Below are positions 1 to 64,000 of a DNA stretch of 64,000 nt, piece after piece. The position numbers and the translations under genes were made by a program. A model generated the notes under the pieces. It was not told the origin of the DNA, did not search any database, and saw only the letters and a list, made by a program, of their open reading frames with translations. The stretch's first letter is position 1; every line of letters begins with the position of its first letter. This DNA comes from a bacterium (GTDB taxonomy: Bacteria; Armatimonadota; Fimbriimonadia; Fimbriimonadales; Fimbriimonadaceae), in NCBI GenBank assembly GCA_027483535.1, contig JAIXUN010000003.1:558001-622000 (forward strand), written 5' to 3'.

Positions 1-728
1 TCAATAAACGTCCTTCCAAGAGAGATCTGATACGGCGTGGGTCTACTTTGTCGCTCAATCCCCCAGTGAAGAGCGACGAAAACAAGGTCGGCTTCCTTGC
101 GGGCCAGACCGACCAGGCGTTTCATCCGCTTCTTTGCTTGCGGACCGACGACGCCGTCGAACTCCAGAGTTGCAATCCCCGGCGAGTTCTCGCGAGCCGG
201 ACCGCACTTGGCCATCGCCCCCGAACCCATGAAGGCGAGATAGCTCACCATCGCTACTTTGAGCCCGTTTTTAAGCGTGTACACGGCGGGCTTTTCTGCT
301 TCTGAGGCGTTCATACCCGCCCCCGAATAAGCGAGCTTTGCTTTGTCCAGCAACTCGATCATCTCCCGCAGGCCCTCTTTGCCGTAATCCATGGCGTGAT
401 TGTTGGCGAGCGAGAAAAGGTCGATCCCCAGCGCTTTGAGTTGCTTGATATGGACCGGATCTGCCTTGAGAATGAACTGCTGCTTTGCCCGAACCTCGGC
501 GGCGGATTTGAACGGGGTGGGTCGAGTGGCGTTGGTGAGAGGGATCTCTAAGTTGAGATACGCCACGTCGGCCTTTCTAAACAAAGAAGCGACCTTCGAG
601 AAAGAAGGTCGCTTTGGAGAGACGTGGTAGAGCATTACGTCTCCGCCCGCCACCATTGTCCAGCTATTCGGATTCGCCGGAACGGTCGAACCCTGTGAGA
701 GGACAATGGCAACGGCGAGAGCGGTCAT
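1..728 (-). CDS. CapA family protein (poly-gamma-glutamate synthesis-like), C-terminus cut by window edge
   Basis: Translating the minus strand from the ATG at 728 gives an open frame to the window edge, about 242 residues. After a short hydrophobic N-terminus it shows the landmarks of the CapA/PGA_cap metallophosphatase-like family: GGDVML near residue 29, NLEIPLT near 58, SLANNHAMDYG near 110 and a VALHWGIE segment near the edge. Family members are linked to capsule or poly-gamma-glutamate export or to cell-surface phosphoester hydrolysis; the substrate cannot be told here. The start lies 1 base after the stop of the upstream TIM-barrel gene, so the two are probably one transcript. The C-terminal part is outside the window. 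Confidence 0.85.
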   Translation of the reverse strand, partial: MTALAVAIVLSQGSTVPANPNSWTMVAGGDVMLYHVSPKRPSFSKVASLFRKADVAYLNLEIPLTNATRPTPFKSAAEVRAKQQFILKADPVHIKQLKALGIDLFSLANNHAMDYGKEGLREMIELLDKAKLAYSGAGMNASEAEKPAVYTLKNGLKVAMVSYLAFMGSGAMAKCGPARENSPGIATLEFDGVVGPQAKKRMKRLVGLARKEADLVFVALHWGIERQSRPTPYQISLGRTFI

Positions 729-729
729 A

Positions 730-1629
730 TCAGACTTGTTCGCGAAGCTTTTCTAGCAACGCCTTGGTTGCCTTGATGCCTTCGTATTCGTCCAACCGGG
801 AGCCTTCGTATTCGATGCCGATAAACCCTCGATAGCCGGCTTCTTTCACGATCTTCAGCAGTCGTGCGTAGTCCTTCGTCGTCTCGCCGCCATCTGCGCC
901 GAAATCGTGACTCTTGGCGGAGACGCCCTTCGCGAACGGCATCATGTCTTGAGTGCCCTGATAGCGGTCGTATTCGTAGAAGTTGCCGAAGTCCGGCAGG
1001 GTGCCGACGTTCTTCATGCCGACCGTCTTCATGACATCGGTGAGCCACTGACCGTCGCTAGAGAGGCCGCCGTGGTTTTCAACGATGACATTGATCTTTG
1101 CACGAGCGGCATAAGCGCCAAGTTGAGCAAGTCCATCGGCGCAGAGCTTCGCTTGTTCCTCTCGGCTTCCACGGGAGTAAGCGTTGACCCGAATGGAGTG
1201 GCAACCAAGGAACTTAGCCGCTTCCACCCACTGCTTGTGGTTCTCAACTGCTTTGGCCCGACCCGTTGCATCAGGATCACCCATTTGACCTTCGCCATCG
1301 ATCATGATCAGAACGTTCTTCACACCTTCTCCGGCGCAGATTCGGTTCAGTTCTCGAAGGTAGGGGAGGTCCCAAGCCTTCGTCTTGAAGAACGAGTTGA
1401 CGTACTCAACGCCGCCGATTCCGAACTCCTGTCGGGCGATCTTTGGAAAGTCGAGGTTGGTGATCTTGCCCGCAAAGAGGGTTTTGTGGAGTGACCACTC
1501 GGCTAGAGAGATTTCGAACCAAGGCGCGGCGGGTGCCAGAACCTTGGGAAACCTGGGCATCATTACCGAGGCGGCTCCGGCAAGGCCGGCAGCCAAAACT
1601 TCGCGTCGACTGAGCGGTGTCGAGGACAT
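730..1629 (-). CDS. Tat-exported sugar phosphate isomerase/epimerase-like TIM-barrel protein
   Basis: This 299-residue protein begins with a twin-arginine signal (SRREVLAAG then a hydrophobic stretch and an Ala-rich end near residue 30), so it is probably exported folded. The rest matches the AP-endonuclease-2/xylose isomerase-like TIM barrel: a VNAYSRGS segment, the metal-site segment VIVENHGG, a LPDFGNF strand, SAKSHDFG and a C-terminal [12 protein letters not shown] strand. Such proteins isomerise or epimerise sugars or inositols, but the substrate cannot be inferred. ATG start at 1629. It precedes the CapA-like gene by one base on the same strand. Confidence 0.85.
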
Positions 1630-1663
1630 GGCTCAGTCTAACCCGAATGGACCCTGCTTGGAA

Positions 1664-3310
1664 CTACACTTCGATGATTGAGACCACGATAAGCGGTCTT
1701 AATCCGGACTTTTTCAAGATCGCGCGTTTGGCGGTGTCGGTGATGAGGTGTCGCACCTTGCCAAGGTCGGAAATTTCGGCCTTGTTCATGTCGTTGAGAA
1801 CGTCGTAAACCCAATTTTGAGCCTGATCGAGTAGACCTTCCGGCCCATGCAGCCCCCTCGACTGAAGCATGAGGTCCCCGACGAACTCGCCGTGAGTGGT
1901 GTCCACTGCAACCGTGATGGTGACAAACCCCTCGTTGGAAACGTTGTAACGATCGCGAAGTACGTCTTCGGTGACCCCTGGCGTTCCAGACCCATCGACT
2001 AGCACTCGACCTGCGGGGACAGGCTCGCCGAATCCGGCGTGTTTCTCGGTGAAATCAAGTGGAACACCATCCGTCAGGGTGAAAATTCGCGATTCCGGAT
2101 AGCCCATCGACTTTCCTATTTGTCCGTACAAATACTGGTGTCGAGGCTCACCGTGCACCGGTGCCAGATAGAAGGGGCGAGTCAAGTTGATCATCATCTT
2201 GAGCTCTTCCTGATAGGCGTGGCCGCTCACGTGGATGGGGGTCGGCGAATCGTAGATGACTCGGCAACCTTGGACGAAGAGTCGGTTGATGGTCCGCCAT
2301 ATGGCGCCTTCGTTGCCGGGAATGGGTCGCGCGGAGTAGACCAGCGTGTCGCCGTTCTTGATCTGCATTCGTCCGTAGTTGCCTTTGGACATTTGCACCA
2401 GCGCGCTCATCGGCTCGCCTTGGCTACCTGTGGTGAGAATCACCACGTCTTCATCGCGGATCATCTTGGCGTCATCGAGCGAAACCCGGGAGCCCTTGGG
2501 GATCTTCATGTAGCCCATTCGCTCGCAGATATCGATGTTGGTCTCCATTCGGCGACCGACAACCGCCACTCGGCGACCCGTTTCGGCGGCTGCCTCGTAG
2601 GCTTGCTGCATTCGGTGGATGTTGCTGGCAAAGGTGGTGAGAAGAACTCGTCCTTGGGCTTCGGCGAAAACGGTTCGCAGGCCGTCGATGACGGTGCGCT
2701 CGCTAGGACCCCAACCCGGTCGTTCTACATTGGTGCTGTCCGAGAAAAGACAAAGAACCCCTTCTTGCCCTAGTTCGCCGAATCGGGTGATGTTGGCGGG
2801 TTTGTTGTCGATGGGCGTGAAGTCGAATTTGTAGTCGCCCGTGAAGAGGATGATTCCCAAGTCCGTCCGAATCGCCATCGCGCAGGTGTCGGGAATAGAG
2901 TGGGTGACTCGAACCGCTTCCACCGACATGGAACCCGCGTTGATGGTGTCGCCGGGTTTGAAGATGCGGAAATCGATCTTCATGCCCGGGAGCTTTTCTT
3001 CTAAACGCTGCCGAATGAGGATCTGCGTGAACTCGGTGCAGTAGATGGGCACCGATATTTGCCGAAGCAAATATGGGAGGCCGCCGACGTGGTCTTCGTG
3101 AGCGTGGGTAAGGAAGATGCCCCGAATCTTCTCTTTGTTTTCAACGAGATAAGTGAAGTCGGGGACGATGATGTCCACACCCAACATTTCTTCATTCGGA
3201 AAAGCGAGACCGCAGTCGATGACAACAAGATCATCCCCCTGCCGTACGACGGAGCAGTTTTTGCCGATTTCACCAACGCCGCCCAGCGGAATAACCTGTA
3301 CTCGAGTCAT
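1664..3310 (-). CDS. rnj: Ribonuclease J
   Basis: The 548-residue product matches the RNase J family in length and order. A metallo-beta-lactamase core begins with GGVGEIGKN and carries the zinc motif THAHEDHVGG at residues 68-77. A beta-CASP insert follows (SDSTNVERPG, then TTFASNIHRMQQ near 225-236), and the C-terminal zinc-ligand region holds VSGHAY and PVHGEPRHQ. The enzyme is a 5'-3' exo- and endoribonuclease in mRNA decay and rRNA maturation. It stands alone; its start faces the divergent NanE-ROK fusion about 75 bases away. Confidence 0.96.
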   Translation of the reverse strand: MTRVQVIPLGGVGEIGKNCSVVRQGDDLVVIDCGLAFPNEEMLGVDIIVPDFTYLVENKEKIRGIFLTHAHEDHVGGLPYLLRQISVPIYCTEFTQILIRQRLEEKLPGMKIDFRIFKPGDTINAGSMSVEAVRVTHSIPDTCAMAIRTDLGIILFTGDYKFDFTPIDNKPANITRFGELGQEGVLCLFSDSTNVERPGWGPSERTVIDGLRTVFAEAQGRVLLTTFASNIHRMQQAYEAAAETGRRVAVVGRRMETNIDICERMGYMKIPKGSRVSLDDAKMIRDEDVVILTTGSQGEPMSALVQMSKGNYGRMQIKNGDTLVYSARPIPGNEGAIWRTINRLFVQGCRVIYDSPTPIHVSGHAYQEELKMMINLTRPFYLAPVHGEPRHQYLYGQIGKSMGYPESRIFTLTDGVPLDFTEKHAGFGEPVPAGRVLVDGSGTPGVTEDVLRDRYNVSNEGFVTITVAVDTTHGEFVGDLMLQSRGLHGPEGLLDQAQNWVYDVLNDMNKAEISDLGKVRHLITDTAKRAILKKSGLRPLIVVSIIEV

Positions 3311-3386
3311 GTGCTTTCTCAGGGTACCGCCTAGCGCCCTGAAGATCGGTTCTGAGGGCCCTAATCCGGTTCATAATCTGGTTGCC

Positions 3387-4874
3387 GTGCCAGCCTCTGC
3401 CGACCTTCTTTCGACCCCGTTTATCGCCAGCGTGCAGAGCAGTCCAGGCTCGGCGGTAGAAGACCCGGAAACCCTTTGGCGACTCGCTCAGGCATCGTTA
3501 TCGGTTCAGATGAACGGGCAATCGTTGAAGTTGCTGCGCCTGCAGGGGATTGCGAACATTCGGGCTATTCGCGAGGGTTTGCAGCGTTCGGGTCGGAACG
3601 ATGTCGCGACGATTGGGCTGCTCAAGGTCGACTATCCCGATTCGCCGATTTACATCACCCCAACTGAGTTGGAAGTTCACGCGCTGATTGAGCTTGGGTG
3701 CGAGGTGATCGCTCTGGACGGGACCCCCCGAACCCGACCCGGTGGCGAATCGCTACAGGAACTCATTGCGATCATCCACGAGGCGGGAAGAATCGCCATG
3801 GCAGATTGCGACTGCATCGAGTCGGTGCGATATGCCTTGGATTGCGGAGCCGATTGGGTGGGGACGACCCTTGCGGGCTACACGGAAGCCCGACCTGCTA
3901 CCGTCGGTCCAGACTTTAATTTTCTTCGCGAGGCGGTGGCGCTGGCTCCGGTAGTGATTGCCGAAGGACGATTCGCGCAGCCGTGGGAGGTGGAGTCGGC
4001 GCTTCGAATCGGCGCGAAGGCTGTGGTGGTCGGGGGTGCGTTGAACGATCCGGTCAAACAAACTCGCGCGCTATGGCCCAAATCGTCTGGACAGGGTTCA
4101 GTAGGAGTGGTGGATATCGGTGGGACTTGGATCCGATTTGGCATCGCCTCGGATGGACCATCTGGCGTGACTCTTCACGATATCCAAAAGGAACCGCTGC
4201 CGCAAACCGCAGAAGCTCGAATGGTTTGGATTCGGGAGAGGGTCCAAGTGTCGGGAGTCACCCGAATCGCCGTGGGCACGGGTGGCACGGTAGACCCCCG
4301 AACGGGTGAGGTTTGGGAAGCCAAGCCGACAATTCCGGGTCACCAGGGGTCAGTGTTCAACGAAGGGAATGTTGGAGTGCCCTGTCTTGCCTTGAACGAT
4401 GGATTGGCGACCGCTTGGGGTCATGCCTGCCACCCCGATTTCGCCGGGAAAAGGGTGTTGACCCTTGCACTTGGCACGGGAGTAGGTGCGGGCTATGTGC
4501 ATCAGGGTCGAATTTTGGCCGGGCGTCGCGGCGAGTATCCCAGGCTGAACGATCTGGTCTTGGCGGGGGGCGGAACCATCGAGGACGCTTTGGGTGGGGC
4601 CTCATTGGCGGACGATCTTGAGTTGGACGCCAACGGGAATAAGGTTCCAAATCCAGCGGCAAGGGAACTGGCGATCCAGGCATTTCGGTTGGCGTTTCGA
4701 ACTGCGGTCGAGTTGTACTACCCGGATGTTGTCGTGGTGGGTGGGTCGGTTGGGCTCTCCGCTTGGATGCGACCCGAGTTGGATCGGGTTCGCGCGGTGC
4801 CATCTCCGTACGGCGAAGAAGCGGGGATGATTGGAGCCGCCTGCCTGGCGCTATACCCGCCGCATTTTCTGTGA
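3387..4874 (+). CDS. Fused N-acetylmannosamine-6-phosphate 2-epimerase / ROK-family kinase (NanE-NanK-like)
   Basis: Residues about 5-235 resemble NanE: FIASVQSSPGS, then IGLLKVDYPDSPIYITPT, EVIALDGTPRTRPGG, and the phosphate-binding end VIAEGRF plus KAVVVGGAL. Residues about 238-495 are a ROK kinase domain opening with the nucleotide-binding segment VVDIGGTWIRFGIA and containing LALGTGVGAGYV and VVVGGSVG. Together they would interconvert ManNAc and GlcNAc-6-phosphate in amino-sugar recycling. The usual ROK zinc motif CGxxGCxE is missing, so sugar specificity is uncertain. The open frame runs back into rnj, but homology starts only after 3387. I chose the in-frame GTG there; no clear ribosome site helps, so the start is tentative. 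Confidence 0.85.
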   Translation: MPASADLLSTPFIASVQSSPGSAVEDPETLWRLAQASLSVQMNGQSLKLLRLQGIANIRAIREGLQRSGRNDVATIGLLKVDYPDSPIYITPTELEVHALIELGCEVIALDGTPRTRPGGESLQELIAIIHEAGRIAMADCDCIESVRYALDCGADWVGTTLAGYTEARPATVGPDFNFLREAVALAPVVIAEGRFAQPWEVESALRIGAKAVVVGGALNDPVKQTRALWPKSSGQGSVGVVDIGGTWIRFGIASDGPSGVTLHDIQKEPLPQTAEARMVWIRERVQVSGVTRIAVGTGGTVDPRTGEVWEAKPTIPGHQGSVFNEGNVGVPCLALNDGLATAWGHACHPDFAGKRVLTLALGTGVGAGYVHQGRILAGRRGEYPRLNDLVLAGGGTIEDALGGASLADDLELDANGNKVPNPAARELAIQAFRLAFRTAVELYYPDVVVVGGSVGLSAWMRPELDRVRAVPSPYGEEAGMIGAACLALYPPHFL

Positions 4875-4930
4875 GTCAATCTCGCTTTTTCCGTCCCTTC
4901 ACCCCAAAAGCCGCTTCGGCTCGAACAAGA

Positions 4931-4963
4931 TTGTCTAGTTAAAAAGACTTATTTAAAAGACAA
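4931..4963 (+). promoter_or_regulatory. AT-rich repeat block ahead of the abiE pair, probable operator/promoter
   Basis: TTGTCT at 4931-4936 is mirrored by AGACAA at 4958-4963, and the heptamer AAAAGAC occurs twice at 4942-4948 and 4955-4961, 13 bases apart. The block lies about 30 bases before the GTG of the antitoxin gene. AbiEi-type antitoxins are known to repress their own promoters through repeats, so an operator is a reasonable inference. No experimental support. Confidence 0.45.
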
Positions 4964-4991
4964 AATGAACTGAGAATGGCATAATAATGAT

Positions 4992-5729
4992 GTGAGCAAG
5001 CTAGCAACCAAGGAGGGTTCTAAACGTAGCGCGAGTGAGATTGCACTGCTTCAAGCGAAGTTGTCTGGGGATTCCTTGCTTCGCGCGGAGGATCTCAGGG
5101 GTACGACACCGGCTGCGGCATCCAAGGCGCTCGCCAGGCTTGCCAAACAAGGAGTTCTCACGCGAGTTGGGAAGGGTCTGTACTTTGCACCCAAAGACAC
5201 CCTCATCGGAAAGAGCAAGCCTTCTGAGACCGCCATTGCCCTGAAAAAGTTGGAAGGCAAAACACGTCTAACCGGAGCCTCGGCTGCAAACCTCTTAGGA
5301 CTCAGCACCCAACTTCCTGCGAGGCCTCAACTGGTTGCGTTCACAACTAATCCACCGAAAAACTCTGGGGCTGCACGCATCAAGCTTCGACGTAGTTCCG
5401 GTTCACAACCCCTACCGGCCCTGGAAGGTGCTTTGCTTGAGTTCATCCGCGACCGAGGAGCGACCGCAGAAACGACCCCTCAAGAAAGCTTTCGGCGCCT
5501 TCAGAGTTTGCTCCAGCATCAACTTAATACTAAACGAGTGCGCGAACTTCGCGATGCCGCCCTTACCGAGCCGCCACGAGTTCGAGCCTCACTAGGAGCC
5601 CTTCTTGAGTTTGCCGAGTTGCCGGAAAGCATTTGGAAACCGCTGAAAGACTCGCTGAACCCGCTGACAAAGTTCGAGTTCGGGTTATTTGCCGAACTGC
5701 CGAACGCCAGGGAGTGGCAGTCGAAGTGA
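4992..5729 (+). CDS. AbiEi-like antitoxin / transcriptional regulator (DUF6088-type)
   Basis: This 245-residue protein has an N-terminal winged-helix segment (AEDLRGTTPAAASKALARLAKQG, then VGKGLYF near residue 60) of the AbiEi antitoxin kind, followed by a domain with GASAANLLGLSTQLPARP that is typical of DUF6088/AbiEi relatives. In type IV AbiE systems it represses its own operon and counters the toxin. The GTG start at 4992 follows AT-rich repeats. Its stop overlaps the GTG of the AbiEii-like toxin in a GTGA junction, so the two are translationally coupled. Distant homology only, but the neighbour supports the call. Confidence 0.82.
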   Translation: MSKLATKEGSKRSASEIALLQAKLSGDSLLRAEDLRGTTPAAASKALARLAKQGVLTRVGKGLYFAPKDTLIGKSKPSETAIALKKLEGKTRLTGASAANLLGLSTQLPARPQLVAFTTNPPKNSGAARIKLRRSSGSQPLPALEGALLEFIRDRGATAETTPQESFRRLQSLLQHQLNTKRVRELRDAALTEPPRVRASLGALLEFAELPESIWKPLKDSLNPLTKFEFGLFAELPNAREWQSK

Positions 5730-6592
5730 GTTATCTGTTCGAGCGTCCGGACTTTGCTGAGCTCATCAGCGCCACCGCTGAAGAAGACGGAATTGGCAAC
5801 CTTGGGATTGTTGAGAAGGACTACTTCGTCACCGAGGCCCTTCGGCTCATCGCCAGAGACTTTGGTGAAGTCGTCATCTTCAAAGGGGGAACTAGTCTTT
5901 CTAAAGGTTGGAAGCTTATCAATCGATTCTCAGAGGACATTGATCTATATGTAGAACCGGCCGCGAGCGAAGAGGCGACGCTCGCAAGGTTCGAGCAAGT
6001 CGCGGCTGTGGTCGCATCGTTTCCAGGTTTCACCGGAAGGTTGGGTAGACAAGAAACGAAAGGATCATCATCGTGGACCGAAGAGTTCGTCTATAAGAGC
6101 CGAGTGGACGCCATTGGGGGAATCCGCCCGGTCGTGCTGCTCGAGGCTGGGATCCAAAGTGCAGACCAACCGACCGAGTCGCGGCAACTGACTTCTCTGA
6201 TTGGGGAGATGCTCGACGTGCGAAATGTCGACTCCGGCACTTCTGACCGGACGCCGTTTGACATGAAGCTCCTTCACTTCCGGCGAACGTTTGTAGAGAA
6301 GCTTTTCACTCTTCACTCCCGTGTCGAGCGAGCCAAAAAGCAGGGCAAAGAACTCGGAAGAGACGCGAGGCACTACTATGACTTGGCGATGCTTCTTGCA
6401 CAGCCTGAGACAGGAGCGATGCTTGAGTCTGATGAGTTCAAAGTGATTTGCGGACAATACCGAGACCTTACGGCAAAGTTCTATCCTGGCCAGGTCAAGC
6501 TGCTTCCTGATGGCATGAACCTTTCTGCAAGCTCGGCGTTCTTCCCGAAATCTGAGATCAAAGCCATGCTCGCGTCGGCTTATGGGCGTTAA
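5726..6592 (+). CDS. AbiEii/AbiGii-type nucleotidyltransferase toxin
   Basis: The 288-residue protein contains the AbiEii signature: EKDYFVTEAL near residue 33, then FKGGTSLSKGW followed by RFSEDIDLYV at about 52-76. The Gly-Gly/Ser and Asp-x-Asp residues form the nucleotidyltransferase active site. A later KRxGRDARHYYDLAMLL-like helix is also usual for the family. AbiEii toxins are GTP- or CTP-using nucleotidyltransferases; relatives modify tRNA and block growth or phage replication. The start is GTG 5726, inside the antitoxin stop codon. The open frame extends upstream to 5633 but would overlap the antitoxin. Confidence 0.88.
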   Translation: MSYLFERPDFAELISATAEEDGIGNLGIVEKDYFVTEALRLIARDFGEVVIFKGGTSLSKGWKLINRFSEDIDLYVEPAASEEATLARFEQVAAVVASFPGFTGRLGRQETKGSSSWTEEFVYKSRVDAIGGIRPVVLLEAGIQSADQPTESRQLTSLIGEMLDVRNVDSGTSDRTPFDMKLLHFRRTFVEKLFTLHSRVERAKKQGKELGRDARHYYDLAMLLAQPETGAMLESDEFKVICGQYRDLTAKFYPGQVKLLPDGMNLSASSAFFPKSEIKAMLASAYGR

Positions 6593-6739
6593 GCCGATAC
6601 CCTTTGCTACGGCTCGTATCCCGCCTTCGAAGAAATCCTGCAGGACTTTGAATCGATCAGGGTGTTCCTGGATGTTCAGGTTTAGTCGCAGACTTTTGAC
6701 TCTGAACCAACTGGCATCGCCCGGTAGACTAGAACCTTC

Positions 6740-8815
6740 ATGGCAGAGTTGTTGCTTGAGCTTGGTTGCGAGGAATTGCCCGCATCGTTCGTTGAAAAAG
6801 CGGTCAACGATCTGGCAAAAGCGGTGTCCGACGGACTCCAACCCCTCGGCGTGCTCAACTCTAACGCCGAAGTGTATGGCACCCCCCGCCGACTCATCGT
6901 GGCGTTCGCCGATGTCGCCGACCAGCTTCCCGAGAAGAAAGAGACGGTACGAGGTCCGAGTGCGAAGGTGTGCTTCGATGCAGATGGCAACCCGACCCAG
7001 GCGCTTCTAGGCTTCTGCCGAAAGAACGGTATCGATGCTACCAACGTTCGCGCCGAAGGCGACTACGTTTTCGCTGAGGTCGTGACCCCAAGTAGCCCGA
7101 CCAAGGATCGGTTGCCGGAGATCCTTAAGACAGCCATCGTAGGGCTCAACTTTGAAAAATCCATGCGCTGGGGCGCTTCCCGAATGCGCTTTGCCCGACC
7201 GATTCGGTGGATTCTAGCCGCCTTCAATGCGGAGAAAGTCGAGTTTGAAATCGAAGGAGTGGTGAGCGGAACGGAGAGTCGCGGCCACCGATTCTACGCA
7301 CCGGAGACGTTCCAAGCTCTAACCCTTGGCGATCTGATCGCCGGGCTTCGTGCTCGGCAAGTGGAGCCGGATGCCGACGTTCGGAAGCGCATGATTCTTG
7401 AGCAAACGGCGGCGGTGGCGGGCGGTTCGGCTGAGACCCCTGCGGCGCTGCTCGACGAGAACACCTATCTCACCGAATGGCCGACCGCCATTGTCGGCGA
7501 ATTCCCGACATCCTATCTGGAACTTCCCGAGCCCGTGCTGGTCACCGCGATGGCAAAGCACGAGCGCATGTTTCCGGTTCGCGGCGAAGACGGAAAGCTG
7601 CTCCCCCGATTCGTTTTCATTCGGAACTCGGGGCAAGACACCGAGGTTCGCCGAGGCTGCGAGTGGGTGCTCAACGCCCGGTTCAACGACGCCAAATTCT
7701 TCTTTGACGAAGATCAAAAGGGCAACCTAGACAGGTTCCTAGCGAGCACGGAGAACATCGTTTTCCAAGCCCAACTCGGAACGGTTCGGTCCCGCGCCGA
7801 CCGCCTGGCCGCACTCGCCGCCGAGATCGCCAAGATGACGGGCGGAGATGAGACGGAGGTCGAGAATGCTCGACTCGCCGGACTTTACGCCAAGGCCGAC
7901 CTAAGCACCGGACTTGTCAGCGAACTTTCTAGCCTTCAAGGAGTGATCGGCGGCGAATACGCTCGACGCGAGGGTAAGCCGGAACCCGTTTGCGTCGCGC
8001 TCGCCTCGCAGTACGACGTTGACAAGTGCGATCCTTCCACGCCAGAAGGTCGATGCGCCACCCGGCTTCTGATGGCAGACCAGCTAGACAAGTTGGCGGG
8101 ATATCTTGGCCTCGGAATGGAGCCGACCGGTTCCAGCGATCCCTTCGGTCTGCGACGAGCGGTGACGTTCCTCATCGAATCAGCTTGGAAGTGGGATGGC
8201 GCGCTTCCGGCTTACGATCAAATGCTGGAAGCGGCGTTGGCTCAGTACGCCAAGCAAGGAATCGTTCTGGAAGAAAAGGGCGCGTACGCGGCCATGAACG
8301 ATATCTTCCTGGGTCGATACACCGCCTTGCTTCCCGATGCCCGCCACGATTTGCTCGAAGCAGCCATCTTGCGAGATTTGCCTTGGGAGGTCACCATGCC
8401 GCAAGGAGTCCGATTCCGTCTCGGCGTCATCGAGCAGTTGATGAGCCCAGATGTGGTGCAAACCGCCACTCGACCCATGAACATCGTGATCGCGGCGAAG
8501 AAGAAGGGTCTGGACTACGCCTTTGAAGATCCGCTCGGGGTGCTCGTGGGTCAAGACCTGGATTCGGCTGAGGGAACGCAGCTTCTGATGGTGCTAAAGA
8601 ACCAAGAAGACGCGATGTTCAAGGCGGCTCGTGAGCACAACGCGGAGCAGGTCATTTCCCTGGTTCGAAACCTGATCGATCCCATCAATCGGTTCTTCGA
8701 CAACACCATGGTGATGGCGGAAGACGAGGCGGTGCGGTATCGCAGGCTCACCCTGTGCCACGCCGCCGCGCTGCAACTCTTTGCCGCCGGTGACTTCACC
8801 AAACTGGTTGGTTAG
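6740..8815 (+). CDS. glyS: Glycine--tRNA ligase beta subunit
   Basis: The 691-residue product starts with the classic LLLELGCEELPASFV and carries the family blocks SMRWG...FARPIRW, TYLTEWPTAIVGEF, MAKHERMFPV, LNARFNDAKFFFDED and the HD-domain-like stretch through ADQLDKLAGYLGLGMEPTGSSDPFGLRRAV. It is the beta subunit of the alpha2beta2 bacterial GlyRS, needed for tRNA-Gly binding. The alpha subunit gene glyQ, often next to glyS, is not in this window. ATG start at 6740. Confidence 0.97.
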   Translation: MAELLLELGCEELPASFVEKAVNDLAKAVSDGLQPLGVLNSNAEVYGTPRRLIVAFADVADQLPEKKETVRGPSAKVCFDADGNPTQALLGFCRKNGIDATNVRAEGDYVFAEVVTPSSPTKDRLPEILKTAIVGLNFEKSMRWGASRMRFARPIRWILAAFNAEKVEFEIEGVVSGTESRGHRFYAPETFQALTLGDLIAGLRARQVEPDADVRKRMILEQTAAVAGGSAETPAALLDENTYLTEWPTAIVGEFPTSYLELPEPVLVTAMAKHERMFPVRGEDGKLLPRFVFIRNSGQDTEVRRGCEWVLNARFNDAKFFFDEDQKGNLDRFLASTENIVFQAQLGTVRSRADRLAALAAEIAKMTGGDETEVENARLAGLYAKADLSTGLVSELSSLQGVIGGEYARREGKPEPVCVALASQYDVDKCDPSTPEGRCATRLLMADQLDKLAGYLGLGMEPTGSSDPFGLRRAVTFLIESAWKWDGALPAYDQMLEAALAQYAKQGIVLEEKGAYAAMNDIFLGRYTALLPDARHDLLEAAILRDLPWEVTMPQGVRFRLGVIEQLMSPDVVQTATRPMNIVIAAKKKGLDYAFEDPLGVLVGQDLDSAEGTQLLMVLKNQEDAMFKAAREHNAEQVISLVRNLIDPINRFFDNTMVMAEDEAVRYRRLTLCHAAALQLFAAGDFTKLVG

Positions 8816-8844
8816 CGGCGTTCGCAGCGTAGAAGGGAAGAGGA

Positions 8845-9897
8845 ATGATTGAGGAAGTCGTTGCTTTTCTGCGCACCGAGGTAAAGCCTCGGGCGGAGGT
8901 CATTGATCGGGATCGCGACGCGCTCCGGTCGACTCTCAACGACTTCGCTTCCCAGGGCTGGATGGCACTGAAGCGACCCGCCGAATACGGCGGACCCGCG
9001 ATGCCCGAGCCTGACTTTCGACGCTTCCAGCAAGAGTGCGCCCGAGCAAGCGGCACCTTCGCCTTTCTTCAAACCCAGCACCAATCGGCGGGGTCCATGC
9101 TCGCAAAGTCGGATAACACCGACCTGAAGCAAGATTGGATCCCAAAGATGGGGAACGGCGAGAAGTTTCTCGGCATCGGTTTCAGCCAGCTAAGAAGGCC
9201 GGGCACACCGTTGGTTCAAGCAACCCCGGAAGGTTCGGGCTACCAAATTTCTGGTCAAGTGCCTTGGGTGACCGGTTACAGCTACTACGGTCACTATCTT
9301 CTGGGAGCCACTCTTCCTTCCGGAGAAGCACTCTTTGCCATCGTCCCGCTGGAGCCAAGCGAAAGCACGGTTGTATCTGAGCCCATGCAACTAAGCGCGA
9401 TGGAGACCGCGCAAACGGTCACCGTCACGTACGACAACTTCCATCTGTCAAACGATCAAGTCGCCTTTATCCGACCGTCGGGCTGGATTCAGAACAACGA
9501 TCTCATCAACATCTCGCTCCAAGCTCATTTCGCCATGGGCAATGCTCTAGCCGGGTTGGATGTGTTGGAAGAAAGGTTCCAGGAGCGCAAGCAGCCGTTT
9601 GTGAAGGATGCTCACGAATTGCTTTTGGCGGAGTGGAACGTATTGAATACCGCCCTAGCCGAAGCGCCCGTATCTGCCGACGAACAGACCAGTTCGGAGC
9701 GGTTGAAACTCAGAGCCTGGGCGATCGAGCTCATGGGTCGATGCGCTCATGCTGCAATCACTGCCTCCTCAGGGGCATCGAACTCCATCCACCACCGAGC
9801 GCAACGCATTTGGCGAGAGGCGCTGGTTTTCACCGTTTCCGCTCAGACATCTGCGGTGATGGAAGCCACTCTTCAGCGACTAACTCGAAAGATCTAG
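8845..9897 (+). CDS. Acyl-CoA dehydrogenase-like flavoprotein
   Basis: At 350 residues this is a little shorter than usual acyl-CoA dehydrogenases (about 380). The N-terminal helical domain is seen in FASQGWMALKRPAEYGG. The middle beta-domain contains IGFSQLRRPG, with GYQISGQVPWVTGYSYYGHYLLGA in the FAD-contact position. The C-terminal helical domain is reduced and I cannot identify the catalytic glutamate. It may be a FAD-dependent dehydrogenase, monooxygenase-like or degenerate member. The gene follows glyS by 29 bases and overlaps the convergent acpH-like gene by 18 bases. Confidence 0.8.
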   Translation: MIEEVVAFLRTEVKPRAEVIDRDRDALRSTLNDFASQGWMALKRPAEYGGPAMPEPDFRRFQQECARASGTFAFLQTQHQSAGSMLAKSDNTDLKQDWIPKMGNGEKFLGIGFSQLRRPGTPLVQATPEGSGYQISGQVPWVTGYSYYGHYLLGATLPSGEALFAIVPLEPSESTVVSEPMQLSAMETAQTVTVTYDNFHLSNDQVAFIRPSGWIQNNDLINISLQAHFAMGNALAGLDVLEERFQERKQPFVKDAHELLLAEWNVLNTALAEAPVSADEQTSSERLKLRAWAIELMGRCAHAAITASSGASNSIHHRAQRIWREALVFTVSAQTSAVMEATLQRLTRKI

Positions 9898-10512
9898 TTC
9901 TGCCTTAACCCGGTTCTCGATCTCCGCGAACGCACCGGGAAATCCGTCTCGCACCTCCCGCAAAAGCGAGAGACAAGCTTTATCGAACTCGGCATAAGAC
10001 CGGCGAAGGTCGTCCACTGCTGGCGTGAGGTCGATCTCGCGACCCGTTCGGTACCTCAGCCGGTTGGACATCCGCTCAAAGGTGAGTTCGATTCCGTCAA
10101 AGTCGGCGTAGCTCCCCAGCCAGTTATCAGAGATCATCCGGCCGATGATCTTGGACTGGGTCTCGTTCACCTTCCCGGAAAAATCGGCGGAGAGTCGGTA
10201 CACCTCATCCAGATAGCCTTCATACGGAACCGACACAAACTCTTCCCAGTGCACGGTCAGAAAATGATCGGAGAAGATGTCTAGCACGGCTCCCGCATAC
10301 CGTTTCATGGGACCCGTAAGCAGCGCCTTCCCCTCTTGAAAAGCCGGGTGATCGTCGGTGGTCTTATCAATCCACCGGTGAAGCTTCACGCCTTGAACGT
10401 ACCGAAACCCAAGCTCTTCGGCTTGATCCATGCGCAAAAGATCACCGAACGCGTTGCCGAGCCTTACCGGCTCGATCCCCGGAGAGAAAACCGAGTGAGC
10501 GAGCCAGTTCAT
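9880..10512 (-). CDS. Acyl carrier protein phosphodiesterase family protein (DUF479)
   Basis: The 210-residue protein matches the AcpH family throughout. It begins MNWLAHSVFS, then has LGNAFGDLL, a GVKLHRWIDKTTDDHPAF block that supplies His and Asp metal ligands, and RYAGAVLDIFSDHFL. Family enzymes remove the 4'-phosphopantetheine arm from holo-ACP and belong to the HD-like superfamily. ATG start at 10512. Its stop overlaps the 3' end of the convergent acyl-CoA dehydrogenase-like gene. Confidence 0.88.
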   Translation of the reverse strand: MNWLAHSVFSPGIEPVRLGNAFGDLLRMDQAEELGFRYVQGVKLHRWIDKTTDDHPAFQEGKALLTGPMKRYAGAVLDIFSDHFLTVHWEEFVSVPYEGYLDEVYRLSADFSGKVNETQSKIIGRMISDNWLGSYADFDGIELTFERMSNRLRYRTGREIDLTPAVDDLRRSYAEFDKACLSLLREVRDGFPGAFAEIENRVKAELDLSS

Positions 10513-10535
10513 AGTTGGAACTACGTCGACAAAGG

Positions 10536-11639
10536 TTAGTGCTGCTCCACCATTGGGTAGCTCCCCAGAATGGTGGTTTCCAGAGCCTGAGCCCGGAGTC
10601 GGTGCAGAGCGGCGATGAGTCGCTCGTCCGTTCGGTGCCCGGCGCAGTCGGCGTAAAACAGATACTCGAAAGAGGCTCGCTGAGCGGGGCGAGACTCGAT
10701 CATCATCAGGTTGACCCCTTGCTCATAAAACGCTTCGAGCGCTCGGTACAACTCACCCGGACGGTTGCGGAGGTTGAACATCACGCTCGTCTTGTCTCGT
10801 CCCGTTCGTGCGGGTTCGTTGAACCCAATCACCAAGAATCGAGTGCGGTTGTCGGATCGATCTTCGATGCGCTCGACCAAGATCGGGATTCCAACGGTCT
10901 CCGCGCCGAGGGCATTGGCGATGGCCGCGCTCTTGGGGTCGCCCAAAGCCCGCTCTGCCGCCTTGGCGGTGGGGACGGTCTCCACGATCTCAGCGTGAGG
11001 CAAGTTCATGCGGAGCCAGCGCTTGCACTGACCCGCAGGTTGCGGTCCGGCGTAAACCCGTTCGATCTCCTCCAGCGAGGTCGCCACTGAAACCAGGTGG
11101 TGGTGAATCTGAACGTAGTTCTCGGCGCAAATCTTTACGTTGGTCTGAGGGAACATATCCAGCGTTTCCGGCACGACGCCGTGGATGCTGTTCTCCACCG
11201 GAACCACGCCATAGTCCACCTCGCCTCGCTCAACCGCTTCGAACACGTCTTGAATGGAATCTTGCGGTATGTAGTCGCTACTGTTCCCGAAGGTCTGTAG
11301 GGCGGCCATGTTTGTGTACGTTCCGGCCGGACCCCAGAACGAAACCGTTAGAGGCTTTTCCAGCGCGCGCGCCGCACTGATGATTTCCCGGAAGACGGCT
11401 CGGAGTTGTTTGGGCAACAGCGGACCCGGATTGGTGGCATCCAGCTTTTCATAAATCGATCGCTCCCGCTCGGGGGTGAAAAAGGGCTTCGAGTCTCTTC
11501 CTTTCACTCGGCCAACTTCTTGGGCGAGCCCCGCTCTTCGCGATAAAAGCTGTACGAGTTCGGAATCGATCGAGTCGATGTCGTTTCGAATTTCGTCTAA
11601 AGGGCGTACCGGATCGGAATCGTTGGGGAACTGAGACAT
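10536..11639 (-). CDS. pheA: Bifunctional chorismate mutase / prephenate dehydratase
   Basis: Three domains are visible in 367 residues. Residues about 12-85 are an AroQ chorismate mutase helix bundle (LDEIRNDIDSIDSELVQLLSRRAGLAQEVGRVKG). Residues about 95-275 are prephenate dehydratase, with FWGPAGTYTNMAAL and, near its end, the NRTRFLVIG segment. A C-terminal ACT domain holds RPGELYRALEAF and IESRPA, the phenylalanine-binding motifs. It converts chorismate to phenylpyruvate. The ATG at 11639 is chosen because homology begins right after it; the frame stays open upstream to an ATG at 11702. Divergent from cdaA. Confidence 0.95.
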   Translation of the reverse strand: MSQFPNDSDPVRPLDEIRNDIDSIDSELVQLLSRRAGLAQEVGRVKGRDSKPFFTPERERSIYEKLDATNPGPLLPKQLRAVFREIISAARALEKPLTVSFWGPAGTYTNMAALQTFGNSSDYIPQDSIQDVFEAVERGEVDYGVVPVENSIHGVVPETLDMFPQTNVKICAENYVQIHHHLVSVATSLEEIERVYAGPQPAGQCKRWLRMNLPHAEIVETVPTAKAAERALGDPKSAAIANALGAETVGIPILVERIEDRSDNRTRFLVIGFNEPARTGRDKTSVMFNLRNRPGELYRALEAFYEQGVNLMMIESRPAQRASFEYLFYADCAGHRTDERLIAALHRLRAQALETTILGSYPMVEQH

Positions 11640-11837
11640 GGCGCAAAACTCAACGAGCACGTGTTCCGTAGCCGATCGATATCGGTGATTGTTGCGATTC
11701 ACAAAGAGGCGCCGTTGTCTCTTTCTCGCGGATTACCGATGGAATCTTTACGGACCCTCCGATTATGCCTTTTCAAGGGCAGAAACGGGCAGTGTTTACG
11801 AGTCTAACGGGATAAACTCCCGTATCAGAGAGCAGGG

Positions 11838-12767
11838 TTGTTTCGCGATTTTTTCGATCAATTTAACGCACTGACCTTAGGTCAGCGAGTCGTCCATGCG
11901 GTCGACGTCTTGATCGTTGCATTCATCATCTACCGATTGCTCCTGCTCGTTCGCGGAACGCGGGCCTGGCGGATTCTGCTCGGCGTAGGCGTTTTCCTAA
12001 TTGTCTTGCAACTCAGCGAGGTGATGAATCTCGGCACGCTCCACTGGATTCTGGAGAAAGCCACTCTCCTTGGTCCGGTCGCGTTGGTCATTCTCTTTCT
12101 GCCGGAGCTTCGTCAGGCCATTGAAGGGCTCACCAAACTCGGGTTCATCCCCCAATCTTTTGTCGAAGTCGGTCACGAGGCAACGCTTGAGAGACGCACG
12201 ATCGAAGAGATCGTTGCCGCCGTTGGAGAAATGGCGCAGGACCACGTTGGCGCGCTGATCGTTTTGGAAACGGGCGCGAACCTAGATGAGATCGCCAACA
12301 ACGGAGTTCAGCTCAACGCAAAGATTTCGAGTTCGTTGCTCTCCTCCATCTTTTACGGTCAGAACCCGCTGCACGACGGTGCGGTCATTCTAAGGGGGAA
12401 CTTGGTCATGGCGGCGGCTTGTCGACTTCCCTTAAGCGAATCCTCGCGGTTAGACAAAACTTTGCACATGCGTCACCGGGCGGCGGTGGGTGTTTCCGAA
12501 GAGCTCGACGTCTTGGCGATCGTCGTTTCAGAAGAGCGGGGAACGATCTCCGTGGCTCGGGCGGGCAAACTCAACCGTCTCGCCAGCACGGTGGAACTGC
12601 GCGAAGTTCTCCTTCAAGAACTCGTTGATTCCGAGCGAGAATCGAAAGAGAAGAAGAATCACAAGAACGGAAAACCGACTAACGGCAAATCTCGGTCGCG
12701 GAAAGGCAAAGATCGGGAAGAGGTCGAGGCAACGGTCACGCTTCCCGGCGTGGAGGGACGCCCATGA
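11838..12767 (+). CDS. cdaA: Diadenylate cyclase CdaA (c-di-AMP synthase)
   Basis: This 309-residue protein has hydrophobic segments at about residues 22-40, 44-60 and 75-92, then a DAC domain with the catalytic DGA triad at 180-182 and RHR at 212-214. It makes cyclic di-AMP from two ATP at the membrane. A basic Lys/Arg-rich tail follows residue 275. The start is a TTG with AGCAGGG just before it. It overlaps the YbbR-type regulator gene in an ATGA junction, as in the classic cdaA-cdaR operon. A c-di-AMP riboswitch lies 14 kb downstream. Confidence 0.95.
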   Translation: MFRDFFDQFNALTLGQRVVHAVDVLIVAFIIYRLLLLVRGTRAWRILLGVGVFLIVLQLSEVMNLGTLHWILEKATLLGPVALVILFLPELRQAIEGLTKLGFIPQSFVEVGHEATLERRTIEEIVAAVGEMAQDHVGALIVLETGANLDEIANNGVQLNAKISSSLLSSIFYGQNPLHDGAVILRGNLVMAAACRLPLSESSRLDKTLHMRHRAAVGVSEELDVLAIVVSEERGTISVARAGKLNRLASTVELREVLLQELVDSERESKEKKNHKNGKPTNGKSRSRKGKDREEVEATVTLPGVEGRP

Positions 12768-13723
12768 AAAAGATCAACTGGCCCCTCGCAATTTCCTCGC
12801 TCCTCACTTCCATCATCATCTGGAGCATTGTCTTTAGCCAAAACTCGCGGCCTCAAGTTGGGCGAGTCTATTCGCTAAAGGTTCAGCCGAGCGGTCTGAC
12901 TTCTGACCTTGTGCCGACCAAGTTTCCCGAAACCGTCACTGTGTCCGTTCAAGCAACAGAGAATCAGCTCAAGCAACTCGGGAATGTCGAGCCCTACGCC
13001 GTTGTCGACCTTACTCGCGCGACGGAAGGGAGCCGGGCGTATCCCGTGCAGGTTTTCCCAACCAATTTCCGCGAGTACGTCACCGACGGAATCCTTTCTG
13101 CGAGAGTGGATATCGAGCAGGTGATCTCCAAGAAGGTCCCCGTGGTCATTGAAACCAAGGGCGAGCTCACCGACCTCACTTTGGGGCTAGATCGAATGGT
13201 TGCCGATCCGGCCTCAGTGACGGTCAAAGGTCCACGGTCAGAAGTGGAAGGTGCGATTCTGGTGAGAGGATTACTCGATCTCTCCGTCGTTCAGGCTGGT
13301 GGAGGCAGGTCTTATCTGGCTCCGCTAGAGGCCCTCGGTGAAAAGCGTCGACCGCTTCCAAACGTCGCCACCGAACCCCTCTTTGCTCGTGTGAGCGTGA
13401 CTTTGGGTTCCGCACCGGAAACTCGCCAGGTCGTGGTTTCGCCAGACGTGCGGGGTCGACCAGGTCGCGGATTCCTGATTGATGAAGTGCAGTTTGAGCC
13501 GACCCAAGTGATGGCGAAGGGCTCCAGCATGCTCATCGCTAAATTGCTCAACATCAACACCCAGCCGATCGATATCGAGGGCATTACCGAGACGAAGCAG
13601 TTTGTGCGCACGTTGAAAGTACCGGAGGGAGTTCGAGTGATCGGAACCTCCGAGGTTCGTGTGACGGTAAAGGTGAAAGCGGTTGTCCCTCAAGATTTGA
13701 ACGGTTCGGGTGAAAATCCTTGA
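12764..13723 (+). CDS. cdaR: YbbR-like domain protein, probable CdaA regulator CdaR
   Basis: The 319-residue protein has a short cytoplasmic N-terminus and a membrane helix (residues 7-25, WPLAISSLLTSIIIWSIVFS). A series of extracytoplasmic YbbR-like beta repeats follows, for example KFPETVTVSVQATENQLKQL, DRMVADPASVTVKGPRSEVE and FEPTQVMAKGSSMLIAKL. In Firmicutes CdaR binds and modulates CdaA. The ATG overlaps the cdaA stop, and the gene's stop overlaps the TTG of the next gene, so the three form one coupled operon. Confidence 0.9.
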   Translation: MKKINWPLAISSLLTSIIIWSIVFSQNSRPQVGRVYSLKVQPSGLTSDLVPTKFPETVTVSVQATENQLKQLGNVEPYAVVDLTRATEGSRAYPVQVFPTNFREYVTDGILSARVDIEQVISKKVPVVIETKGELTDLTLGLDRMVADPASVTVKGPRSEVEGAILVRGLLDLSVVQAGGGRSYLAPLEALGEKRRPLPNVATEPLFARVSVTLGSAPETRQVVVSPDVRGRPGRGFLIDEVQFEPTQVMAKGSSMLIAKLLNINTQPIDIEGITETKQFVRTLKVPEGVRVIGTSEVRVTVKVKAVVPQDLNGSGENP

Positions 13724-14493
13724 CCGCGATTCGCACCATTCGTCCCGATGAGGCCGAGGCTTTCCTGCAGGTGCTGTGTGACGTCTTTGGCCTAGACTTC
13801 AACCGAGCCTACGATCTTTACTTCCAAGAGCCGTACTTCGACGTGAATCGAAAGTGGGCGATCTTCGAGGGTTCGGAGATGATCTCGGTTCTCACCACCA
13901 CGCCCCTTAAGTTCGGCTGGGGAGACGCGGTTGGCATCGCCGGGGTGGCGACCAAAGAGAAGTTTCGCAACGAAGGCTACGCCAAAAGGCTCTTGCTCAA
14001 GGTGCTGAGCGAGCACAAAAAGCGAGGGGAAGAGGCCGCGCTCCTTTTCGCCACCCAAACCAAGCTGTACGAAAACGTCGGTTTCGAGGGTCTGGATCGG
14101 GTGGTGCGAGGAGAACTGTACATCGAACCCGATAGTGCCCCCAATGAGGGCATTCCTATTGAACGTCTGGAGGATCTTTACGATAAATGGTCTTTTGGAC
14201 ACCGTGATCGTCTACGTAGAGACGAGCAGCGATGGAAGTATTGGAAGTGGCACTTCCGGCAATGCGCGCAGTATCGTGACGGGTATCTCTGCTTCGAAAA
14301 CGGCATGCTCCGAGAGGCGCTCTACACCGGGCATGCGGAACGTTGGCCGGTACCAGAAGGCTCCCAATGGATGGGGCTGAGCTACATGACCGACCAACTC
14401 AATATTCCGCTCCGCAACGTGACCGAGGAGACGATCCTTATGGGATACAACGTCCCCGGTCAGCCGCAGATGTTCTTAACCGATCAGTTCTGA
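13720..14493 (+). CDS. GNAT family N-acetyltransferase
   Basis: The 257-residue protein begins with the GNAT fold (IRPDEAEAFLQVLCDVF) and has the acetyl-CoA-binding strand and loop GIAGVATKEKFRNEGYAKRLLLKVL near residues 69-92, plus LYENVGFEG. It resembles Eis-like or broad GNAT proteins; the acetyl acceptor is unknown. The TTG start at 13720 overlaps the cdaR stop codon (TTGA). Its last 34 bases recur at 15669-15702, see the repeat entries. Confidence 0.82.
   Translation: MTAIRTIRPDEAEAFLQVLCDVFGLDFNRAYDLYFQEPYFDVNRKWAIFEGSEMISVLTTTPLKFGWGDAVGIAGVATKEKFRNEGYAKRLLLKVLSEHKKRGEEAALLFATQTKLYENVGFEGLDRVVRGELYIEPDSAPNEGIPIERLEDLYDKWSFGHRDRLRRDEQRWKYWKWHFRQCAQYRDGYLCFENGMLREALYTGHAERWPVPEGSQWMGLSYMTDQLNIPLRNVTEETILMGYNVPGQPQMFLTDQF
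14460..14493 (+). repeat. Left 34-bp direct repeat (3' end of the GNAT gene)
   Basis: This segment encodes the last ten residues and stop of the GNAT protein. It is identical to 15669-15702 except for one base (C at the position where the right copy has T, after TTCTTAA). The repeats bracket a 1.2-kb block with one gene, as expected when an element inserts at a gene end and duplicates it. Confidence 0.85.
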
Positions 14494-14581
14494 TCTCTCT
14501 TCCCAGGTCCTGATACCTACCAACGCTTGGGAAGGGATCATTTTGCATATTTATGGAATCAATGGGTTGGGAAAAGGGATC

Positions 14582-15580
14582 ATGATTACCGCTTTCGTTG
14601 CTTCCATAGCTATCGCGTCCACGGGTGCGCCCGCCTCATCGGCACTGTTCTCGGCTACTCCCCTGCTTCTTACCGGTTCAATTCAAGAACCCAAGAAGGA
14701 GATGACCTTCGAGGAAGAAATTGCCGAACTTCGCAGCTATGGCAAGACGTACATCACGGGATGGGACCTCGCCGACCAACAACCGGATGATTTCGTGCTT
14801 CTGGTTCGCGAGTACTCCAAGCGTGTCGAATGGATGAAGTCGACCTACAGCAAGTACAAGTCCGACATCGACGCAAAGAACGAGAAAGGTCAGCAAATTC
14901 AATCGGCAGCCAAATACGCGGCAACCGGTTTCAACAATTTCATGGCGAATGCCCAGTCCTTTGCAGAAAAGTTCAGCGAGGATTACGCCATGCATATGAA
15001 GAACGCCAAGGATGCCGCTGCCGACGCAGAGCGAACCAAAACCCCTGGCTTCTATCGTGTCTCGTTCCACCAACTTGAGCGATGCGAGTGGATGGTGACG
15101 ATTCTGGTCGCATTCAATGGAGACAAGGACGAAACAGCAGTGAAGTGTTCCAAAGAGATCGACGGGCTTCAGGCTGACTACAAGAAGAAAGAGGCATCTC
15201 TTATCAAGGCAACAGCACGCGTGATCGTCGATCCTGAGGATAAGTACACGGGTGGCGATCGAGAGACTCATCGCAAGGCAATTCTTTCGGCATGGAAGAA
15301 GGCCCACCCAACGGACAAGGTTCTGAAGGTCGCATTCCCGAATGCGGCTTGGAAGATGAATCGAAATTCCCGATGGAATAGTGCCACTTCCACTTGGCAA
15401 CATACGGACAAGTCTTATCTGGTTCTGGCAGTGGTGATTCAGAAAGATGCCAAGACGGCGACCATCTACCCGGCGTACGTGAACAAAGAGAATCGAACCG
15501 GAGAGATCATTTACGGGGTCGATACAAAGGGCTCCGCATTTGTGAACGACGATCTGCCGTTGTCAAAAGTCAAAGTATGA
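14582..15580 (+). CDS. Exported protein of unknown function, cargo between direct repeats
   Basis: I do not recognise this 332-residue protein. The N-terminus (MITAFVASIAIASTGAPASSA) looks like a signal peptide. The mature part is helical and charged, with EEEIAELRSYGKTYITGW, a Lys/Ala-rich coiled-coil-like region (residues about 75-150) and a C-terminal beta-rich section. ATG 14582 is preferred because it places the signal peptide first and has AAAGGG upstream; a TTG at 14543 is the alternative. It lies between two 34-bp direct repeats and has no visible operon partner. Confidence 0.7.
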   Translation: MITAFVASIAIASTGAPASSALFSATPLLLTGSIQEPKKEMTFEEEIAELRSYGKTYITGWDLADQQPDDFVLLVREYSKRVEWMKSTYSKYKSDIDAKNEKGQQIQSAAKYAATGFNNFMANAQSFAEKFSEDYAMHMKNAKDAAADAERTKTPGFYRVSFHQLERCEWMVTILVAFNGDKDETAVKCSKEIDGLQADYKKKEASLIKATARVIVDPEDKYTGGDRETHRKAILSAWKKAHPTDKVLKVAFPNAAWKMNRNSRWNSATSTWQHTDKSYLVLAVVIQKDAKTATIYPAYVNKENRTGEIIYGVDTKGSAFVNDDLPLSKVKV

Positions 15581-15621
15581 TCCGCGTTCTAAGGCGCGCC
15601 TTGCGCTCCCAATGCAGGTCG

Positions 15622-15647
15622 TGGGATCCAAGTTGCTTTGGATCCCA
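15622..15647. terminator. 10-bp stem-loop between convergent genes
   Basis: A perfect inverted repeat TGGGATCCAA / TTGGATCCCA with a six-base loop lies between the exported-protein gene and the convergent anti-sigma gene. No T-tract follows on either strand, so termination is only inferred; it could also mark the edge of the inserted block. Confidence 0.45.
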
Positions 15648-15668
15648 GCCTGTCACGTTGCTTCCCGC

Positions 15669-15702
15669 TCAGCCGCAGATGTTCTTAACTGATCAGTTCT
15701 GA
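15669..15702 (+). repeat. Right 34-bp direct repeat (orphan copy of the GNAT 3' end)
   Basis: A second copy of the GNAT gene tail, with 33 of 34 bases identical to 14460-14493 and including a TGA stop in the same relative frame. It overlaps the last 10 bases of the minus-strand anti-sigma gene (stop at 15693-15695). Here the GNAT tail and the anti-sigma tail overlap convergently, which suggests the two genes were once adjacent. Confidence 0.85.
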
Positions 15703-16664
15703 GACCTCGATTCTTTCGCGCTAAAGGACTTGCCCTTAGGGAGCGTGTCACCTTTGACCTTCTCCCTCGCGTTGAATTGTTTTCCGTCCCAGGTGCTCAC
15801 GATCGTTCTCTGTAACGATGCGTAGGGTGAGTCGGCGCTCTTGCGAGTCATGTAGTTGATCGTGGTTACCAACTTCTGCCCGGGTAAGTGGGACACCCTA
15901 ACGAGTCTATTTTCAGACTCCTTTTCAAAGGTCCACTCGGTCCAGGTCTGATTCGCCTCGGTACGAAGTTCCGTGGTGACCCGCGCACCCGTTCCGTAGG
16001 CTTTTTTGCAGGCCTCAAGCGTCACGAACGGGAGAAGGTCGCTTCCCGTTTCCAGTGGCACGGAGGCGTCGAAAAACTTCCTGTTTTCCTGGGAAATTGC
16101 CTCCCCTACGGCCATCCGCTTTTCAATTGCAGCCTTGTCGTCTTTGATCTCTTTTGTTGAAGGGGGGGTCTTTCTTTTCGGCCCTCGGTCAATGGTTGAG
16201 ACCCTTTCAATCGTCGCGCGTTCTTTAGTGAGGCTGAAAAGAACCACGTATGCGGGTTTGTCGCTCACGAGATAGGCGCGAATCATCTTGCCTTTCAGAG
16301 TCGTGTCCCAGATGGTTGGTCCAGACTTTTTCTGCGCGACCCGCGAGTTGATCACACTCACGAACGGTCCCGCAACAATGGCGACGGCCAGAACGGTGGC
16401 GAAGGCGTAACCGAGCTTTCGACTGGGGACTCGCCGAGGCTGAACGGAGATTGGAATCTCCGCCACCCGCGACCGTAACGCGTCGGGAACGTCTGTTCGG
16501 CTTGCTTGCAATTGCTCCAGGCGCAGGTTCAACACCTCAAAATCCTGAGCAAGTGCTGCGGTGTCTGGGTTCTGGTCTAAAAACTCCCGTTGCTCGCCCG
16601 TTAAGGATTCGCCGCAGGCAACGGCCACAGAAACATCGGCGCGGGTGCGTTTATCATTTTTCAT
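15693..16664 (-). CDS. Putative anti-sigma factor, single-pass membrane protein
   Basis: The 323-residue protein has a cytoplasmic N-terminal part (DVSVAVACGESLTGEQREFLDQNP), one membrane helix near residues 84-104 (LGYAFATVLAVAIVAGPFVSV) and a large extracytoplasmic domain of about 215 residues with no family I recognise. It overlaps the upstream ECF sigma gene by 11 bases, the usual arrangement for a cognate anti-sigma factor. The HxxxCxxC zinc anti-sigma motif is absent. Its last codons sit inside the right 34-bp repeat. Confidence 0.75.
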   Translation of the reverse strand: MKNDKRTRADVSVAVACGESLTGEQREFLDQNPDTAALAQDFEVLNLRLEQLQASRTDVPDALRSRVAEIPISVQPRRVPSRKLGYAFATVLAVAIVAGPFVSVINSRVAQKKSGPTIWDTTLKGKMIRAYLVSDKPAYVVLFSLTKERATIERVSTIDRGPKRKTPPSTKEIKDDKAAIEKRMAVGEAISQENRKFFDASVPLETGSDLLPFVTLEACKKAYGTGARVTTELRTEANQTWTEWTFEKESENRLVRVSHLPGQKLVTTINYMTRKSADSPYASLQRTIVSTWDGKQFNAREKVKGDTLPKGKSFSAKESRSQN

Positions 16665-17154
16665 AGTTGATCTCTCCCGTGGGAACGTCTCCAGCCAACA
16701 TCCTTCTTCGAAGCACCTTCATTCCTTCATGGATTCGATTCTTCACCGTGCCAACCGGGATCGAGACAATCTCCGCGACCTCCTCGGAACTGAATCCTTC
16801 TAACTTCACGAGCACAAGGCACTCGCGTTGTTTCAAGGGGAGTCGCTGAATTTGCTCTTCGAGAGCCACTCGACCAACGATGTCTTGGTCGGAAGCTTTG
16901 GGTTCGGCAAAGATCGAGAAGAGCTTTTTTCGGCGCAGGTATCGAATCGCGGTCCGGTGAGCAATGGCGAAAAGCCATGTCTTGGGGTTCGCTTCGGCTC
17001 GAAACCCGTCGATTGCTCGGAAGGCGGCAAGGAACGTGTCCTGAGTGATGTCCTCAGCGTCGCTGCTATTTCCGCAAAGGCGGAGGGAGTAGCGGTACAC
17101 CGAGTCTAGGTGCTCCTCGTGCAATCGTCGGAAGTCGGGCCTAAGGTTGTTCAT
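16654..17154 (-). CDS. ECF-type RNA polymerase sigma factor
   Basis: The 166-residue protein shows region 2 (RRLHEEHLDSVYRYSLRLCGNSSDAEDITQDTFLAAFRAI, with a FRAEANPKTWLFAIAHRTAIRYLRRKK core) and region 4 (LPLKQRECLVLVKLEGFSSEEVAEIVSIPVGTVKNRIHEGMKVLRRRM). It should direct RNA polymerase to an extracytoplasmic stress regulon. It is coupled to the anti-sigma gene by an 11-base overlap. ATG start at 17154. Confidence 0.95.
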   Translation of the reverse strand: MNNLRPDFRRLHEEHLDSVYRYSLRLCGNSSDAEDITQDTFLAAFRAIDGFRAEANPKTWLFAIAHRTAIRYLRRKKLFSIFAEPKASDQDIVGRVALEEQIQRLPLKQRECLVLVKLEGFSSEEVAEIVSIPVGTVKNRIHEGMKVLRRRMLAGDVPTGEINYEK

Positions 17155-17451
17155 CTGGAGTTCGGAGAGTTAGAGGCGGCTCGCTCCGTCTCGGTTTGAA
17201 CAATCTTTGTCAAAAGCTCCGATTTCTTCTAGATTACGCCGTGGCCAGCTTCCGAGACGCTCGCTACCGATCGGAACTCTTACCGTGCAGCTGTTGAGTC
17301 TCTTTTTTTGAATACTAATCGGCAGAGCCGATAGTGGCGTACAGCTTTTTCTTCGTTTGTTTGGAGAGAAATCGAGCAATAGTTAACTTTTTCAACATCA
17401 GCCGTCACCAAGGGAGCTTTCAACATAGCCACTACAAAGAAGCGAATATGA
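17155..17451. other. Intergenic region between restriction and sigma genes
   Basis: No convincing gene. The segment turns AT-rich towards 17451, in keeping with the imported restriction-modification genes. It holds a short perfect hairpin (ATCGGC / GCCGAT, about 17319-17333) and, on the minus strand near 17210, a TTGACA-like box that could belong to the sigma gene promoter. Confidence 0.4.
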
Positions 17452-18339
17452 TCAACTGATCGAGTGGTTGTAGAGGGAAGGTGGCCAGGATTGTGCAGTC
17501 ACATCAAACTTGAAGGAAGGCTCAATCTTGCTGCTAGCATTGTGAATTCTGAAATTGAATGTGAGTCCTCTATTGAAGCGTACAGTTTTGGAATATTTTC
17601 CACCGTTTACAGTGTCTATTCCGATTATCTGATCCGGAAGAAGAGTTTTTGGAATAGGTAACGTCCCGTTAAAGTTATTTGCTAATATTTGAACTCTCTT
17701 TGACAAGGAAATTACTTTATAGAAATCATCGTTGCCGATGAGATATCGCACCAGGCGGTTGCAAAAGTCCTTTCTATTGCGCTCGTATACTAATTCAAGC
17801 TCTGCTGAGAATGCATCCAATACTCTCCAATAGAGTTCCGCTTTCTCCGCCCGGTCTATCGAAGTCCAAGGAATCCCTTTTCGAGCCCTGAGATGAGAAA
17901 AGACTGGTAGGACATTTGACCAATAGGCGTCCGAACAACCTGTATCTGAAAGATTCCAAGACCTTACGAAGTCGATTTTATCGGAAAGTCTAGAGTGCTT
18001 GAGAGCACTGTGATTAAATTTGCATGACAACCCAATCTGCCTGCCCGTATCTGTTTCGAGAATGAGGTCGCGAACATCACCTTTCTGACCCTGATTGTCC
18101 GCTTGGAACCGTACGACTCCAGAACAATCACTGAATCTTTCCAATTCAGAAATATGCTTTATTGCCTTCACAGCATGCTTTAACATTCGCTGCTGGGTGC
18201 GCGGACTGACTACTGAAAAGCACGCTGCCGCGACTTCAGAACTGGAAGAGTTCTGAATCTCCCAACCCAAAATTTCCTTCGAGGCAATTGCATTTGCCCA
18301 CTCGAAAGCTTTTCCGTTTGTGGTTTGCGTTCCTGCCAT
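17452..18339 (-). CDS. HaeIII-family type II restriction endonuclease
   Basis: The 295-residue protein begins GKAFEWANAIA and has GDVRDLIL then IGLSCKFNHSALKHSRLSDKIDF at about residues 93-125, which I recognise as the HaeIII-type catalytic region (Asp and a Ser-Cys-Lys segment in the PD-(D/E)XK position). R.HaeIII cuts GGCC. It sits 2 bases after the stop of a methyltransferase that matches M.HaeIII closely, so GGCC is the likely site. Base composition is clearly more AT-rich than the neighbours, suggesting acquisition. ATG start at 18339. Confidence 0.88.
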   Translation of the reverse strand: MAGTQTTNGKAFEWANAIASKEILGWEIQNSSSSEVAAACFSVVSPRTQQRMLKHAVKAIKHISELERFSDCSGVVRFQADNQGQKGDVRDLILETDTGRQIGLSCKFNHSALKHSRLSDKIDFVRSWNLSDTGCSDAYWSNVLPVFSHLRARKGIPWTSIDRAEKAELYWRVLDAFSAELELVYERNRKDFCNRLVRYLIGNDDFYKVISLSKRVQILANNFNGTLPIPKTLLPDQIIGIDTVNGGKYSKTVRFNRGLTFNFRIHNASSKIEPSFKFDVTAQSWPPSLYNHSIS

Positions 18340-18341
18340 TT

Positions 18342-19445
18342 CTACAAGCTACGGCCAGCAGTCGAAGCAAACGCCGTTCTGATACTTATTGCAACATGAT
18401 ATGCCAAGGTGACTGGAACAGCATTTCCGATCATCTTATAGCCCGTTCGCGGGTGCTCGGCAACAATCTCGTAATCGTCCGGAAAAGTCTGTACCCGAGC
18501 ACACTCTCTCACCGTAAGTCGACGATAGAGAGACTCCTTGCCTGGAACGAACATCATCATCCCCGGTTCGGCATCATCTGGGATCATTTTGGGGGCTTGT
18601 GGATGAATGGGAATGTGACGATCCGATGCGAGAATCGTGTAAGAGGTCTCGTTCCAACCACGCACGCGATTGCGCGACATGAAGATTGGAGAAAATCCAA
18701 GATCAACCGCTAGGTGACCATTAAGAGCCGAACCGTCCAATGGAAGATCAGAAAGATCGGCAATTGCGTCTTTCAGCAAGACTTTCTCTTGGATCGGTTC
18801 GGGAAACTGGTAGTTAACAGATCTCAGGTCTGATCGAATTCCGATAATGAAGACTCTTTCTCGATCCTGTGGAACTCCATAGTCGCTAGCTTTCAGAAGC
18901 TTCCAATGTATTCGGTAGCCTGCTCCTTCGAGCATTTCAAGAATTTTTTCAAAAGCGTCTAAGTTTCTCCGGTGAATGAGTCCGTGAACGTTCTCTGCTA
19001 CAAAGAACTTAGGCTTCTTGTCTCGGAGTACTCGCACGTATTCATGAAAAAGCTTGCCCCTATCGTCTTCGATTCCGCGCCGTGCTCCCGCTTCACTCCA
19101 GCTTTGGCAAGGTGGTCCGCCGATTAGTCCATCCGCAAATGGAATCTGTGATGAGTCGATCTCAACTATGGAACGCGTGTCAAGATTCGTTTCCTTGAAA
19201 TATCGTCGGAAACTGGGAGCTATTGTTTTGTCGTACTCGTTCGCCCAGATGGTCTTAAACCCAGCCTTGTGAAATCCAATATCAAGCCCACCGGCACCGG
19301 AGAATAGGGAGATTATGCTGTGTAGTTCGGACGGTGGCTCGTAAATTCCAGTTGACGAGGCGGGGTCGTACGTGAAGAGAGGGGACTTCACCGACCTTTC
19401 CCTAGCCGCCCTTCGATCTCGTTTTTTGTCCGCTATCGCCTCCAT
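18342..19445 (-). CDS. DNA (cytosine-5) methyltransferase, M.HaeIII-like (GGCC)
   Basis: The 367-residue protein contains all main C5-methyltransferase motifs: SLFSGAGGLDIGFHKAGF (motif I), GGPPCQSWSEAG with the catalytic Cys (IV), FVAENVHG (VI), ASDYGVPQDRERVFIIG (VIII), and YRRLTVRECARVQTFPDD with GYKMIGNAVPV (IX-X). The IFMSRNRVR segment in the target region is the same as I recall for M.HaeIII. It should protect host GGCC sites against the adjacent endonuclease. An N-terminal tail of about 40 basic residues is extra. ATG 19445 chosen; a GTG at 19478 would add 11 residues. Confidence 0.93.
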   Translation of the reverse strand: MEAIADKKRDRRAARERSVKSPLFTYDPASSTGIYEPPSELHSIISLFSGAGGLDIGFHKAGFKTIWANEYDKTIAPSFRRYFKETNLDTRSIVEIDSSQIPFADGLIGGPPCQSWSEAGARRGIEDDRGKLFHEYVRVLRDKKPKFFVAENVHGLIHRRNLDAFEKILEMLEGAGYRIHWKLLKASDYGVPQDRERVFIIGIRSDLRSVNYQFPEPIQEKVLLKDAIADLSDLPLDGSALNGHLAVDLGFSPIFMSRNRVRGWNETSYTILASDRHIPIHPQAPKMIPDDAEPGMMMFVPGKESLYRRLTVRECARVQTFPDDYEIVAEHPRTGYKMIGNAVPVTLAYHVAISIRTAFASTAGRSL

Positions 19446-19518
19446 GCCTGTCAATATTACTACGCTCTGCGGTGACACAACGCACCAGTTATCCCCACTC
19501 AGGAGGTGTAAAACTCTT

Positions 19519-20475
19519 CTAGACCGTAGCGAGCTTCTTAGACGCTCGCCACCGATCCAACGCGACGGCGGTGAGGATAATCGCCCCGGTCAGAATCTCT
19601 TGCAGCCAATTGGGGATGCCCATGATGGTGCAGCCCATGCCGATGGTGGTCATGATGAGCACGCCAAAGGCGGCCCCCCAAAGACTCCCTTCGCCGCCGT
19701 TGAGGCTCGCTCCGCCGATTACCACCGCCGCGATCATCTTGAGTTCGTCGCCTCCGGACGAAGTGGGATCGCCCAGAGTCGTTCGACTTAAAGACATCAA
19801 TCCGGCGAGGCCGAAGAACGCCCCCGCAAGCGAATAGACCGCAACCTTAATCCGCTCCACTTTAAGCCCACAGAGCCGAGCCGCGTGTTCGTTCGAACCC
19901 ACAGCGACCACATTCCGACCAAAGGTCGTATGGGTGAGAGCCCAAGAAGCAAGGCCGACCAGAAGCAGCCACAGCCAAGCCCCCGGTGCCAGGACCATCC
20001 ACTTTTGGGAAGGGGAGAGGGCGGAGGCCATGTGGAACATCCACGAATCCTCGCCTGTAGATAGCGTCTTCTCGCCCGAGATTCCCTTAGCGATGCCCCG
20101 AATGGCGAGCATCGATCCGAGGGTGACAATGAAGGGTCCGGCTTTGAGTCCGGCGGTTGCCAGACCGTTCATCAACCCAGAGGTGAGGCCCGCAAGCACA
20201 CAGGCAAGAAGCGCAAGAATCGGATTGTGCGTGGCGTTGAGAGTAGCCGCTCCGCAAACGGTGGCGAACGCAGCGACGGAACCTGCCGAGAGGTCGATTC
20301 CCCCGCTGATGATCACGTAGGTCATTCCCACCGCACCAAGGCCGATGATGATCGACTGCCGCATCATCAGTTCGAGGTTGCTCAGAGAGAGAAACGTGGC
20401 AGGTTTCAGGATGGAAAAGAGGGCGTACACCGCCACCCAAGCCAAGAACACTCCAACTACCGAATTCTTCTTCAT
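19519..20475 (-). CDS. Sugar ABC transporter permease (RbsC-like)
   Basis: This 318-residue membrane protein has about 8-10 hydrophobic helices and the ribose-type permease blocks AVGMTYVIISGGIDLSAGSVAAF, GPFIVTLGSMLAIRGIA and ERIKVAVYSLAGAFFGLAGLM...DPTSSGGDELKMIAAVVIGGASLNGGEGS. It forms the membrane channel of a CUT2-type sugar importer with the two genes upstream. ATG 20475 has GGGAGTGG before it; a TTG at 20496 is possible but would almost touch the ATPase stop. Confidence 0.93.
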   Translation of the reverse strand: MKKNSVVGVFLAWVAVYALFSILKPATFLSLSNLELMMRQSIIIGLGAVGMTYVIISGGIDLSAGSVAAFATVCGAATLNATHNPILALLACVLAGLTSGLMNGLATAGLKAGPFIVTLGSMLAIRGIAKGISGEKTLSTGEDSWMFHMASALSPSQKWMVLAPGAWLWLLLVGLASWALTHTTFGRNVVAVGSNEHAARLCGLKVERIKVAVYSLAGAFFGLAGLMSLSRTTLGDPTSSGGDELKMIAAVVIGGASLNGGEGSLWGAAFGVLIMTTIGMGCTIMGIPNWLQEILTGAIILTAVALDRWRASKKLATV

Positions 20476-20499
20476 GTGTCCACTCCCAATCCCCAATGC

Positions 20500-21948
20500 C
20501 TAGGCCAAACAGTCCTTCAATATCGATTCCGGAGTTGCCGTTGACGCCCGTTGCACGCTCACCAGCGAGCCCCGACTCATCACCGCGATCCGGTCGCAAA
20601 TCCCTAGTAACTCCGGCAGATAGGACCCCGCCATCAACACGGTTTTGCCCTCGTTCGCCACGCGATCGATCTCGCGGTAAAGGTCGGTTTTGCTTCCGAT
20701 ATCGATTCCGCGAGTGGGCTCGTCCAGCAAAAAGACCTCGCAGTCGGCATTCAAAAGTCGGGCAAAGGCCACCTTCTGCTGATTCCCGCCGCTGAGCTCT
20801 CGAACCCGGTTTTGAGTGCCCGCGTACTTGGTAGAGAGTCGCTTCAGCCAGTCATCCGCGGCAAGGTCTTCAACCCTATCCTTTACCATCATCCCCCGCC
20901 GAGAGGGGAGATGAACGTTTTCCGTAAGCGAAAGGTCCAGGTGGACGCCGTCCACTTTCCGTTCCTCACTCACAAATCCAACACGTTGTTGCCAAGAGGC
21001 GGTTGGGTGAGTCACCGCATTGCCTTGGACCGTAATGCTCCCCGAGGCGACCTTATCCAGGCCCATTATCGCGCGGAGCAGTTCCGTTCGTCCCGAGCCT
21101 TGTAGCCCCGCGATACCAAGCACCTCACCCGGAAAAGCTTGAAGGGTCACCTCGTTCAGCCGACCATCCGCTTGCGAGACGCCGGATACGTCGATGCTCG
21201 GTGCAAGCCCAGCATCGGGTGCGTAGCCTCGGTGCGATCGGGGAAAGATCTCGGAGATGGTTCGCCCAACCATGGCGGTCACGATCTGTTCGTCGGTGAG
21301 AGTCCCGGTTGCTTGTTGAAGAATGCGCTCTCCGTCTCGAAGGATGAGCACCTGATCGCTGATTTCCCGAACCTCCTCCAAGAAGTGAGAGATGTAAACC
21401 ACCAGCCTGCCTTCTTCGCGGAGGCGCCCAATGAGTCGGAAGAGCTTGGTTTTTTCCTCGGAGGTCAAGCTACTGGTCGGCTCATCCAGCAAGACGAGAG
21501 GAGCGTTCTGGGCGATACTGCGGGCGATTTCGAGGACCTGTCGAGACGACACCGGAAGCGTGCCGGCAATGGCACTGGCCGAAATGTGATCAAAGCCCAG
21601 ATCGTTGAGGATCTGTTGGGCTTCTAGAATTCGCCGTTTTGGGGAAAAGGTAAAGCCACGTTCCAGCCCAAGGAAGATGTTCTCAGCGGCGGTGAGGTGT
21701 GGGCATTGAGCCAGCTCTTGGTGGACCAGCAACACTCGCGGATCGTTGGAGGCAATCGGCTTGCCCGCAAGTTGAACGGTTCCCGAATCGGGAAGGAGTT
21801 CGCCTTTGAGAATGCGCATCAGCGTGCTTTTGCCACTGCCGTTCTCTCCGACAATGGCAAGCACCTGACCCGCTTCCGCAGTAAAGCCGACCTCGTTAAG
21901 CGCGACGGTTGCGCCGAATCGCTTCCCAATTCCTTCCGCAACCAGCAT
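20500..21948 (-). CDS. Sugar ABC transporter ATP-binding protein (RbsA/MglA-like, two ATPase domains)
   Basis: The 482-residue protein has two tandem ABC domains. The first has Walker A GENGSGKST at about 34-42 and Walker B LVLLDEPTS. Its signature region is VSSRQVLEIA, a divergent form. The second has the degenerate P-loop GLQGSGRTE, signature LSGGNQQKV and FLLDEPTRGIDIGSK. This layout is diagnostic of CUT2 sugar importers. ATG start is 4 bases from the binding-protein stop, so the three genes are one operon. Confidence 0.95.
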   Translation of the reverse strand: MLVAEGIGKRFGATVALNEVGFTAEAGQVLAIVGENGSGKSTLMRILKGELLPDSGTVQLAGKPIASNDPRVLLVHQELAQCPHLTAAENIFLGLERGFTFSPKRRILEAQQILNDLGFDHISASAIAGTLPVSSRQVLEIARSIAQNAPLVLLDEPTSSLTSEEKTKLFRLIGRLREEGRLVVYISHFLEEVREISDQVLILRDGERILQQATGTLTDEQIVTAMVGRTISEIFPRSHRGYAPDAGLAPSIDVSGVSQADGRLNEVTLQAFPGEVLGIAGLQGSGRTELLRAIMGLDKVASGSITVQGNAVTHPTASWQQRVGFVSEERKVDGVHLDLSLTENVHLPSRRGMMVKDRVEDLAADDWLKRLSTKYAGTQNRVRELSGGNQQKVAFARLLNADCEVFLLDEPTRGIDIGSKTDLYREIDRVANEGKTVLMAGSYLPELLGICDRIAVMSRGSLVSVQRASTATPESILKDCLA

Positions 21949-21951
21949 CTG

Positions 21952-22959
21952 TTACGACTTTGGCAAAACCGCTTTCACTTCTTCGGTATCGAGGTTCTCT
22001 TTGGTGACGAACACCGCACCCGAGTCCACCTTGGCCTCGACGGGCTTCTTATCGAGATGGTCGACCGCGGAAACAACTCCGAGGTAACCCATCTTCACCG
22101 GGTTTTGAAGCAAGAGGCCAACGATATCGCCTTTAGCAACGCCTTCGACAAGCTCTTTGGACGAGTCGAAGCCAACCAGCTTGACCTTTCCAAGCAAGCC
22201 CGCACTCTGGAGGGCTCGCATCATGCCAAAGGTGGTGGATTCGTTGCAGGTGAAGATGCCATCTACCTTGAGCGTTCCGCCCTCGCTGAACCGTTGGATG
22301 AGGCTTTCTGAAGCCGATTGGGCGCTCTCGCGGGTTGCACCACCGAACTGCTCGCTGCTGACCACCTCGAGGCCGAGTTTCTTAGCCTCTTCCAAGAAGC
22401 CTTCTTCTCTTGCCATGGTGCTTGCCGAACCTTCTTGGTAGCGGAGAACGAGCACTTTGCCCTTTCCACCCATGGCTTTGGCCAGATTCTGTGCGCAAAC
22501 CTTTCCAGCGGCGAAGTTATCGGTGGCAATGTAGGAAACGGGTTCCAGGCCCTTGATGCCGCTATCGACAATGACCACCGGAATGCCCGCGTCCATGGCG
22601 TCCTTCGAAGGTCGAGTGAGGGCGCTCTCATCGAGCGGGGCGAGGACGATAGCGTCCACCTTCTCATTCGTAAAGCTTTCGATGACCTTCACTTGGTCGG
22701 CGCGATCGTCCTCTTTCAGAGGGGCTTTCCAAAGAAGCTCCACTCCCTTCTCTGCAGCGGCCTTTTCTGCACCCGCCTGCATGGCTTTCCAAAACTCGTG
22801 AGTGGAACCCTTTGGAACAAAAGCGATTCGTCTCTTGGCGCCCGAGGTGTTGCCAGAGGTCGCGCTCGTGGAGGCTTCGTTGGGCTTTTCAGAGCCAGAC
22901 GACCCGCATCCAACGAGCAGGAGAGAAAGAACTATGCCGATCGCGACGTTACGAAGCAT
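21952..22959 (-). CDS. Sugar ABC transporter substrate-binding lipoprotein (RbsB-like)
   Basis: The 335-residue protein starts with a lipoprotein signal ending in the lipobox LLVGC near residue 18, followed by a Ser/Gly/Asn linker. The periplasmic-binding fold type I is clear: RIAFVPKGSTHEFWKAMQAGAEKAAAEKGVEL, VDAIVLAPLDESAL, GIPVVIVDSGI and DGIFTCNESTTFGMMRAL. It delivers the sugar to the permease. It is first in the operon. The ligand cannot be read from sequence. Confidence 0.93.
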   Translation of the reverse strand: MLRNVAIGIVLSLLLVGCGSSGSEKPNEASTSATSGNTSGAKRRIAFVPKGSTHEFWKAMQAGAEKAAAEKGVELLWKAPLKEDDRADQVKVIESFTNEKVDAIVLAPLDESALTRPSKDAMDAGIPVVIVDSGIKGLEPVSYIATDNFAAGKVCAQNLAKAMGGKGKVLVLRYQEGSASTMAREEGFLEEAKKLGLEVVSSEQFGGATRESAQSASESLIQRFSEGGTLKVDGIFTCNESTTFGMMRALQSAGLLGKVKLVGFDSSKELVEGVAKGDIVGLLLQNPVKMGYLGVVSAVDHLDKKPVEAKVDSGAVFVTKENLDTEEVKAVLPKS

Positions 22960-23010
22960 CGGTAGATGCTACACCGATTGGCGCATCCTGTCAGCCAAAC
23001 TGGCGCGATA

Positions 23011-23763
23011 TCAGCGTGTTCCGTTCGTTAAGAGACTTAGAACCTGGGGAAAAACGCGGGCAGACTCCCCGGTTTGAAGCGTTTTCTCCTCAGCTTTCGC
23101 GTCTGCCTTTGGGGTGATCAATAAGGTCGGACCCTCAAACGCGGTGACAACGCCTTTCTGAACTGTGATGTACGCTCGCTCTTCGATCCCCAGGCCAATG
23201 ACTTTTCGCTCGCCAACCATAGCGCGCAGACGGTCTTGCCGATTTCGCTTGAAAAAGTGTTGATCGAGGATCGCACCGGGGAGGACTCCCAACCCTTTAA
23301 CGGTTTCGTTCCCGTTGCCGGTGGGCATCCACTCGCCAATCAACGAAGCACCGGCGCTGGTTCCGGCGATAACTCCCCCGCGACCGAAGATGCTTCGAAT
23401 CGCCTCGGGCACTTTAGATGATTCGGGGAAGCGAGCGACGAATCTGTTCTGGTCGCCCCCGGACATGAAAACGCCCTTCGCGTCTTTAAGGGAGGCCAGG
23501 ATATCTTCCGCTTTCTCGGAAGTGGGCGCATCCACGTTCTTAGCACCGGCCTTTTCGAAGAACTCCTTTAGAGCCGCTGCCGATTGATTTGGATTTTCGC
23601 GAGAGTGAGCCAAAACGACCAACTTTGAACCGCCGCAATGTTCGGCGATGAGCTTGGCGGCAGTATCCTATTCTCGACCTCCGCCCAAGATGACCAGAAG
23701 GCCGTTTGGTTCTTGTGGCATCGCGAGGGAGACGGCAAGAGCGATTGCGCTCAGGCTAACCAA
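23011..23763 (-). pseudogene. Cyanophycinase-like peptidase (S51) with an in-frame TAG
   Basis: Reading from the TTG at 23763 (GAGGAA ribosome site) gives a signal peptide (SLSAIALAVSLAMPQ), then GLLVILGGGRE, an in-frame TAG at 23668-23670 (codon 32), and the same frame continues as DTAAKLIAEHCGGSKLVVLAHSRENPN. The rest is a standard S51 core: GVFMSGGDQNRF, the catalytic-serine motif VIAGTSAGASL, and DQHFFKRNRQDRLRAMV. Cyanophycinases hydrolyse beta-Asp-Arg polymers. The stop falls in the conserved GGG(x)D region, so the first part alone cannot work. Downstream re-initiation at TTG 23622 would lack strand one and the signal peptide. A sequencing error or readthrough remains possible. The start overlaps the tetR stop by 8 bases. 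Confidence 0.78.
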
Positions 23764-24337
23764 CGGATTCCTCGGTGGCTAAAGCGAATTGGAACAATTG
23801 AGCCAGTTCGGCTCTTGCCGAGGGACGACCCAGTTCCAGCAAGCGAGCTTTCATCTCGCCGAGTTCCGAGGGCGTCATTCGGCTAACCCCGAGCATCTCC
23901 GTCAGATAGTAGCCATCGATCGCGGAAGCAATGACTCTGGCCGTTCCCGGGTCGACTCCGCCCTTCACGGCTAAGTCGCTCAACCACTCGCTGTACTTAG
24001 ATTGGAATCGGGTGCCAAATCCGGGCTCGTTCATGCAGCAAGTGATGAGCGCGGCAATTCGGTTCTTCTGCCGTAAGTCTTGGGAAAAGGCGCCTTCGAT
24101 AGTGGCTTCGATCATGGTGGCTCCTGCGGCCATCCGGCTATCGCACTCGGCTTCGAACTCGGCGATGATCCGCTCTGTCATTGCCGTTACAAGCGACTCC
24201 TTGTTCTTGAAGTGATAGAACACACCGCCTTTGCTCATGCCGGCCTTTGCGGCCACACGGTCGATGGTCAATCCGCCGATGCCCTCTTGCACAACCATCA
24301 TCATGGCCGTATCCAAAATGCGGTCTCTTACTTCCAC
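23756..24337 (-). CDS. TetR family transcriptional regulator
   Basis: The 193-residue protein has a TetR helix-turn-helix: RDRILDTAMMMVVQEG then LTIDRVAAKAGMSKGGVFYHFKNKESLV at residues 4-50. The C-terminal ligand-binding half is diverged (a TetR_C-like, CMNEPGFGTRF region). A perfect 26-bp palindrome lies 5 bases before its ATG, so autoregulation is likely. It is coupled to the cyanophycinase-like gene by overlap. Confidence 0.92.
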   Translation of the reverse strand: MEVRDRILDTAMMMVVQEGIGGLTIDRVAAKAGMSKGGVFYHFKNKESLVTAMTERIIAEFEAECDSRMAAGATMIEATIEGAFSQDLRQKNRIAALITCCMNEPGFGTRFQSKYSEWLSDLAVKGGVDPGTARVIASAIDGYYLTEMLGVSRMTPSELGEMKARLLELGRPSARAELAQLFQFALATEESVG

Positions 24338-24342
24338 AACGA

Positions 24343-24368
24343 AACTATACCGACCGGTCGGTATAGTT
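24343..24368. promoter_or_regulatory. Perfect 26-bp palindrome, probable TetR operator
   Basis: Positions 24343-24368 read identically on both strands, with the core ACCGACCGGTCGGT flanked by AACTAT and ATAGTT. This resembles classical TetR-family operators. It lies directly in front of the tetR gene at 24337 and would overlap its promoter. Confidence 0.85.
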
Positions 24369-24382
24369 GTTTCAATGCATGT

Positions 24383-24417
24383 AAAAAAACGCCCGCGAAC
24401 TTAACATCGCGGGCGTT
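24383..24417 (-). terminator. Rho-independent terminator of the dehydrogenase gene
   Basis: On the minus strand an 11-bp stem (AACGCCCGCGA / TCGCGGGCGTT) with an eight-base loop ends in a run of seven Ts. It begins about 20 bases after the stop of the malate/lactate dehydrogenase gene. Confidence 0.92.
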
Positions 24418-24438
24418 GGTCCTACAGTCCTTGAGGGC

Positions 24439-25371
24439 TTAGGAGATTTGTGCGTAGATTTCTTTGAGCGAGGCGGCCGACTTGTGCAGAAGATCCTTCT
24501 CTTCGTCGGTGACCTGCGGCTCGATGATCTCGACAACGCCGTGTCGACCGACGCGGGTCGGTAGCGAGAGCGAAATGTCGGAGATACCAAGCTTGCCCGA
24601 TTGAACTGCCGACACCGGGAGCACCTGGTGCTTGTCCAGAGCGATTGCCTCGACGACTTCCTTAATGGAGACGCCAACGGCTCGTCCTGCGCCGCCCTTC
24701 AGGCGAATAACTTCTGCGCCGGACTTTCGAGTGAACTCGAAAACGTCCTTCACCTTGGCTTCATCAACGCCCGGATAGCTGGTGAGCGGGATGCCTGCCA
24801 CGGTTGCGGCGCTGAGGATCGGCACCATGGTGTCGCCGTGCTCTCCAAGAACGAGCGCCTTGACGTCCGGAGCCGGAAGGTTGAGCGCATCAGCGAGAAG
24901 GGATCGGAATCGAGCCGTATCCAAAACCGTTCCAAGACCCAATACTTGCGCCTCGGGGAGAATGCCGCTCTTGGCTGCCAGGTGAGTCAGGATGTCGACC
25001 GGGTTAGAGACAACCACGATGGTCGCGCCCTCGTTGAGCGTGCAACCCTTCACGGATTCGAGAATGCCCTTGAAGAGACCTACGTTTCGGTTGATCAGGT
25101 CAAGTCGGGTCTCGTCTGGCTTGCGTCGCAAACCGGCGGTGATGACCACACAGTCCGATCCGTTTACGATGCCGTATTCGTTGCTGGACGTGAACTTGAT
25201 GTTCGAGGTGAGCGAAGAGCCGTGGCGAAGGTCCAGAGCCTCGCCCGCAGCCATGTCCGGGTTGGCATCTACCAAGGCGATTTCACTGACAACGCCGCCC
25301 AATTGGAGCGCGTACGCCGCATCCGAACCGACGCGACCACCACCACCGACGATTGCTACTTTGAATCCCAT
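24439..25371 (-). CDS. Malate/lactate dehydrogenase family protein, probably malate dehydrogenase
   Basis: The 310-residue protein has an N-terminal NAD-binding VAIVGGGGRVGSDAAY, the active loop TAGLRRKPDETRLDLINRN near residues 80-98, VVSNPVDILTHLA and the catalytic-His segment LGEHGDTMVP. Its overall pattern is LDH-like (ETRLDL, GTVLDTARFR). In the loop the residue that is Gln in lactate dehydrogenases is Arg here, which favours oxaloacetate/malate. It would act in the TCA cycle. It has its own terminator and is not in an operon. Confidence 0.9.
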   Translation of the reverse strand: MGFKVAIVGGGGRVGSDAAYALQLGGVVSEIALVDANPDMAAGEALDLRHGSSLTSNIKFTSSNEYGIVNGSDCVVITAGLRRKPDETRLDLINRNVGLFKGILESVKGCTLNEGATIVVVSNPVDILTHLAAKSGILPEAQVLGLGTVLDTARFRSLLADALNLPAPDVKALVLGEHGDTMVPILSAATVAGIPLTSYPGVDEAKVKDVFEFTRKSGAEVIRLKGGAGRAVGVSIKEVVEAIALDKHQVLPVSAVQSGKLGISDISLSLPTRVGRHGVVEIIEPQVTDEEKDLLHKSAASLKEIYAQIS

Positions 25372-25564
25372 AGTTTCACGATCCCTTGAGAAAGGTTCTT
25401 TTCAAGTATGGCAGTTCAAAGCGTGCTCTCGTTTGCGACCGCTCGCTTGGTGAACTCAAATCAAACAATGGTGAGGGTGAAAATCGCTACTGACTTGCGT
25501 CTTTTCGTTGGAATCGCAAAACCGGTGCGGCAACGACGAAAATCGGAAACGAACCTGAGGCCAA

Positions 25565-25691
25565 AAGCGTCAATCTCGATACAGTCGAATCCGAGCGACG
25601 CTCGGAACGGGGGACCCACATTGGGGGCGTATCGCGAATTTCGCGAAGGATACTTTCGGTCCTAGCCCGGCAGCTAACCTCGTAGACGCAT
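25565..25691 (+). promoter_or_regulatory. c-di-AMP riboswitch (ydaO/yuaA motif)
   Basis: The segment carries the conserved parts of the ydaO/yuaA aptamer in order. The 5' strand GCGTCAATCTCGAT is at 25567, then a small hairpin CCGAGC/GCTCGG at 25591-25605. The hallmark GGGGGACCCA follows at 25609-25618, then a GCGAATTTCGC hairpin near 25634. The highly conserved CAGCTAACCTCGTA is at 25671-25684. Closing P1 pairs GCGTC 25567-25571 with GACGC 25685-25689. Downstream, GGAACC/GGTTCC (25700-25717) forms a hairpin just before a strong AGGAGGT ribosome site at 25734, so control of translation is likely; no T-tract is seen. Known members sense cyclic di-AMP. Confidence 0.93.
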
Positions 25692-25745
25692 CGGAAGTTG
25701 GAACCGACGATGGTTCCCCTGACCCGCAAACGCAGGAGGTGTTGT

Positions 25746-26090
25746 TTGCTCACATTGCAGAAACTACAACAGAAGGTGGAAGAAACCCGGACCGGCTCCG
25801 AGGGTGGACTCTCCAAAGTGCGCCGCTTGTTGCGCCTGGAACGGCAGATGAAGGCCCTCTCGACCCACTTTATGGACGAGGGATTCAAGGCGCACCACTT
25901 AGGACAAGAGGCTCAGAAAAAGCACTTTTGGAACGCCTCTGCAAACGTTTTGGCGGTTGCCGAAAAGTGCCGCCGATACGCTCGTGAAGCACTTCAAACT
26001 CAGCCCCGGCGGCTCACGTTTGGCTACACCCCTCAGAAACAAGCCGTCCCACGTTGGGAACGCGGTCGAAGGGATCTGAAGAACGGCTAA
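25746..26090 (+). CDS. Small protein of unknown function under the c-di-AMP riboswitch
   Basis: I do not recognise this 114-residue protein. It is basic and almost all helical, with coiled-coil-like repeats (LQKLQQKVEETRTG, VRRLLRLERQMKALSTHFM) and an Ala-rich helix (NASANVLAVAEKCRRYAREAL), then a Pro/Arg-rich tail. No signal peptide or membrane helix is seen. The TTG start is chosen because AGGAGGT ends 5 bases upstream; an in-frame ATG at 25710 would put the riboswitch expression hairpin inside the gene. It is followed 9 bases later by trpG/pabA, so both are probably riboswitch-controlled. Confidence 0.72.
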   Translation: MLTLQKLQQKVEETRTGSEGGLSKVRRLLRLERQMKALSTHFMDEGFKAHHLGQEAQKKHFWNASANVLAVAEKCRRYAREALQTQPRRLTFGYTPQKQAVPRWERGRRDLKNG

Positions 26091-26099
26091 AATGGCTCC

Positions 26100-26735
26100 G
26101 TGACCTCGTTTGAAGCGGTGGGCGATTCGCCTTCCATCCTGGTGATAGACAACTACGATTCTTTTACCTACAACCTTGTTCAATACCTTGGACGTTGTGG
26201 GGCAAGAATCACGGTGTTGCGCAACGACGAGGTCACCACTCAGAAAATTGCCGAGATGCGTCCCAAGGGCATCATGCTCTCACCGGGGCCTTGTACCCCA
26301 ATGGAATCGGGCGTTTGTTTGGATGTGATCGCGGCGGCACTGGCTAAACAGGACGGCTTTCAGTTCCCTATCTTTGGTGTCTGTCTTGGGCACCAGGCCA
26401 TTGGGCAAGTAGCGGGCGGGATCGTACGTCAAGCCGAGCGAATCATGCACGGCAAGGCTTCGGCCGTGGAGCACGACGGCAAGGGACTCTTCGAGAACAT
26501 GCCCAATCCGTTCTCGGCGATTCGGTACCACTCGCTGGTGGTAGATCCGCAAACCGTGCCCCAAGGATTCCTTGTGACGGCAAGGTCTACCGACGATCAC
26601 GAAATCATGGGTCTGCGGCACGAGTCCCTCCCGATCGAAGGGGTTCAGTTCCACCCAGAATCGGTCATGACCGAACAGGGCTTTACGATCGTGGAGAACT
26701 TTGTGAAGTGGGTTCGGACTATTTCGGCTCTTTGA
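26100..26735 (+). CDS. Anthranilate / aminodeoxychorismate synthase component II (glutamine amidotransferase)
   Basis: The 211-residue class I glutamine amidotransferase opens with ILVIDNYDSFTYNLVQYL. It has the oxyanion segment LSPGPCTP, the nucleophile elbow FGVCLGHQAIGQ and the His-Glu pair in VQFHPES. It supplies ammonia to TrpE or PabB for tryptophan or folate synthesis; which one cannot be told, so no symbol is given (trpG or pabA). GTG start at 26100. It follows the riboswitch-controlled small gene by 9 bases and overlaps the convergent membrane-protein gene by 17. Confidence 0.93.
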   Translation: MTSFEAVGDSPSILVIDNYDSFTYNLVQYLGRCGARITVLRNDEVTTQKIAEMRPKGIMLSPGPCTPMESGVCLDVIAAALAKQDGFQFPIFGVCLGHQAIGQVAGGIVRQAERIMHGKASAVEHDGKGLFENMPNPFSAIRYHSLVVDPQTVPQGFLVTARSTDDHEIMGLRHESLPIEGVQFHPESVMTEQGFTIVENFVKWVRTISAL

Positions 26736-27222
26736 GGCCGATCTCTTTCCGAACCTTCTGCTGAAACGCTTCGTCGCCGATATCGATGGCGATGATGCCC
26801 CAGGTGTTGTTGAGTCTTCTGACCAGACAGTTCACATCCAGAATTTCTTTGCCGAACGTAGCCTGCCCGAGCAGTGCTACCCGAACCTCTCCGTTCTTCT
26901 CCGTGCCATCTTTCCCAGGAATCATGTCGACTCCCGTGCTTCGAAGGCGCTCTAACTTCGTGCCCGGTCCGAGTTTGGTTCGATAGTAGGCGAGCATCCG
27001 CTGCCAATCGTCTTTACTTCGCGAGGGATCATCGACAAGCGGGAAGTCTTCCGCGTTCCAAGTGGAGATCCCCTTGCTCACGATAGGAGTCGCGTAGTCA
27101 GACGCCTCCTTGGACGTTTTTTGATAAGCGCCCACGACGGAGTTCAAGAGTGAAAAGCTCCAGCCGAGGGTAACGAGCAGGAGTAGCACTACGACGATGA
27201 CTGAAGTGGTGGAACGCTTCAA
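26719..27222 (-). CDS. Membrane-anchored protein of unknown function
   Basis: After a short basic N-terminus there is one membrane helix (TTSVIVVVLLLLVTLGWSFSLL), then about 130 extracytoplasmic residues with no family I recognise. The latter include the segments DDWQRMLAYYRTKLGPGTK and VNCLVRRLNNTWGIIAIDIGDE. I chose TTG 27222, which puts MKRST before the helix. The frame is open to an ATG at 27291, but that codon lies inside the terminator of the upstream histidine kinase gene. No clear ribosome site decides it. Confidence 0.6.
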   Translation of the reverse strand: MKRSTTSVIVVVLLLLVTLGWSFSLLNSVVGAYQKTSKEASDYATPIVSKGISTWNAEDFPLVDDPSRSKDDWQRMLAYYRTKLGPGTKLERLRSTGVDMIPGKDGTEKNGEVRVALLGQATFGKEILDVNCLVRRLNNTWGIIAIDIGDEAFQQKVRKEIGLKEPK

Positions 27223-27277
27223 GGTAGAAGTCAGTTTATCTCGGACCCTTCCGGCTTGAGACAGGAAGAGCAAATGG

Positions 27278-27309
27278 AAAACGCCCTGCACTTAGACAAG
27301 GGCAGGGCG
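27278..27309 (-). terminator. Intrinsic terminator of the histidine kinase gene
   Basis: On the minus strand CGCCCTGC pairs with GCAGGGCG around a 12-base loop and is followed by TTTT. It starts about 25 bases after the kinase stop codon. Confidence 0.75.
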
Positions 27310-27333
27310 CCAGATGTTTGAGAAGAAACGCTG

Positions 27334-29082
27334 TTAGTCGTTGAACTTCTTGGCTTCTTCGATGTCCATGTTGGATGGTATGCGGAACATGAAGTCCGAA
27401 CCCACGCCGACCTCGGATTCAGCCCAGATCTTGCCCATGTGAACGCGCTCGACAAGGTGCTTGACCAAGAAGAGCCCCAGACCCGTTCCGTAGATCTTTC
27501 GGTTGTCCTCGTTGTTGACGCGGTGGAACTTCTCGAAGACCTTCGTGAGGTGATCCTTCGGAATACCAAGACCCTGGTCTCGAACGCCGATGAGCAAGGT
27601 GTCGCCCTCGTTCTTGGCGTGAATCACCACGTCTCCACCGTTTGGCGAGTACTTGATGGCGTTGTTCATCAGGTTCGTAAGAATCTGATCCATCTTGTCT
27701 TGGTCGCCCACGATGAGCTTCGGCAACGGATTTTCGATCGCAACCTTTACGGTGTGCTTCGTGGTTGCCTGTTGTTGAACCTTCGCCACCTTCTCGATGA
27801 GCTCAGTGATATCGATGGTGCCGTAGTTCGGCTTGAGCGATTCACCCGCCTCGATTCGGCTGGTGTTAAGAAGGTCGTCGATCAGGCGGCGCAGTCGGTC
27901 GCATTCGCTAACGACAATGCCCAAGAACTCTTTCTGATCCTCTGGCCCGTAAAGTTGATCGTCGACTCCATCCAAAAGGGTGCTGGAGAAGCCCTTGATC
28001 GCTGTAAGCGGGGTTCGAAGTTCGTGAGACGCCATTGCGACGAAGCTCGACTTCATTCGGTCGATGTTTCGCACTTCGGTGACGTCGATGAGAATCGCAA
28101 CGACGCCCATGTGCTTACCCTCCGGTCCTTGAACCGAGGTTGCTTGGGATTCGTAAATGCGCTCGTGACCGCCGACGGTGACATGGATTTCGGCCTTGCC
28201 TGGATCCTCGTTCGCATTGGCTTTGCGAAGCATCTCGACAATGCCTGCGTCCTTGATAACGTCTTCGGCACTCTTGCCGACCGCGTCTTGCGGAGCCTCG
28301 AAAATATGCTTCGCCGTCGCGTTGATTTGGCTGATCCGCATATCCGGGCTGATCAGGATAAGACCTGCCATCGCGGAGAGCGATTCGAACGTTTGCGCCA
28401 GTTCTTCCTTCTCTTCAACCACCTCTCGGTAGAGCTGAAGGTTGGCAATGATGGAGCCGACGTTCTTCGCCATGCGCTCCAGCAGTCGAACGTCTTCTTC
28501 GTTAAAGTCTTCGCCGTGTCGCTTGTTGAACGCGTGCAAAACACCGATCGTGTTTCGCTCGATCACTCGGTTCTCTTCGTCTCGCTTCTCGATGACGAGC
28601 GGAACAGTGACGCCATTAGAAACGTTTAGCAGGCCGAACGGGTCTTCTTTTGCTTCTTCGTTGCTCTCAATGTCATCGAAGATTGCTGGAGACATCTCGC
28701 GGAAGACTCGACCCGAAATGCCGTGCGTTGCACGAATTCGGAAGTGCTCCAGATGGGTGTCGTCGAGACCGTAAGCAGGCGGGATTCCTTTCAACTCTCC
28801 AAGTTCGCGATCATGGAACATGATCACGATCTTCTCGGCTTGCAAGATCATCGCGATGCGCTGAACCAAGCGGCGCAAGGTGACGTCTGCCTCGTTGATC
28901 GGAGTTACATCGACGGAGCTGTCCCGTTGAGCGGTAGCTGCCGGGACATTCTTATCGGTTTCGAGCTCACGAACTCGATTTTGGAGTCGCTCGACCTCAG
29001 TGCGCAAAAACTCAATTTGCTGCAACTGTGTTTGAATATTCGAATCGTTCGGCTCTGGCGTGGCGTTCGCAGTTGTCGTCAC
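27334..29082 (-). CDS. Soluble sensor histidine kinase (coiled coil-GAF-PAS-HisKA-HATPase)
   Basis: In 582 residues one sees an N-terminal coiled coil (residues 17-43) and a GAF domain (about 65-215). A PAS domain follows (about 228-340; GLILISPDMRISQINATAKHIF). HisKA has the phosphoacceptor H353 in ASHELRTP, and the HATPase domain has TNLMNNAIKYSPNG, GVRDQGLGIP and GTGLGLFLVKHLVE. No membrane helix is present, so it senses a cytoplasmic signal. No response regulator gene adjoins it. GTG start with GAGGT 10 bases upstream; a 10-bp hairpin sits right before that site. Confidence 0.94.
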   Translation of the reverse strand: MTTTANATPEPNDSNIQTQLQQIEFLRTEVERLQNRVRELETDKNVPAATAQRDSSVDVTPINEADVTLRRLVQRIAMILQAEKIVIMFHDRELGELKGIPPAYGLDDTHLEHFRIRATHGISGRVFREMSPAIFDDIESNEEAKEDPFGLLNVSNGVTVPLVIEKRDEENRVIERNTIGVLHAFNKRHGEDFNEEDVRLLERMAKNVGSIIANLQLYREVVEEKEELAQTFESLSAMAGLILISPDMRISQINATAKHIFEAPQDAVGKSAEDVIKDAGIVEMLRKANANEDPGKAEIHVTVGGHERIYESQATSVQGPEGKHMGVVAILIDVTEVRNIDRMKSSFVAMASHELRTPLTAIKGFSSTLLDGVDDQLYGPEDQKEFLGIVVSECDRLRRLIDDLLNTSRIEAGESLKPNYGTIDITELIEKVAKVQQQATTKHTVKVAIENPLPKLIVGDQDKMDQILTNLMNNAIKYSPNGGDVVIHAKNEGDTLLIGVRDQGLGIPKDHLTKVFEKFHRVNNEDNRKIYGTGLGLFLVKHLVERVHMGKIWAESEVGVGSDFMFRIPSNMDIEEAKKFND

Positions 29083-29421
29083 TTTGAAGAAATACCTCGT
29101 TCGTAGAAGTGCAAATAAATGCGTGTCGGCTCTACGAACGACCCTACCCCCGCCTTGGCGTGGCAGAAAGACCCTCGCAGACCCAACACCCTAGTATGAC
29201 CGCTTGGTTCGGCGATCCGTCCGGCACGGTTCGCACTTCCATGCTTCTTATCCCATATTCGGACTGAAATTTAACGTGAAAGGTTCGAAAGGAAGTTCAA
29301 CAGGCGGCGAGTTTTAACATCGAGCCGAAAAGTTCACGGCCACATTAAGTTTCTCTGCAACAAGCGGCCCACTTATCCAAACCCCCTGAACATCTTTTGG
29401 GCGGAGACGTAAGATTAAGGC
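29083..29421. other. Intergenic region between divergent kinase and Lon-like genes
   Basis: No gene is supported in these 339 bases. The part next to the kinase has the hairpin listed separately; the rest should hold the promoters of the two divergent genes, but I see no strong -35/-10 pair. Confidence 0.5.
29098..29140 (-). promoter_or_regulatory. Perfect 10-bp stem-loop in the histidine kinase leader
   Basis: CGTTCGTAGA (29098-29107) pairs with TCTACGAACG (29131-29140) across a 23-base loop. In the minus-strand mRNA its 3' arm touches the GAGGT ribosome site of the kinase gene. A translational or protein-binding element is plausible but unproven. Confidence 0.5.
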
Positions 29422-30183
29422 ATGGACGCCCCACGGTATGAGGAACTGCCCTTGTTCCCTCTCAACACCGTGCTGTTTCCGTATGGTCAGCTCCCGCTCC
29501 ACATTTTTGAGCCCCGTTACCGGGAGATGATCACTCACTGTTTGGAGAACGACGCTCCCTTTGGAATCGTCCTCATTCGGCAAGGTTCAGAAGTCGCCGC
29601 CGACTTGGATTCAGACGAATTTCACGAGCATTTTCTCTTGGAACCGGATTTAGCCACGCTCGCTCCAGACCCCAAGCGGTTCGCCGAGCCTTATCTCATC
29701 GGCACCTTCGCTCGAATTCGAGACGTGCACCGCTACGACGACGGCAGGTTCGATATCACGGTGGTCGGCGAGGGTCGCTTCCGGATTCGCGGGTTCAACG
29801 AGTCGAAGAACTATCTGATGGGGCAGATCGAGCCCGTTACTGAGGAGAATCCTGACGATCTGAGCGACCTGGAAGGGATGATGGACATTTCGCGCGGTCT
29901 TTTCGAGCGTCTGGTGTCGCAGTTGCTCGCCGTGAATTCCTCAACCGTTCATGTGGTTTTTCCGGTGGATGCCGCCGCGCTCTCTTTCCAAATCGCGAAT
30001 CTGCTCCAACTCTCAAATCTTCAGCGTCAGCAGATGCTGGAGACCACCGATACCATGGACCGCTTTGAAATGATCCTTCCGATCTTGAAGCACCACGTGG
30101 TCCATGCCGAGTCATTGGTTCGACCCGAGCCCGGCGCACCCCTTAAGTCGGAAGATTTCCGCACCTGGGTCTATCCGAACTAG
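29422..30183 (+). CDS. LON peptidase substrate-binding domain protein
   Basis: The 253-residue protein matches the Lon N-terminal (PUA-like) domain: ELPLFPLNTVLFPYGQLPLHIFEPRYREMI at residues 8-37, FGIVLIRQGSEV, GTFARIRDV and the VVGEGRFRI strand. A helical tail follows. There is no AAA+ or protease part, so it is a stand-alone Lon-N protein, probably a substrate adaptor of unknown role. ATG start at 29422. Confidence 0.9.
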   Translation: MDAPRYEELPLFPLNTVLFPYGQLPLHIFEPRYREMITHCLENDAPFGIVLIRQGSEVAADLDSDEFHEHFLLEPDLATLAPDPKRFAEPYLIGTFARIRDVHRYDDGRFDITVVGEGRFRIRGFNESKNYLMGQIEPVTEENPDDLSDLEGMMDISRGLFERLVSQLLAVNSSTVHVVFPVDAAALSFQIANLLQLSNLQRQQMLETTDTMDRFEMILPILKHHVVHAESLVRPEPGAPLKSEDFRTWVYPN

Positions 30184-30266
30184 TTCGGGGCCCGATCCTA
30201 GTGGCCGATTCTGATGGCTGTGGGGAGGCACTTCCAAGAACTTTCCGGGCGTGATACGATTCGCCC

Positions 30267-30743
30267 GTGCCTCAACCCTTTCTAGTCGCCGCTTCCGATG
30301 TTCGCGTGGCCGAACCGCTCGATATCGCGGGCGACATCGTCAGCATCAAGGTCGCGGGGAAAGACACCGATGGTCGTTACACCGTGATGACCGGGTGGAC
30401 TCCCCCGCAGGGTGGACCTCCTTTGCACGTTCACCTCACCGATGCGGAGACGTTTTATGTTCTGGAGGGAACGTTCATGTTCGAGCTCGACGGGGTGGCC
30501 CACATCGCGGAAACGGGCTCAACGGTTCAGATCCCCGCCGGAGTGCCTCACCTGTATCAGAACGTAGGCGATACCCCGGGTCGCACGGTGTTGGTCGTGG
30601 AACCGGCTGGACTCGATGATTTCTTCATCGAGTTTGCGGTGTTGCTGAAAACGCCAGGCGGTCCGCCGATGGAGCAGGTCGCGGCTCTGCACGCAAAGTT
30701 TAAGATGGAGCTTCTCGGCCCACCCGTCGCCCTGCGGGGTTAG
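30267..30743 (+). CDS. Cupin domain protein
   Basis: The 158-residue protein has both cupin motifs: PPLHVHLTDAETFYVLEGTFMFELDG (His-x-His and Glu metal ligands) at residues 51-76 and IPAGVPHLYQN (third His) near 91-101. It is a single-domain metal-binding beta barrel; the reaction is unknown. GTG start at 30267. It faces the HxlR gene convergently with a 26-base gap. Confidence 0.85.
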   Translation: MPQPFLVAASDVRVAEPLDIAGDIVSIKVAGKDTDGRYTVMTGWTPPQGGPPLHVHLTDAETFYVLEGTFMFELDGVAHIAETGSTVQIPAGVPHLYQNVGDTPGRTVLVVEPAGLDDFFIEFAVLLKTPGGPPMEQVAALHAKFKMELLGPPVALRG

Positions 30744-30769
30744 GCGATTAACCGCGATCGAGTGAAGAC

Positions 30770-31111
30770 CTAGTCGCAATTCGCGATGCTTCGCTGATGC
30801 TCAAGTCCCCATTCGATCATCTTGTCAAAGACGGGGACAAGCGATAGGCCAACCGGCGACAACCGGTACTCGACCCGCGGTGGGACCTCGGGATAGATGG
30901 TCCGAACGACCAGCCCGTCTTCTTCCAACTGCCTCAGGTGCAGGGTGAGCATTTGCTGGGTTGCCTGCGGGATCCGCTTGCGGATCTCGCTAAAGCGGAG
31001 CGTTCCATTCAGCAGGTGGTAAATGATCATCGGCTTCCACTTGCCGCCGATGAGAGCCAGTACATGTTCCACCGGGCAATCGGAATCAATACGAGGTTTG
31101 GGGTGCGCCAT
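30770..31111 (-). CDS. HxlR family winged-helix regulator
   Basis: The 113-residue protein has the HxlR hallmark CPVEHVLALIGGKWKPMIIYHLLNGTLRFSEIRKRIPQATQQMLTLHLRQLEEDGLV followed by PRVEYRLSPVG. These proteins often answer to redox or electrophile signals, and Cys12 is in the usual place. It is divergent from an NmrA-like gene, with a shared promoter region that has an inverted repeat, so it probably controls that gene. Confidence 0.93.
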   Translation of the reverse strand: MAHPKPRIDSDCPVEHVLALIGGKWKPMIIYHLLNGTLRFSEIRKRIPQATQQMLTLHLRQLEEDGLVVRTIYPEVPPRVEYRLSPVGLSLVPVFDKMIEWGLEHQRSIANCD

Positions 31112-31132
31112 GAACCTATACTCATAAAAATC

Positions 31133-31158
31133 ATACCATGAATGAAAATTATTGGTAT
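31133..31158. promoter_or_regulatory. Inverted repeat between divergent HxlR and NmrA genes
   Basis: ATACCA at 31133-31138 is mirrored by TGGTAT at 31153-31158 in an AT-rich stretch. The position, 22 bases before the HxlR ATG and 60 before the NmrA ATG, suits an HxlR operator. Weak sequence support. Confidence 0.4.
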
Positions 31159-31217
31159 TGCATGTAATTAGAGTGGGGGCCAGACTCTTTTTTGGAAGGC
31201 GTTCCAGGAAAGAACCA

Positions 31218-32102
31218 ATGAGTCAACAAAGTCCATTTCTAGTGTTTGGCGCGACGGGAACCCAAGGTGGGGCCGTTCTCAGGCGACTGATCCAACTCGG
31301 CGAGCCCGTACGCGCGGTGGTTTCTAGCGTCGCGAGTAAGGAGAGGCTGGAGGCGCAAGGGATTCCCACCGTTACGGCCAATCTCTCCGATCTAGCCTCC
31401 GTTCAATCGGCATTCCAGGGGATTGAGCGGGCGTACTTCGTGCTTCCCGTCTCGGCCGGGGCGGATTCGGTGCAATTTCTTGGCAATTTTCTCCAAGCAG
31501 CCCAAATCTCCGGAGCGAAGTTTCTCGTGTTTGAACCTCGGGGATCTCACCCGGACGAATCCACCGATGTGATGATGTTCGAAGGGATTCGGGCGATGAC
31601 CCAGATGGTGCTCAACGGCCCGGTGAGCGCAACGGTGGTCCGAACCACGGTCTATCTAGACAACCTGCTCGGCGCGTGGTCGCTACCCATGATCGAGTCC
31701 GGGATGGTCGGCTACCCAATTCCCGCCGACTTCCGACCGGGCTGGGTAACGGCGGACGACACCGCCAAGGTGATCGCGGCATTGCTTCAACGAGCGGATA
31801 CTCCGGGCGAAGTGTTCGACGTGGTTTCTCAAGACAACCCGAGCGGAGACGAGATCGCGGCAGCGATTTCTGCCGCCACGGGTCGGACGATTCGGTACCA
31901 ACCCTTACCCATCGATCAGTTTGCAGAAGGTTTGGCGGTGGCGTTCGGAAGTCCGGAAGTGGCAGGAGAGATCGCCAAACTGTATCGCTACATGGCGCAA
32001 ACGGGGAAGAGCTATCACCGGACGTCCGATCTTTCCCAGTTCGGCGTTGAGCAAGAGTCGCTGCAAGCCTGGGTGAGCCGACAACGTTGGTCGCTCTCTT
32101 AA
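31218..32102 (+). CDS. NmrA-like NAD(P)-binding protein
   Basis: The 294-residue protein begins with a Rossmann motif, PFLVFGATGTQGGAVLRRLIQLG, and has an NmrA-type core (ANLSDLASVQSAFQGIERAYFVLP, FLVFEPRG, GWVTADDTAKVIAALL). It lacks a strong YxxxK dehydrogenase motif, so it may be a redox sensor or a quinone/NAD(P)H-type reductase. ATG 31218 is chosen over an upstream in-frame ATG at 31152 because the fold begins there and GGAAAG precedes it. Confidence 0.87.
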   Translation: MSQQSPFLVFGATGTQGGAVLRRLIQLGEPVRAVVSSVASKERLEAQGIPTVTANLSDLASVQSAFQGIERAYFVLPVSAGADSVQFLGNFLQAAQISGAKFLVFEPRGSHPDESTDVMMFEGIRAMTQMVLNGPVSATVVRTTVYLDNLLGAWSLPMIESGMVGYPIPADFRPGWVTADDTAKVIAALLQRADTPGEVFDVVSQDNPSGDEIAAAISAATGRTIRYQPLPIDQFAEGLAVAFGSPEVAGEIAKLYRYMAQTGKSYHRTSDLSQFGVEQESLQAWVSRQRWSLS

Positions 32103-32121
32103 GGGGCTTTTAGAATCAAGT

Positions 32122-33288
32122 TCACCGCTGGGTACGTTCCACAGCGGTGACTTCCCAAAGGCGGACCAACTTGTCCTGCCCGGCCGCGGCCAAGAGTCGA
32201 CCATCCGGGCTGAACGTCACCGACCCGATTGGGCGAGACGAAACTTCCAGTCGGGCGTTGCCGATACCCTTCGCCGCGTTCCAAAGACCAACCGTGCCGT
32301 CTCGAGAGCCAGAAGCGAACAGCCAGCCGTTCGGGTGGAAAGCGAGCGATTCAATTGGACGCGTGTGACCGTAAAGCATCTTCACCAACTGACCCGTCTC
32401 CATATTGAAAACGCGGATGCTAAGGTCCACCGAAGCGACCGAAAGATACCGACCGTCGGATGAAAACGCCAAAGCGGTGACCGTGCTCCGAATCCGGGTG
32501 ATCTTCTGCAGAACTTGCCCCGTATGAGCCGACCGGACGTACACCAAACTCTCGGCCGAACCCGTCGCAAGTAGCCGACCATCCGCGCTGAACGCCACCG
32601 CCGTCACCGAATCTTTGTGGTCGTCCAGATCCACCACCCGCTCTCCGGTGGCGGTGTCCAGCACGAACATGTTGTTGTGGACCGATCCACCCGCAACCTT
32701 CGATCCGTCGGGAGAGATGGCGAGGCAACTCACCCACTCTTCCTGATTCGCGCGCCAGTTGACGGGTTTGCCGCCGTCGACTCGCCAAACGTTCACTTGG
32801 TTCTCGCTGGAACCGGCGGCAATCAGAAAGTGATCGGTAAGGGCTCGCACGTGCGAGACGGCGCCGTTCTCCACCTTGATCTTGCGAAGCGCTTTGCCTT
32901 CCTCGTTCCACCAAATCAGTTCGTTATCGAACGAACTGCTGACGAGTTCGTCTGTATCGGGCACAAAAGAAACCGAGTAAACCGGGGTGAGGTGCCCTTG
33001 AAGCCGCTTGAGTAGCTTGACCTTGATAGGTGCGTTGGGGGTTCGATCCGTCGATTGTGTGCCCGTGTCGGCGCCGCTGAGATAAGCGTCGTACTCTTCC
33101 CGCCGAGCGGTATCGATCAGGGTTTCGAAAGCCTCGTTGATGCGCGCCATCTGCTCGTGAGCGTCCGGAGCCGGACTCACGTCGGGGTGGTGCTTTTGGG
33201 CTAAGCGGCGATAGGCCTTGCGGATGGTGGTTTGGTCCGCGCTTGGCCCTACACCCAAAATATCGTAAAACGAGGAGACGGTTTTCAA
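32122..33288 (-). CDS. J-domain / WD40-repeat fusion protein
   Basis: Residues 6-70 are a J domain (SFYDILGVGPSADQTTIRKAYRRLAQKHHPDVSP with the HPD tripeptide, then RINEAFETLIDTARREEYD). After a Ser/Thr linker, residues about 92-385 are six or seven WD40 repeats, e.g. LQGHLTPVYSVSFVPDTDELVSSSFD and GHTRPIESLAFHPNGWLFASGSRDGTVGLWN. The J domain should stimulate an Hsp70 ATPase and the propeller should bind proteins. No DnaK gene lies nearby. ATG start at 33288. Confidence 0.9.
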   Translation of the reverse strand: MKTVSSFYDILGVGPSADQTTIRKAYRRLAQKHHPDVSPAPDAHEQMARINEAFETLIDTARREEYDAYLSGADTGTQSTDRTPNAPIKVKLLKRLQGHLTPVYSVSFVPDTDELVSSSFDNELIWWNEEGKALRKIKVENGAVSHVRALTDHFLIAAGSSENQVNVWRVDGGKPVNWRANQEEWVSCLAISPDGSKVAGGSVHNNMFVLDTATGERVVDLDDHKDSVTAVAFSADGRLLATGSAESLVYVRSAHTGQVLQKITRIRSTVTALAFSSDGRYLSVASVDLSIRVFNMETGQLVKMLYGHTRPIESLAFHPNGWLFASGSRDGTVGLWNAAKGIGNARLEVSSRPIGSVTFSPDGRLLAAAGQDKLVRLWEVTAVERTQR

Positions 33289-33295
33289 AAGATCG

Positions 33296-33333
33296 GGGGG
33301 TCGGCGAACCCTTATTGTGGCTTGCCGACCCCC
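33296..33333 (-). terminator. Stem-loop between phosphohexomutase and J-domain genes, candidate terminator
   Basis: GGGGGTCGGC at 33296-33305 pairs perfectly with GCCGACCCCC at 33324-33333. In the minus direction it follows the phosphohexomutase stop by about 55 bases and is followed only by a short TTTT, so termination may be weak. Confidence 0.5.
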
Positions 33334-33388
33334 GCTATTTCCACCTTAACGGTGCTTGGTTCTAACCCTTAAACCGACGAATCCAAGC

Positions 33389-34735
33389 TTAACCGCGAAT
33401 GATCTGGAGAAGCTCTTCCGTCTTTTGCTTCATCAGAGCGGCATCGCCCCGAGTTTCCACGTTCAAGCGGATGACAGGCTCGGTGTTGCTGCCTCGCAGG
33501 TTGAACCGCCAGGTGGGGTACTCGATGCTGAGACCGTCGGTGCGGTCGATGGTGCCGCCCTCGGCGTAAAGCTCTTCGACCTTCGTCAAAACGGTCTTGA
33601 CGTCTGCAACATGGCTGTTCACCTCGCCCGAGCACGGGTAGTTGGCGATCATCTCGCCCACCAATTCGCCCAGCGACTTCCCAGCATCGCTCACCAACTT
33701 GGCCACGAGCAAGAACGGAATCATGCCGCTGTCGCAATACCAGTGATCCCGGAAGTAGTGGTGCGCCGACATTTCTCCGCCATAGCTGGCGTCCACGGCT
33801 CGCATCTTCTCTTTGATGAAGGCGTGACCGCTCTTGCACAGCACCGCGGTGCCGCCGAGTCTGTCCACGATGTCGATGGTGTTCCAAGTCAGCCTAGGAT
33901 CGTAAACCACCGACTGCTTGGGATCTTGCATCAGAAGCGATTGGGCAAGGAGGCCAACGATGTAGTAGCCCTCGATGAAGTTGCCGTGCTCGTCGAAGAA
34001 GAAGCAGCGATCGTAGTCGCCGTCCCACGCCACACCGAAATCGTAGTTTCCGGCTTTGAGGGCCTCGACGGTGCCCGCTCGGCTCTCCTCCAGAATCGGG
34101 TTCGGAACGCCGTTGGGGAAGTTGCCGTCCGGTTCAAAAAGTCGCTTTTCAACGTTCAGCGGGAGCTTAGGAATCAGTTTCTCAAGCGCCACACCTGCAG
34201 CACCGTTTCCGGCATCGGCCAGCACGTTCAGCGGCTTCAGACCTGCGGGGTCCACGATGCGGCAAAGGTGGTCGATGAATTCATCGTAAACGTCCTTGTC
34301 CTCTCGGTTGCCCGCTCCGGTTCGCTCAAACTTTTGGTGGAACGCGCGCTCCTCGATGGCGAGCAGACCGGTGTCGCTGGAAACGGGTCGGCTCTCCGAC
34401 CGAACCATCTTGAGGCCGTTGTACTCCGGCGGGTTGTGGCTCGCGGTGATCATGCAGCCGCCGTCGTAGCCGTAGTACGCGGTGGCGAAGTAGACCATCT
34501 CGGTGCCGACCAGCCCTAGGTGGATGACATCCACGCCTGCATCGTTGAGACCCTTCGCGAAGGCATCGTACAACTCAGGTCCGCTGAGGCGGATGTCGTA
34601 GCCGATGCAAACCGTTTTCGGGTTCAGCTCGTCGGCATAAGCTCGTCCCACCGCGTAAGCCACGTCAGGATTCAACTCGGTTGGCACGATGCCGCGCACA
34701 TCGTAAGCCTTAAACGCGGGGAAGAACTTGCCCAT
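33389..34735 (-). CDS. Phosphomannomutase / phosphoglucomutase
   Basis: The 448-residue protein matches the alpha-D-phosphohexomutase superfamily: FKAYDVRGIVP at residues 8-18, the phosphoserine loop MITASHNPPEYNGLK near 95-109, the metal loop AWDGDYDRCFFFDE near 235-248, GGEMSAHHYFRD in the sugar loop and RGSNTEPVIRLNVE in the phosphate-binding domain. It interconverts hexose 1- and 6-phosphates for glycan synthesis (ManB/AlgC-like). ATG start at 34735. Confidence 0.94.
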   Translation of the reverse strand: MGKFFPAFKAYDVRGIVPTELNPDVAYAVGRAYADELNPKTVCIGYDIRLSGPELYDAFAKGLNDAGVDVIHLGLVGTEMVYFATAYYGYDGGCMITASHNPPEYNGLKMVRSESRPVSSDTGLLAIEERAFHQKFERTGAGNREDKDVYDEFIDHLCRIVDPAGLKPLNVLADAGNGAAGVALEKLIPKLPLNVEKRLFEPDGNFPNGVPNPILEESRAGTVEALKAGNYDFGVAWDGDYDRCFFFDEHGNFIEGYYIVGLLAQSLLMQDPKQSVVYDPRLTWNTIDIVDRLGGTAVLCKSGHAFIKEKMRAVDASYGGEMSAHHYFRDHWYCDSGMIPFLLVAKLVSDAGKSLGELVGEMIANYPCSGEVNSHVADVKTVLTKVEELYAEGGTIDRTDGLSIEYPTWRFNLRGSNTEPVIRLNVETRGDAALMKQKTEELLQIIRG

Positions 34736-34848
34736 CGCGCCTATTTTACTACGGCTTTTTTGAATCTAGAGCAGGCTCCTTTGCCTGCATCCCACGCTGA
34801 TCTCCCTCTAGTTGGAACCAGCGAGTGATCGAACAAGTCTATCTGTGT

Positions 34849-34879
34849 GTACAATGTACGGAAAGAGCTTCCTTAAGGA
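34849..34879 (+). promoter_or_regulatory. Promoter/operator region of the TacA/TacT-like pair
   Basis: GTAC repeats flank AAT at 34849-34859 and include a TACAAT box; the 10-base palindrome TCCTTAAGGA at 34870-34879 contains the AAGGAG ribosome site of the antitoxin gene. Ribbon-helix-helix antitoxins of this kind bind such repeats, so autorepression is inferred. Confidence 0.4.
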
Positions 34880-34888
34880 GAATATCTA

Positions 34889-35170
34889 GTGAAAGCAGCA
34901 GCCGCAAAGTCAAAAGACGCTCGGATTGATTTACGAATCGACCAGGCGCAGAAAGCCCTCCTCGAACTTGCCGCGGCATCGCAGGGCAAGAAGCTTTCCG
35001 AATTCGTGATCAGTTCCTCAACCGAAGCAGCGCAGCTTGCCTTGGCGGATCAGAATCGATTTGTCTTGCCTGAGGCCGAAATGGAAAAGTTCCTCGCGAG
35101 CTTAGAAGATGAACCCACCGAGATCCCGGGTCTTCGAGACTTGTTCTCCCGAAAGAGCGTTTTTGAATGA
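34889..35170 (+). CDS. DUF1778 (TacA-like) antitoxin
   Basis: The 93-residue protein has the DUF1778 ribbon-helix-helix start RIDLRIDQAQKALLELAAASQGKKLSEFVISSSTEAAQ at about residues 12-49 and a C-terminal tail (LPEAEMEKFLASLEDEP) that in relatives wraps the toxin. It represses the operon and neutralises the GNAT toxin. GTG start; its stop overlaps the toxin ATG (ATGA). Confidence 0.9.
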   Translation: MKAAAAKSKDARIDLRIDQAQKALLELAAASQGKKLSEFVISSSTEAAQLALADQNRFVLPEAEMEKFLASLEDEPTEIPGLRDLFSRKSVFE

Positions 35171-35688
35171 ACCCGCCTTTTGATCGGCCGGTTCTTCTTG
35201 CCGAAGCGCACGATGTCACTGCGTTCGATTGTGGAGTCGACGCCTTAAACACATTTTTGAAGTCGCACGCACTTCAAAATCAGCGGAACAACTCTGCTCG
35301 AACCTTTGTGTCCACAAGAGCCGGGTCCTCAGAGGTTGTCGGGTTTTATAGCCTATGTGCGGCTTCCGTGGACTTCGAGCAAACTCCTGACCGAATTCGC
35401 AAGGGCCTAGCTCGTCACGAGGTGCCGTTGGTTCTTCTTGCGCGGCTTGCGGTGGATGAGCGGTGCAAAGGTCAGGGGTTGGGGGCGAGCCTTCTTCAAG
35501 ACGCCTTTTACCGATTCATCAAGGCGCAAGAGGCAATTGGCGCGCGGGCGCTGTTGGCTCATGCAAAGGACGATTCGGCAAAAGCCTTTTATGAAAAGTG
35601 GGGCTTTGTTTCAACGGAAGGATTGCCTCTGCACTTGTACATTCTCACCAAGCAGATCAAGGCCAACTTGGGTCCCAAGCAGTCGTAA
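35167..35688 (+). CDS. GNAT (TacT-like) toxin
   Basis: The 173-residue acetyltransferase begins with AEAHDVTAFDCGVDALNTFLKSHA, which is typical of TacT/AtaT-like toxins. It has VPLVLLARLAVDERCKGQGLGASLLQDAF (acetyl-CoA site) and the catalytic-Tyr segment AKAFYEKWGF. Characterised relatives acetylate aminoacyl-tRNA and stop translation. Paired with the DUF1778 antitoxin through an ATGA overlap. Confidence 0.9.
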   Translation: MNPPFDRPVLLAEAHDVTAFDCGVDALNTFLKSHALQNQRNNSARTFVSTRAGSSEVVGFYSLCAASVDFEQTPDRIRKGLARHEVPLVLLARLAVDERCKGQGLGASLLQDAFYRFIKAQEAIGARALLAHAKDDSAKAFYEKWGFVSTEGLPLHLYILTKQIKANLGPKQS

Positions 35689-35705
35689 CGGTACGATTAC
35701 TGGTC

Positions 35706-36551
35706 ATGGCTGCAAAGTTTTTGGGCGCTCACATGCCGACCGGCAAAGGTCTGGGACAGGCGGTGACCGCCGGTCACGACATGGGATGCACCGCCATTCA
35801 GGTGTTCACCAAGAGCCCACAACTTTGGAAGTCCAAACCTGTCGATCCCAGCGTGGCTCAGACGTTCAAGGATGCGGTTGCGAAGACCGGCCTCAATGAG
35901 ATCATCTGCCACGACAGTTATCTCATCAACCTTTGCGCCGCCACCGACGAACTTCGAGAAAAGAGCATCAACGGGCTCATCGAGGAGGTTCAACGATGCG
36001 CTTTGTATGGCATTCGATGGGTGAACTCTCACATGGGCGCGCACGTCGGTCAGGGCGAAGAAGTGGGCATCGCCAAGATCATCGAAGCGACCAATCAAGT
36101 TTTAGCCGAGACCCCGACCGAGGTTGGCATCCTCATGGAGACCACCGCCGGGCAGGGATCGTCGCTCGGCGCAACCTTCGAGCAACTCGCAAAGGTTTAT
36201 GAAGGCATCGATCAGAAGGAACGAGTGGGAGTTTGCCTCGACACCTGTCACGTCTTCGCGGCGGGTTACGATCTTTCCACCGAAGAGGGTTACGAGGAGA
36301 TGTGGGCCCGATTCGACTCTGTTCTCGGCTTGAACCTGCTGAAGGCGATGCACCTCAACGATTCAATTGGCGCATTTGGGTCGAGGAAAGATCGCCACGC
36401 ACCGATCGGTGAAGGGGCAATCGGGGAAGGTGCTTTTCGGCGCTTGATGAACGACGCTCGATTCGAGAACGTTCCAATGGTGCTAGAAACGCCTATGGAA
36501 GACGAGGGCCACGTAAAGGATCTCGCGAAGCTGAAAAGCTACTTCGCTTAG
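35706..36551 (+). CDS. nfo: Endonuclease IV (deoxyribonuclease IV)
   Basis: The 281-residue TIM-barrel enzyme has LGAHMPTGKGLGQAV, AIQVFTKSPQLWK, CHDSYLINL, NSHMGAHVGQGEE, ILMETTAGQGSSLG, VGVCLDTCHVFAAGYD and HLNDSIGAFGSRKDRHAPIGEGAIGEGAF, which carry the nine ligands of the trinuclear zinc centre. It cleaves 5' of abasic sites in base-excision repair. ATG 35706 is chosen; the frame is open further upstream but that part overlaps the toxin gene. Confidence 0.96.
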   Translation: MAAKFLGAHMPTGKGLGQAVTAGHDMGCTAIQVFTKSPQLWKSKPVDPSVAQTFKDAVAKTGLNEIICHDSYLINLCAATDELREKSINGLIEEVQRCALYGIRWVNSHMGAHVGQGEEVGIAKIIEATNQVLAETPTEVGILMETTAGQGSSLGATFEQLAKVYEGIDQKERVGVCLDTCHVFAAGYDLSTEEGYEEMWARFDSVLGLNLLKAMHLNDSIGAFGSRKDRHAPIGEGAIGEGAFRRLMNDARFENVPMVLETPMEDEGHVKDLAKLKSYFA

Positions 36552-36583
36552 CAAAGCGTAAAAGGGTGGTCGCGAAAGAGAAA

Positions 36584-36660
36584 TGGGGCGGATAACGAGA
36601 ATTGAACCCGCGACCTCCTGAGCCACAGTCAGGCGCTCTAACCACTGAGCTACATCCGCC
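36584..36660 (-). tRNA. tRNA-His (GTG anticodon)
   Basis: The minus strand folds into a full cloverleaf. Acceptor GCGGATG pairs with TATCCGC. The anticodon stem CCTGA/TCAGG encloses CTGTGGC with anticodon GTG, and the T arm is GCGGG-TTCAATT-CTCGT. The extra G at position -1 opposite C73, the identity mark of tRNA-His, is present, and CCA is encoded. It stands between nfo and the M48 protease gene. Confidence 0.96.
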
Positions 36661-36688
36661 GTACGCGAGCCAAGATTATACCTAACGA

Positions 36689-38191
36689 CTACTGACCGAA
36701 GGAATTACGTTCCCACACGTGGTAGCCAAGCGACTCCGCAGACCTTCTCATGCTGTTCGCGACCAAGTTTTGCAAACGGTCCACCGGCACTTTGGCATAG
36801 GCGGCGTCCGCTTCGGAAAGCTGGACCACAACTCGGCTCTTGCCGTAAATCACTCCGCCCGAACCGGTTGTGATCTCGAACATCTCCGGAACGGAATCAT
36901 AGAACTCGTTGAGCACGCGCGCCGTATCGGTTCCGCGACCAACAGCGTCCGGACCGGGAGCGAAGGTGAACAGCTTTCGGGGACCAAAGAAAATCGCCAC
37001 TGCGCCGTCTTCCAACTCTCTCCACGAGGCTCGGAATTGGGTGGTTACCAAGCTTCGGCGAATCGGAATGCCCGATTTGCGCATAAAGCCATCGATTTTC
37101 TCGGCGCGGAACTTACTGGGCGGGTGGGTTCGGAAAATGCCGGGGTCGAAGTTGACCGTTTCCCGCATTCTAAGGCGCTCCATAAACGTGAGCATCCCCG
37201 TTGGATTGAACCGGCTCATCTCGATGATTTGGAATCCGCCGTAGTCAGCCGACTCCTCAGCGCGCTGGCTCCAGCCGCTCATCATTCCCTGGGTCGCCAT
37301 CGCACCTGTAATGGCACCTGCGGCAAGACCCGCTGTGCCACCCGTGAGAACCGCTGCGAGCACAAACGGAATGGTGAGGTTGGAGGCCTTATTCGACTCC
37401 GATTCCAGCGTGGCTACGTGTCGTTGAGAAGCGTGGCAAATCTCGTGGGCGAGAACGGCTGCGATCTCGTCGTCGCTCTGAGCAAAGTCCACCAGCCCTT
37501 CAAAAACGTAGATGTATCCGCCCGGAAGGGAGAACGCGTTGATGTCTTTGTCTTGAACCAGTTTGAATTTGTATTCAAACTGAGCATGACGTCGATCTCC
37601 CCACGTTGTTTGGGTCGGGTTGGAGTTTGCAATGAGCGCGAGTTCTTCGCCCATCTGTCGAATCTTGTCGTACGCCGCCGTGTTTCGGCTTGCGGGATAC
37701 TTCTTGTCGTAATAGTCGGAATACTCTTTCCCCATCGCCTTGTCTTTGGCGATGTCGGCGGCAAGCTGCTCTTCCGGGGTGGGCTTTTTCTTCTTCTCGG
37801 GCTCTTTGGTTTGCTCTTTGCCGCCCTGGCTCCCAGTCTGGCCGGTGCCGGTTTGCCCATCACCGGTTTGGCCGTCACCTGTTTTGCCGGCGCCCGACTG
37901 TTGGAAACTTGCCCTCGCAAAGTTTCGCTCGACCTTGGCACGCAGAAAAGCGAGCGCATACCGATCGAAAGGCTGAACCTCTGGATACCGAAGAAGTTCC
38001 TCGTCGACTACTCGAAGGGTTACACCAGGTTGAGCCTTGCTAGAAAGCCCATGGCTGTGCCCCGAATGGTCGTGGGCATGGTCACCGAAAGATTGCGCTC
38101 CGCTGATGACCGCAGCACCAAGGACCAAGGCAAGAGCCAAGGATTTAGAAATCCCAGGTAGGAAGGGGGCGGTTCTTTGAAGGTGCGTCAT
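36689..38191 (-). CDS. M48 family metalloprotease, exported
   Basis: The 500-residue protein has a signal peptide (LALALVLGAAVISGAQS). A His-rich stretch follows (DHAHDHSGHSHG, residues about 38-49), then a low-complexity Gly/Thr/Gln linker near 100-120 built from repeats of DGQTG type, and a Lys/Glu-rich patch. The protease core has FSLPGGYIYVFEGLVDFA, the zinc motif AVLAHEICHASQRH and the third ligand region RAEESADYGGF. It resembles BepA/LoiP-type periplasmic quality-control proteases. ATG start at 38191. Confidence 0.9.
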   Translation of the reverse strand: MTHLQRTAPFLPGISKSLALALVLGAAVISGAQSFGDHAHDHSGHSHGLSSKAQPGVTLRVVDEELLRYPEVQPFDRYALAFLRAKVERNFARASFQQSGAGKTGDGQTGDGQTGTGQTGSQGGKEQTKEPEKKKKPTPEEQLAADIAKDKAMGKEYSDYYDKKYPASRNTAAYDKIRQMGEELALIANSNPTQTTWGDRRHAQFEYKFKLVQDKDINAFSLPGGYIYVFEGLVDFAQSDDEIAAVLAHEICHASQRHVATLESESNKASNLTIPFVLAAVLTGGTAGLAAGAITGAMATQGMMSGWSQRAEESADYGGFQIIEMSRFNPTGMLTFMERLRMRETVNFDPGIFRTHPPSKFRAEKIDGFMRKSGIPIRRSLVTTQFRASWRELEDGAVAIFFGPRKLFTFAPGPDAVGRGTDTARVLNEFYDSVPEMFEITTGSGGVIYGKSRVVVQLSEADAAYAKVPVDRLQNLVANSMRRSAESLGYHVWERNSFGQ

Positions 38192-38327
38192 GAGCGAGCA
38201 ACAGTAGCGTGCGACTCGATTGGGTGCGTTCGAGAATTTTTGATGTTCTTACCCGTTTAACGTTTGGCGCCGCCCAAAGTGTCCGTAAACCGATGCCAAC
38301 TCCCACTGTTGAGGGAAACCTGCGATT

Positions 38328-38747
38328 CTATGCCTCTTCTGATGAGACTTTAGGGCTGCCATCGGCCTCAAGCAGAACAGGTCGGTCTCGATCGCGGTCG
38401 ACAACGCACAAAATTCCAAAAGGCGTTTCGCCCGAATTTTCGAACCGGTGCGGGGTCCACGAGGGGACATGAACGCAGTCGCCAGAGGAGATTTCGTGCA
38501 CTTCGGTGCCAAGTTGCACCTTGCCTGAGCCCTGAAGCACCACCACCACATGCTCGTGACCGTGCTTTTCGTAAGACGTGTATCCCCCGGGCGCGACCTC
38601 AAAGTAGCGCGTCTCAAACTTTGTCTGACCCGGCTCGGCTAGAACTCGGCGAGTGACGGCCACCCAGGTTCCGGGCTCGTCTTTGTAAGACGTGTACTCG
38701 ACGTTTGGGAAACCCTTTTGGCTTTGCTCTTGAAATCGTTGGATCAT
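38328..38747 (-). CDS. Cupin domain protein
   Basis: The 139-residue protein has motif 1 GGYTSYEKHGHEHVVVVLQGSGKVQLG (His, His, Glu-like ligands) and motif 2 VPSWTPHRFENSG. It follows two zinc dehydrogenase genes on the same strand 17 bases downstream, so it likely acts in the same small-molecule pathway, for instance as a sugar or keto-acid binding protein; the reaction is unknown. Confidence 0.85.
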   Translation of the reverse strand: MIQRFQEQSQKGFPNVEYTSYKDEPGTWVAVTRRVLAEPGQTKFETRYFEVAPGGYTSYEKHGHEHVVVVLQGSGKVQLGTEVHEISSGDCVHVPSWTPHRFENSGETPFGILCVVDRDRDRPVLLEADGSPKVSSEEA

Positions 38748-38764
38748 CTTTAAAACACCGCCCC

Positions 38765-39745
38765 TTAAAACAAAATCATTGGCTTCAAGATTTCGCCGTC
38801 TCTCATCTTTACGTACAACTCGGGGAGTTCTTCAAGAGAGGCGAATCGGTCGACCAGTTGCTCGGCACGAAGTTGCCCGATTTTGAACCTTTGAAGGGCG
38901 CGCCGGGTGTCTTCTGGTCCGCACGAGTATGACTGCAGGAGTCGAACGTCTTTGAAGTACGCGGCCTGTGGAACGCGAAGATCCTCCGCCGGGGCTAGCG
39001 GCGCGAACATCACAATCGTCCCGCCGGGCCGAACTAGCGAAAGAGCGAGATCGAACCCTTTTTGCGATCCCGGACAGACAAAAACCGACTCAAACGAGTC
39101 TTTGAACGAATCGAGATCGCCCCCGGCCGATTCGGCACGGATCCCCAAGCTCTGCGCGTAAGCAATTCGAGACGGGTTGACCTCGAATCCAACCGCGTTC
39201 GGGAGCAGAAGGCTGTGGACCAGCCCCATGAATCCAAGGCCGATCACGGCGTTCGGTTGATCCAGATCCGACCCGGCAATGCGCAACGCCTTTTCCACGC
39301 AGGCAACGGGTTCGATGAGTGCCGCATCCATCGGGCGAAGGTCGTCCGTGCGGAGGGTGTCTTCAAGGTTTTCGGAATCGACGGCGAATAGGTCGCCCAT
39401 TCCGCCCGGTTTCAGCTTCGTGCGCTTCCAAACCGGACAATGAACGGGCCGACCCAAGCGGCACATCTCGCATTTTCCGCACGGGGCGTGGTGATGCACA
39501 AAGACCTTCGATCCGGTAGGGAAGCGGTTGTCTTCCGAGGCAACCACGGTTCCGCTCACTTCATGACCCAGAACGTGGGGAAGTTTGCGATCCATATACC
39601 ACGCCATCAGCTCGCCCGAGCAGAGACCGCAAGCCTCGGTTTTGACCAGCAATCCACCCGCAGGAAGTGACGGCGCGGGTTCTTCCACAATCTCAACCCG
39701 ACCGTTCCCGACATAGCGGGCGAGCCGAATGGTCTCAGGAATCAT
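38765..39745 (-). CDS. Zinc-dependent alcohol dehydrogenase (MDR family)
   Basis: The 326-residue protein shows the catalytic-zinc region EACGLCSGELMAWY with HVLGHEVSGTVV, the structural-zinc loop CGKCEMCRLGRPVHC and a Rossmann segment NAVIGLGFMGLVHSLLL. The usual GxGxxG is present as GLGFMG. Likely a polyol or threonine-type dehydrogenase. Its ATG overlaps the stop of the upstream dehydrogenase gene (ATGA). Confidence 0.88.
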   Translation of the reverse strand: MIPETIRLARYVGNGRVEIVEEPAPSLPAGGLLVKTEACGLCSGELMAWYMDRKLPHVLGHEVSGTVVASEDNRFPTGSKVFVHHHAPCGKCEMCRLGRPVHCPVWKRTKLKPGGMGDLFAVDSENLEDTLRTDDLRPMDAALIEPVACVEKALRIAGSDLDQPNAVIGLGFMGLVHSLLLPNAVGFEVNPSRIAYAQSLGIRAESAGGDLDSFKDSFESVFVCPGSQKGFDLALSLVRPGGTIVMFAPLAPAEDLRVPQAAYFKDVRLLQSYSCGPEDTRRALQRFKIGQLRAEQLVDRFASLEELPELYVKMRDGEILKPMILF

Positions 39746-40998
39746 GGTCGGAAGATGTACTTGAGACCACGACCCGCAGACAAGTCGTCAAATGTTTCGA
39801 CCGCTTCGGAAAGAGACCTTTCACCCGAGAGAAGCAGGCTGTAATCGACTTGGGGATTCACCAGCCACTCTCTGGCTTGCTTCACCGCCTTCGTTCCGAA
39901 GTGGAATGGGCTGAGCAGCGTGATTTGATCGTAGTGAAGCCGGTGAGTATCGAAGGAGGCCTGGGTTCCGCCGGGGCAACCGCCAAATAGCACGACCGTT
40001 CCACCTCGAACCGAGTAGTCCACGCTTTTTTCCCAAACTTCGACTTGGCCCGTGCATTCTATGACGACGTCAAAGCTTCCTTTCACATCGTCGAGGTTAT
40101 CGACCTTGCGAATGTTGGCTCCAAATGCCTGACCGATTTGAAGGCGGGATTCGTTACGACCCGCGAGCGTGACATTTTGAATTCCCAACTGCTTGAGCGC
40201 GGCAACAAAGAGAAGGCCGATGGCGCCGGGACCAATCACCAGAATGTTCAGGTCGGCATTTAACCGTCCATCCTGGCCCGAGATCCGAGTCAGCTCTCGA
40301 ATCGCCTGTGCGACACAGGCATAGGGTTCCAAAAGCGATGCTTCCTCAAAGGAAAGGGAAGCGGGTTTTTCAAAAACGTTCAGGCTGGCGATTCGTGACG
40401 GAATGAGCAGGTATTCGGCAAAGCTGCCCAAAACCTTGGTCGCCATGATGGATTCGCAGAGGTTTTCTTGTCCTTTTTTGCACCATCGGCACTGTTGGCA
40501 AGGAGCCGAATGGACGCCCATGATCGCCGTGCCGGGGGCAAACTTGGCACCTTCTCCCGCAGCGACAACCGTCCCTGAGTATTCGTGACCAAACACGCCC
40601 GGCATTGGAATCTGCGGGTGACCTCGCCGATAAGCCTTGAGGTCGGTGCCGCAAGTGGTGGCCGCTTCCACCTTGACAAGCAGTTCGCCAGGGCCCAGAG
40701 TTGGGGTGGGCACCGTTCTGAGTTCAAGGCATCCCGGTTCTAGAAGGATGAGAGCTTGCATAACGGCTGGTGGGACAATGACTTCCTTCGCTGAGAGCGA
40801 TTCAACGAGGGCAACACCGCTGGTGGTGACTTCGGCAAGCTCTTCTTGAAAACTCGATCGGCTTATCTCCAACGATACGTTGCGTCCAGTTGCCACGCGG
40901 TCTTTTTCCGAACTTGCATTAAGCTTGCCCGAAAACTCCTCTCGTTGTTCTACGCCGATTGTGGGTGAATCGGCAAGTTCCGTTGTGAAGTTCGCCAT
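39742..40998 (-). CDS. Zinc-dependent alcohol dehydrogenase with N-terminal extension
   Basis: From residue 80 on, this is a normal medium-chain dehydrogenase: TTCGTDLKAYRRG, FGHEYSGTVVAAGEG, structural-zinc CQQCRWCKKGQENLC, LVIGPGAIGLLFVAALKQLG and VIECTGQ. The first 79 residues are extra, charged and low in homology. If translation starts at ATG 40761 they vanish and a 339-residue enzyme of normal size results; neither ATG has a clear ribosome site. First gene of a three-gene cluster with a second dehydrogenase and a cupin. Confidence 0.87.
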   Translation of the reverse strand: MANFTTELADSPTIGVEQREEFSGKLNASSEKDRVATGRNVSLEISRSSFQEELAEVTTSGVALVESLSAKEVIVPPAVMQALILLEPGCLELRTVPTPTLGPGELLVKVEAATTCGTDLKAYRRGHPQIPMPGVFGHEYSGTVVAAGEGAKFAPGTAIMGVHSAPCQQCRWCKKGQENLCESIMATKVLGSFAEYLLIPSRIASLNVFEKPASLSFEEASLLEPYACVAQAIRELTRISGQDGRLNADLNILVIGPGAIGLLFVAALKQLGIQNVTLAGRNESRLQIGQAFGANIRKVDNLDDVKGSFDVVIECTGQVEVWEKSVDYSVRGGTVVLFGGCPGGTQASFDTHRLHYDQITLLSPFHFGTKAVKQAREWLVNPQVDYSLLLSGERSLSEAVETFDDLSAGRGLKYIFRP

Positions 40999-41221
40999 TG
41001 CAGTCTTTCTGTTTCTCCGTTCTCCGTCTTCGTACCGTCGATGATCCCGTTCATCGCTCGCCCGTCTCTCGTATCAAGCTGAGCAAGAGTCATCGCCCGG
41101 TAACATAGCCGGAAATGCTCTGACCGAACGATGGCTTTGCGTTCGGCGTTGGAACTTGCAAGAGGTCCCTCCGCCGACAAAGGCCAATCCCTGTTCGGCT
41201 CAATAGTGTGGACGAAACCAT

Positions 41222-41662
41222 ATGCCTGTCGTCGAAACAACCACCTGGATCAATGCTCCAATCGAAAAAGTCTATGCAATCGCAAAGGACAGCGCCTCCT
41301 ATCCCAAATATATGAAGGAGGTCCAGAGCATCACGGTTGTGGAAGAAGACGGCGATCGTCTGGTGGAAGACTGGGTGGGCATCGTTCCCCAGTTCATGCT
41401 CAAAGTCCGCTGGCGCCAAGAGACGGTTTGGTTTGATGGCGAACTGCGGTCGACTTTCAAACAGTTGAAGGGCGACTACGATCGGTTAGAAGGGTCGTGG
41501 ACGTTCAAAGAGGAGAACGGCGGGACTCGGTTTGATCAGGTTGTCGACTACGAATACAACGTTCCGACCCTGGGGGCGCTGGTGAAAAAGGTCATTCACT
41601 CGATCGTGGTGAAGAACCTTGAGGGCATCAATGTCGCCTTCGCCGAGCAGGCTCAGCAGTAA
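41222..41662 (+). CDS. SRPBCC family protein (polyketide cyclase/aromatase-like)
   Basis: The 146-residue protein has the START-like fold pattern VVETTTWINAPIEKVYAIAKDSASYPKYMKEVQSITVVEEDGDRLVEDW, then VRWRQETVWFD and GSWTFKEENGGTRFDQVVDYEY, ending in a long helix. It binds a hydrophobic ligand in the family (COQ10/aromatase-like), here unknown. ATG start at 41222. Confidence 0.85.
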   Translation: MPVVETTTWINAPIEKVYAIAKDSASYPKYMKEVQSITVVEEDGDRLVEDWVGIVPQFMLKVRWRQETVWFDGELRSTFKQLKGDYDRLEGSWTFKEENGGTRFDQVVDYEYNVPTLGALVKKVIHSIVVKNLEGINVAFAEQAQQ

Positions 41663-41773
41663 AGACTCTGCAACGGGTGCTTCAAAAAATTTTTGTTTGC
41701 CGTTTTCGGCAAGACGGGTTGAACGATTCACTCTCTTCCGAACAACCCATTTGCCGGTACAATATAGGCATAG

Positions 41774-42043
41774 ATGGGTAGAAGACGAGGTCCCTTTAAA
41801 CACATTGTCAAAGAAACGGATACACGCGAACAGGGTATCCAGCTCGATGGCACCGTGCTCGAGAACCTTCCGAACGCACGATTCAAGGTCAAACTAGACG
41901 AAGGCGATTTGGAAGTTCTGGCGCACGTGAGCGGCAAAATGCGAATGCACTACATTCGAATTCTGCCCGGTGACCGTGTTTCGGTGGAACTGAGTCCCTA
42001 CGACCTCACCATGGGTCGCATCACCTATCGACACCGAACCTAA
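41774..42043 (+). CDS. infA: Translation initiation factor IF-1
   Basis: The 89-residue protein matches IF-1: [68 protein letters not shown], an OB fold that binds the ribosomal A site. It has a 20-residue basic N-terminal extension compared with most IF-1 proteins (about 72 residues). A TACAAT box at 41758-41763 lies only 10 bases before the ATG, so the message may be leaderless if that box is used, or translation begins slightly downstream. Confidence 0.95.
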
Positions 42044-42469
42044 GGTTCACTCTGCACCCCCGGGCTATGGCCCTGCTGTGCATGCATCAGTTTGGTCGGC
42101 GCCTCCCCATCTTCACTCCTGCAATAGGCGCCGATATCGAAAGCGAGATTCTTGCAAAAGAATTGGGCCCCCAGAGATTCGCGCCCAAACTCGCCTGCTG
42201 AGCCTGAGGAGATGACCGTTTTTACGGCCGGATTCCCTCTCGAAAGAAAGAAAGACGAGTCTCATCGGCGATAAGATGCGCCGGTCGTTGCGAAAAGGAT
42301 TTTTTCACGGGTATATTTTCAAATTGCGTCCGCCTGACGTTTCTTGGAATGTCGCAGACGGGTCCCTCGACCGCTTAACGTTGGTTTAACAGGGGTTCCG
42401 CCGCGATTCCATCGAGTCCAGCGACTAAATGTCGAACTGGCTCTTTGCTCAGGCGAGTGCGGAGGATTT
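42044..42469 (+). other. Long structured leader between infA and rpmJ
   Basis: No gene is supported in 426 bases. A perfect 9-bp stem, TCGGCGCCT (42096-42104) with AGGCGCCGA (42126-42134), encloses a 21-base loop that contains ACTCCTG, complementary to a ribosome site. A promoter-like pair TTGCGA (42288) and TATATT (42312) with an 18-base spacer could start the rpmJ operon. An autogenous control element for the ribosomal operon is possible. Confidence 0.45.
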
Positions 42470-42583
42470 ATGAAAGTTCGAGCAAGTGTGAAGAAGATTT
42501 GCGACAAGTGCAAGATCATTAAGCGGTCAGGAGTTGTCCGAGTGATCTGTGTGAATCCGAAGCACAAGCAACGACAGGGCTAA
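42470..42583 (+). CDS. rpmJ: 50S ribosomal protein L36
   Basis: The 37-residue protein [20 protein letters not shown]... has the C-x2-C-x12-C-x4-H zinc ribbon of the Cys-type L36. GGAGGA ends 3 bases before the ATG. It heads the rpmJ-rpsM-rpsK-rpoA-rplQ cluster. Confidence 0.96.
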
Positions 42584-42632
42584 GGGCGCCGGCCGAAAGA
42601 CAACAGGCAACACGAAAGGTTAAACGAAACTT

Positions 42633-43010
42633 ATGGCACGTATCGCAGGTATCGACCTCCCAAGAGACAAAGCGATTCAATACGCTCTTCCGGTTCTGTT
42701 TGGGATCGGTAAGCACAACGTCTCGGACGTCTTGGCTAAGGCCGACGTTGACCCTCGCAAGCGCGTTAAGGAACTCGACGAGAACGAGATCCAGCGATTG
42801 CGTGAAGTCATCGACAAAGACTATCAAGTGGAAGGCGACCTGCGGCGAGAGGTGAACTCTAACATTCGCCGTCTCATGGAAATCGGTTGCTATCGTGGAC
42901 TTCGACACCGACGTGGTCTTCCTACCCGCGGTCAGCGAACTCGAAGTAACGCCCGAACTCGAAAAGGTAAGCCTAAGACGGTTGCCGGCAAGAAGAAGGC
43001 TAAGAAGTAA
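42633..43010 (+). CDS. rpsM: 30S ribosomal protein S13
   Basis: The 125-residue protein matches S13: [40 protein letters not shown] at the N-terminus, [42 protein letters not shown] and a Lys-rich tail. It sits in the 30S head and contacts tRNA and the 50S subunit. Second gene of the alpha-type operon, 49 bases after rpmJ. Confidence 0.98.
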
Positions 43011-43052
43011 GGATTTGACCGGGCGCCACGTGCGCCCAACAAGAAAGAACTC

Positions 43053-43445
43053 ATGGCACGTAAGGCAGTTAGCAAGGGCAAGCAGAAGGAAAAGAAGAAC
43101 ATTCCGATTGGAGTGGTTCACATCCACGCGTCGTTTAACAACACGATCATCACCGTGACCGACCCGGCGGGCAACGCCATTAGCGCGGCAAGCGCGGGTT
43201 CGGTGAACTTTAAGGGCAGCCGAAAGGGCACCCCGTTCGCCGCACAGGTCGCTTCGGATCGTGCATGCCGAACCGCGATCGACAACGGCATGAAGCAAGT
43301 TGCGATCGAAGTTCGAGGACCGGGATCGGGACGAGAGACCGCTATGCGAGCAGTAGCCGCCAGCGGCCTTGAAGTTTCCACCATCACCGACGTCACGCCG
43401 CTTCCGCACAACGGTTGCCGACCGCCCAAGCGACGACGCGTCTAA
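43053..43445 (+). CDS. rpsK: 30S ribosomal protein S11
   Basis: The 130-residue protein matches S11: [50 protein letters not shown] and [14 protein letters not shown]...[20 protein letters not shown]. It lines the mRNA exit platform. It lies between rpsM and rpoA; rpsD, which often stands here, is absent. Confidence 0.98.
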
Positions 43446-43472
43446 GACAGCCCGCCCCCTAGGAGATTTTAC

Positions 43473-44459
43473 GTGCCACACATCAGTACCCTTCAACTGA
43501 CCTCCGACTACGGTAAGTTCGTGCTCGAACCGCTTGAGCGCGGTTACGGTTCAACTATCGGTAACGCTCTTCGACGAGTTTTGCTCAGCTCCATTCAAGG
43601 CGCTGCCATCGCAGCCCTTCGAATCGACAAGGTCTTCCACGAGTTCGCTCCGATCCCGGGCGTTAAGGAAGACACCACTCAACTCATCCTCAACCTTAAG
43701 GATGTGGCGGTTCAAGTCGAGTCGGATGCTCCGATCGATGAGAAGGTTCTCAAGATCGAAGTCAGCGGACCGGGTCGAATCACCGGCGCAGACATCATCT
43801 GCCCCGAGGGCGTCACCATTGTCAACCCCGAGGTTTACATCGCGACCGTTTCCGATCCCAAGGCATCTTTCTCTATGGAGATGTTCATCAACTGGGGAAC
43901 GGGCTACGTTCTGCCTGAGAAGCAAGATCGCTATAAGGGCGTGATTGGTCTCATCCCCGTCGGCTCTCAGTTCACCCCTATCCGAAAGGTCAACTGGAAC
44001 GTCGAGGCAACCCGTGTTGGAAACCGAACGGACTACGATCGACTGATCCTCGAGATCGAAACCAACGGAACGATCGCCCCGAACGACGCGCTTTCGCAAT
44101 CGGCTCACATTCTGGACAAGTACTTCCGAATGTTCTTCGACCTCGGTGCAGCAGGCTTCCAAGCCACCATCGAAACCGAAGAGCAATCGACGGACGAAAT
44201 CCTGAAGAACGTTCCGGATATCAAGATCGAGGAGCTCGACTTCTCGCAACGAACGTTCAACTGTCTTCGACGAGCAGGCATCCTCAACCTCCGCGCACTC
44301 GCGGTTGTTACTGAGGCTGACCTCACCGCCATTCGCGGTTTCGGTCGCAAGTCGCTTCAAGAGGTCCGAGACAAGCTCAACGAGCACGGTCTGGAACTAA
44401 AGCCTTCTAAGGGCGGCTACCGATCCATCGAATTGCTGGACGACGAGGACGACTTCTAA
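43473..44459 (+). CDS. rpoA: RNA polymerase alpha subunit
   Basis: The 328-residue protein has the N-terminal dimerisation domain (LEPLERGYGSTIGNALRRVLLSSIQGAAI) and, after a linker near residue 235, the C-terminal domain (IEELDFSQRTFNCLRRAGILNLRALAVVTEADLTAIRGFGRKSLQEVRDKL) that binds UP elements. GTG start at 43473 with AGGAGA upstream. Confidence 0.98.
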   Translation: MPHISTLQLTSDYGKFVLEPLERGYGSTIGNALRRVLLSSIQGAAIAALRIDKVFHEFAPIPGVKEDTTQLILNLKDVAVQVESDAPIDEKVLKIEVSGPGRITGADIICPEGVTIVNPEVYIATVSDPKASFSMEMFINWGTGYVLPEKQDRYKGVIGLIPVGSQFTPIRKVNWNVEATRVGNRTDYDRLILEIETNGTIAPNDALSQSAHILDKYFRMFFDLGAAGFQATIETEEQSTDEILKNVPDIKIEELDFSQRTFNCLRRAGILNLRALAVVTEADLTAIRGFGRKSLQEVRDKLNEHGLELKPSKGGYRSIELLDDEDDF

Positions 44460-44488
44460 GGTCGATCGAATTTTAAAAGGAAACCATC

Positions 44489-44938
44489 ATGCGACATAAA
44501 GTTGATCACCGAAAGCTTGGTTTGCCATCCGATCAGCGGATGCACCTGTTGACCAACCTCACTCGACAGTTCGTTCGACACGGCTACGTTCACACCACCT
44601 TTGGCCGAGCGAAGGAACTGCAGCGAATGGCTGAAAAGCTCATCACGCTGACGAAGCACGAGGACGGCCTGGAAGCACGACGAAGAGCTCGACGAGTTCT
44701 CGTCGGACACAGTTCTTCCACCCAAATGTCCAAGAAGGTTCTTGCAGGCAAGACCCCGCTTGAGCAAACTGAGATCAAGGCAAACGCCAGCAAGCTCAAC
44801 GGAGAAGACCTGGTCAAGCACCTGTTTGACAACGTCGGACCTCGCTACGCCACCCGAAACGGCGGCTACACGCGACTCACCAAAACAGGATTCCGCAAGG
44901 GCGATGGCGCTCCTACCGCGGTTCTTGAGCTGGTTTAA
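44489..44938 (+). CDS. rplQ: 50S ribosomal protein L17
   Basis: The 149-residue protein begins MRHKVDHRKLGLPSDQRMHL and has LTNLTRQFVRHGYVHTTFGRAKELQRMAEKLITL and the C-terminal YATRNGGYTRLTKTGFRKGDGAPTAVLELV. Last gene of the ribosomal cluster before the strong terminator. Confidence 0.98.
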   Translation: MRHKVDHRKLGLPSDQRMHLLTNLTRQFVRHGYVHTTFGRAKELQRMAEKLITLTKHEDGLEARRRARRVLVGHSSSTQMSKKVLAGKTPLEQTEIKANASKLNGEDLVKHLFDNVGPRYATRNGGYTRLTKTGFRKGDGAPTAVLELV

Positions 44939-44950
44939 AATTTGAGAGAG

Positions 44951-44995
44951 GTCGAGTTCCCTTCACCAAAACGGTAACGGGAACTCGACTTTTTT
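44951..44995 (+). terminator. Intrinsic terminator after rplQ that abuts the truA start
   Basis: An 11-bp perfect stem (GTCGAGTTCCC 44951-44961 with GGGAACTCGAC 44979-44989) is followed by six Ts at 44990-44995. The ATG of truA is the very next base. Confidence 0.95.
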
Positions 44996-45796
44996 ATGCG
45001 GATCAAACTGACGGTCGCATACGACGGCACTGACTTCAAAGGTTGGGCCGCCAACGCGGGACACAGAACGGTCCAACGAACATTGACAGAAGCTGTTCGC
45101 CGTATCTCGGGCGAGGAAAACGAGATCGTAGGAGCCAGTCGAACCGACAGTGGCGCCCATGCGAAAGCGGCAGTTTGCCACTTTGATACGCACAGGCCCA
45201 TTCCGGTTGAAAATTGGCCCCGAGCCCTCAATCAGGTGCTCCCAAAGGATCTTGCCGTGATACGTTCACAGCAGATGCCAGACGACTTCAACAGTCGCTT
45301 TTGGGCGCTGGATCGACACTATCGGTATCGAATCCTGGTTGGGGCAAGAGACCCGCATCGCGAAAGATTCGCCTACTTCCACGGAAGACCGGTTGATCTA
45401 GAAGCCATGCAAGACGCCGCCTCGCGGCTGAGAGGGACTCACGATTTCAGTGCGTACACGGAGGAGGTCGATCTCAACGTCACAAACACGATGAGGACGC
45501 TCTTTGATTTCCAAGTACGCCAGGTTCGAGATGAGGTGTGGGTGGACGTTGTCGGCACCGCTTTTCTTCGAGGCATGATGCGAAGAATGGCGGGCGTGGT
45601 TCTAGAAGTAGGCCGCGGTTACCGACCCGTCGTAGAGGTCAGCAGACTCCTGGATAGCCAGGAGCGGAATCAACTTCAGTGGCCGGTTGTGCTTCCAGCA
45701 CGCGGTCTCTGTCTCATGCGCGTGCGCTACGGCCGACATCCGAAAGACTTTCGGAAAGATGGCTTCGAAGCATATGCGGATCAGACCGCCGACTGA
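44996..45796 (+). CDS. truA: tRNA pseudouridine(38-40) synthase
   Basis: The 266-residue protein begins MRIKLTVAYDGTDFKGWA, has the catalytic Asp in VGASRTDSGAHA, and then LPKDLAVIRSQQMPDDFNSRFWALDRHYRYRI, GTHDFSAY and FLRGMMRRMAG. It modifies positions 38-40 of tRNAs. The start codon follows directly the T-tract of the rplQ terminator and has no ribosome site of its own except inside the hairpin. Confidence 0.96.
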   Translation: MRIKLTVAYDGTDFKGWAANAGHRTVQRTLTEAVRRISGEENEIVGASRTDSGAHAKAAVCHFDTHRPIPVENWPRALNQVLPKDLAVIRSQQMPDDFNSRFWALDRHYRYRILVGARDPHRERFAYFHGRPVDLEAMQDAASRLRGTHDFSAYTEEVDLNVTNTMRTLFDFQVRQVRDEVWVDVVGTAFLRGMMRRMAGVVLEVGRGYRPVVEVSRLLDSQERNQLQWPVVLPARGLCLMRVRYGRHPKDFRKDGFEAYADQTAD

Positions 45797-45890
45797 TAAC
45801 GATTTTTCTGCCCACCTTGCCAATTAACTTTGGTGCCTCCGAACAGCCGATAACGAACGCTTTACAAAACGGAAATACGGAGACAACCAA

Positions 45891-46334
45891 ATGAACAGAA
45901 CCTATACGAACAAGGCGGGAAGCGTTGAGCGGAAGTGGTACGTCGTCGACGCAGCCGGTATCCCGGTCGGTCGACTTGCAGGCCAAGTCGCTCAAATTCT
46001 GCGCGGTAAGAACAAGCCCACCTTTGAATACAACCAAGACTGTGGCGACTTCGTGATCATCATCAACGCAGACAAGGCTGTCCTTACGGGCAACAAGCGC
46101 GACGAGTTGATCTACTGGCACACCGGATGGCCCGGCGGACTTCGAAACGTCTCGCGCGGCGACCTTCTTGAGAACGATCCGGTTAAGCTCGTGAGCAAGG
46201 CTGTTTGGGGAATGTGCCCCAAGACCAAACTCGGAAAGGCACTCTTCAAGAAACTGAAGGTGTACGCCGGGTCGGAGCATCCGCACGAGGCACAAAACCC
46301 AATCGCCTACAACGTCAAGAAGGAGGGCAAGTAA
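45891..46334 (+). CDS. rplM: 50S ribosomal protein L13
   Basis: The 147-residue protein matches L13: [64 protein letters not shown] and [39 protein letters not shown] precedes the ATG. It is followed 3 bases later by rpsI, the standard pair. Confidence 0.98.
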
Positions 46335-46337
46335 CGC

Positions 46338-46730
46338 ATGGCTAACAATCAGAACTATGGAACCGGTCGGCGCAAGAGCGCCATCGCACGCGTCTGGCTG
46401 AAGCCAGGCGAGGGCAATATCGTCATCAACGGTCGAGAATTCAAGCAGTATCTCGGTCGACCGATCCTTGAGATCGTGGTCAAGAGCCCGCTCGTCCACA
46501 TGGGCCTCGAAGCCAAGTATGACGTCTGGTGCACCACCAAGGGTGGCGGAATCAGCGGTCAAGCCGGTGCTATCAAGCTCGGCATCGCTCGCGCTCTTCT
46601 GGCAGTTGACGAAGAGTTCAAGAAAGAACTTCGATCCGGTGGATTCCTCACGCGGGACAGCCGAGTGAAGGAACGTAAGAAGTACGGTCGCAAGAAAGCT
46701 CGACGTGGCTTCCAGTTCGTTAAGCGCTGA
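46338..46730 (+). CDS. rpsI: 30S ribosomal protein S9
   Basis: The 130-residue protein matches S9: [55 protein letters not shown] and the C-terminal [23 protein letters not shown] whose last Lys-Arg contacts P-site tRNA. Coupled to rplM and followed by a terminator. Confidence 0.98.
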
Positions 46731-46764
46731 GAATTCGCGTCCGAGACGGTTTGTCTCCGTCGAA

Positions 46765-46796
46765 GCCTCATCCCGAAATTCGGGGTGGGGCTTTTG
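46765..46796 (+). terminator. Rho-independent terminator after rpsI
   Basis: GCCTCATCCCG pairs with CGGGGTGGGGC (three G-T wobbles) around a short AAATT loop and is followed by TTTTG. It starts 34 bases after the rpsI stop. Confidence 0.85.
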
Positions 46797-46911
46797 TCGT
46801 TTTGGTAAAGCCAAAGCTGGGATTTGTTAAGTTCTGCAAAACGTGGGTAGGCGGATAGTCCTAGAGCGCGTAAAGGGCGGCGTCTAACTTCGTCTTAATG
46901 TTTGAACAACA

Positions 46912-47490
46912 ATGATGACAACGCTAACTGCCGCCGCTGCGATGATGCTCACCGGAGCCCAACCGCAAGAGATTCGACCCACCATCGCCATCCTTCCAAC
47001 CATGAATGCCTCCGGAGAGCGATGGCAAGAACTGAAAGACAAGCAGTGCGCCAAGGTCGATTCCTACCTGGAGAAGGAGTTCTCCGGCCGAGGCTTCACC
47101 ATTGTCCCCCGCAAAGAAATTGAAGCCAGCATTGCGAAGCTGAAGCTGGACTTTATGGACGAAGAGGATCATAAGAAGGCGAACTTCTATCAAGTAGCTG
47201 AGGAAGTGAAGGCCGACTACGTCTTCTTCCCCCTGATCACTAGCACCGAGCAAGGTTATCAAGATCGCGATGCCTATCGGGACCGCGAAGGTCGATGTGA
47301 TGTGAAAGTCTGGTTCCTTAAAGTTTCAAACAAAGAGACCATTCTCGCCTCCAGAAACTTTGCGGGGCGATCCGGTGGCCTCCGCATCACGCTCAAGCCG
47401 AGCGACCGACAAATTCAAGCTGCCGAAAATGCGGTTCGAGATTCGCTGGAAGAAGGGATGAAGCTCTACAAGAGATTTGCGACGAAGTAA
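46912..47490 (+). CDS. Exported protein of unknown function
   Basis: The 192-residue protein has a signal-like N-terminus (TLTAAAAMMLTGAQPQ) and a core that starts PTIAILPTMNASGERWQ, followed by VDSYLEKEFSGRGFTIVPRKEIEASI, DYVFFPLI and a C-terminal helix. The IAILP strand followed by a helix recalls FlgO/CsgG-like periplasmic proteins, but I would not assign it. ATG 46912 is used; 46915 is an equal alternative. Confidence 0.68.
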   Translation: MMTTLTAAAAMMLTGAQPQEIRPTIAILPTMNASGERWQELKDKQCAKVDSYLEKEFSGRGFTIVPRKEIEASIAKLKLDFMDEEDHKKANFYQVAEEVKADYVFFPLITSTEQGYQDRDAYRDREGRCDVKVWFLKVSNKETILASRNFAGRSGGLRITLKPSDRQIQAAENAVRDSLEEGMKLYKRFATK

Positions 47491-47537
47491 GTCGACCATC
47501 TCATATCGAAGAAGCCCATGGATTAGGGAAACAATAA

Positions 47538-47572
47538 GCGGCCTCACTGCGTTGAACGCAGTGATGAGCCGC
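47538..47572 (+). promoter_or_regulatory. Hairpin enclosing a start codon
   Basis: GCGGC plus TCACTGCG (47538-47551) pairs with CGCAGTGA plus GCCGC (47557-47572) around a TTGAA loop, with a small internal bulge. The ATG at 47564 of the next gene lies in the 3' arm, and a TTCCTTTTT run follows. It could be a terminator for the preceding gene, a translational block for the next, or both. Confidence 0.5.
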
Positions 47573-48265
47573 TTGCTTCCTTTTTCGCTACTCGCCGGCA
47601 TGATTCTCTGCGGAATGGCGCAGGCTCAGTTTGTATGGCCAAAACCGGAGTACAACAAACCCGAGCCGGGTGTGTACCAGGAAGACCCGTTCATCATCGA
47701 ATACCGGAAGAAGTTCTTCGCCGTCTTCCGGGGAGACGTCAAGACCTTCCAAGCGGCGGTCAAAGAGATTGACGCGATGGTCGAGAAGAACCCCAAAGAT
47801 GCCCGGGCCCTGGTTTGGAAAGGGAACGGACAAACGGTTCAAGCGGGCGTCCTCCTCACCCAAGGAAAGCTGAAAGAGAGCCTGGATCTCCTGGAATCGT
47901 CTCGCAAGCTCATGGATCGAGCCGTATCTCTAAAGCCTGCCGACCCAAACATATACATGATGCGAGCCGCCACGCTTTTCATTCAGCACCAGTACTGGAA
48001 GCGAGAAGACCTGCCGAACACGGTCTACGAGCAGCTCCGAGACGACTGCCTTCGATTCATCAAGTTCATCGGTCCGGAGCGGATGAAGAAGGTTTCTATC
48101 CACGTCCGTGGTGAGGCGTACGGAGAACTCGGGATTGCCTATGCGGCTTTAGGCGACAAGGATAAGGCGGTTGAAACCTTTGAAACACTTCGACGGTTGA
48201 ATCCTGATACCGACTATGCAAAACGAGCCGGGCGAGAGATCGATAAACTCAAACAAGCGCAATAG
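47564..48265 (+). CDS. Exported TPR-like protein of unknown function
   Basis: The 233-residue protein has a signal peptide (SRLLPFSLLAGMILCGMAQAQ). Helical repeats of TPR type follow: FQAAVKEIDAMVEKNPKDARALVWKGNGQ, SRKLMDRAVSLKPADPNIYMMRAATL and GELGIAYAALGDKDKAVETFETLRRLNPD. It is probably a periplasmic scaffold. ATG 47564 is chosen because it starts the signal peptide; upstream in-frame codons would add 29 residues running back into the preceding gene. Confidence 0.75.
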   Translation: MSRLLPFSLLAGMILCGMAQAQFVWPKPEYNKPEPGVYQEDPFIIEYRKKFFAVFRGDVKTFQAAVKEIDAMVEKNPKDARALVWKGNGQTVQAGVLLTQGKLKESLDLLESSRKLMDRAVSLKPADPNIYMMRAATLFIQHQYWKREDLPNTVYEQLRDDCLRFIKFIGPERMKKVSIHVRGEAYGELGIAYAALGDKDKAVETFETLRRLNPDTDYAKRAGREIDKLKQAQ

Positions 48266-48291
48266 TTTGTTTGTGGCAATGCTCGGCAAGT

Positions 48292-48370
48292 AGGCGCCAG
48301 AACCTGCCAACATTAACAGGACTCGACTACTCCATTGGGGAGTGGTTGGTAGCCTTGTAACACGGCGCCT
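48292..48370 (+). promoter_or_regulatory. Structured leader of the MFS gene
   Basis: AGGCGCC (48292-48298) can pair with GGCGCCT (48364-48370), enclosing two smaller hairpins, CCTG/CAGG and CTACTCC/GGAGTGG, in a three-way-junction-like arrangement. It ends about 20 bases before the TTG start of the transporter gene, with GGTAGGGGGA between. No known riboswitch consensus fits. Confidence 0.35.
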
Positions 48371-48390
48371 GAGTCTAGGTAGGGGGACGC

Positions 48391-49695
48391 TTGGAGTTCG
48401 GATCGAAAGCACAATCGGCAGATCGATCTCTTTGGCGGTCCAAACACGTTCTGCCGTTACTGGTCATCGCACTCTGTGCGGAAATTGGCTACGCGACGCT
48501 CAATCTTTCGACCATGCCCGTTTATCTCCGGGATGAGCGGAACTTTGGCGAAGCCGCAAGTGGCCTCGTTCTCACCTCTTTCCTCCTTTCGGAAGCGATT
48601 TTCAAGAGTCCGATGGGAACGCTTTGCGACCGTTATGGGGCGCGCCTCTTCATTGTTCTCGGCCCGCTCATCAGTGTCCTCAGCGGCATCCTCAGCTTGG
48701 TTGTTCCCAAGCAAGACGGTTCTGTTACGGAAAGTCTGGTGTTCATCGGTCTTCGAGTTTTTGATGGTATTGGCATCGCCATGCTTTGGCCCGCTGCCTT
48801 TGCCGAGATCAACCGTGTGGTGAAGGATGGTCAGAGGCAGCAAGCCATGTCCCTCATGAACTTCTGCTACCTTCTCGGCATCGCGCTCGCCTTCCCGTTG
48901 GGAGGCATCGTGAACGACGTCACGGGCAAGAAGTCGGCCGGAATCGCTCTTGCCGCTGCGTTCCTCGGGCTCGCGGGCCTACTCGCAATTCGCTTCGTGC
49001 CAAAAGGAACCGCCCACATTGAGCGTGAAGAACATGAAGAGCACACGACCACGGTGGCGGGTTTCCTGCAATCACTCAGAAGCATTCCTTCCTATCTCAT
49101 CCTCGCGGTCGTCACTTTCATTGGCATTGGTTTGCCCACCTACACCTTCAAGTTCTTTCCCGCCGATGAGTTCAAACTCTCCGAGACGCAGATCGGAGCC
49201 TTGGTTTTCCCGGCGGCAATCGCCATGGCGGCCCTGAATCTTCCCATGAGCCACCTGGCATCCAAGATGGGCAGAGCGCGGAGCGTTCACCTAGGACTGC
49301 TTCTATGTGCGGTTGGCATGTGGCTTGTCGGAGCAGGAATGTTTGCACCGGCCATGCGAAATCCCTGGATTTTGGCGATCGGTGGGGTCCCGGTAGGGCT
49401 CGGCTTTCTTCTCGCGATCCCAAGCTGGCTAGCCTCGGTCAGCGAGTTGGATACGACACGCCGAGCCGGAAATCTGGGCGCGATCATGACCGCTCAAGGT
49501 CTTGGTGCCATCATCGGAGCACCCCTTGGCCTGGCGATGTACGAAAAACTGGCCCCGATCGGCGAAACCATTCGCGTCGGAGAAACTACCCTCGGCCCGT
49601 CATTCGGAAGGTATTCGCCGTTCGTTGCAACAGCCGTCTGCGTCACCATTGCGTTTCTGCTCAGTTTGCGCATTTTGAAGTCAGAACCCCGATAG
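48391..49695 (+). CDS. MFS transporter
   Basis: The 434-residue protein has about 12 membrane helices and the MFS loop motif GTLCDRYGARLFIVLG between helices 2 and 3 at about residues 88-103. A hydrophilic His/Glu-rich loop (ERVP..HIEREEHEEHTT-like, near 205-215) separates the two halves. The second half has GRARSVHLG. Probably a drug or small-molecule exporter; substrate unknown. TTG start with AGGGGGA upstream. Confidence 0.9.
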   Translation: MEFGSKAQSADRSLWRSKHVLPLLVIALCAEIGYATLNLSTMPVYLRDERNFGEAASGLVLTSFLLSEAIFKSPMGTLCDRYGARLFIVLGPLISVLSGILSLVVPKQDGSVTESLVFIGLRVFDGIGIAMLWPAAFAEINRVVKDGQRQQAMSLMNFCYLLGIALAFPLGGIVNDVTGKKSAGIALAAAFLGLAGLLAIRFVPKGTAHIEREEHEEHTTTVAGFLQSLRSIPSYLILAVVTFIGIGLPTYTFKFFPADEFKLSETQIGALVFPAAIAMAALNLPMSHLASKMGRARSVHLGLLLCAVGMWLVGAGMFAPAMRNPWILAIGGVPVGLGFLLAIPSWLASVSELDTTRRAGNLGAIMTAQGLGAIIGAPLGLAMYEKLAPIGETIRVGETTLGPSFGRYSPFVATAVCVTIAFLLSLRILKSEPR

Positions 49696-49802
49696 TCGAG
49701 CGCTCATGTTGGTTCTAACTGTCCTGTTTTCCATCTACCTGGATCAGCGATTAGGCTGGTTTTAAAGGTTTCTTTATCTCAGGCTCGGTAAGATTGAGGA
49801 GT

Positions 49803-50813
49803 ATGGCTACCCGCATCGGCATCAACGGTTTTGGCCGAATCGGACGGTTATCGTTGCGCGCAATTCTTGAGCGCCACTCCGACACTATTGAAGTGGTCGC
49901 AGTCAACGATCTAACCGAAACGAAAACCAACGCTCATCTCTTCAAGCACGACTCGACTTACGGCGACTTCAAGGGCGAAGTTGGTTTCGATACCGACGAG
50001 ATTCATGTCAACGGTAAAGCGATCAAGGTCTTCGCCGAGCGCGAGCCGGGCAATATTCCTTGGGACTCCATGGGAGTCGACATCGTTATTGAATCCACCG
50101 GATTCTTCACCGATGCCACCAAGGCCGTTGCTCACCGCAACCACGGCGTTAAGAAGGTCATCATCTCGGCTCCGGCTAAGAACGAGGATCTCACCGTTGT
50201 TCTGGGCGTGAACCACGAGGTTTACGATGCTTCCAAGCACCACGTGATCTCCAACGCAAGCTGCACCACCAATGGTCTTGCTCCGGTTGCAAAGGTTCTG
50301 CACGAGCGCTTTGGCATCGATAAGGGCCTTCTCACCACGGTCCACGCGTTCACCAACAGCCAAAAGACGCAAGACACCGCTGCGAAAGATCTTCGAGACG
50401 CGCGAGCCGCTTCTCAGAACATCGTCCCCAGCAGCACGGGTGCAGCAAAGGCTGTCGGCTTGGTCATTCCGGAGCTTCAAGGCAAGTTCACGGGCATGGC
50501 TTTCCGCGTGCCTACTCCCACCGTCTCGGTTGTCGACTTCACCGCCGTTCTAAACAAGGAAGCGAGCGTTGCTGAAATCAACGCCGCGATGAAGGAGTAC
50601 GCCGAGGGTGCGATGAAGGGCATCCTTCGATACACCGAGGAAGAGTTGGTTTCCACCGACCTTCGCGGCGACACGCACAGCTCGATCTTCTCTGCGGTCG
50701 ATACCATCACCATTGGCAACATGGCCAAGGTGGTCTCTTGGTACGACAACGAGTGGGGCTATAGCTGCCGAATCTCGGACATCGTAGACTTCGTGATCGC
50801 GCAAGGTCTGTAA
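49803..50813 (+). CDS. gap: Glyceraldehyde-3-phosphate dehydrogenase
   Basis: The 336-residue protein starts ATRIGINGFGRIGRLSLRAIL, has the catalytic cysteine in SNASCTTNGLAPV near residue 153, TTVHAFTNSQ and the C-terminal SWYDNEWGYSCRISD. It is the NAD-dependent glycolytic enzyme. The ATG at 49803 fits homology; the GAGGAG just before it ends only one base away, so ribosome binding probably uses GGTAAG further up. Own terminator downstream. Confidence 0.97.
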   Translation: MATRIGINGFGRIGRLSLRAILERHSDTIEVVAVNDLTETKTNAHLFKHDSTYGDFKGEVGFDTDEIHVNGKAIKVFAEREPGNIPWDSMGVDIVIESTGFFTDATKAVAHRNHGVKKVIISAPAKNEDLTVVLGVNHEVYDASKHHVISNASCTTNGLAPVAKVLHERFGIDKGLLTTVHAFTNSQKTQDTAAKDLRDARAASQNIVPSSTGAAKAVGLVIPELQGKFTGMAFRVPTPTVSVVDFTAVLNKEASVAEINAAMKEYAEGAMKGILRYTEEELVSTDLRGDTHSSIFSAVDTITIGNMAKVVSWYDNEWGYSCRISDIVDFVIAQGL

Positions 50814-50850
50814 GGTTCATTCGCCCAGGCGAGAACCGCGGCATAAAAGA

Positions 50851-50884
50851 AGCGGGTACCTCTTTCGAGGAACCCGCTTTTGTT
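50851..50884 (+). terminator. Rho-independent terminator after gap
   Basis: AGCGGGT.CCTC pairs with GAGG.ACCCGCT around a TTTC loop (50851-50878) and is followed by TTTTGTT, about 37 bases after the gap stop. Confidence 0.9.
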
Positions 50885-51314
50885 ATTTCAACGTAATGGA
50901 ATGTTGGAGCAAAACCCCGGGTCCGCGTGGCACCGCGGAACCCGGATGAATGCATTTCAGGGTAAGGCCTCTCCTTTTCGATCAGCCATTTGGTGAGACT
51001 ATCGAAGCCCGTGCCATGTTCGGGGGGAGGGTCCTTAGTCCCACCAATTCCCGGCACGCTTGCCGGCATGGGCGGATACGATGGGTTGCAGTTCTAAGAC
51101 GAGTCCGTGTCGAATCTGGGGTAGTCGAGAAAAGACATTGATGGCCGGGACCATGAATAGCCTTCGTTTGACCGAAGAGTCGGCCTGGGAACCGACGCCA
51201 CACTCTCTAAAGGTGAAACCTGACCGATTCAGCAATCCCTTCAAAATCCATGAAGAGCAATGTAGCGCATAAAACTTCGCTTGAGAAAGAAGTCCTGTGA
51301 TATATTTCGATGTA
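50885..51314. other. Intergenic region ahead of the DUF262-HEPN pair
   Basis: No gene is supported. A strong GC-rich hairpin, CCGGGT-CCGCG with CGCGG-A-ACCCGG, occupies 50917-50945. Beyond about 51180 the sequence becomes AT-rich, marking the probable left edge of the acquired segment. I found no flanking repeat or att-like site. Confidence 0.5.
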
Positions 51315-52436
51315 ATGGATCCGAACGAGTATCTTGAAGACATTGAACAAGCTGCTGATCTTGATGTCGCCGATGAGCCTCAACCCTTTGAGTTTTGGAA
51401 AGACAAGCAACGTGATCTTGTTGTCAGTACGGTAGATTACAGTTTGCAAAGTCTTTCAGACTTGGTGTTAAGTAAAACTGTTGACCTCAAACCAGAGTAT
51501 CAGCGCCGTGATCGCTGGGATGAGGTGAAGCAATCAAAACTGATTGAGTCCTTCCTTATAAACGTTCCGATCCCCCCGGTGTTCTTCAATGAGGATGATT
51601 TCGGGCAGTATTCCGTTATCGACGGCAAACAGAGGCTCACAGCTATTCACGAATTTTTGCGCGGTCGTTTAAAGTTAACTGGCCTGGAAATATTCGGCGA
51701 GCTGAATGGTAAGTCTTTTGATTCACTGCCGGGGCCATTCCAGAACGTCATAAAGTCTCGACCTACACTTCGAGTAATAATCATATTGAAGCAGTCCGAT
51801 CCCAATATCAAGATAGAAGTCTTTCAACGCCTAAATACAGGAGGCGTGAAGTGTAATCCTCAGGAAATAAGAAATAGCGCGTTTACTGGAAACTTAAACA
51901 ATATGATTCTTAAAGAGTCAGAATCAAAACTGTTTCATGAGCTGTTGCGAATAAAGAGAAAAGATAAGTCGAAAATTTATCAAGAAATGCGTGACGCGGA
52001 ACTTTTGCTAAGATTTCTCACGTTTCGGAACACGTGGAGCAATTTCCAAGGGGGGATTAAAAAGTCCATGGACACGTTCGCGTCAAGCCATCGCCATCTT
52101 GATATCAACGATGTCGAACGTCTACGAGAAGAGTTTGAACGAACACTTCTTGTCGTGAAGGCCTGCTTTGGTCCTTATGCCTTCAGACGATGGCAACCTG
52201 AAAAAAATGCCTGGAGGAGCCCAGTTCTCGCGTCCTTATATGATGCAGAAATGTTCGCTTGCTACGGCCTGACGCAGACGGATGTCGAGGGTAAATCCGA
52301 TGCGATGCTTTTAGGAATAAAAAACCTCTGTGCTGATCCGAGTTTCCGAAAGGCCATTGACTCAGCAACGAACACGCCATCGTACTTCAAGGAACGCATC
52401 CGTATGGTCCGTGACATGGTGCGATCGAATCTCTAA
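51315..52436 (+). CDS. DUF262 (GmrSD N-terminal / ParB-like) domain protein
   Basis: The 373-residue protein has the DUF262 fold: SLSDLVLSKTVDLKPEYQRRDRWDEVKQSKLIESFLINVPIPPVFF, then the nucleotide-site motif YSVIDGKQRLTAIHEFL (DGQQR-like), and the conserved IEVFQRLNTGGVKCNPQEIRNSAF. Relatives are the GTPase-like half of type IV restriction enzyme GmrSD and Ssp-type defence proteins. The nuclease half of GmrD is not fused; instead a HEPN gene follows 5 bases downstream. ATG 51315 chosen; GTG 51297 would add six residues. AT-rich codon use unlike the neighbours. Confidence 0.88.
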   Translation: MDPNEYLEDIEQAADLDVADEPQPFEFWKDKQRDLVVSTVDYSLQSLSDLVLSKTVDLKPEYQRRDRWDEVKQSKLIESFLINVPIPPVFFNEDDFGQYSVIDGKQRLTAIHEFLRGRLKLTGLEIFGELNGKSFDSLPGPFQNVIKSRPTLRVIIILKQSDPNIKIEVFQRLNTGGVKCNPQEIRNSAFTGNLNNMILKESESKLFHELLRIKRKDKSKIYQEMRDAELLLRFLTFRNTWSNFQGGIKKSMDTFASSHRHLDINDVERLREEFERTLLVVKACFGPYAFRRWQPEKNAWRSPVLASLYDAEMFACYGLTQTDVEGKSDAMLLGIKNLCADPSFRKAIDSATNTPSYFKERIRMVRDMVRSNL

Positions 52437-52441
52437 TCACG

Positions 52442-53179
52442 ATGTATCGATGTTCAAGTGCATATCGCGATTTTCAGGATTCCCTGGCAGTCTCGAAAGA
52501 GCTTTTACGACTGGAGCGTAAGCTCGAACAGCCGCCTACGTCCACCCAAGTCAAACAAAGTAACGGACTAAAGGGCGGCGTTGCTGTGCTTATCGTAGCT
52601 TCATTTGAGGGATTCCTCCAATCTGTTTTTTCAGAGAGGTTGCAAGTTATTGCAGATCAAATGGAGAGGATCGATGGAAGGGACCTTCCGGAAAGTGTTT
52701 GGGTCCACCAAGTGTTTGAATCACTTAATCGTGCTATGAAAGGTCATCCTCTCTCACCACTGAATGGGCCAAGGAGCGACAGGATTCCTGCGATTGTTAC
52801 GGCGTCCCGTCATGTTGTGAGCGGCATTATCGATCCGACAATATTCTGCGACACCATGGGAAATCCAAATCCCAAAAATGTACGTGCCTTGTTTCGCAAC
52901 ATTGGAATAAATGACGTTATCGTAAAGGTTAAGCCCGTTTTTGACAGAAAGTGGAAGACTCCCACATCTTCTACTTTTATAGAAGATAAGTTACTCGAGA
53001 TAATAAATCGCCGCAACGCTGTTGCTCATCGTGCCGAGACGCGTGCTATTGCACGTGCAGACCTTGGCGAATCGATCAAATTTCTTTCAACATTAGCAGT
53101 GGTACTTGATCGCGAGCTGTGTACGCACCTTGAAGCGATATTGAAGCAGGTACCTGAGCGAACGCGTCCAATCGTCTAA
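52442..53179 (+). CDS. HEPN domain protein, probable RNase effector
   Basis: The 245-residue all-helical protein carries the HEPN RNase motif R-x4-H as RNAVAH at residues 191-196, within KLLEIINRRNAVAHRAE. An upstream helix GGVAVLIVASFEGFLQSVF precedes it. The pattern fits the MAE_28990/RiboL-PSP-type HEPN group, but the family is assigned from motif and layout only. HEPN RNases act as toxins in many defence systems. It follows the DUF262 gene by 5 bases and shares its AT-rich composition, so the two probably form one defence module. Confidence 0.8.
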   Translation: MYRCSSAYRDFQDSLAVSKELLRLERKLEQPPTSTQVKQSNGLKGGVAVLIVASFEGFLQSVFSERLQVIADQMERIDGRDLPESVWVHQVFESLNRAMKGHPLSPLNGPRSDRIPAIVTASRHVVSGIIDPTIFCDTMGNPNPKNVRALFRNIGINDVIVKVKPVFDRKWKTPTSSTFIEDKLLEIINRRNAVAHRAETRAIARADLGESIKFLSTLAVVLDRELCTHLEAILKQVPERTRPIV

Positions 53180-53315
53180 TAGTTGAGACCTGTCAGAAAT
53201 TCATCTGTTTTGATTCGGTGTGCGTGTAATCATCTAGTGACGATAGAAGCAAGCCCTCATAGAATATTGCTTGTTTACCGCTTTTCCTTAACAATTGTAA
53301 GTTTGATTCTTCGGC

Positions 53316-54161
53316 ATGCGGGAAGTGGCGTTAGGCATTGATTTAGGCGGGACAAAAACGCTGGTTGGCGTTGCCAACGAACCGTCGCTGTCTGCTCCTA
53401 CCGCCCTTAGTTTCGAGGCATCCTACCAAACGCTCATCGAGCTATGTCGAGAGGCTCTCGCGGGGAGAACGTGTGCCGGAATCGGAGTTGCGATCGGTGG
53501 TCCCATCGATCATTTCCATCGAACCGTGAGTCCACTGCATCAACCCGAATGGCGAAACGTTCCGCTCTGGGACCTTCTTGCCCAGGAGTTTGGCGTCGAG
53601 CCCGCGATAGAAGTGGACACCGACGCTGCGGCTATCGCCGAGGCCACGGAACGCTCCGTGAGTGATCTTTACTACGTCACCTGGTCCACGGGAGTGGGCG
53701 GCGGCTATGTTCGCGAAGGGGCCATCCATAGGTCAAGAGCCGAAGGGGGTTCCACACATCCGGAATTTGGACACCAGATCGTTGCCGGCGGGAATGAAGG
53801 GACGGTGAAAGGTTGCGGTCGGGCGAGGTGCCTTGAAAGTGTGATGGGAGGCAGGGCGATTCAGGAGCGATATGGACAGCCCGCCGTCGAATTGCCCGAC
53901 TACGAATGGTCAAGCCTCGATCAAATCATGGCGGTGGGCATCATCAACGTTTGGACCATCACCGGCTGCCCGCTCTTTGTGCTGGGCGGCTCCATCGGAA
54001 TTGCAAGGTGGTCATCCGTTCAGGAGGAAGTAGCCCAACTGCAAGCGGATTGCTCACTCTCAAGTGCGCCAAATCTTGAGCCCTCCACGTACGGGGCAAC
54101 CGCTAGTTTTGAGGGTGCATTGAGGCTTGCTCAGGCAAACTTCAACACACCCTCGGCCTGA
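53316..54161 (+). CDS. ROK family sugar kinase-like protein
   Basis: The 281-residue protein begins VALGIDLGGTKTLVGVA (nucleotide loop) and has GVAIGGPIDH, EVDTDAAAIAEA, TWSTGVGGGYV and a zinc-loop relative, GCGRARCLESVMGG, in place of CGxxGCxE. EFGHQ in front supplies the ROK His ligand. Likely a glucokinase or N-acetylhexosamine kinase; no partner gene shows the sugar. ATG start at 53316; stop touches the convergent phosphoesterase gene. Confidence 0.9.
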   Translation: MREVALGIDLGGTKTLVGVANEPSLSAPTALSFEASYQTLIELCREALAGRTCAGIGVAIGGPIDHFHRTVSPLHQPEWRNVPLWDLLAQEFGVEPAIEVDTDAAAIAEATERSVSDLYYVTWSTGVGGGYVREGAIHRSRAEGGSTHPEFGHQIVAGGNEGTVKGCGRARCLESVMGGRAIQERYGQPAVELPDYEWSSLDQIMAVGIINVWTITGCPLFVLGGSIGIARWSSVQEEVAQLQADCSLSSAPNLEPSTYGATASFEGALRLAQANFNTPSA

Positions 54162-56717
54162 TTACTTGGTCGATCGGACGAATCCCGCTTTCGGAGCCGG
54201 ATACGGAACGCCCGGTCGAGCGTGCTCCCAGAGAATTCGGTTCAACGTTCCGAAGTCGGCGAGGTCCACGTCGGACCAATCTAGTGACTCAGAAAGGGCA
54301 GCCGTTGGGTTGTTTGGCGGGTTCTTGGCGTCGAGATCCACATCTGGGCGGACCGACTTGTAGGGGGTGAGATCCTTCTTGCCCGTGAAGCATCGGAACA
54401 TCGGCGTGGCTGCTGCATCGTATTGGCTCAGCGGCGGCAACCCAAGAGCAAGGCCAATGGAGCGCACCATCCCTGTGGACGTGTAGAAAGTGCTGTCAAC
54501 GCTTCCGCGCGGAGTGAACGGAGAGATCACAAGGGCAACCGTCCGGTGGGCGTCCACGTGATCGGGACCGTTTTGCGCATCGTCCTCGATCACAAAGATC
54601 GCCGACTTTTCCCAGATCGGAGACTGCGAGATCGACTCGACTATTTTGCCAAGCGCCCAGTCGTTAGAGGCCACGTAGGCAAACGGCGTCTTCGCCCCGG
54701 CGCGTGTCCCGGAGGTGTGATCGTCGGTCAGAGAGATTAAAGTGAGGTTGTGCCACTTGCCCTTCTTGGTGCTTGCACTGAAGTCTTTGATGAAAAGGTC
54801 GGCCTTCTTGTAGTCGGGAATCGCTTCGCGACGATAGTTGTTCCACTCTTTGCTGAAGCGGCCCTTCCAGGTTGGCGAGAAAAGACCCCGGTCGGTCTTG
54901 GCTCCGTAAGAGAAGTAAGTCTTGCCGAATGCCCCGGCCTGTTCCCAAAGATATCCGTTAGCTGGGCGAATCACTTCTCGATCATGCGGAGGCTTGGGTT
55001 TTCGACCGTAACTTTGCGCAGTGACCCGGATATCCCAATCAGAATCCATCGCCGCGGTCGACCATTCCCACCCGTCTTGAGAGACCTCACCGTCGCAGTA
55101 GGTGTTATCCAGAAGCACAAACTGCTCTGCTAAGCGGTGGTGGTTAGGGGTGATCTTACGATCATAAATGGCAAGCGAGGGGTCGCCGTTTCCTTGGGGA
55201 AAATCGCCAAAAACTTGGTCGTAGGTCCGGTTCTCTTTAATGATATAGAAGACGTGCTCGAAAGCCGGCTTCTTGGGATCGGGACGATCGGGAAGGACCG
55301 AGTCTTTCGGTCGACCTGGAGCTTTCGTGAGCCACTCATCGCGGTAAGGAGAACTCTTAAACACCAGATCGGTGCCCTCTTTCAACTGCTGCGCGGTTGG
55401 AACAGCAAGAGAAGTAACCGCACCCTTCTGGGTGAGAGACATGATGTAGGGGAAGGGACGTCGGGCGTTATCAGGACCCGCGGCAGCGGTCGTCTCGTCG
55501 GGCTGATTCGGCGCGGTGGGTTTGTTCGGAGAACTTTGGAAGCCCTTGCCAACGCCAATCCAGAGATGTTTTTCATCGGGTGAGAACGTGACGGCAGTTG
55601 GGAATCGGCCCGTCGGCAGAAATCCTTGAACCTTGGTGACCGCCCCTTCCTCCTCCATTCTTCGCTCGATCATGCAGACCGAATTGTTGTGTCCGTTGGT
55701 GACGGCGAGCTTGCTCTCGTCTTTAGAAATCGCGATGTCGGTTGGGGTCGCGCCCAAGGGAGCCTTCTGGGTGAGGCGAACGGATACGGTCTCGACGACC
55801 TCGCGAAGTTCGGGATCGATGATGGAAACCGAGTCGTCGCCGCCATTAACCACGTAAACCGTCCCGCTCTTGCCGATCTTGACATTGCCCGGCTGACTCC
55901 CAACGTTGATGGGCCCGTCGTATTCCATGGTCTGAAGATCAATGACGTGTACTTTCGACTGTCCGGCATCTGCCACGTAAGCGAGGGACCGAGCCGGGTC
56001 GATCGCCAGCCCCGCGCACTCGGTGCCGAACGTCACTTCGCCGACGATTGCCCCGTCCACAAGCTTAACTAGGCGATTTTGACCATCGGCTTGAGGTCGT
56101 TTTGCCTCATCGACTACGTAGACCGCATCACCGTGGGCGGCAATGGATCCCACGAAGGTGGTCGACTCTTGGCCTTTGGGTGGGGCGATTTTCCAAGCCG
56201 GAAGCGCGGTCAACTTGCCACTTTTATCGACCTGATATCGATGGACGACCCCGTCTGATCCGCCCGAGATCGCGAAGACGGACGACTCGTTGGAATCCTC
56301 TAGAACCGCATGCCCTCGCCAGATTTGTTTCACGCTCGCCTTCGAAACAGGCTTGGCATCCCCTTTTAGAAGAGATTCCGTCTCGAACACCAGGATCTCG
56401 TTCGCTCCCCAGCCGGCAGTTACCGTCACCACGAACTTCCCGCCCAACGCGGAAATCATGGAGTTCGGCATATCCGAAGTTCCGGAATGGACGCCCATTG
56501 CGTTGATCGCCCAACCGGTGTGGAGTCGGGAGGTGCCTGCTCCAGACTGAGGGACCACTCGCGTTCCGTTCGACCCAACGCCTAGAACCTCCGCAAAGAA
56601 TCTTTTTGCTACAGGGTTGGCCTGACTGGCGATAACGCAGGTGGCAAGTGCGCCGACTCCAACGAAGAGTGGGGTGTGTCGAAGGCGAAGTCTTCGGGCG
56701 GATTTGGGCTGATTCAT
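54162..56717 (-). CDS. YncE-like beta-propeller fused to phosphoesterase (alkaline phosphatase-type) domain
   Basis: The 851-residue exported protein has a membrane-signal stretch (LFVGVGALATCVIASQ). A beta-propeller of YVTN/YncE type follows (residues about 80-440; AYVADAGQSKVHVIDLQTMEYDG, VYVVNGGDDSVSIIDPELREVVETV). A C-terminal phosphoesterase domain opens with HVFYIIKENRTYDQVFGDFPQG and ends with FVIEDDAQNGPDHVDAHRTVALVISPFT. Family relatives include phospholipase C/acid phosphatase-like enzymes; the substrate is unknown. ATG 56717 is chosen because the signal begins there. Confidence 0.9.
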   Translation of the reverse strand: MNQPKSARRLRLRHTPLFVGVGALATCVIASQANPVAKRFFAEVLGVGSNGTRVVPQSGAGTSRLHTGWAINAMGVHSGTSDMPNSMISALGGKFVVTVTAGWGANEILVFETESLLKGDAKPVSKASVKQIWRGHAVLEDSNESSVFAISGGSDGVVHRYQVDKSGKLTALPAWKIAPPKGQESTTFVGSIAAHGDAVYVVDEAKRPQADGQNRLVKLVDGAIVGEVTFGTECAGLAIDPARSLAYVADAGQSKVHVIDLQTMEYDGPINVGSQPGNVKIGKSGTVYVVNGGDDSVSIIDPELREVVETVSVRLTQKAPLGATPTDIAISKDESKLAVTNGHNNSVCMIERRMEEEGAVTKVQGFLPTGRFPTAVTFSPDEKHLWIGVGKGFQSSPNKPTAPNQPDETTAAAGPDNARRPFPYIMSLTQKGAVTSLAVPTAQQLKEGTDLVFKSSPYRDEWLTKAPGRPKDSVLPDRPDPKKPAFEHVFYIIKENRTYDQVFGDFPQGNGDPSLAIYDRKITPNHHRLAEQFVLLDNTYCDGEVSQDGWEWSTAAMDSDWDIRVTAQSYGRKPKPPHDREVIRPANGYLWEQAGAFGKTYFSYGAKTDRGLFSPTWKGRFSKEWNNYRREAIPDYKKADLFIKDFSASTKKGKWHNLTLISLTDDHTSGTRAGAKTPFAYVASNDWALGKIVESISQSPIWEKSAIFVIEDDAQNGPDHVDAHRTVALVISPFTPRGSVDSTFYTSTGMVRSIGLALGLPPLSQYDAAATPMFRCFTGKKDLTPYKSVRPDVDLDAKNPPNNPTAALSESLDWSDVDLADFGTLNRILWEHARPGVPYPAPKAGFVRSTK

Positions 56718-56860
56718 AACTTTCACTAAACTGGCGCGCCAGGTGAGTCTAGTGTGGAGATCGAAGCCCTTATCCAAATTTAATCGGGGCTTAACCAGTT
56801 CTTTCCTTTCCCTTAATGACTGATCGGTAGAACGGATGGGTCAGCCGGAGAACTCTTCTC

Positions 56861-57754
56861 ATGAAATCCCGAGCCTTTACCCTTATTGAACTTCTTGTCG
56901 TGATTGCGATCATCGCAATCCTTGCCGCAATCCTCTTCCCCGTCTTTGCGCAAGCGAAAGCTGCCGCTAAGAAGACGCAAAGCCTTTCCAACCAAAAGCA
57001 GGTCATCCTTGGCGCCATGCTTTACGCGGGAGACAACGATGACGTCCTTCCCGAGACCGGATGGGACGGTCCTTGTTCCGAGCCGGTTCCGAGCAGCGGA
57101 AACTTTGTCCAAGTGAACGACAACTTCTTCAGCGGTGTTTTCTCGTTCCCAATCGCAACCCGGCCTTACTTGAAGAACCAAGACCTGCTTAAGTGCCCGA
57201 GCGACGACGCCCCCGCAGTCTTCAACAAGTTTGGATCGAACTGCTTCGAGCAGCAGCTCATTCAAGGCGGCGTTCCCGGAGCCTACGCAGGCATGCGCAA
57301 CACCCCGAACGAGATGATGCGCGTTCTGCCGATGTCCTATGCGGGTAACTACTTCCTCAGCTCGACCTACGCGGTCAGCATCGCGGGAGCTCGAAACGCC
57401 CGGTCTGCAAACGCCAAGATGTTCCCGATGGGAGCCATCAACTTCCCGGCGAACACCTTCTTCACGGCTGATGCCGGTTCCACCCGAGCTTCCAACGGCA
57501 ACTTCTTTGCCGGCTGGTACATCGCACCGGGCTACGACACCGCCGGTCGATGGGTGAAGGGAATGCGACACAGCGGTGGTCGAAACTGGACCTTCTGCGA
57601 CGGTCACGCGAAGTTCTTCCGAGACGACAGCATCCTCAACGGACTTGGCGGCAACAAGCCTCAAGGCGAAGTCATCCGGGCCTATCAGCAAAAAGGCATC
57701 TACACCTACCCTGAGACGTCCGACGCAAACTACGTTCGACCTGCCAACTACTAA
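56861..57754 (+). CDS. Type II secretion-like pseudopilin with DUF1559-type C-terminus
   Basis: The 297-residue protein has a prepilin cleavage/methylation start, RAFTLIELLVVIAIIAILAAILFPVFAQAK, with cleavage expected before FTLIE. A large surface domain follows, with the H-x9-DG-type motif RHSGGRNWTFCDGHAKFF near residues 229-246. Such proteins are abundant in Armatimonadota and Planctomycetes and probably form short pseudopili or surface fibres. ATG start; terminator follows directly. Confidence 0.93.
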   Translation: MKSRAFTLIELLVVIAIIAILAAILFPVFAQAKAAAKKTQSLSNQKQVILGAMLYAGDNDDVLPETGWDGPCSEPVPSSGNFVQVNDNFFSGVFSFPIATRPYLKNQDLLKCPSDDAPAVFNKFGSNCFEQQLIQGGVPGAYAGMRNTPNEMMRVLPMSYAGNYFLSSTYAVSIAGARNARSANAKMFPMGAINFPANTFFTADAGSTRASNGNFFAGWYIAPGYDTAGRWVKGMRHSGGRNWTFCDGHAKFFRDDSILNGLGGNKPQGEVIRAYQQKGIYTYPETSDANYVRPANY

Positions 57755-57768
57755 GTCGGTTAGAAAAC

Positions 57769-57804
57769 AAAAAAAGGGTGACCCTTCGGGGTCGCCCTTT
57801 TTTG
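57769..57804. terminator. Bidirectional Rho-independent terminator with UUCG loop
   Basis: GGGTGACCC pairs with GGGTCGCCC around a TTCG tetraloop (57776-57797). Seven As lie before and six Ts after, so it can work in either direction. It follows the pseudopilin stop by about 14 bases. Confidence 0.95.
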
Positions 57805-57936
57805 TTTGTCCTTAACGCGCCGTATTCCCAAAAGGTGGATTCGCCATAATGTACGAGTTCGAGCGGTCAACGGCGACTTTCATCGACCAGCCTAGCGGCG
57901 ATAGGCACCTTCCCATCGCCACCGAGAGAAAGAACT

Positions 57937-59025
57937 ATGTCTGAGACGAAGCGTGGACGCGTTGGAATTTTGACCGCCGGTGGAGACTGTTCCGGCCTGA
58001 ACGCGGTGATCGCTTCAGCCGTCAAGTACGGCATGTCCGTGGGATACGATTTCATCGGATTCGAAAAAGGCTTCGAGGGAGTTCTCTCGCCGATGATGTA
58101 CCGAACCCTTGATGCTCGAGCGGTTCGAGGCATCTCTCACCTGGGCGGCACCGTCCTTTACTCCACCAACCGGGGCCGATTCGGCGGCAAGAAGGGCGTG
58201 GGTGACGGCAATCAGATCCCAACAGATATCTTGGAAATGGCCAAGAACAACCTCCAAGAGCTCGGCGTGGAGTCGCTGATCGTTATTGGCGGTGATGGAA
58301 GCCTGAGTGCGGCTCTGCAGTTAGCCGAGTATGGGTTCCGAGTGATCGGCGTGCCGAAAACCATCGACAACGATCTCGCCGCGACGGACCAGACCTTCGG
58401 ATTCAGTACCGCCCTCGGTGTGGCGGTTGACGCAATGGACCGGGTGCACACCACGGCGAGTAGCCACCATCGCGTTCTGTTTGTCGAAGTCATGGGTCGA
58501 CACACGGGTTGGATCGCACTGAAAGCCGGCTTGGCAGGCGGCGCGGATGCCATTCTCGTCCCCGAGTTTCCTTTTGAAGTGGAAGACTTTGTGGAGTTCC
58601 TTCGCGAGCGCAAGGAGTCGGGTTCCAACTCCGCAATCGTCTCGGTTGCCGAGGGAGCTATTGTAGCGGGCAAGAAGAGCTACGAAATTGCGGGTAGCTC
58701 GGAAGTGAAGTTTGGCGGCGTTACCACCCGCATCATGCAGTTGGTCGAGGCGATTGCGCCGGGCGAGTTCGAGATGCGCGCAACGGTTGTTGGTCACATG
58801 CAGCGGGGTGGTTCTCCGAACGCTCGCGATCGAAACCTGGCTCGAGCTTACGGAGTGGGTGCGATCGATGCCCTCCTCAACGGGGAAGATCGCGTGATGG
58901 TGAGCCTACGTGATCAGAAGATTCGAACGGTCCCGATCCGAGACGCCGTATCGACCCTGAAGGCGGTTCGGTCGGACACGTTGGAGTATCAGGTCGCTCG
59001 CAAGCTTGGCGTGTTCATTCACTAA
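57937..59025 (+). CDS. 6-phosphofructokinase
   Basis: The 362-residue protein has GILTAGGDCSGLNAVI (nucleotide loop), VIGGDGSLSAALQL, PKTIDNDLAATDQTFGFSTA, VEVMGRHTGWIAL and GHMQRGGSPNARDR. Gly in GGDGS favours ATP as phosphoryl donor, while Lys in PKTIDND is shared with PPi-dependent and group III ATP enzymes, so the donor is not certain. It acts in glycolysis with gap, 7 kb upstream. ATG start at 57937. Confidence 0.94.
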   Translation: MSETKRGRVGILTAGGDCSGLNAVIASAVKYGMSVGYDFIGFEKGFEGVLSPMMYRTLDARAVRGISHLGGTVLYSTNRGRFGGKKGVGDGNQIPTDILEMAKNNLQELGVESLIVIGGDGSLSAALQLAEYGFRVIGVPKTIDNDLAATDQTFGFSTALGVAVDAMDRVHTTASSHHRVLFVEVMGRHTGWIALKAGLAGGADAILVPEFPFEVEDFVEFLRERKESGSNSAIVSVAEGAIVAGKKSYEIAGSSEVKFGGVTTRIMQLVEAIAPGEFEMRATVVGHMQRGGSPNARDRNLARAYGVGAIDALLNGEDRVMVSLRDQKIRTVPIRDAVSTLKAVRSDTLEYQVARKLGVFIH

Positions 59026-59058
59026 TCGCTGGACGGGAATCTGCCTTAGAATGAATCT

Positions 59059-59283
59059 GTGAAGGACTCTCGCTACACCATCGAGGAGATGAAGGAGCTG
59101 ATTGCGGCTCGGCAAGTCGGTTTCGATGTGGATCGACGTTTGCGGGATGAAGCTTTGCCCAATACCGACACGTGGGCGGCGGTGGTTCAACTCGACGAGG
59201 TGTTCAACATGGCGGTGAAGTTGCCTCTTCGAGAATCGAGCGGACTGATCGAGTGGGCCAAGTACATGGCTAAGCGCGGATGA
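59059..59283 (+). CDS. Small partner protein of the nucleotidyltransferase, unknown
   Basis: The 74-residue acidic, helical protein (YTIEEMKELIAARQVGFDVDRRLRDEAL, then VVQLDEVFNMAVKLPLRESSGLIEWAKYMAK) has no family I recognise. GTG start. Its stop overlaps the ATG of the nucleotidyltransferase gene (ATGA), so it is the likely antitoxin or accessory partner. Function is inferred from layout only. Confidence 0.65.
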   Translation: MKDSRYTIEEMKELIAARQVGFDVDRRLRDEALPNTDTWAAVVQLDEVFNMAVKLPLRESSGLIEWAKYMAKRG

Positions 59284-59846
59284 ATCATCTGGTTGCTGCC
59301 GCGAAACAAGTCTCAGAGGTGCTTTTGTCTCTGGATGTAAGGTTCGCATTTATAGGCGGGCTGGCGGTTTTGGTTCACGGTGAAGTTCGTGCAACCCGGG
59401 ACGTCGATTTGAGTGTCTCGGTTCGCAACGAGAATCTTCCCGACCTATGCTTAACCCTGTTAAAAACTTTTGCGAGCCGAGTGGATAACCCTCTCGCCTT
59501 TGCCGAGCAAAACCGGGTCCTCCTACTTTCAACACTTGAAGGCGTGGGTATCGACATCGCCCTTACGCTCTTCGATTTCGAGGAGGCTTTCATTCAGCGG
59601 GCAAAGAATGTTGACGTTGGAGGGTTTGGAACCTTGCCCGTGATCACTGCGGAAGACCTGATCTGTATGAAAGTCTTCGCCGGGCGGGATATTGATTTCA
59701 GCGACGTTCGCGGAATCATTGTGCGGCAGGGGAAAGGATTGGACTGGGAGCGGCTCGATCAGTTCCTTCCCGAACTCCTTTCTCTCAAAGACGACCTAAG
59801 CGGGCTTCGGAAGTTCTCAGAGATCCGAGAGCAACTCGGCTTTTAG
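59280..59846 (+). CDS. Nucleotidyltransferase superfamily protein (AbiEii/MNT-like)
   Basis: The 188-residue protein has the Pol-beta-type motif FAFIGGLAVLVHGEVRATRDVDLSV at residues 20-44, with Gly-Gly and Asp-Val-Asp metal residues. A third acidic strand in GVGIDIALTLFDFEE and ITAEDLICMKVFAGRDIDFSDVRGII follow. This layout occurs in nucleotidyltransferase toxins and in predicted toxin-antitoxin pairs. It is coupled to the 74-residue gene and overlaps the convergent tetR gene by 4 bases. Distinct from the AbiEii toxin at 5.7 kb. Confidence 0.82.
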   Translation: MNHLVAAAKQVSEVLLSLDVRFAFIGGLAVLVHGEVRATRDVDLSVSVRNENLPDLCLTLLKTFASRVDNPLAFAEQNRVLLLSTLEGVGIDIALTLFDFEEAFIQRAKNVDVGGFGTLPVITAEDLICMKVFAGRDIDFSDVRGIIVRQGKGLDWERLDQFLPELLSLKDDLSGLRKFSEIREQLGF

Positions 59847-60415
59847 ACCTGCCGTAACAACTCGTGGAACCGGCCTACGGGGGTTCCGCCAATCGCCGGG
59901 TGCTCGAAAATCCCCATCCGGTGCAGTTCTTGCAAACCATGAACCATCGCCCATAGGGCGGTCGTCGTTCGAAGAACGTCGTCGTCCACCTCGGCCTTGC
60001 CTAATCGGCGCCGAGCGGTGTCCACCAGCATCTCCCAGGCGTTCATCGGACCCTCCTTCGGGAAAGCGTCGGACTCCGGCATCGCAGAGCAAGGCGCAAA
60101 CATCAATCGCATCAACTGGGGATGTTCCTTCGCCATCACTAGGTAGGCGTCGCCCATGGCGTGGATGTCGGAAGGGTCGATCGCTCGCACCTGCGCAAAA
60201 CGCTCTGCCATCAGATCAAACCCCCACTCGATCATCGCTTGAAGGAGGTCCTCCTTTGTTTCGAAGTGTCGGTAAGGCGCGTTGGGACTAACGCCAACTT
60301 GACGAGCCAGTTGTCGCAGGCTCAAGACCTCGGGCCCAACCTTTTCAAGCTCAACCAACCCGGCTTCAAGCAAGGTTGTTCGAAGGTTGCCGTGATGATA
60401 TTTACGCTCGGCCAT
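59843..60415 (-). CDS. TetR family transcriptional regulator
   Basis: The 190-residue protein has a TetR helix-turn-helix (RTTLLEAGLVELEKVGPEVLSLRQLARQVGVSPNAPYRHFETKEDLLQAMIEWG at residues 9-60) and a TetR_C-like ligand domain. ATG 60415 begins MAERKYHHGN, the usual N-terminus; upstream ATG 60481 is in frame but spans the promoter. Divergent from an oxidoreductase gene whose promoter carries nested inverted repeats. Confidence 0.93.
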   Translation of the reverse strand: MAERKYHHGNLRTTLLEAGLVELEKVGPEVLSLRQLARQVGVSPNAPYRHFETKEDLLQAMIEWGFDLMAERFAQVRAIDPSDIHAMGDAYLVMAKEHPQLMRLMFAPCSAMPESDAFPKEGPMNAWEMLVDTARRRLGKAEVDDDVLRTTTALWAMVHGLQELHRMGIFEHPAIGGTPVGRFHELLRQV

Positions 60416-60423
60416 AAAAAATG

Positions 60424-60461
60424 TTGACACTGCACACTTGTTGTGCATAATGTATGCAGTG
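60424..60461 (+). promoter_or_regulatory. Sigma70-type promoter overlapped by nested inverted repeats (TetR operator)
   Basis: TTGACA at 60424-60429 and CATAAT at 60446-60451 (16-base spacer) form a good -35/-10 pair pointing to the oxidoreductase gene. Over it lie TGCACA/TGTGCA (60431-60447) and CACTGCA/TGCAGTG (60428-60461) inverted repeats, placed where a TetR protein would block the promoter. Confidence 0.75.
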
Positions 60462-60493
60462 CTCACATTATTGTGGCGCATGGAGAAAGAAAA

Positions 60494-61147
60494 GTGGAAC
60501 AGTCAGCCCAAGTTCTCATCATTGTTGGTCACCCGCGAACTCGGTCGTTCAACTCGGCGCTCGCCCACGAATACGCGAGCGGGGTTCGAGACTCGGGACG
60601 ATCGGTCGAGGTGGTCCAGCTCTCCGAATTGAAATTCGATGCGACCGCTGATCCCACCGAGGTGACCTCACTAGAGCCAGATATCAAGCGAATGCAGGAA
60701 AAGATCGCAGCCGCCGAGCATCTCGTGATCTTCGCGCCTGGTTGGTGGACAACCTTTCCGGCGTTGCTCAAAGGATTTATCGATCGCACCCTTACCCCTG
60801 GGTTTGCCTTTCAGTACGAGTCTGGCAAGGCACTGCCGAAGAAGCTGCTAAAAGGTAGAACGGCTCGGATTGTTTTCACCATGGACGGTCCGGCATGGTA
60901 CTACCGATTCTTCAATCGAGCTCCGGGAGTGAACGCGATGAACCGAGGCACCTTCTGGCTGTGCGGCATCAAAGTGATTGGAAACACGCTTCTAAGCGTC
61001 CGCGCAAAGAGCGAAACGGACGAAGCGGAGGCGCATCGCGAAGGGCTTCTCAGGAAGTTGTACGCAATCGGCCAATCTGACTCGAAACGGTTGAAGCTGA
61101 CCGAACACCGAACGAGTCGGTCAGCGGGGACGGTTACTGTCGGTTGA
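60494..61147 (+). CDS. NAD(P)H-dependent flavodoxin-like oxidoreductase
   Basis: The 217-residue protein has the flavodoxin_2 fold of MdaB/KefF/NQO1-like quinone reductases: VLIIVGHPRTRSFNSALA at residues 6-23, HLVIFAPGWWTTFPALLKGFIDRTLTPGFAF and the late WLCGIKVIGNTL segment. It reduces quinones or nitro-compounds with an FMN or FAD cofactor. The GTG at 60494 has GGAGAA at the right distance; an ATG at 60443 would add 17 residues but lies inside the promoter. Divergent from its probable TetR regulator. Confidence 0.9.
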   Translation: MEQSAQVLIIVGHPRTRSFNSALAHEYASGVRDSGRSVEVVQLSELKFDATADPTEVTSLEPDIKRMQEKIAAAEHLVIFAPGWWTTFPALLKGFIDRTLTPGFAFQYESGKALPKKLLKGRTARIVFTMDGPAWYYRFFNRAPGVNAMNRGTFWLCGIKVIGNTLLSVRAKSETDEAEAHREGLLRKLYAIGQSDSKRLKLTEHRTSRSAGTVTVG

Positions 61148-61391
61148 TCGCCCGAGTCGCACCCGTTACCGGAACTCGCGAGGCGAGGAATCGCTTCGCG
61201 TGTCCAAAAAGGGTTTGCAAAGTGCCCAGCAAAACGATCGCATCGTCGATCCAACCAACGAACGGCATCACGTCTGGAACCAAGTCCACCGGGGAAATCA
61301 GGTAGATCGCGCCCAAGAGTGCCACCCAGCGCATTGCGACGGGATACTTGGGGTCCCTCCAGGCTTCAATAAGGCGAGTCCATCGGCTCAT
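61134..61391 (-). CDS. YkvA family membrane protein (DUF1232)
   Basis: The 85-residue protein has the DUF1232 core RWVALLGAIYLISPVDLVPDVMPFVGWIDDAIVLLGTL at residues 21-58, two short hydrophobic helices joined by the conserved SPxDLxPD. Function of the family is not known. It overlaps the 3' end of the convergent oxidoreductase gene by 14 bases. Confidence 0.9.
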   Translation of the reverse strand: MSRWTRLIEAWRDPKYPVAMRWVALLGAIYLISPVDLVPDVMPFVGWIDDAIVLLGTLQTLFGHAKRFLASRVPVTGATRAINRQ

Positions 61392-61468
61392 ATGCTGATG
61401 GACGCCGTTTCGCCTCCGGGGGTTTCAAGGGTTGGGACTTTCCGCGAATACCGGACCGTTCAGCCCAG

Positions 61469-62665
61469 TTATCCCTCGATAAGCTTCACGAACTTGTGCT
61501 TACCGACCTTAAGAACCTTCCCCGTGAGTGCTGATAGCTCGTGGCGGAACTCGGTCACTTTCTCGCCATCCAGGGCAACTGCTCCGGCAGTGATCAAGTC
61601 TTTCGCGGCGCCGTTGCTCTTGGCCAAGCCGAGTCCGCCGATGAGGGCGGGCAAGTTCACCATGCCCTCTACGACCAACTCGCTTGGAATGACCACTTCT
61701 TCCGCATCCACGGGCTGAACCTTCTTGGAGAACGTCTCGATGAAGTAGCGCTCTGCCGCGTCGGCGTCCTCAACCGAGTGGTAGAGGGCGACAATCTCCT
61801 TCGCCAAACGAACTTTCGCGTCGCGCGGATTCTTGCCTTCGCCTAGCATTTCCGCAACCTCTTCCATGGGAACGTCGGTGCAAAGCTCGAACCAGTTGCC
61901 GATGATCTCGTCAGGGATGGACATGGTCTTCCCGAACATGTCGTTGGGGGTGTCGGTAATGGAGATGTAGTTACCGAGCGACTGCGACATCTTCTCTTTG
62001 CCGTCTGTTCCAACCAGCAACGGGCAAAGAACCACCGCCTGAGCGGGCTTGCCATATTGCTCCATCAGGGTTCGACCCACGAGATTGTTGAACTTCTGGT
62101 CGTTGCCGCCGATCTCGACATCGCTATCGATTTCCACCGAGTCCAGTCCCTGACAAAGCGGGTACAGAATCTCGTGCATCGCGATCGGGCGGTTCTCGGC
62201 AAGGCGCTTGGTGAAGTCGTCCCGCTCAAGGATTCGGGCGACCGTGTAGCGCGAGCAGAGCATGATCACGTCTTGGAAAGACATCATTCCTAGCCAGTCC
62301 GCATTGAAGTAGATGACCGTTTTTTCGGGATCAAGAATGCGATAGAACTGCTTGGTGACGGCCTCGACATTTTCCAGCACGTCCTCGCGAGTGAGTTGCT
62401 TTCGCGTTTTGCTTTTGCCGGAAGGGTCGCCGATTTGGGCGGTGAAGTCGCCGATGATGAGGCAAGCGGTGTGTCCGAGCTTTTGAAAGTCGCGGAGTTT
62501 GCGAAGAACCACCGCCCAACCGAGGGTGACGTCCTTCGCGGTGGGGTCGACGCCTAGTTTGACCCGCAGCGTTTGACCCTTTTTGATGCGATCGACGATA
62601 TCGGCCTCACCGATCACCTCGGTGGTTCCTCGTCGGATGATTTTCAGTTGTTCGTCGATCGTCAT
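61469..62665 (-). CDS. tyrS: Tyrosine--tRNA ligase with altered signature motifs
   Basis: The 398-residue protein is a long-type TyrRS: VKLGVDPTAKDVTLGWAVVLRKLRDFQKLGH, GDFTAQIGDPSGK, YPLCQGLDSVEIDSDVEIGGNDQKFN and DGKEKMSQSLGNYISI, with an S4-like C-terminal domain (ALDGEKVTEFRHEL). The HIGH motif, HLGH in relatives, reads TLGW, so both histidines are absent; KMSKS reads KMSQS. Substrate-site residues otherwise look intact. ATG 62665 is chosen; the frame is open to 62719. Confidence 0.94.
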   Translation of the reverse strand: MTIDEQLKIIRRGTTEVIGEADIVDRIKKGQTLRVKLGVDPTAKDVTLGWAVVLRKLRDFQKLGHTACLIIGDFTAQIGDPSGKSKTRKQLTREDVLENVEAVTKQFYRILDPEKTVIYFNADWLGMMSFQDVIMLCSRYTVARILERDDFTKRLAENRPIAMHEILYPLCQGLDSVEIDSDVEIGGNDQKFNNLVGRTLMEQYGKPAQAVVLCPLLVGTDGKEKMSQSLGNYISITDTPNDMFGKTMSIPDEIIGNWFELCTDVPMEEVAEMLGEGKNPRDAKVRLAKEIVALYHSVEDADAAERYFIETFSKKVQPVDAEEVVIPSELVVEGMVNLPALIGGLGLAKSNGAAKDLITAGAVALDGEKVTEFRHELSALTGKVLKVGKHKFVKLIEG

Positions 62666-62748
62666 GCTGGGGTGTATTTTACCGACCACGGGTAGAAGGT
62701 CCCACGTTGAGCCGGTCAACAGTCGGATTCTCTGCTAAGGTGAAATCG

Positions 62749-64000
62749 ATGCTGAAACGTCGTGCCGCCTGGATTTTGGTTGGGAGTGTCTCCGCCGCCA
62801 CTTTGGTAGGAGCCACGCTCCTTCAACAGGCTTTGTTCACTCGGCACGGCGAGCGTGCTTTGGAATATGTCCCTGAAGGTTACAAGTTGGTGGCATTCCT
62901 AGATTTCACCCCCACGCCTTCGCAGGTCGCCACTTTCCAGAAAATCGACGCCGCAATGGGTCCAGACGGATTGAAAGGAGCCATTGAGTCCTTCTTGAAC
63001 CAGTCGCCGATCCCGGAAAAGGTTCGACCGGTCCTCGCGAACAACATTGATCGAGGTCTCGCCTTTGCGGGCGAGATCGGGAAATCCCAACGATTTATGG
63101 TTCTCATCCCTTTAAAGAACCGCACCGAAGTGGAGCTTGCCATGAATCAGGTAGCGCGCCCTAAGTTCGTTAAGGGAGCCAAGGTTCACACGCTGTTGCA
63201 ATCGGCGGTGAAGGGCAAGGAAAAGGGGATGTTCGGTGCGACCGATGCCTACGCCGGGTGGGCGGGAAGATACCTCGTCATCACCTCCTCGGTCGAACAA
63301 CTGGTTCAAGTAAAGAACATCGAATTCGGATCCCAAAAGAACATCCTTAGCGACTCCAGCTTTATTCGGGCGATGCAAGAGCGGCCGAACGATTCCAACC
63401 TCACGGTGATGTACACCGATGATGGGGCCGCTACACCGGAGTCAAAGAAGTGGATGAGCCTTTACGGTGGGTTTGCCGATACTGGGGTCTATCTTTCGCT
63501 TGGCGGAAAGCTGGACACACAGTCTGAAGATGTCAAGAAGGCCCTTCGGACTCCCATGTTTACGGCTGCCGATTCCTACAAACTTCCTGGGGGAGCTCTG
63601 TTTACGCTCGCTTTAACGGACCTGCGCGAAATTGCAGGCGCTCCGCCAGAAGACGAAATGGCCCAAGGAATCATGGGTGGCAAGAAAGTCATCGCCCTCT
63701 ATCCCGGGGATCCCGCGACTGGAAAGGGAGTCGACATCCTGATGTACATGGATGACACCAACGGGGCAAAGCACGACGCCGTCGCCAAAATGCTCGCCGA
63801 TCAAATAGTGCCGCCCAATCCGGAGGAGAAAGACCAAAAGCCGGCATGGACCGATGAGTCCTACAAGGGCTTTATGGTCAAGGAACTCGCGGCAGATGTC
63901 CGAGACGGGTTCAAAGACATGCTACGAAGCGAATCTAAAGAGGCCCCGATGGATATGGAAGTTCTGTTGCAGGACAAGACCGTTACCATGGCGAAATCGG
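62749..64000 (+). CDS. Exported/membrane-anchored protein of unknown function, C-terminus beyond window
   Basis: The frame is open from ATG 62749 to the edge (417 residues seen). A membrane-type signal (AAWILVGSVSAATLVGATLL) starts it, then a large extracytoplasmic part: ALEYVPEGYKLVAFLDFTPTPSQVATFQ, GLAFAGEIGKSQRFMVLIPLKNR and AGRYLVITSSVEQLVQVKN. The layout recalls DUF3352-type proteins, a family of unknown function; this is a tentative similarity. It lies divergent from tyrS. Confidence 0.72.
   Translation, partial: MLKRRAAWILVGSVSAATLVGATLLQQALFTRHGERALEYVPEGYKLVAFLDFTPTPSQVATFQKIDAAMGPDGLKGAIESFLNQSPIPEKVRPVLANNIDRGLAFAGEIGKSQRFMVLIPLKNRTEVELAMNQVARPKFVKGAKVHTLLQSAVKGKEKGMFGATDAYAGWAGRYLVITSSVEQLVQVKNIEFGSQKNILSDSSFIRAMQERPNDSNLTVMYTDDGAATPESKKWMSLYGGFADTGVYLSLGGKLDTQSEDVKKALRTPMFTAADSYKLPGGALFTLALTDLREIAGAPPEDEMAQGIMGGKKVIALYPGDPATGKGVDILMYMDDTNGAKHDAVAKMLADQIVPPNPEEKDQKPAWTDESYKGFMVKELAADVRDGFKDMLRSESKEAPMDMEVLLQDKTVTMAKS

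Follow-up and report, generated by a model that had tools for sequence, protein, structure and literature searches.

A full-length c-di-AMP riboswitch lies directly upstream of a gene for a small basic protein within the 64,000-nucleotide stretch of bacterial DNA analysed here (henceforth the window), and sequence comparison across genomes of the host order indicates that this small gene is very probably its real target. Our best explanation as a whole, to which we give a probability of roughly 0.75, is that positions 25573–26090 form a c-di-AMP-responsive mRNA leader with a small basic three-helix protein as its conserved target, in a small-protein regulon acting on c-di-AMP signalling. In the mechanism we propose, c-di-AMP made by CdaA would bind the aptamer and alter translation of the small gene, and the pabA/trpG gene behind it would be carried along in the same transcript. 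The protein itself would be part of a small-protein regulon, some of whose members are paired with Tad1-like proteins and which may buffer c-di-AMP or relay it to other targets. The features of the window on which this explanation draws are the following:

11838–12767, forward strand: cdaA, diadenylate cyclase (PF02457, DAC, E = 5.6e-39; PF19293, CdaA_N, E = 5.8e-8)
12764–13723, forward strand: cdaR, with YbbR repeats (PF07949, E = 8.1e-19, 3 stretches)
25573–25702, forward strand: c-di-AMP riboswitch aptamer (ydaO/yuaA), full length, from cmscan, with the same site in the whole-genome search
25703–25745, forward strand: putative expression platform, from alternative pairings
25734–25739, forward strand: ribosome-binding site AGGAGG of the small gene, from the sequence
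25746–26090, forward strand: small basic protein P0001, 114 aa, seed of alignment A1 of riboswitch-linked homologues
26100–26735, forward strand: pabA/trpG, class-I glutamine amidotransferase (PF00117, E = 3.9e-58)

The riboswitch and its linkage to the small gene

An Rfam scan (cmscan) identified a single riboswitch in the window, a match to RF00379 with a score of 70.9 bits against a gathering cut-off of 38 (E = 2e-14), covering model positions 1–134 of 134 and not truncated. A complete aptamer with intact signature blocks had already been described by the sequence-only reading, which named this same covariance model, and both the full-length match and the conserved blocks (GGGGGACCCA at 25609 and CAGCTAACCTCGTA at 25671) bear it out. 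P1, which it described as closed, is closed by three standard pairs; the fourth pair of the model, at the outer end of the helix, is non-standard. The only other non-standard pair of the aptamer is one of the two in a short internal helix. By eye, P1 can be extended by C25582-G25688 and by 25577–25580 with 25690–25693, passing over a bulged A and an A-C mismatch.

Full length, with its conserved blocks and placed in a 5' leader, the window riboswitch is an ordinary member of the known ydaO/yuaA class. The usual targets of this class, according to the available text of PMC7266159, are K+ and amino-acid transporters, wall remodelling and the osmotic response; the window genome departs from this, in that neither of its two RF00379 sites has a gene for K+ or osmolyte transport immediately behind it. 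The second site, at C1:1565166, lies before hisB-hisH (see below). As had been noted from the letters, cdaA and cdaR are in the same window, and CdaA, encoded by the only DAC gene found in this genome, is the presumed source of c-di-AMP.

Across 113 genomes of the host order RF00379 occurs at no fewer than 137 sites in at least 84 genomes, 136 of the 137 scoring above the gathering threshold and one (L199) below it. All 137 were taken with up to ~5 kb downstream, and the family was built from the ORFs found there. When P0001 alone was searched against the 113 genomes, five other matches were obtained at E < 0.001 (G079, G084, G083, G082 and contig C26 of G009), and all five are behind an RF00379 site, with the profile matches beginning 56–63 nt after it. 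Of the weaker rows (E = 0.001–0.01), G025:C63 is behind a site and G071, G061, G095 and G077:C28 are not. The A1 profile, made of 28 rows from riboswitch-linked sequences only, was also run over the whole genomes. It returned 59 rows, and leaving out 23 with E > 0.003 as chance-level gave 36 matches at E ≤ 4.2e-4. Thirty-one of these lie within 1500 nt behind a same-strand RF00379, 30 directly (22–109 nt behind, in 29 genomes) and one as the second copy of a tandem. This fraction is biased upward because A1 was built from linked sequences, a bias that does not affect the five out of five obtained with P0001 alone. By comparison, the 120-nt stretches that follow the 137 sites together make up about 2e-5 of the total sequence (taking 3.1 Mb per genome). 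The 29 genomes span two taxonomic families of the order, and homologues behind the same riboswitch, which the sequence-only reading had proposed to look for, are present in other genera. Neither of the results that this reading had named as refuting it, no covariance-model hit above threshold or an unconserved small ORF with a distant larger gene as the target, was obtained. In a search of 291 genomes from the phylum, the matches listed placed the family in the host order only, bar one weak match (E = 1.7e-4).

At the five A1 matches lacking a linked riboswitch, no RF00379 was found in the surrounding 2.5–2.7 kb even at E ≤ 1; the protein therefore does not need the riboswitch. Two related small genes follow one riboswitch at four loci (L067, L135, L164 and L198), the first gene of L135 being a weak match (E = 0.039).

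A family of small basic proteins

The small ORF of the window has 114 codons, starts with TTG and is preceded by the AGGAGG listed above. Its product is strongly basic, with a pI of 10.8 (family median 11.0, 38 sequences), and the AlphaFold2 model (pLDDT 85, lower in the C-terminal ~25 residues) predicts helices at residues 4–16, 21–51 and 55–85. A C-terminal F-x-Y-like motif, in some cases with a following W, is common to 7 of the 38 family sequences, P0001 among them. For codon positions we compared pairs of close relatives of P0001, not P0001 itself. Four pairs gave 10/5/29, 22/10/38, 18/11/36 and 5/5/22 changes at positions 1/2/3, and a fifth, with two changes only, 0/1/1. Because the changes fall mainly at third positions in four of the five pairs, the relatives are real proteins under purifying selection.

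The 114-residue basic helical protein had been read as one of no known family, and the database searches agree. P0001 gave no Pfam row at E ≤ 1 and one NCBIfam row of 10.5 bits against a cut-off of 351, while 28 family members reached at best E = 0.0074 in Pfam and 0.012 in NCBIfam, each in one member and none near the cut-off. The PADLOC/defence-family library yielded no row for P0001 and three weak rows for single members; in PHROGs its best E was 0.083, with no fitting family. The target family of the window riboswitch is, then, new to the libraries searched.

Structure searches with the P0001 model retrieved common helical bundles. Foldseek gave no significant relative (E ≥ 0.25), and the best Z from VIA, 10.9, is within the range that the tool gives unrelated helical bundles. 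When the A1 profile was compared with solved structures it hit designed coiled-coil proteins, 8qae scoring best (E = 2.1e-6, over four repeats), which we took as shared helical composition. The fold is thus a generic helical bundle; Acb2 and Tad1 are absent among the structure-search matches listed, which excludes neither. The A1 profile hit 9 PDB sequences at E ≤ 1, none of them named Acb2 or Tad1, and in hhalign its match to the Tad1-like group c10 had a probability of 0.2%. Profile comparison of the window family with other small families found behind the riboswitch showed c35 to be related (92%). Two others, c13 and c24, were considered as relatives and rejected at 2.3% and 1.7%, neither being significant.

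Tad1-like and other genes behind RF00379 sites

The first gene downstream of the 137 sites belongs to the window family in 30 cases (with 4 more weak matches), to c13 in 12, to c24 in 8 and to another small ORF in 1; it is Tad1-like in 2, hisB in 20, MFS-like by eye in 8, c7 in 4 and something else in 48, these classes having been assigned partly by hand and some of the last group (e.g. L157) carrying hisB in longer ORFs.

Several of these arrangements deserve description in their own right. The 20 sites before hisB include the second site of the window genome (L099, C1:1565166–1565307). Pfam was run on this copy among the hisB sites and identified IGPD at E = 1e-63; by eye, the next gene is hisH and a terminator-like hairpin precedes hisB. 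Our literature search retrieved no publication connecting histidine synthesis with c-di-AMP, and in the available text of PMC4342826 the his operon is not linked to the ydaO motif. The small family c13 starts 35–47 nt behind RF00379 at 12 sites (L102, L114, L151, L179–L183, L187, L191, L194 and L196), and several of its members end in a PFMEYSS-like sequence. A third small family, c24, begins MSFVSQIMRKASIVERS and is followed by a Tad1-like gene in all 8 of its sites, behind RF00379 (L094, L133, L145, L154, L176, L192, L193 and L195); the small ORF of L070 is distinct from it. A gene for a sugar-type ABC substrate-binding protein (SBP_bac_1, E = 3.8e-6) is divergent beside many riboswitch or small-gene loci (L124, L141, L164, L174, L230, L233, L234 and others), some of which are followed by a c7 gene or by a gene called MFS-like by eye. 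It also adjoins three of the five riboswitch-less loci, and a similar-looking ORF was seen by eye in L231 and not matched. In L066, L090 and L104 RF00379 lies ~1 kb upstream of glmU-like genes with an opposite-strand ORF between, and in L125 and L197 it stands directly before asparagine-synthase-like genes, all these names having been given by eye.

The Tad1-like genes, named after the phage cyclic-nucleotide sponge Thoeris anti-defense 1, were aligned in two sets, A2 and A3, A2 being built from linked sequences. For the homology test a profile of 10 linked proteins was compared with solved Tad1 structures, giving E = 1.7e-11 to 8kbb and 1.3e-7 to 7uav. The window genome has a Tad1 homologue of its own, of 109 aa (G000:C1:1867648–1867911; L301 2110–2436, reverse strand); no riboswitch lies alongside, and the adjoining ORFs were named M42-like peptidase and YggS-like protein by eye. 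The model of this copy (mean pLDDT 76.9, ends under 50) had Tad1 in all of its top 20 Foldseek rows (best E = 9.7e-5, probability 1.00, 36% identity over 76 columns), the first other row being at E = 2.6; Pfam yielded nothing at E ≤ 0.01 for this protein. In PHROGs, two Tad1-like proteins hit phrog_2428, a family whose function is not annotated (E = 3.3e-14 and 1.1e-18). Like Tad1, these neighbours have the core, with 36–37% identity in structural alignment to CmTad1 and two C-terminal helices, and across 15 rows Q, G, N-G, Q, C and E-N are invariant. Unlike Tad1 chains of 123–138 residues they are only ~105 residues long, and they sit in bacterial assemblies, some of them behind a riboswitch. 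By sequence comparison P0001, the small protein of the window, is not Tad1.

At E ≤ 0.01, 68 of the 113 genomes of the host order carry Tad1-like genes; a phylum-wide search at E ≤ 1e-6 found them in 67 of 291 genomes, every one a member of the host order. From this spread we take them as probably chromosomal. Out of 78 such genes (79 rows minus one 27-residue fragment), 16 follow an RF00379 site, two of these as its first downstream gene, and 62, the copy of the window genome included, are unlinked. A small ORF precedes 14 of the 16 linked genes. At five loci (L190, L169, L158, L109 and L135) it belongs to the window family or to the related c35, at eight to c24, and at L070 it is another small ORF. 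L190 holds the best-scoring relative of P0001 (37% identity), in the order riboswitch, P0001 homologue, 24 nt, Tad1-like gene; the corresponding gap is 23 nt in L169, and in L158 the two genes overlap. In named records, 12 of 20 Tad1-like loci have a same-strand RF00379 ending 47–425 bases before the match, these 20 being a non-random part of the 31 found that comes partly from the same genomes as the 78 and so adds nothing to the count.

The available text of PMC12043709 describes Tad1 as sequestering gcADPR, cyclic dinucleotides and trinucleotides, with weak binding of cAA (c-di-AMP) in the case described and a broader cyclic dinucleotide range among homologues. Because the Tad1 proteins reviewed there sequester cyclic dinucleotides, the association of the riboswitch with Tad1-like genes suggests that the modules may handle c-di-AMP. 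A role of the small protein in c-di-AMP homeostasis or in relaying the signal is a tentative proposal. Less likely is its extension to a feedback run by the riboswitch, in which small three-helix proteins and domesticated Tad1-type sponges would together store, buffer or relay c-di-AMP.

K+ and wall genes elsewhere use c-di-AMP as a stress signal. The small protein could likewise stand outside c-di-AMP chemistry and serve in the response to osmotic or envelope stress, perhaps by binding RNA, ribosomes or membranes, with c-di-AMP simply signalling the stress, and we consider this a serious competitor with somewhat less than an even chance of being right. The strongly basic character of the family would suit such a protein, as would the position of some members beside the divergent sugar-type binding-protein gene and of two riboswitch-linked members (L110 and L141) before an MFS-like gene identified by eye. 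Sites in other genomes also precede various enzyme and transporter genes (by eye). Against it, the repeated pairing with Tad1-like genes, which follow a small ORF in 14 of 16 linked cases and the window family or c35 in five, points to nucleotide signalling, though as an association only.

Mode of control, pabA/trpG and the wider picture

The way in which the riboswitch would act on the small gene was approached through its leader. In the minimum-energy fold, UCCCCUG (25715–25721) pairs with CGGGGGA of the aptamer core (25608–25614), and an alternative partner, read by eye in this one sequence, is CAGGAGG (25733–25739). One could thus picture the ligand locking the aptamer and freeing UCCCCUG, which would then mask the ribosome-binding site and turn the gene OFF. 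The fold of the window leader is not better than that of its shuffles (z −0.85), and the computed opening of the leader's ribosome-binding site hardly differs between full leader (0.64) and platform alone (0.70). For the family we folded 27 sites (the 30 directly linked ones minus two near-duplicates and L158), and at 19 of the 27 the Shine-Dalgarno was freer in the isolated platform than in the complete leader. Computed pairing between Shine-Dalgarno and aptamer was not above that with shuffled aptamers in the same set (site free 0.408 vs 0.403), nor was it across families. Since shuffled aptamers give the same value as real ones, the difference between platform and full leader comes from length, and it was rejected as evidence that the aptamer sequesters the Shine-Dalgarno, which would make an ON switch.

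The start codons of the 30 directly linked genes are 21–108 nt behind the aptamer, and a 5–6 base Shine-Dalgarno match is present in 29 of the 30, the starts having been picked for it. The short distance and the strong Shine-Dalgarno, allowing for that choice of starts, suggest a translational switch, and control is probably exerted mainly at translation. We lean towards the ligand switching the small gene off, mainly by analogy with how other members of the class behave; the opposite sense, ligand switching it on, is a possibility to which we give rather poorer odds.

The pabA/trpG gene starts at 26100, 9 bases past the stop of the small ORF and on the same strand, with the amidotransferase domain that the sequence-only reading had named there. 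It is the sole TrpG/PabA-like gene found in the window genome, two other matches being only 27% and 30% identical and belonging to open frames of 378 and 514 aa. The tight spacing and the lack of a second copy would both fit a scheme in which the riboswitch physiologically serves pabA/trpG, the small ORF acts as a leader coupling translation into it and c-di-AMP tunes folate or tryptophan synthesis. Yet by tblastn (E ≤ 1e-5) the gene is downstream of the riboswitch on the same strand at 1 of the 137 sites, that of the window, one further match among the loci being 5 kb away on the opposite strand. The small family, by contrast, recurs with many different next genes and its relatives are under purifying selection as proteins, making this scheme improbable. 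As pabA/trpG follows the riboswitch in the window alone, we regard it as a neighbour and not as a conserved target, a role that the comparison of loci does not support: in itself a PF00117 glutamine amidotransferase, it is no conserved partner of the riboswitch and is probably a co-transcribed passenger here. The earlier proposal that the riboswitch controls both genes thus stands for the small gene, whose family recurs behind it, and not for pabA/trpG as a conserved target. It is equally improbable that the linkage is historical, with small genes hitch-hiking with a mobile riboswitch leader that acts on whichever gene comes next; the diversity of next genes (48 of 137 sites in the unclassified remainder) and the family members without a riboswitch would agree with that, but the 30 direct placements in 29 genomes of two taxonomic families and the purifying selection on relatives speak against it.

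K+, osmolyte and wall genes are prominent among c-di-AMP riboswitch targets in the available text of PMC7266159. Our literature search found no paper on a c-di-AMP riboswitch in Armatimonadetes and no published report linking Tad1-like proteins to this riboswitch. The small gene in its c-di-AMP-responsive leader, which remains our preferred explanation, points to an unstudied arm of signalling by c-di-AMP, a messenger whose known regulons come chiefly from Firmicutes and Actinobacteria, and it supplies work on c-di-AMP with a defined, testable protein family. A small-protein regulon partly paired with Tad1-like genes would suggest that hosts control sponge-type nucleotide binders by a signal that these may bind. 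If this is true, the sponge fold of phage anti-defence would be part of normal second-messenger homeostasis, and phage counter-defence and host housekeeping could share an origin.
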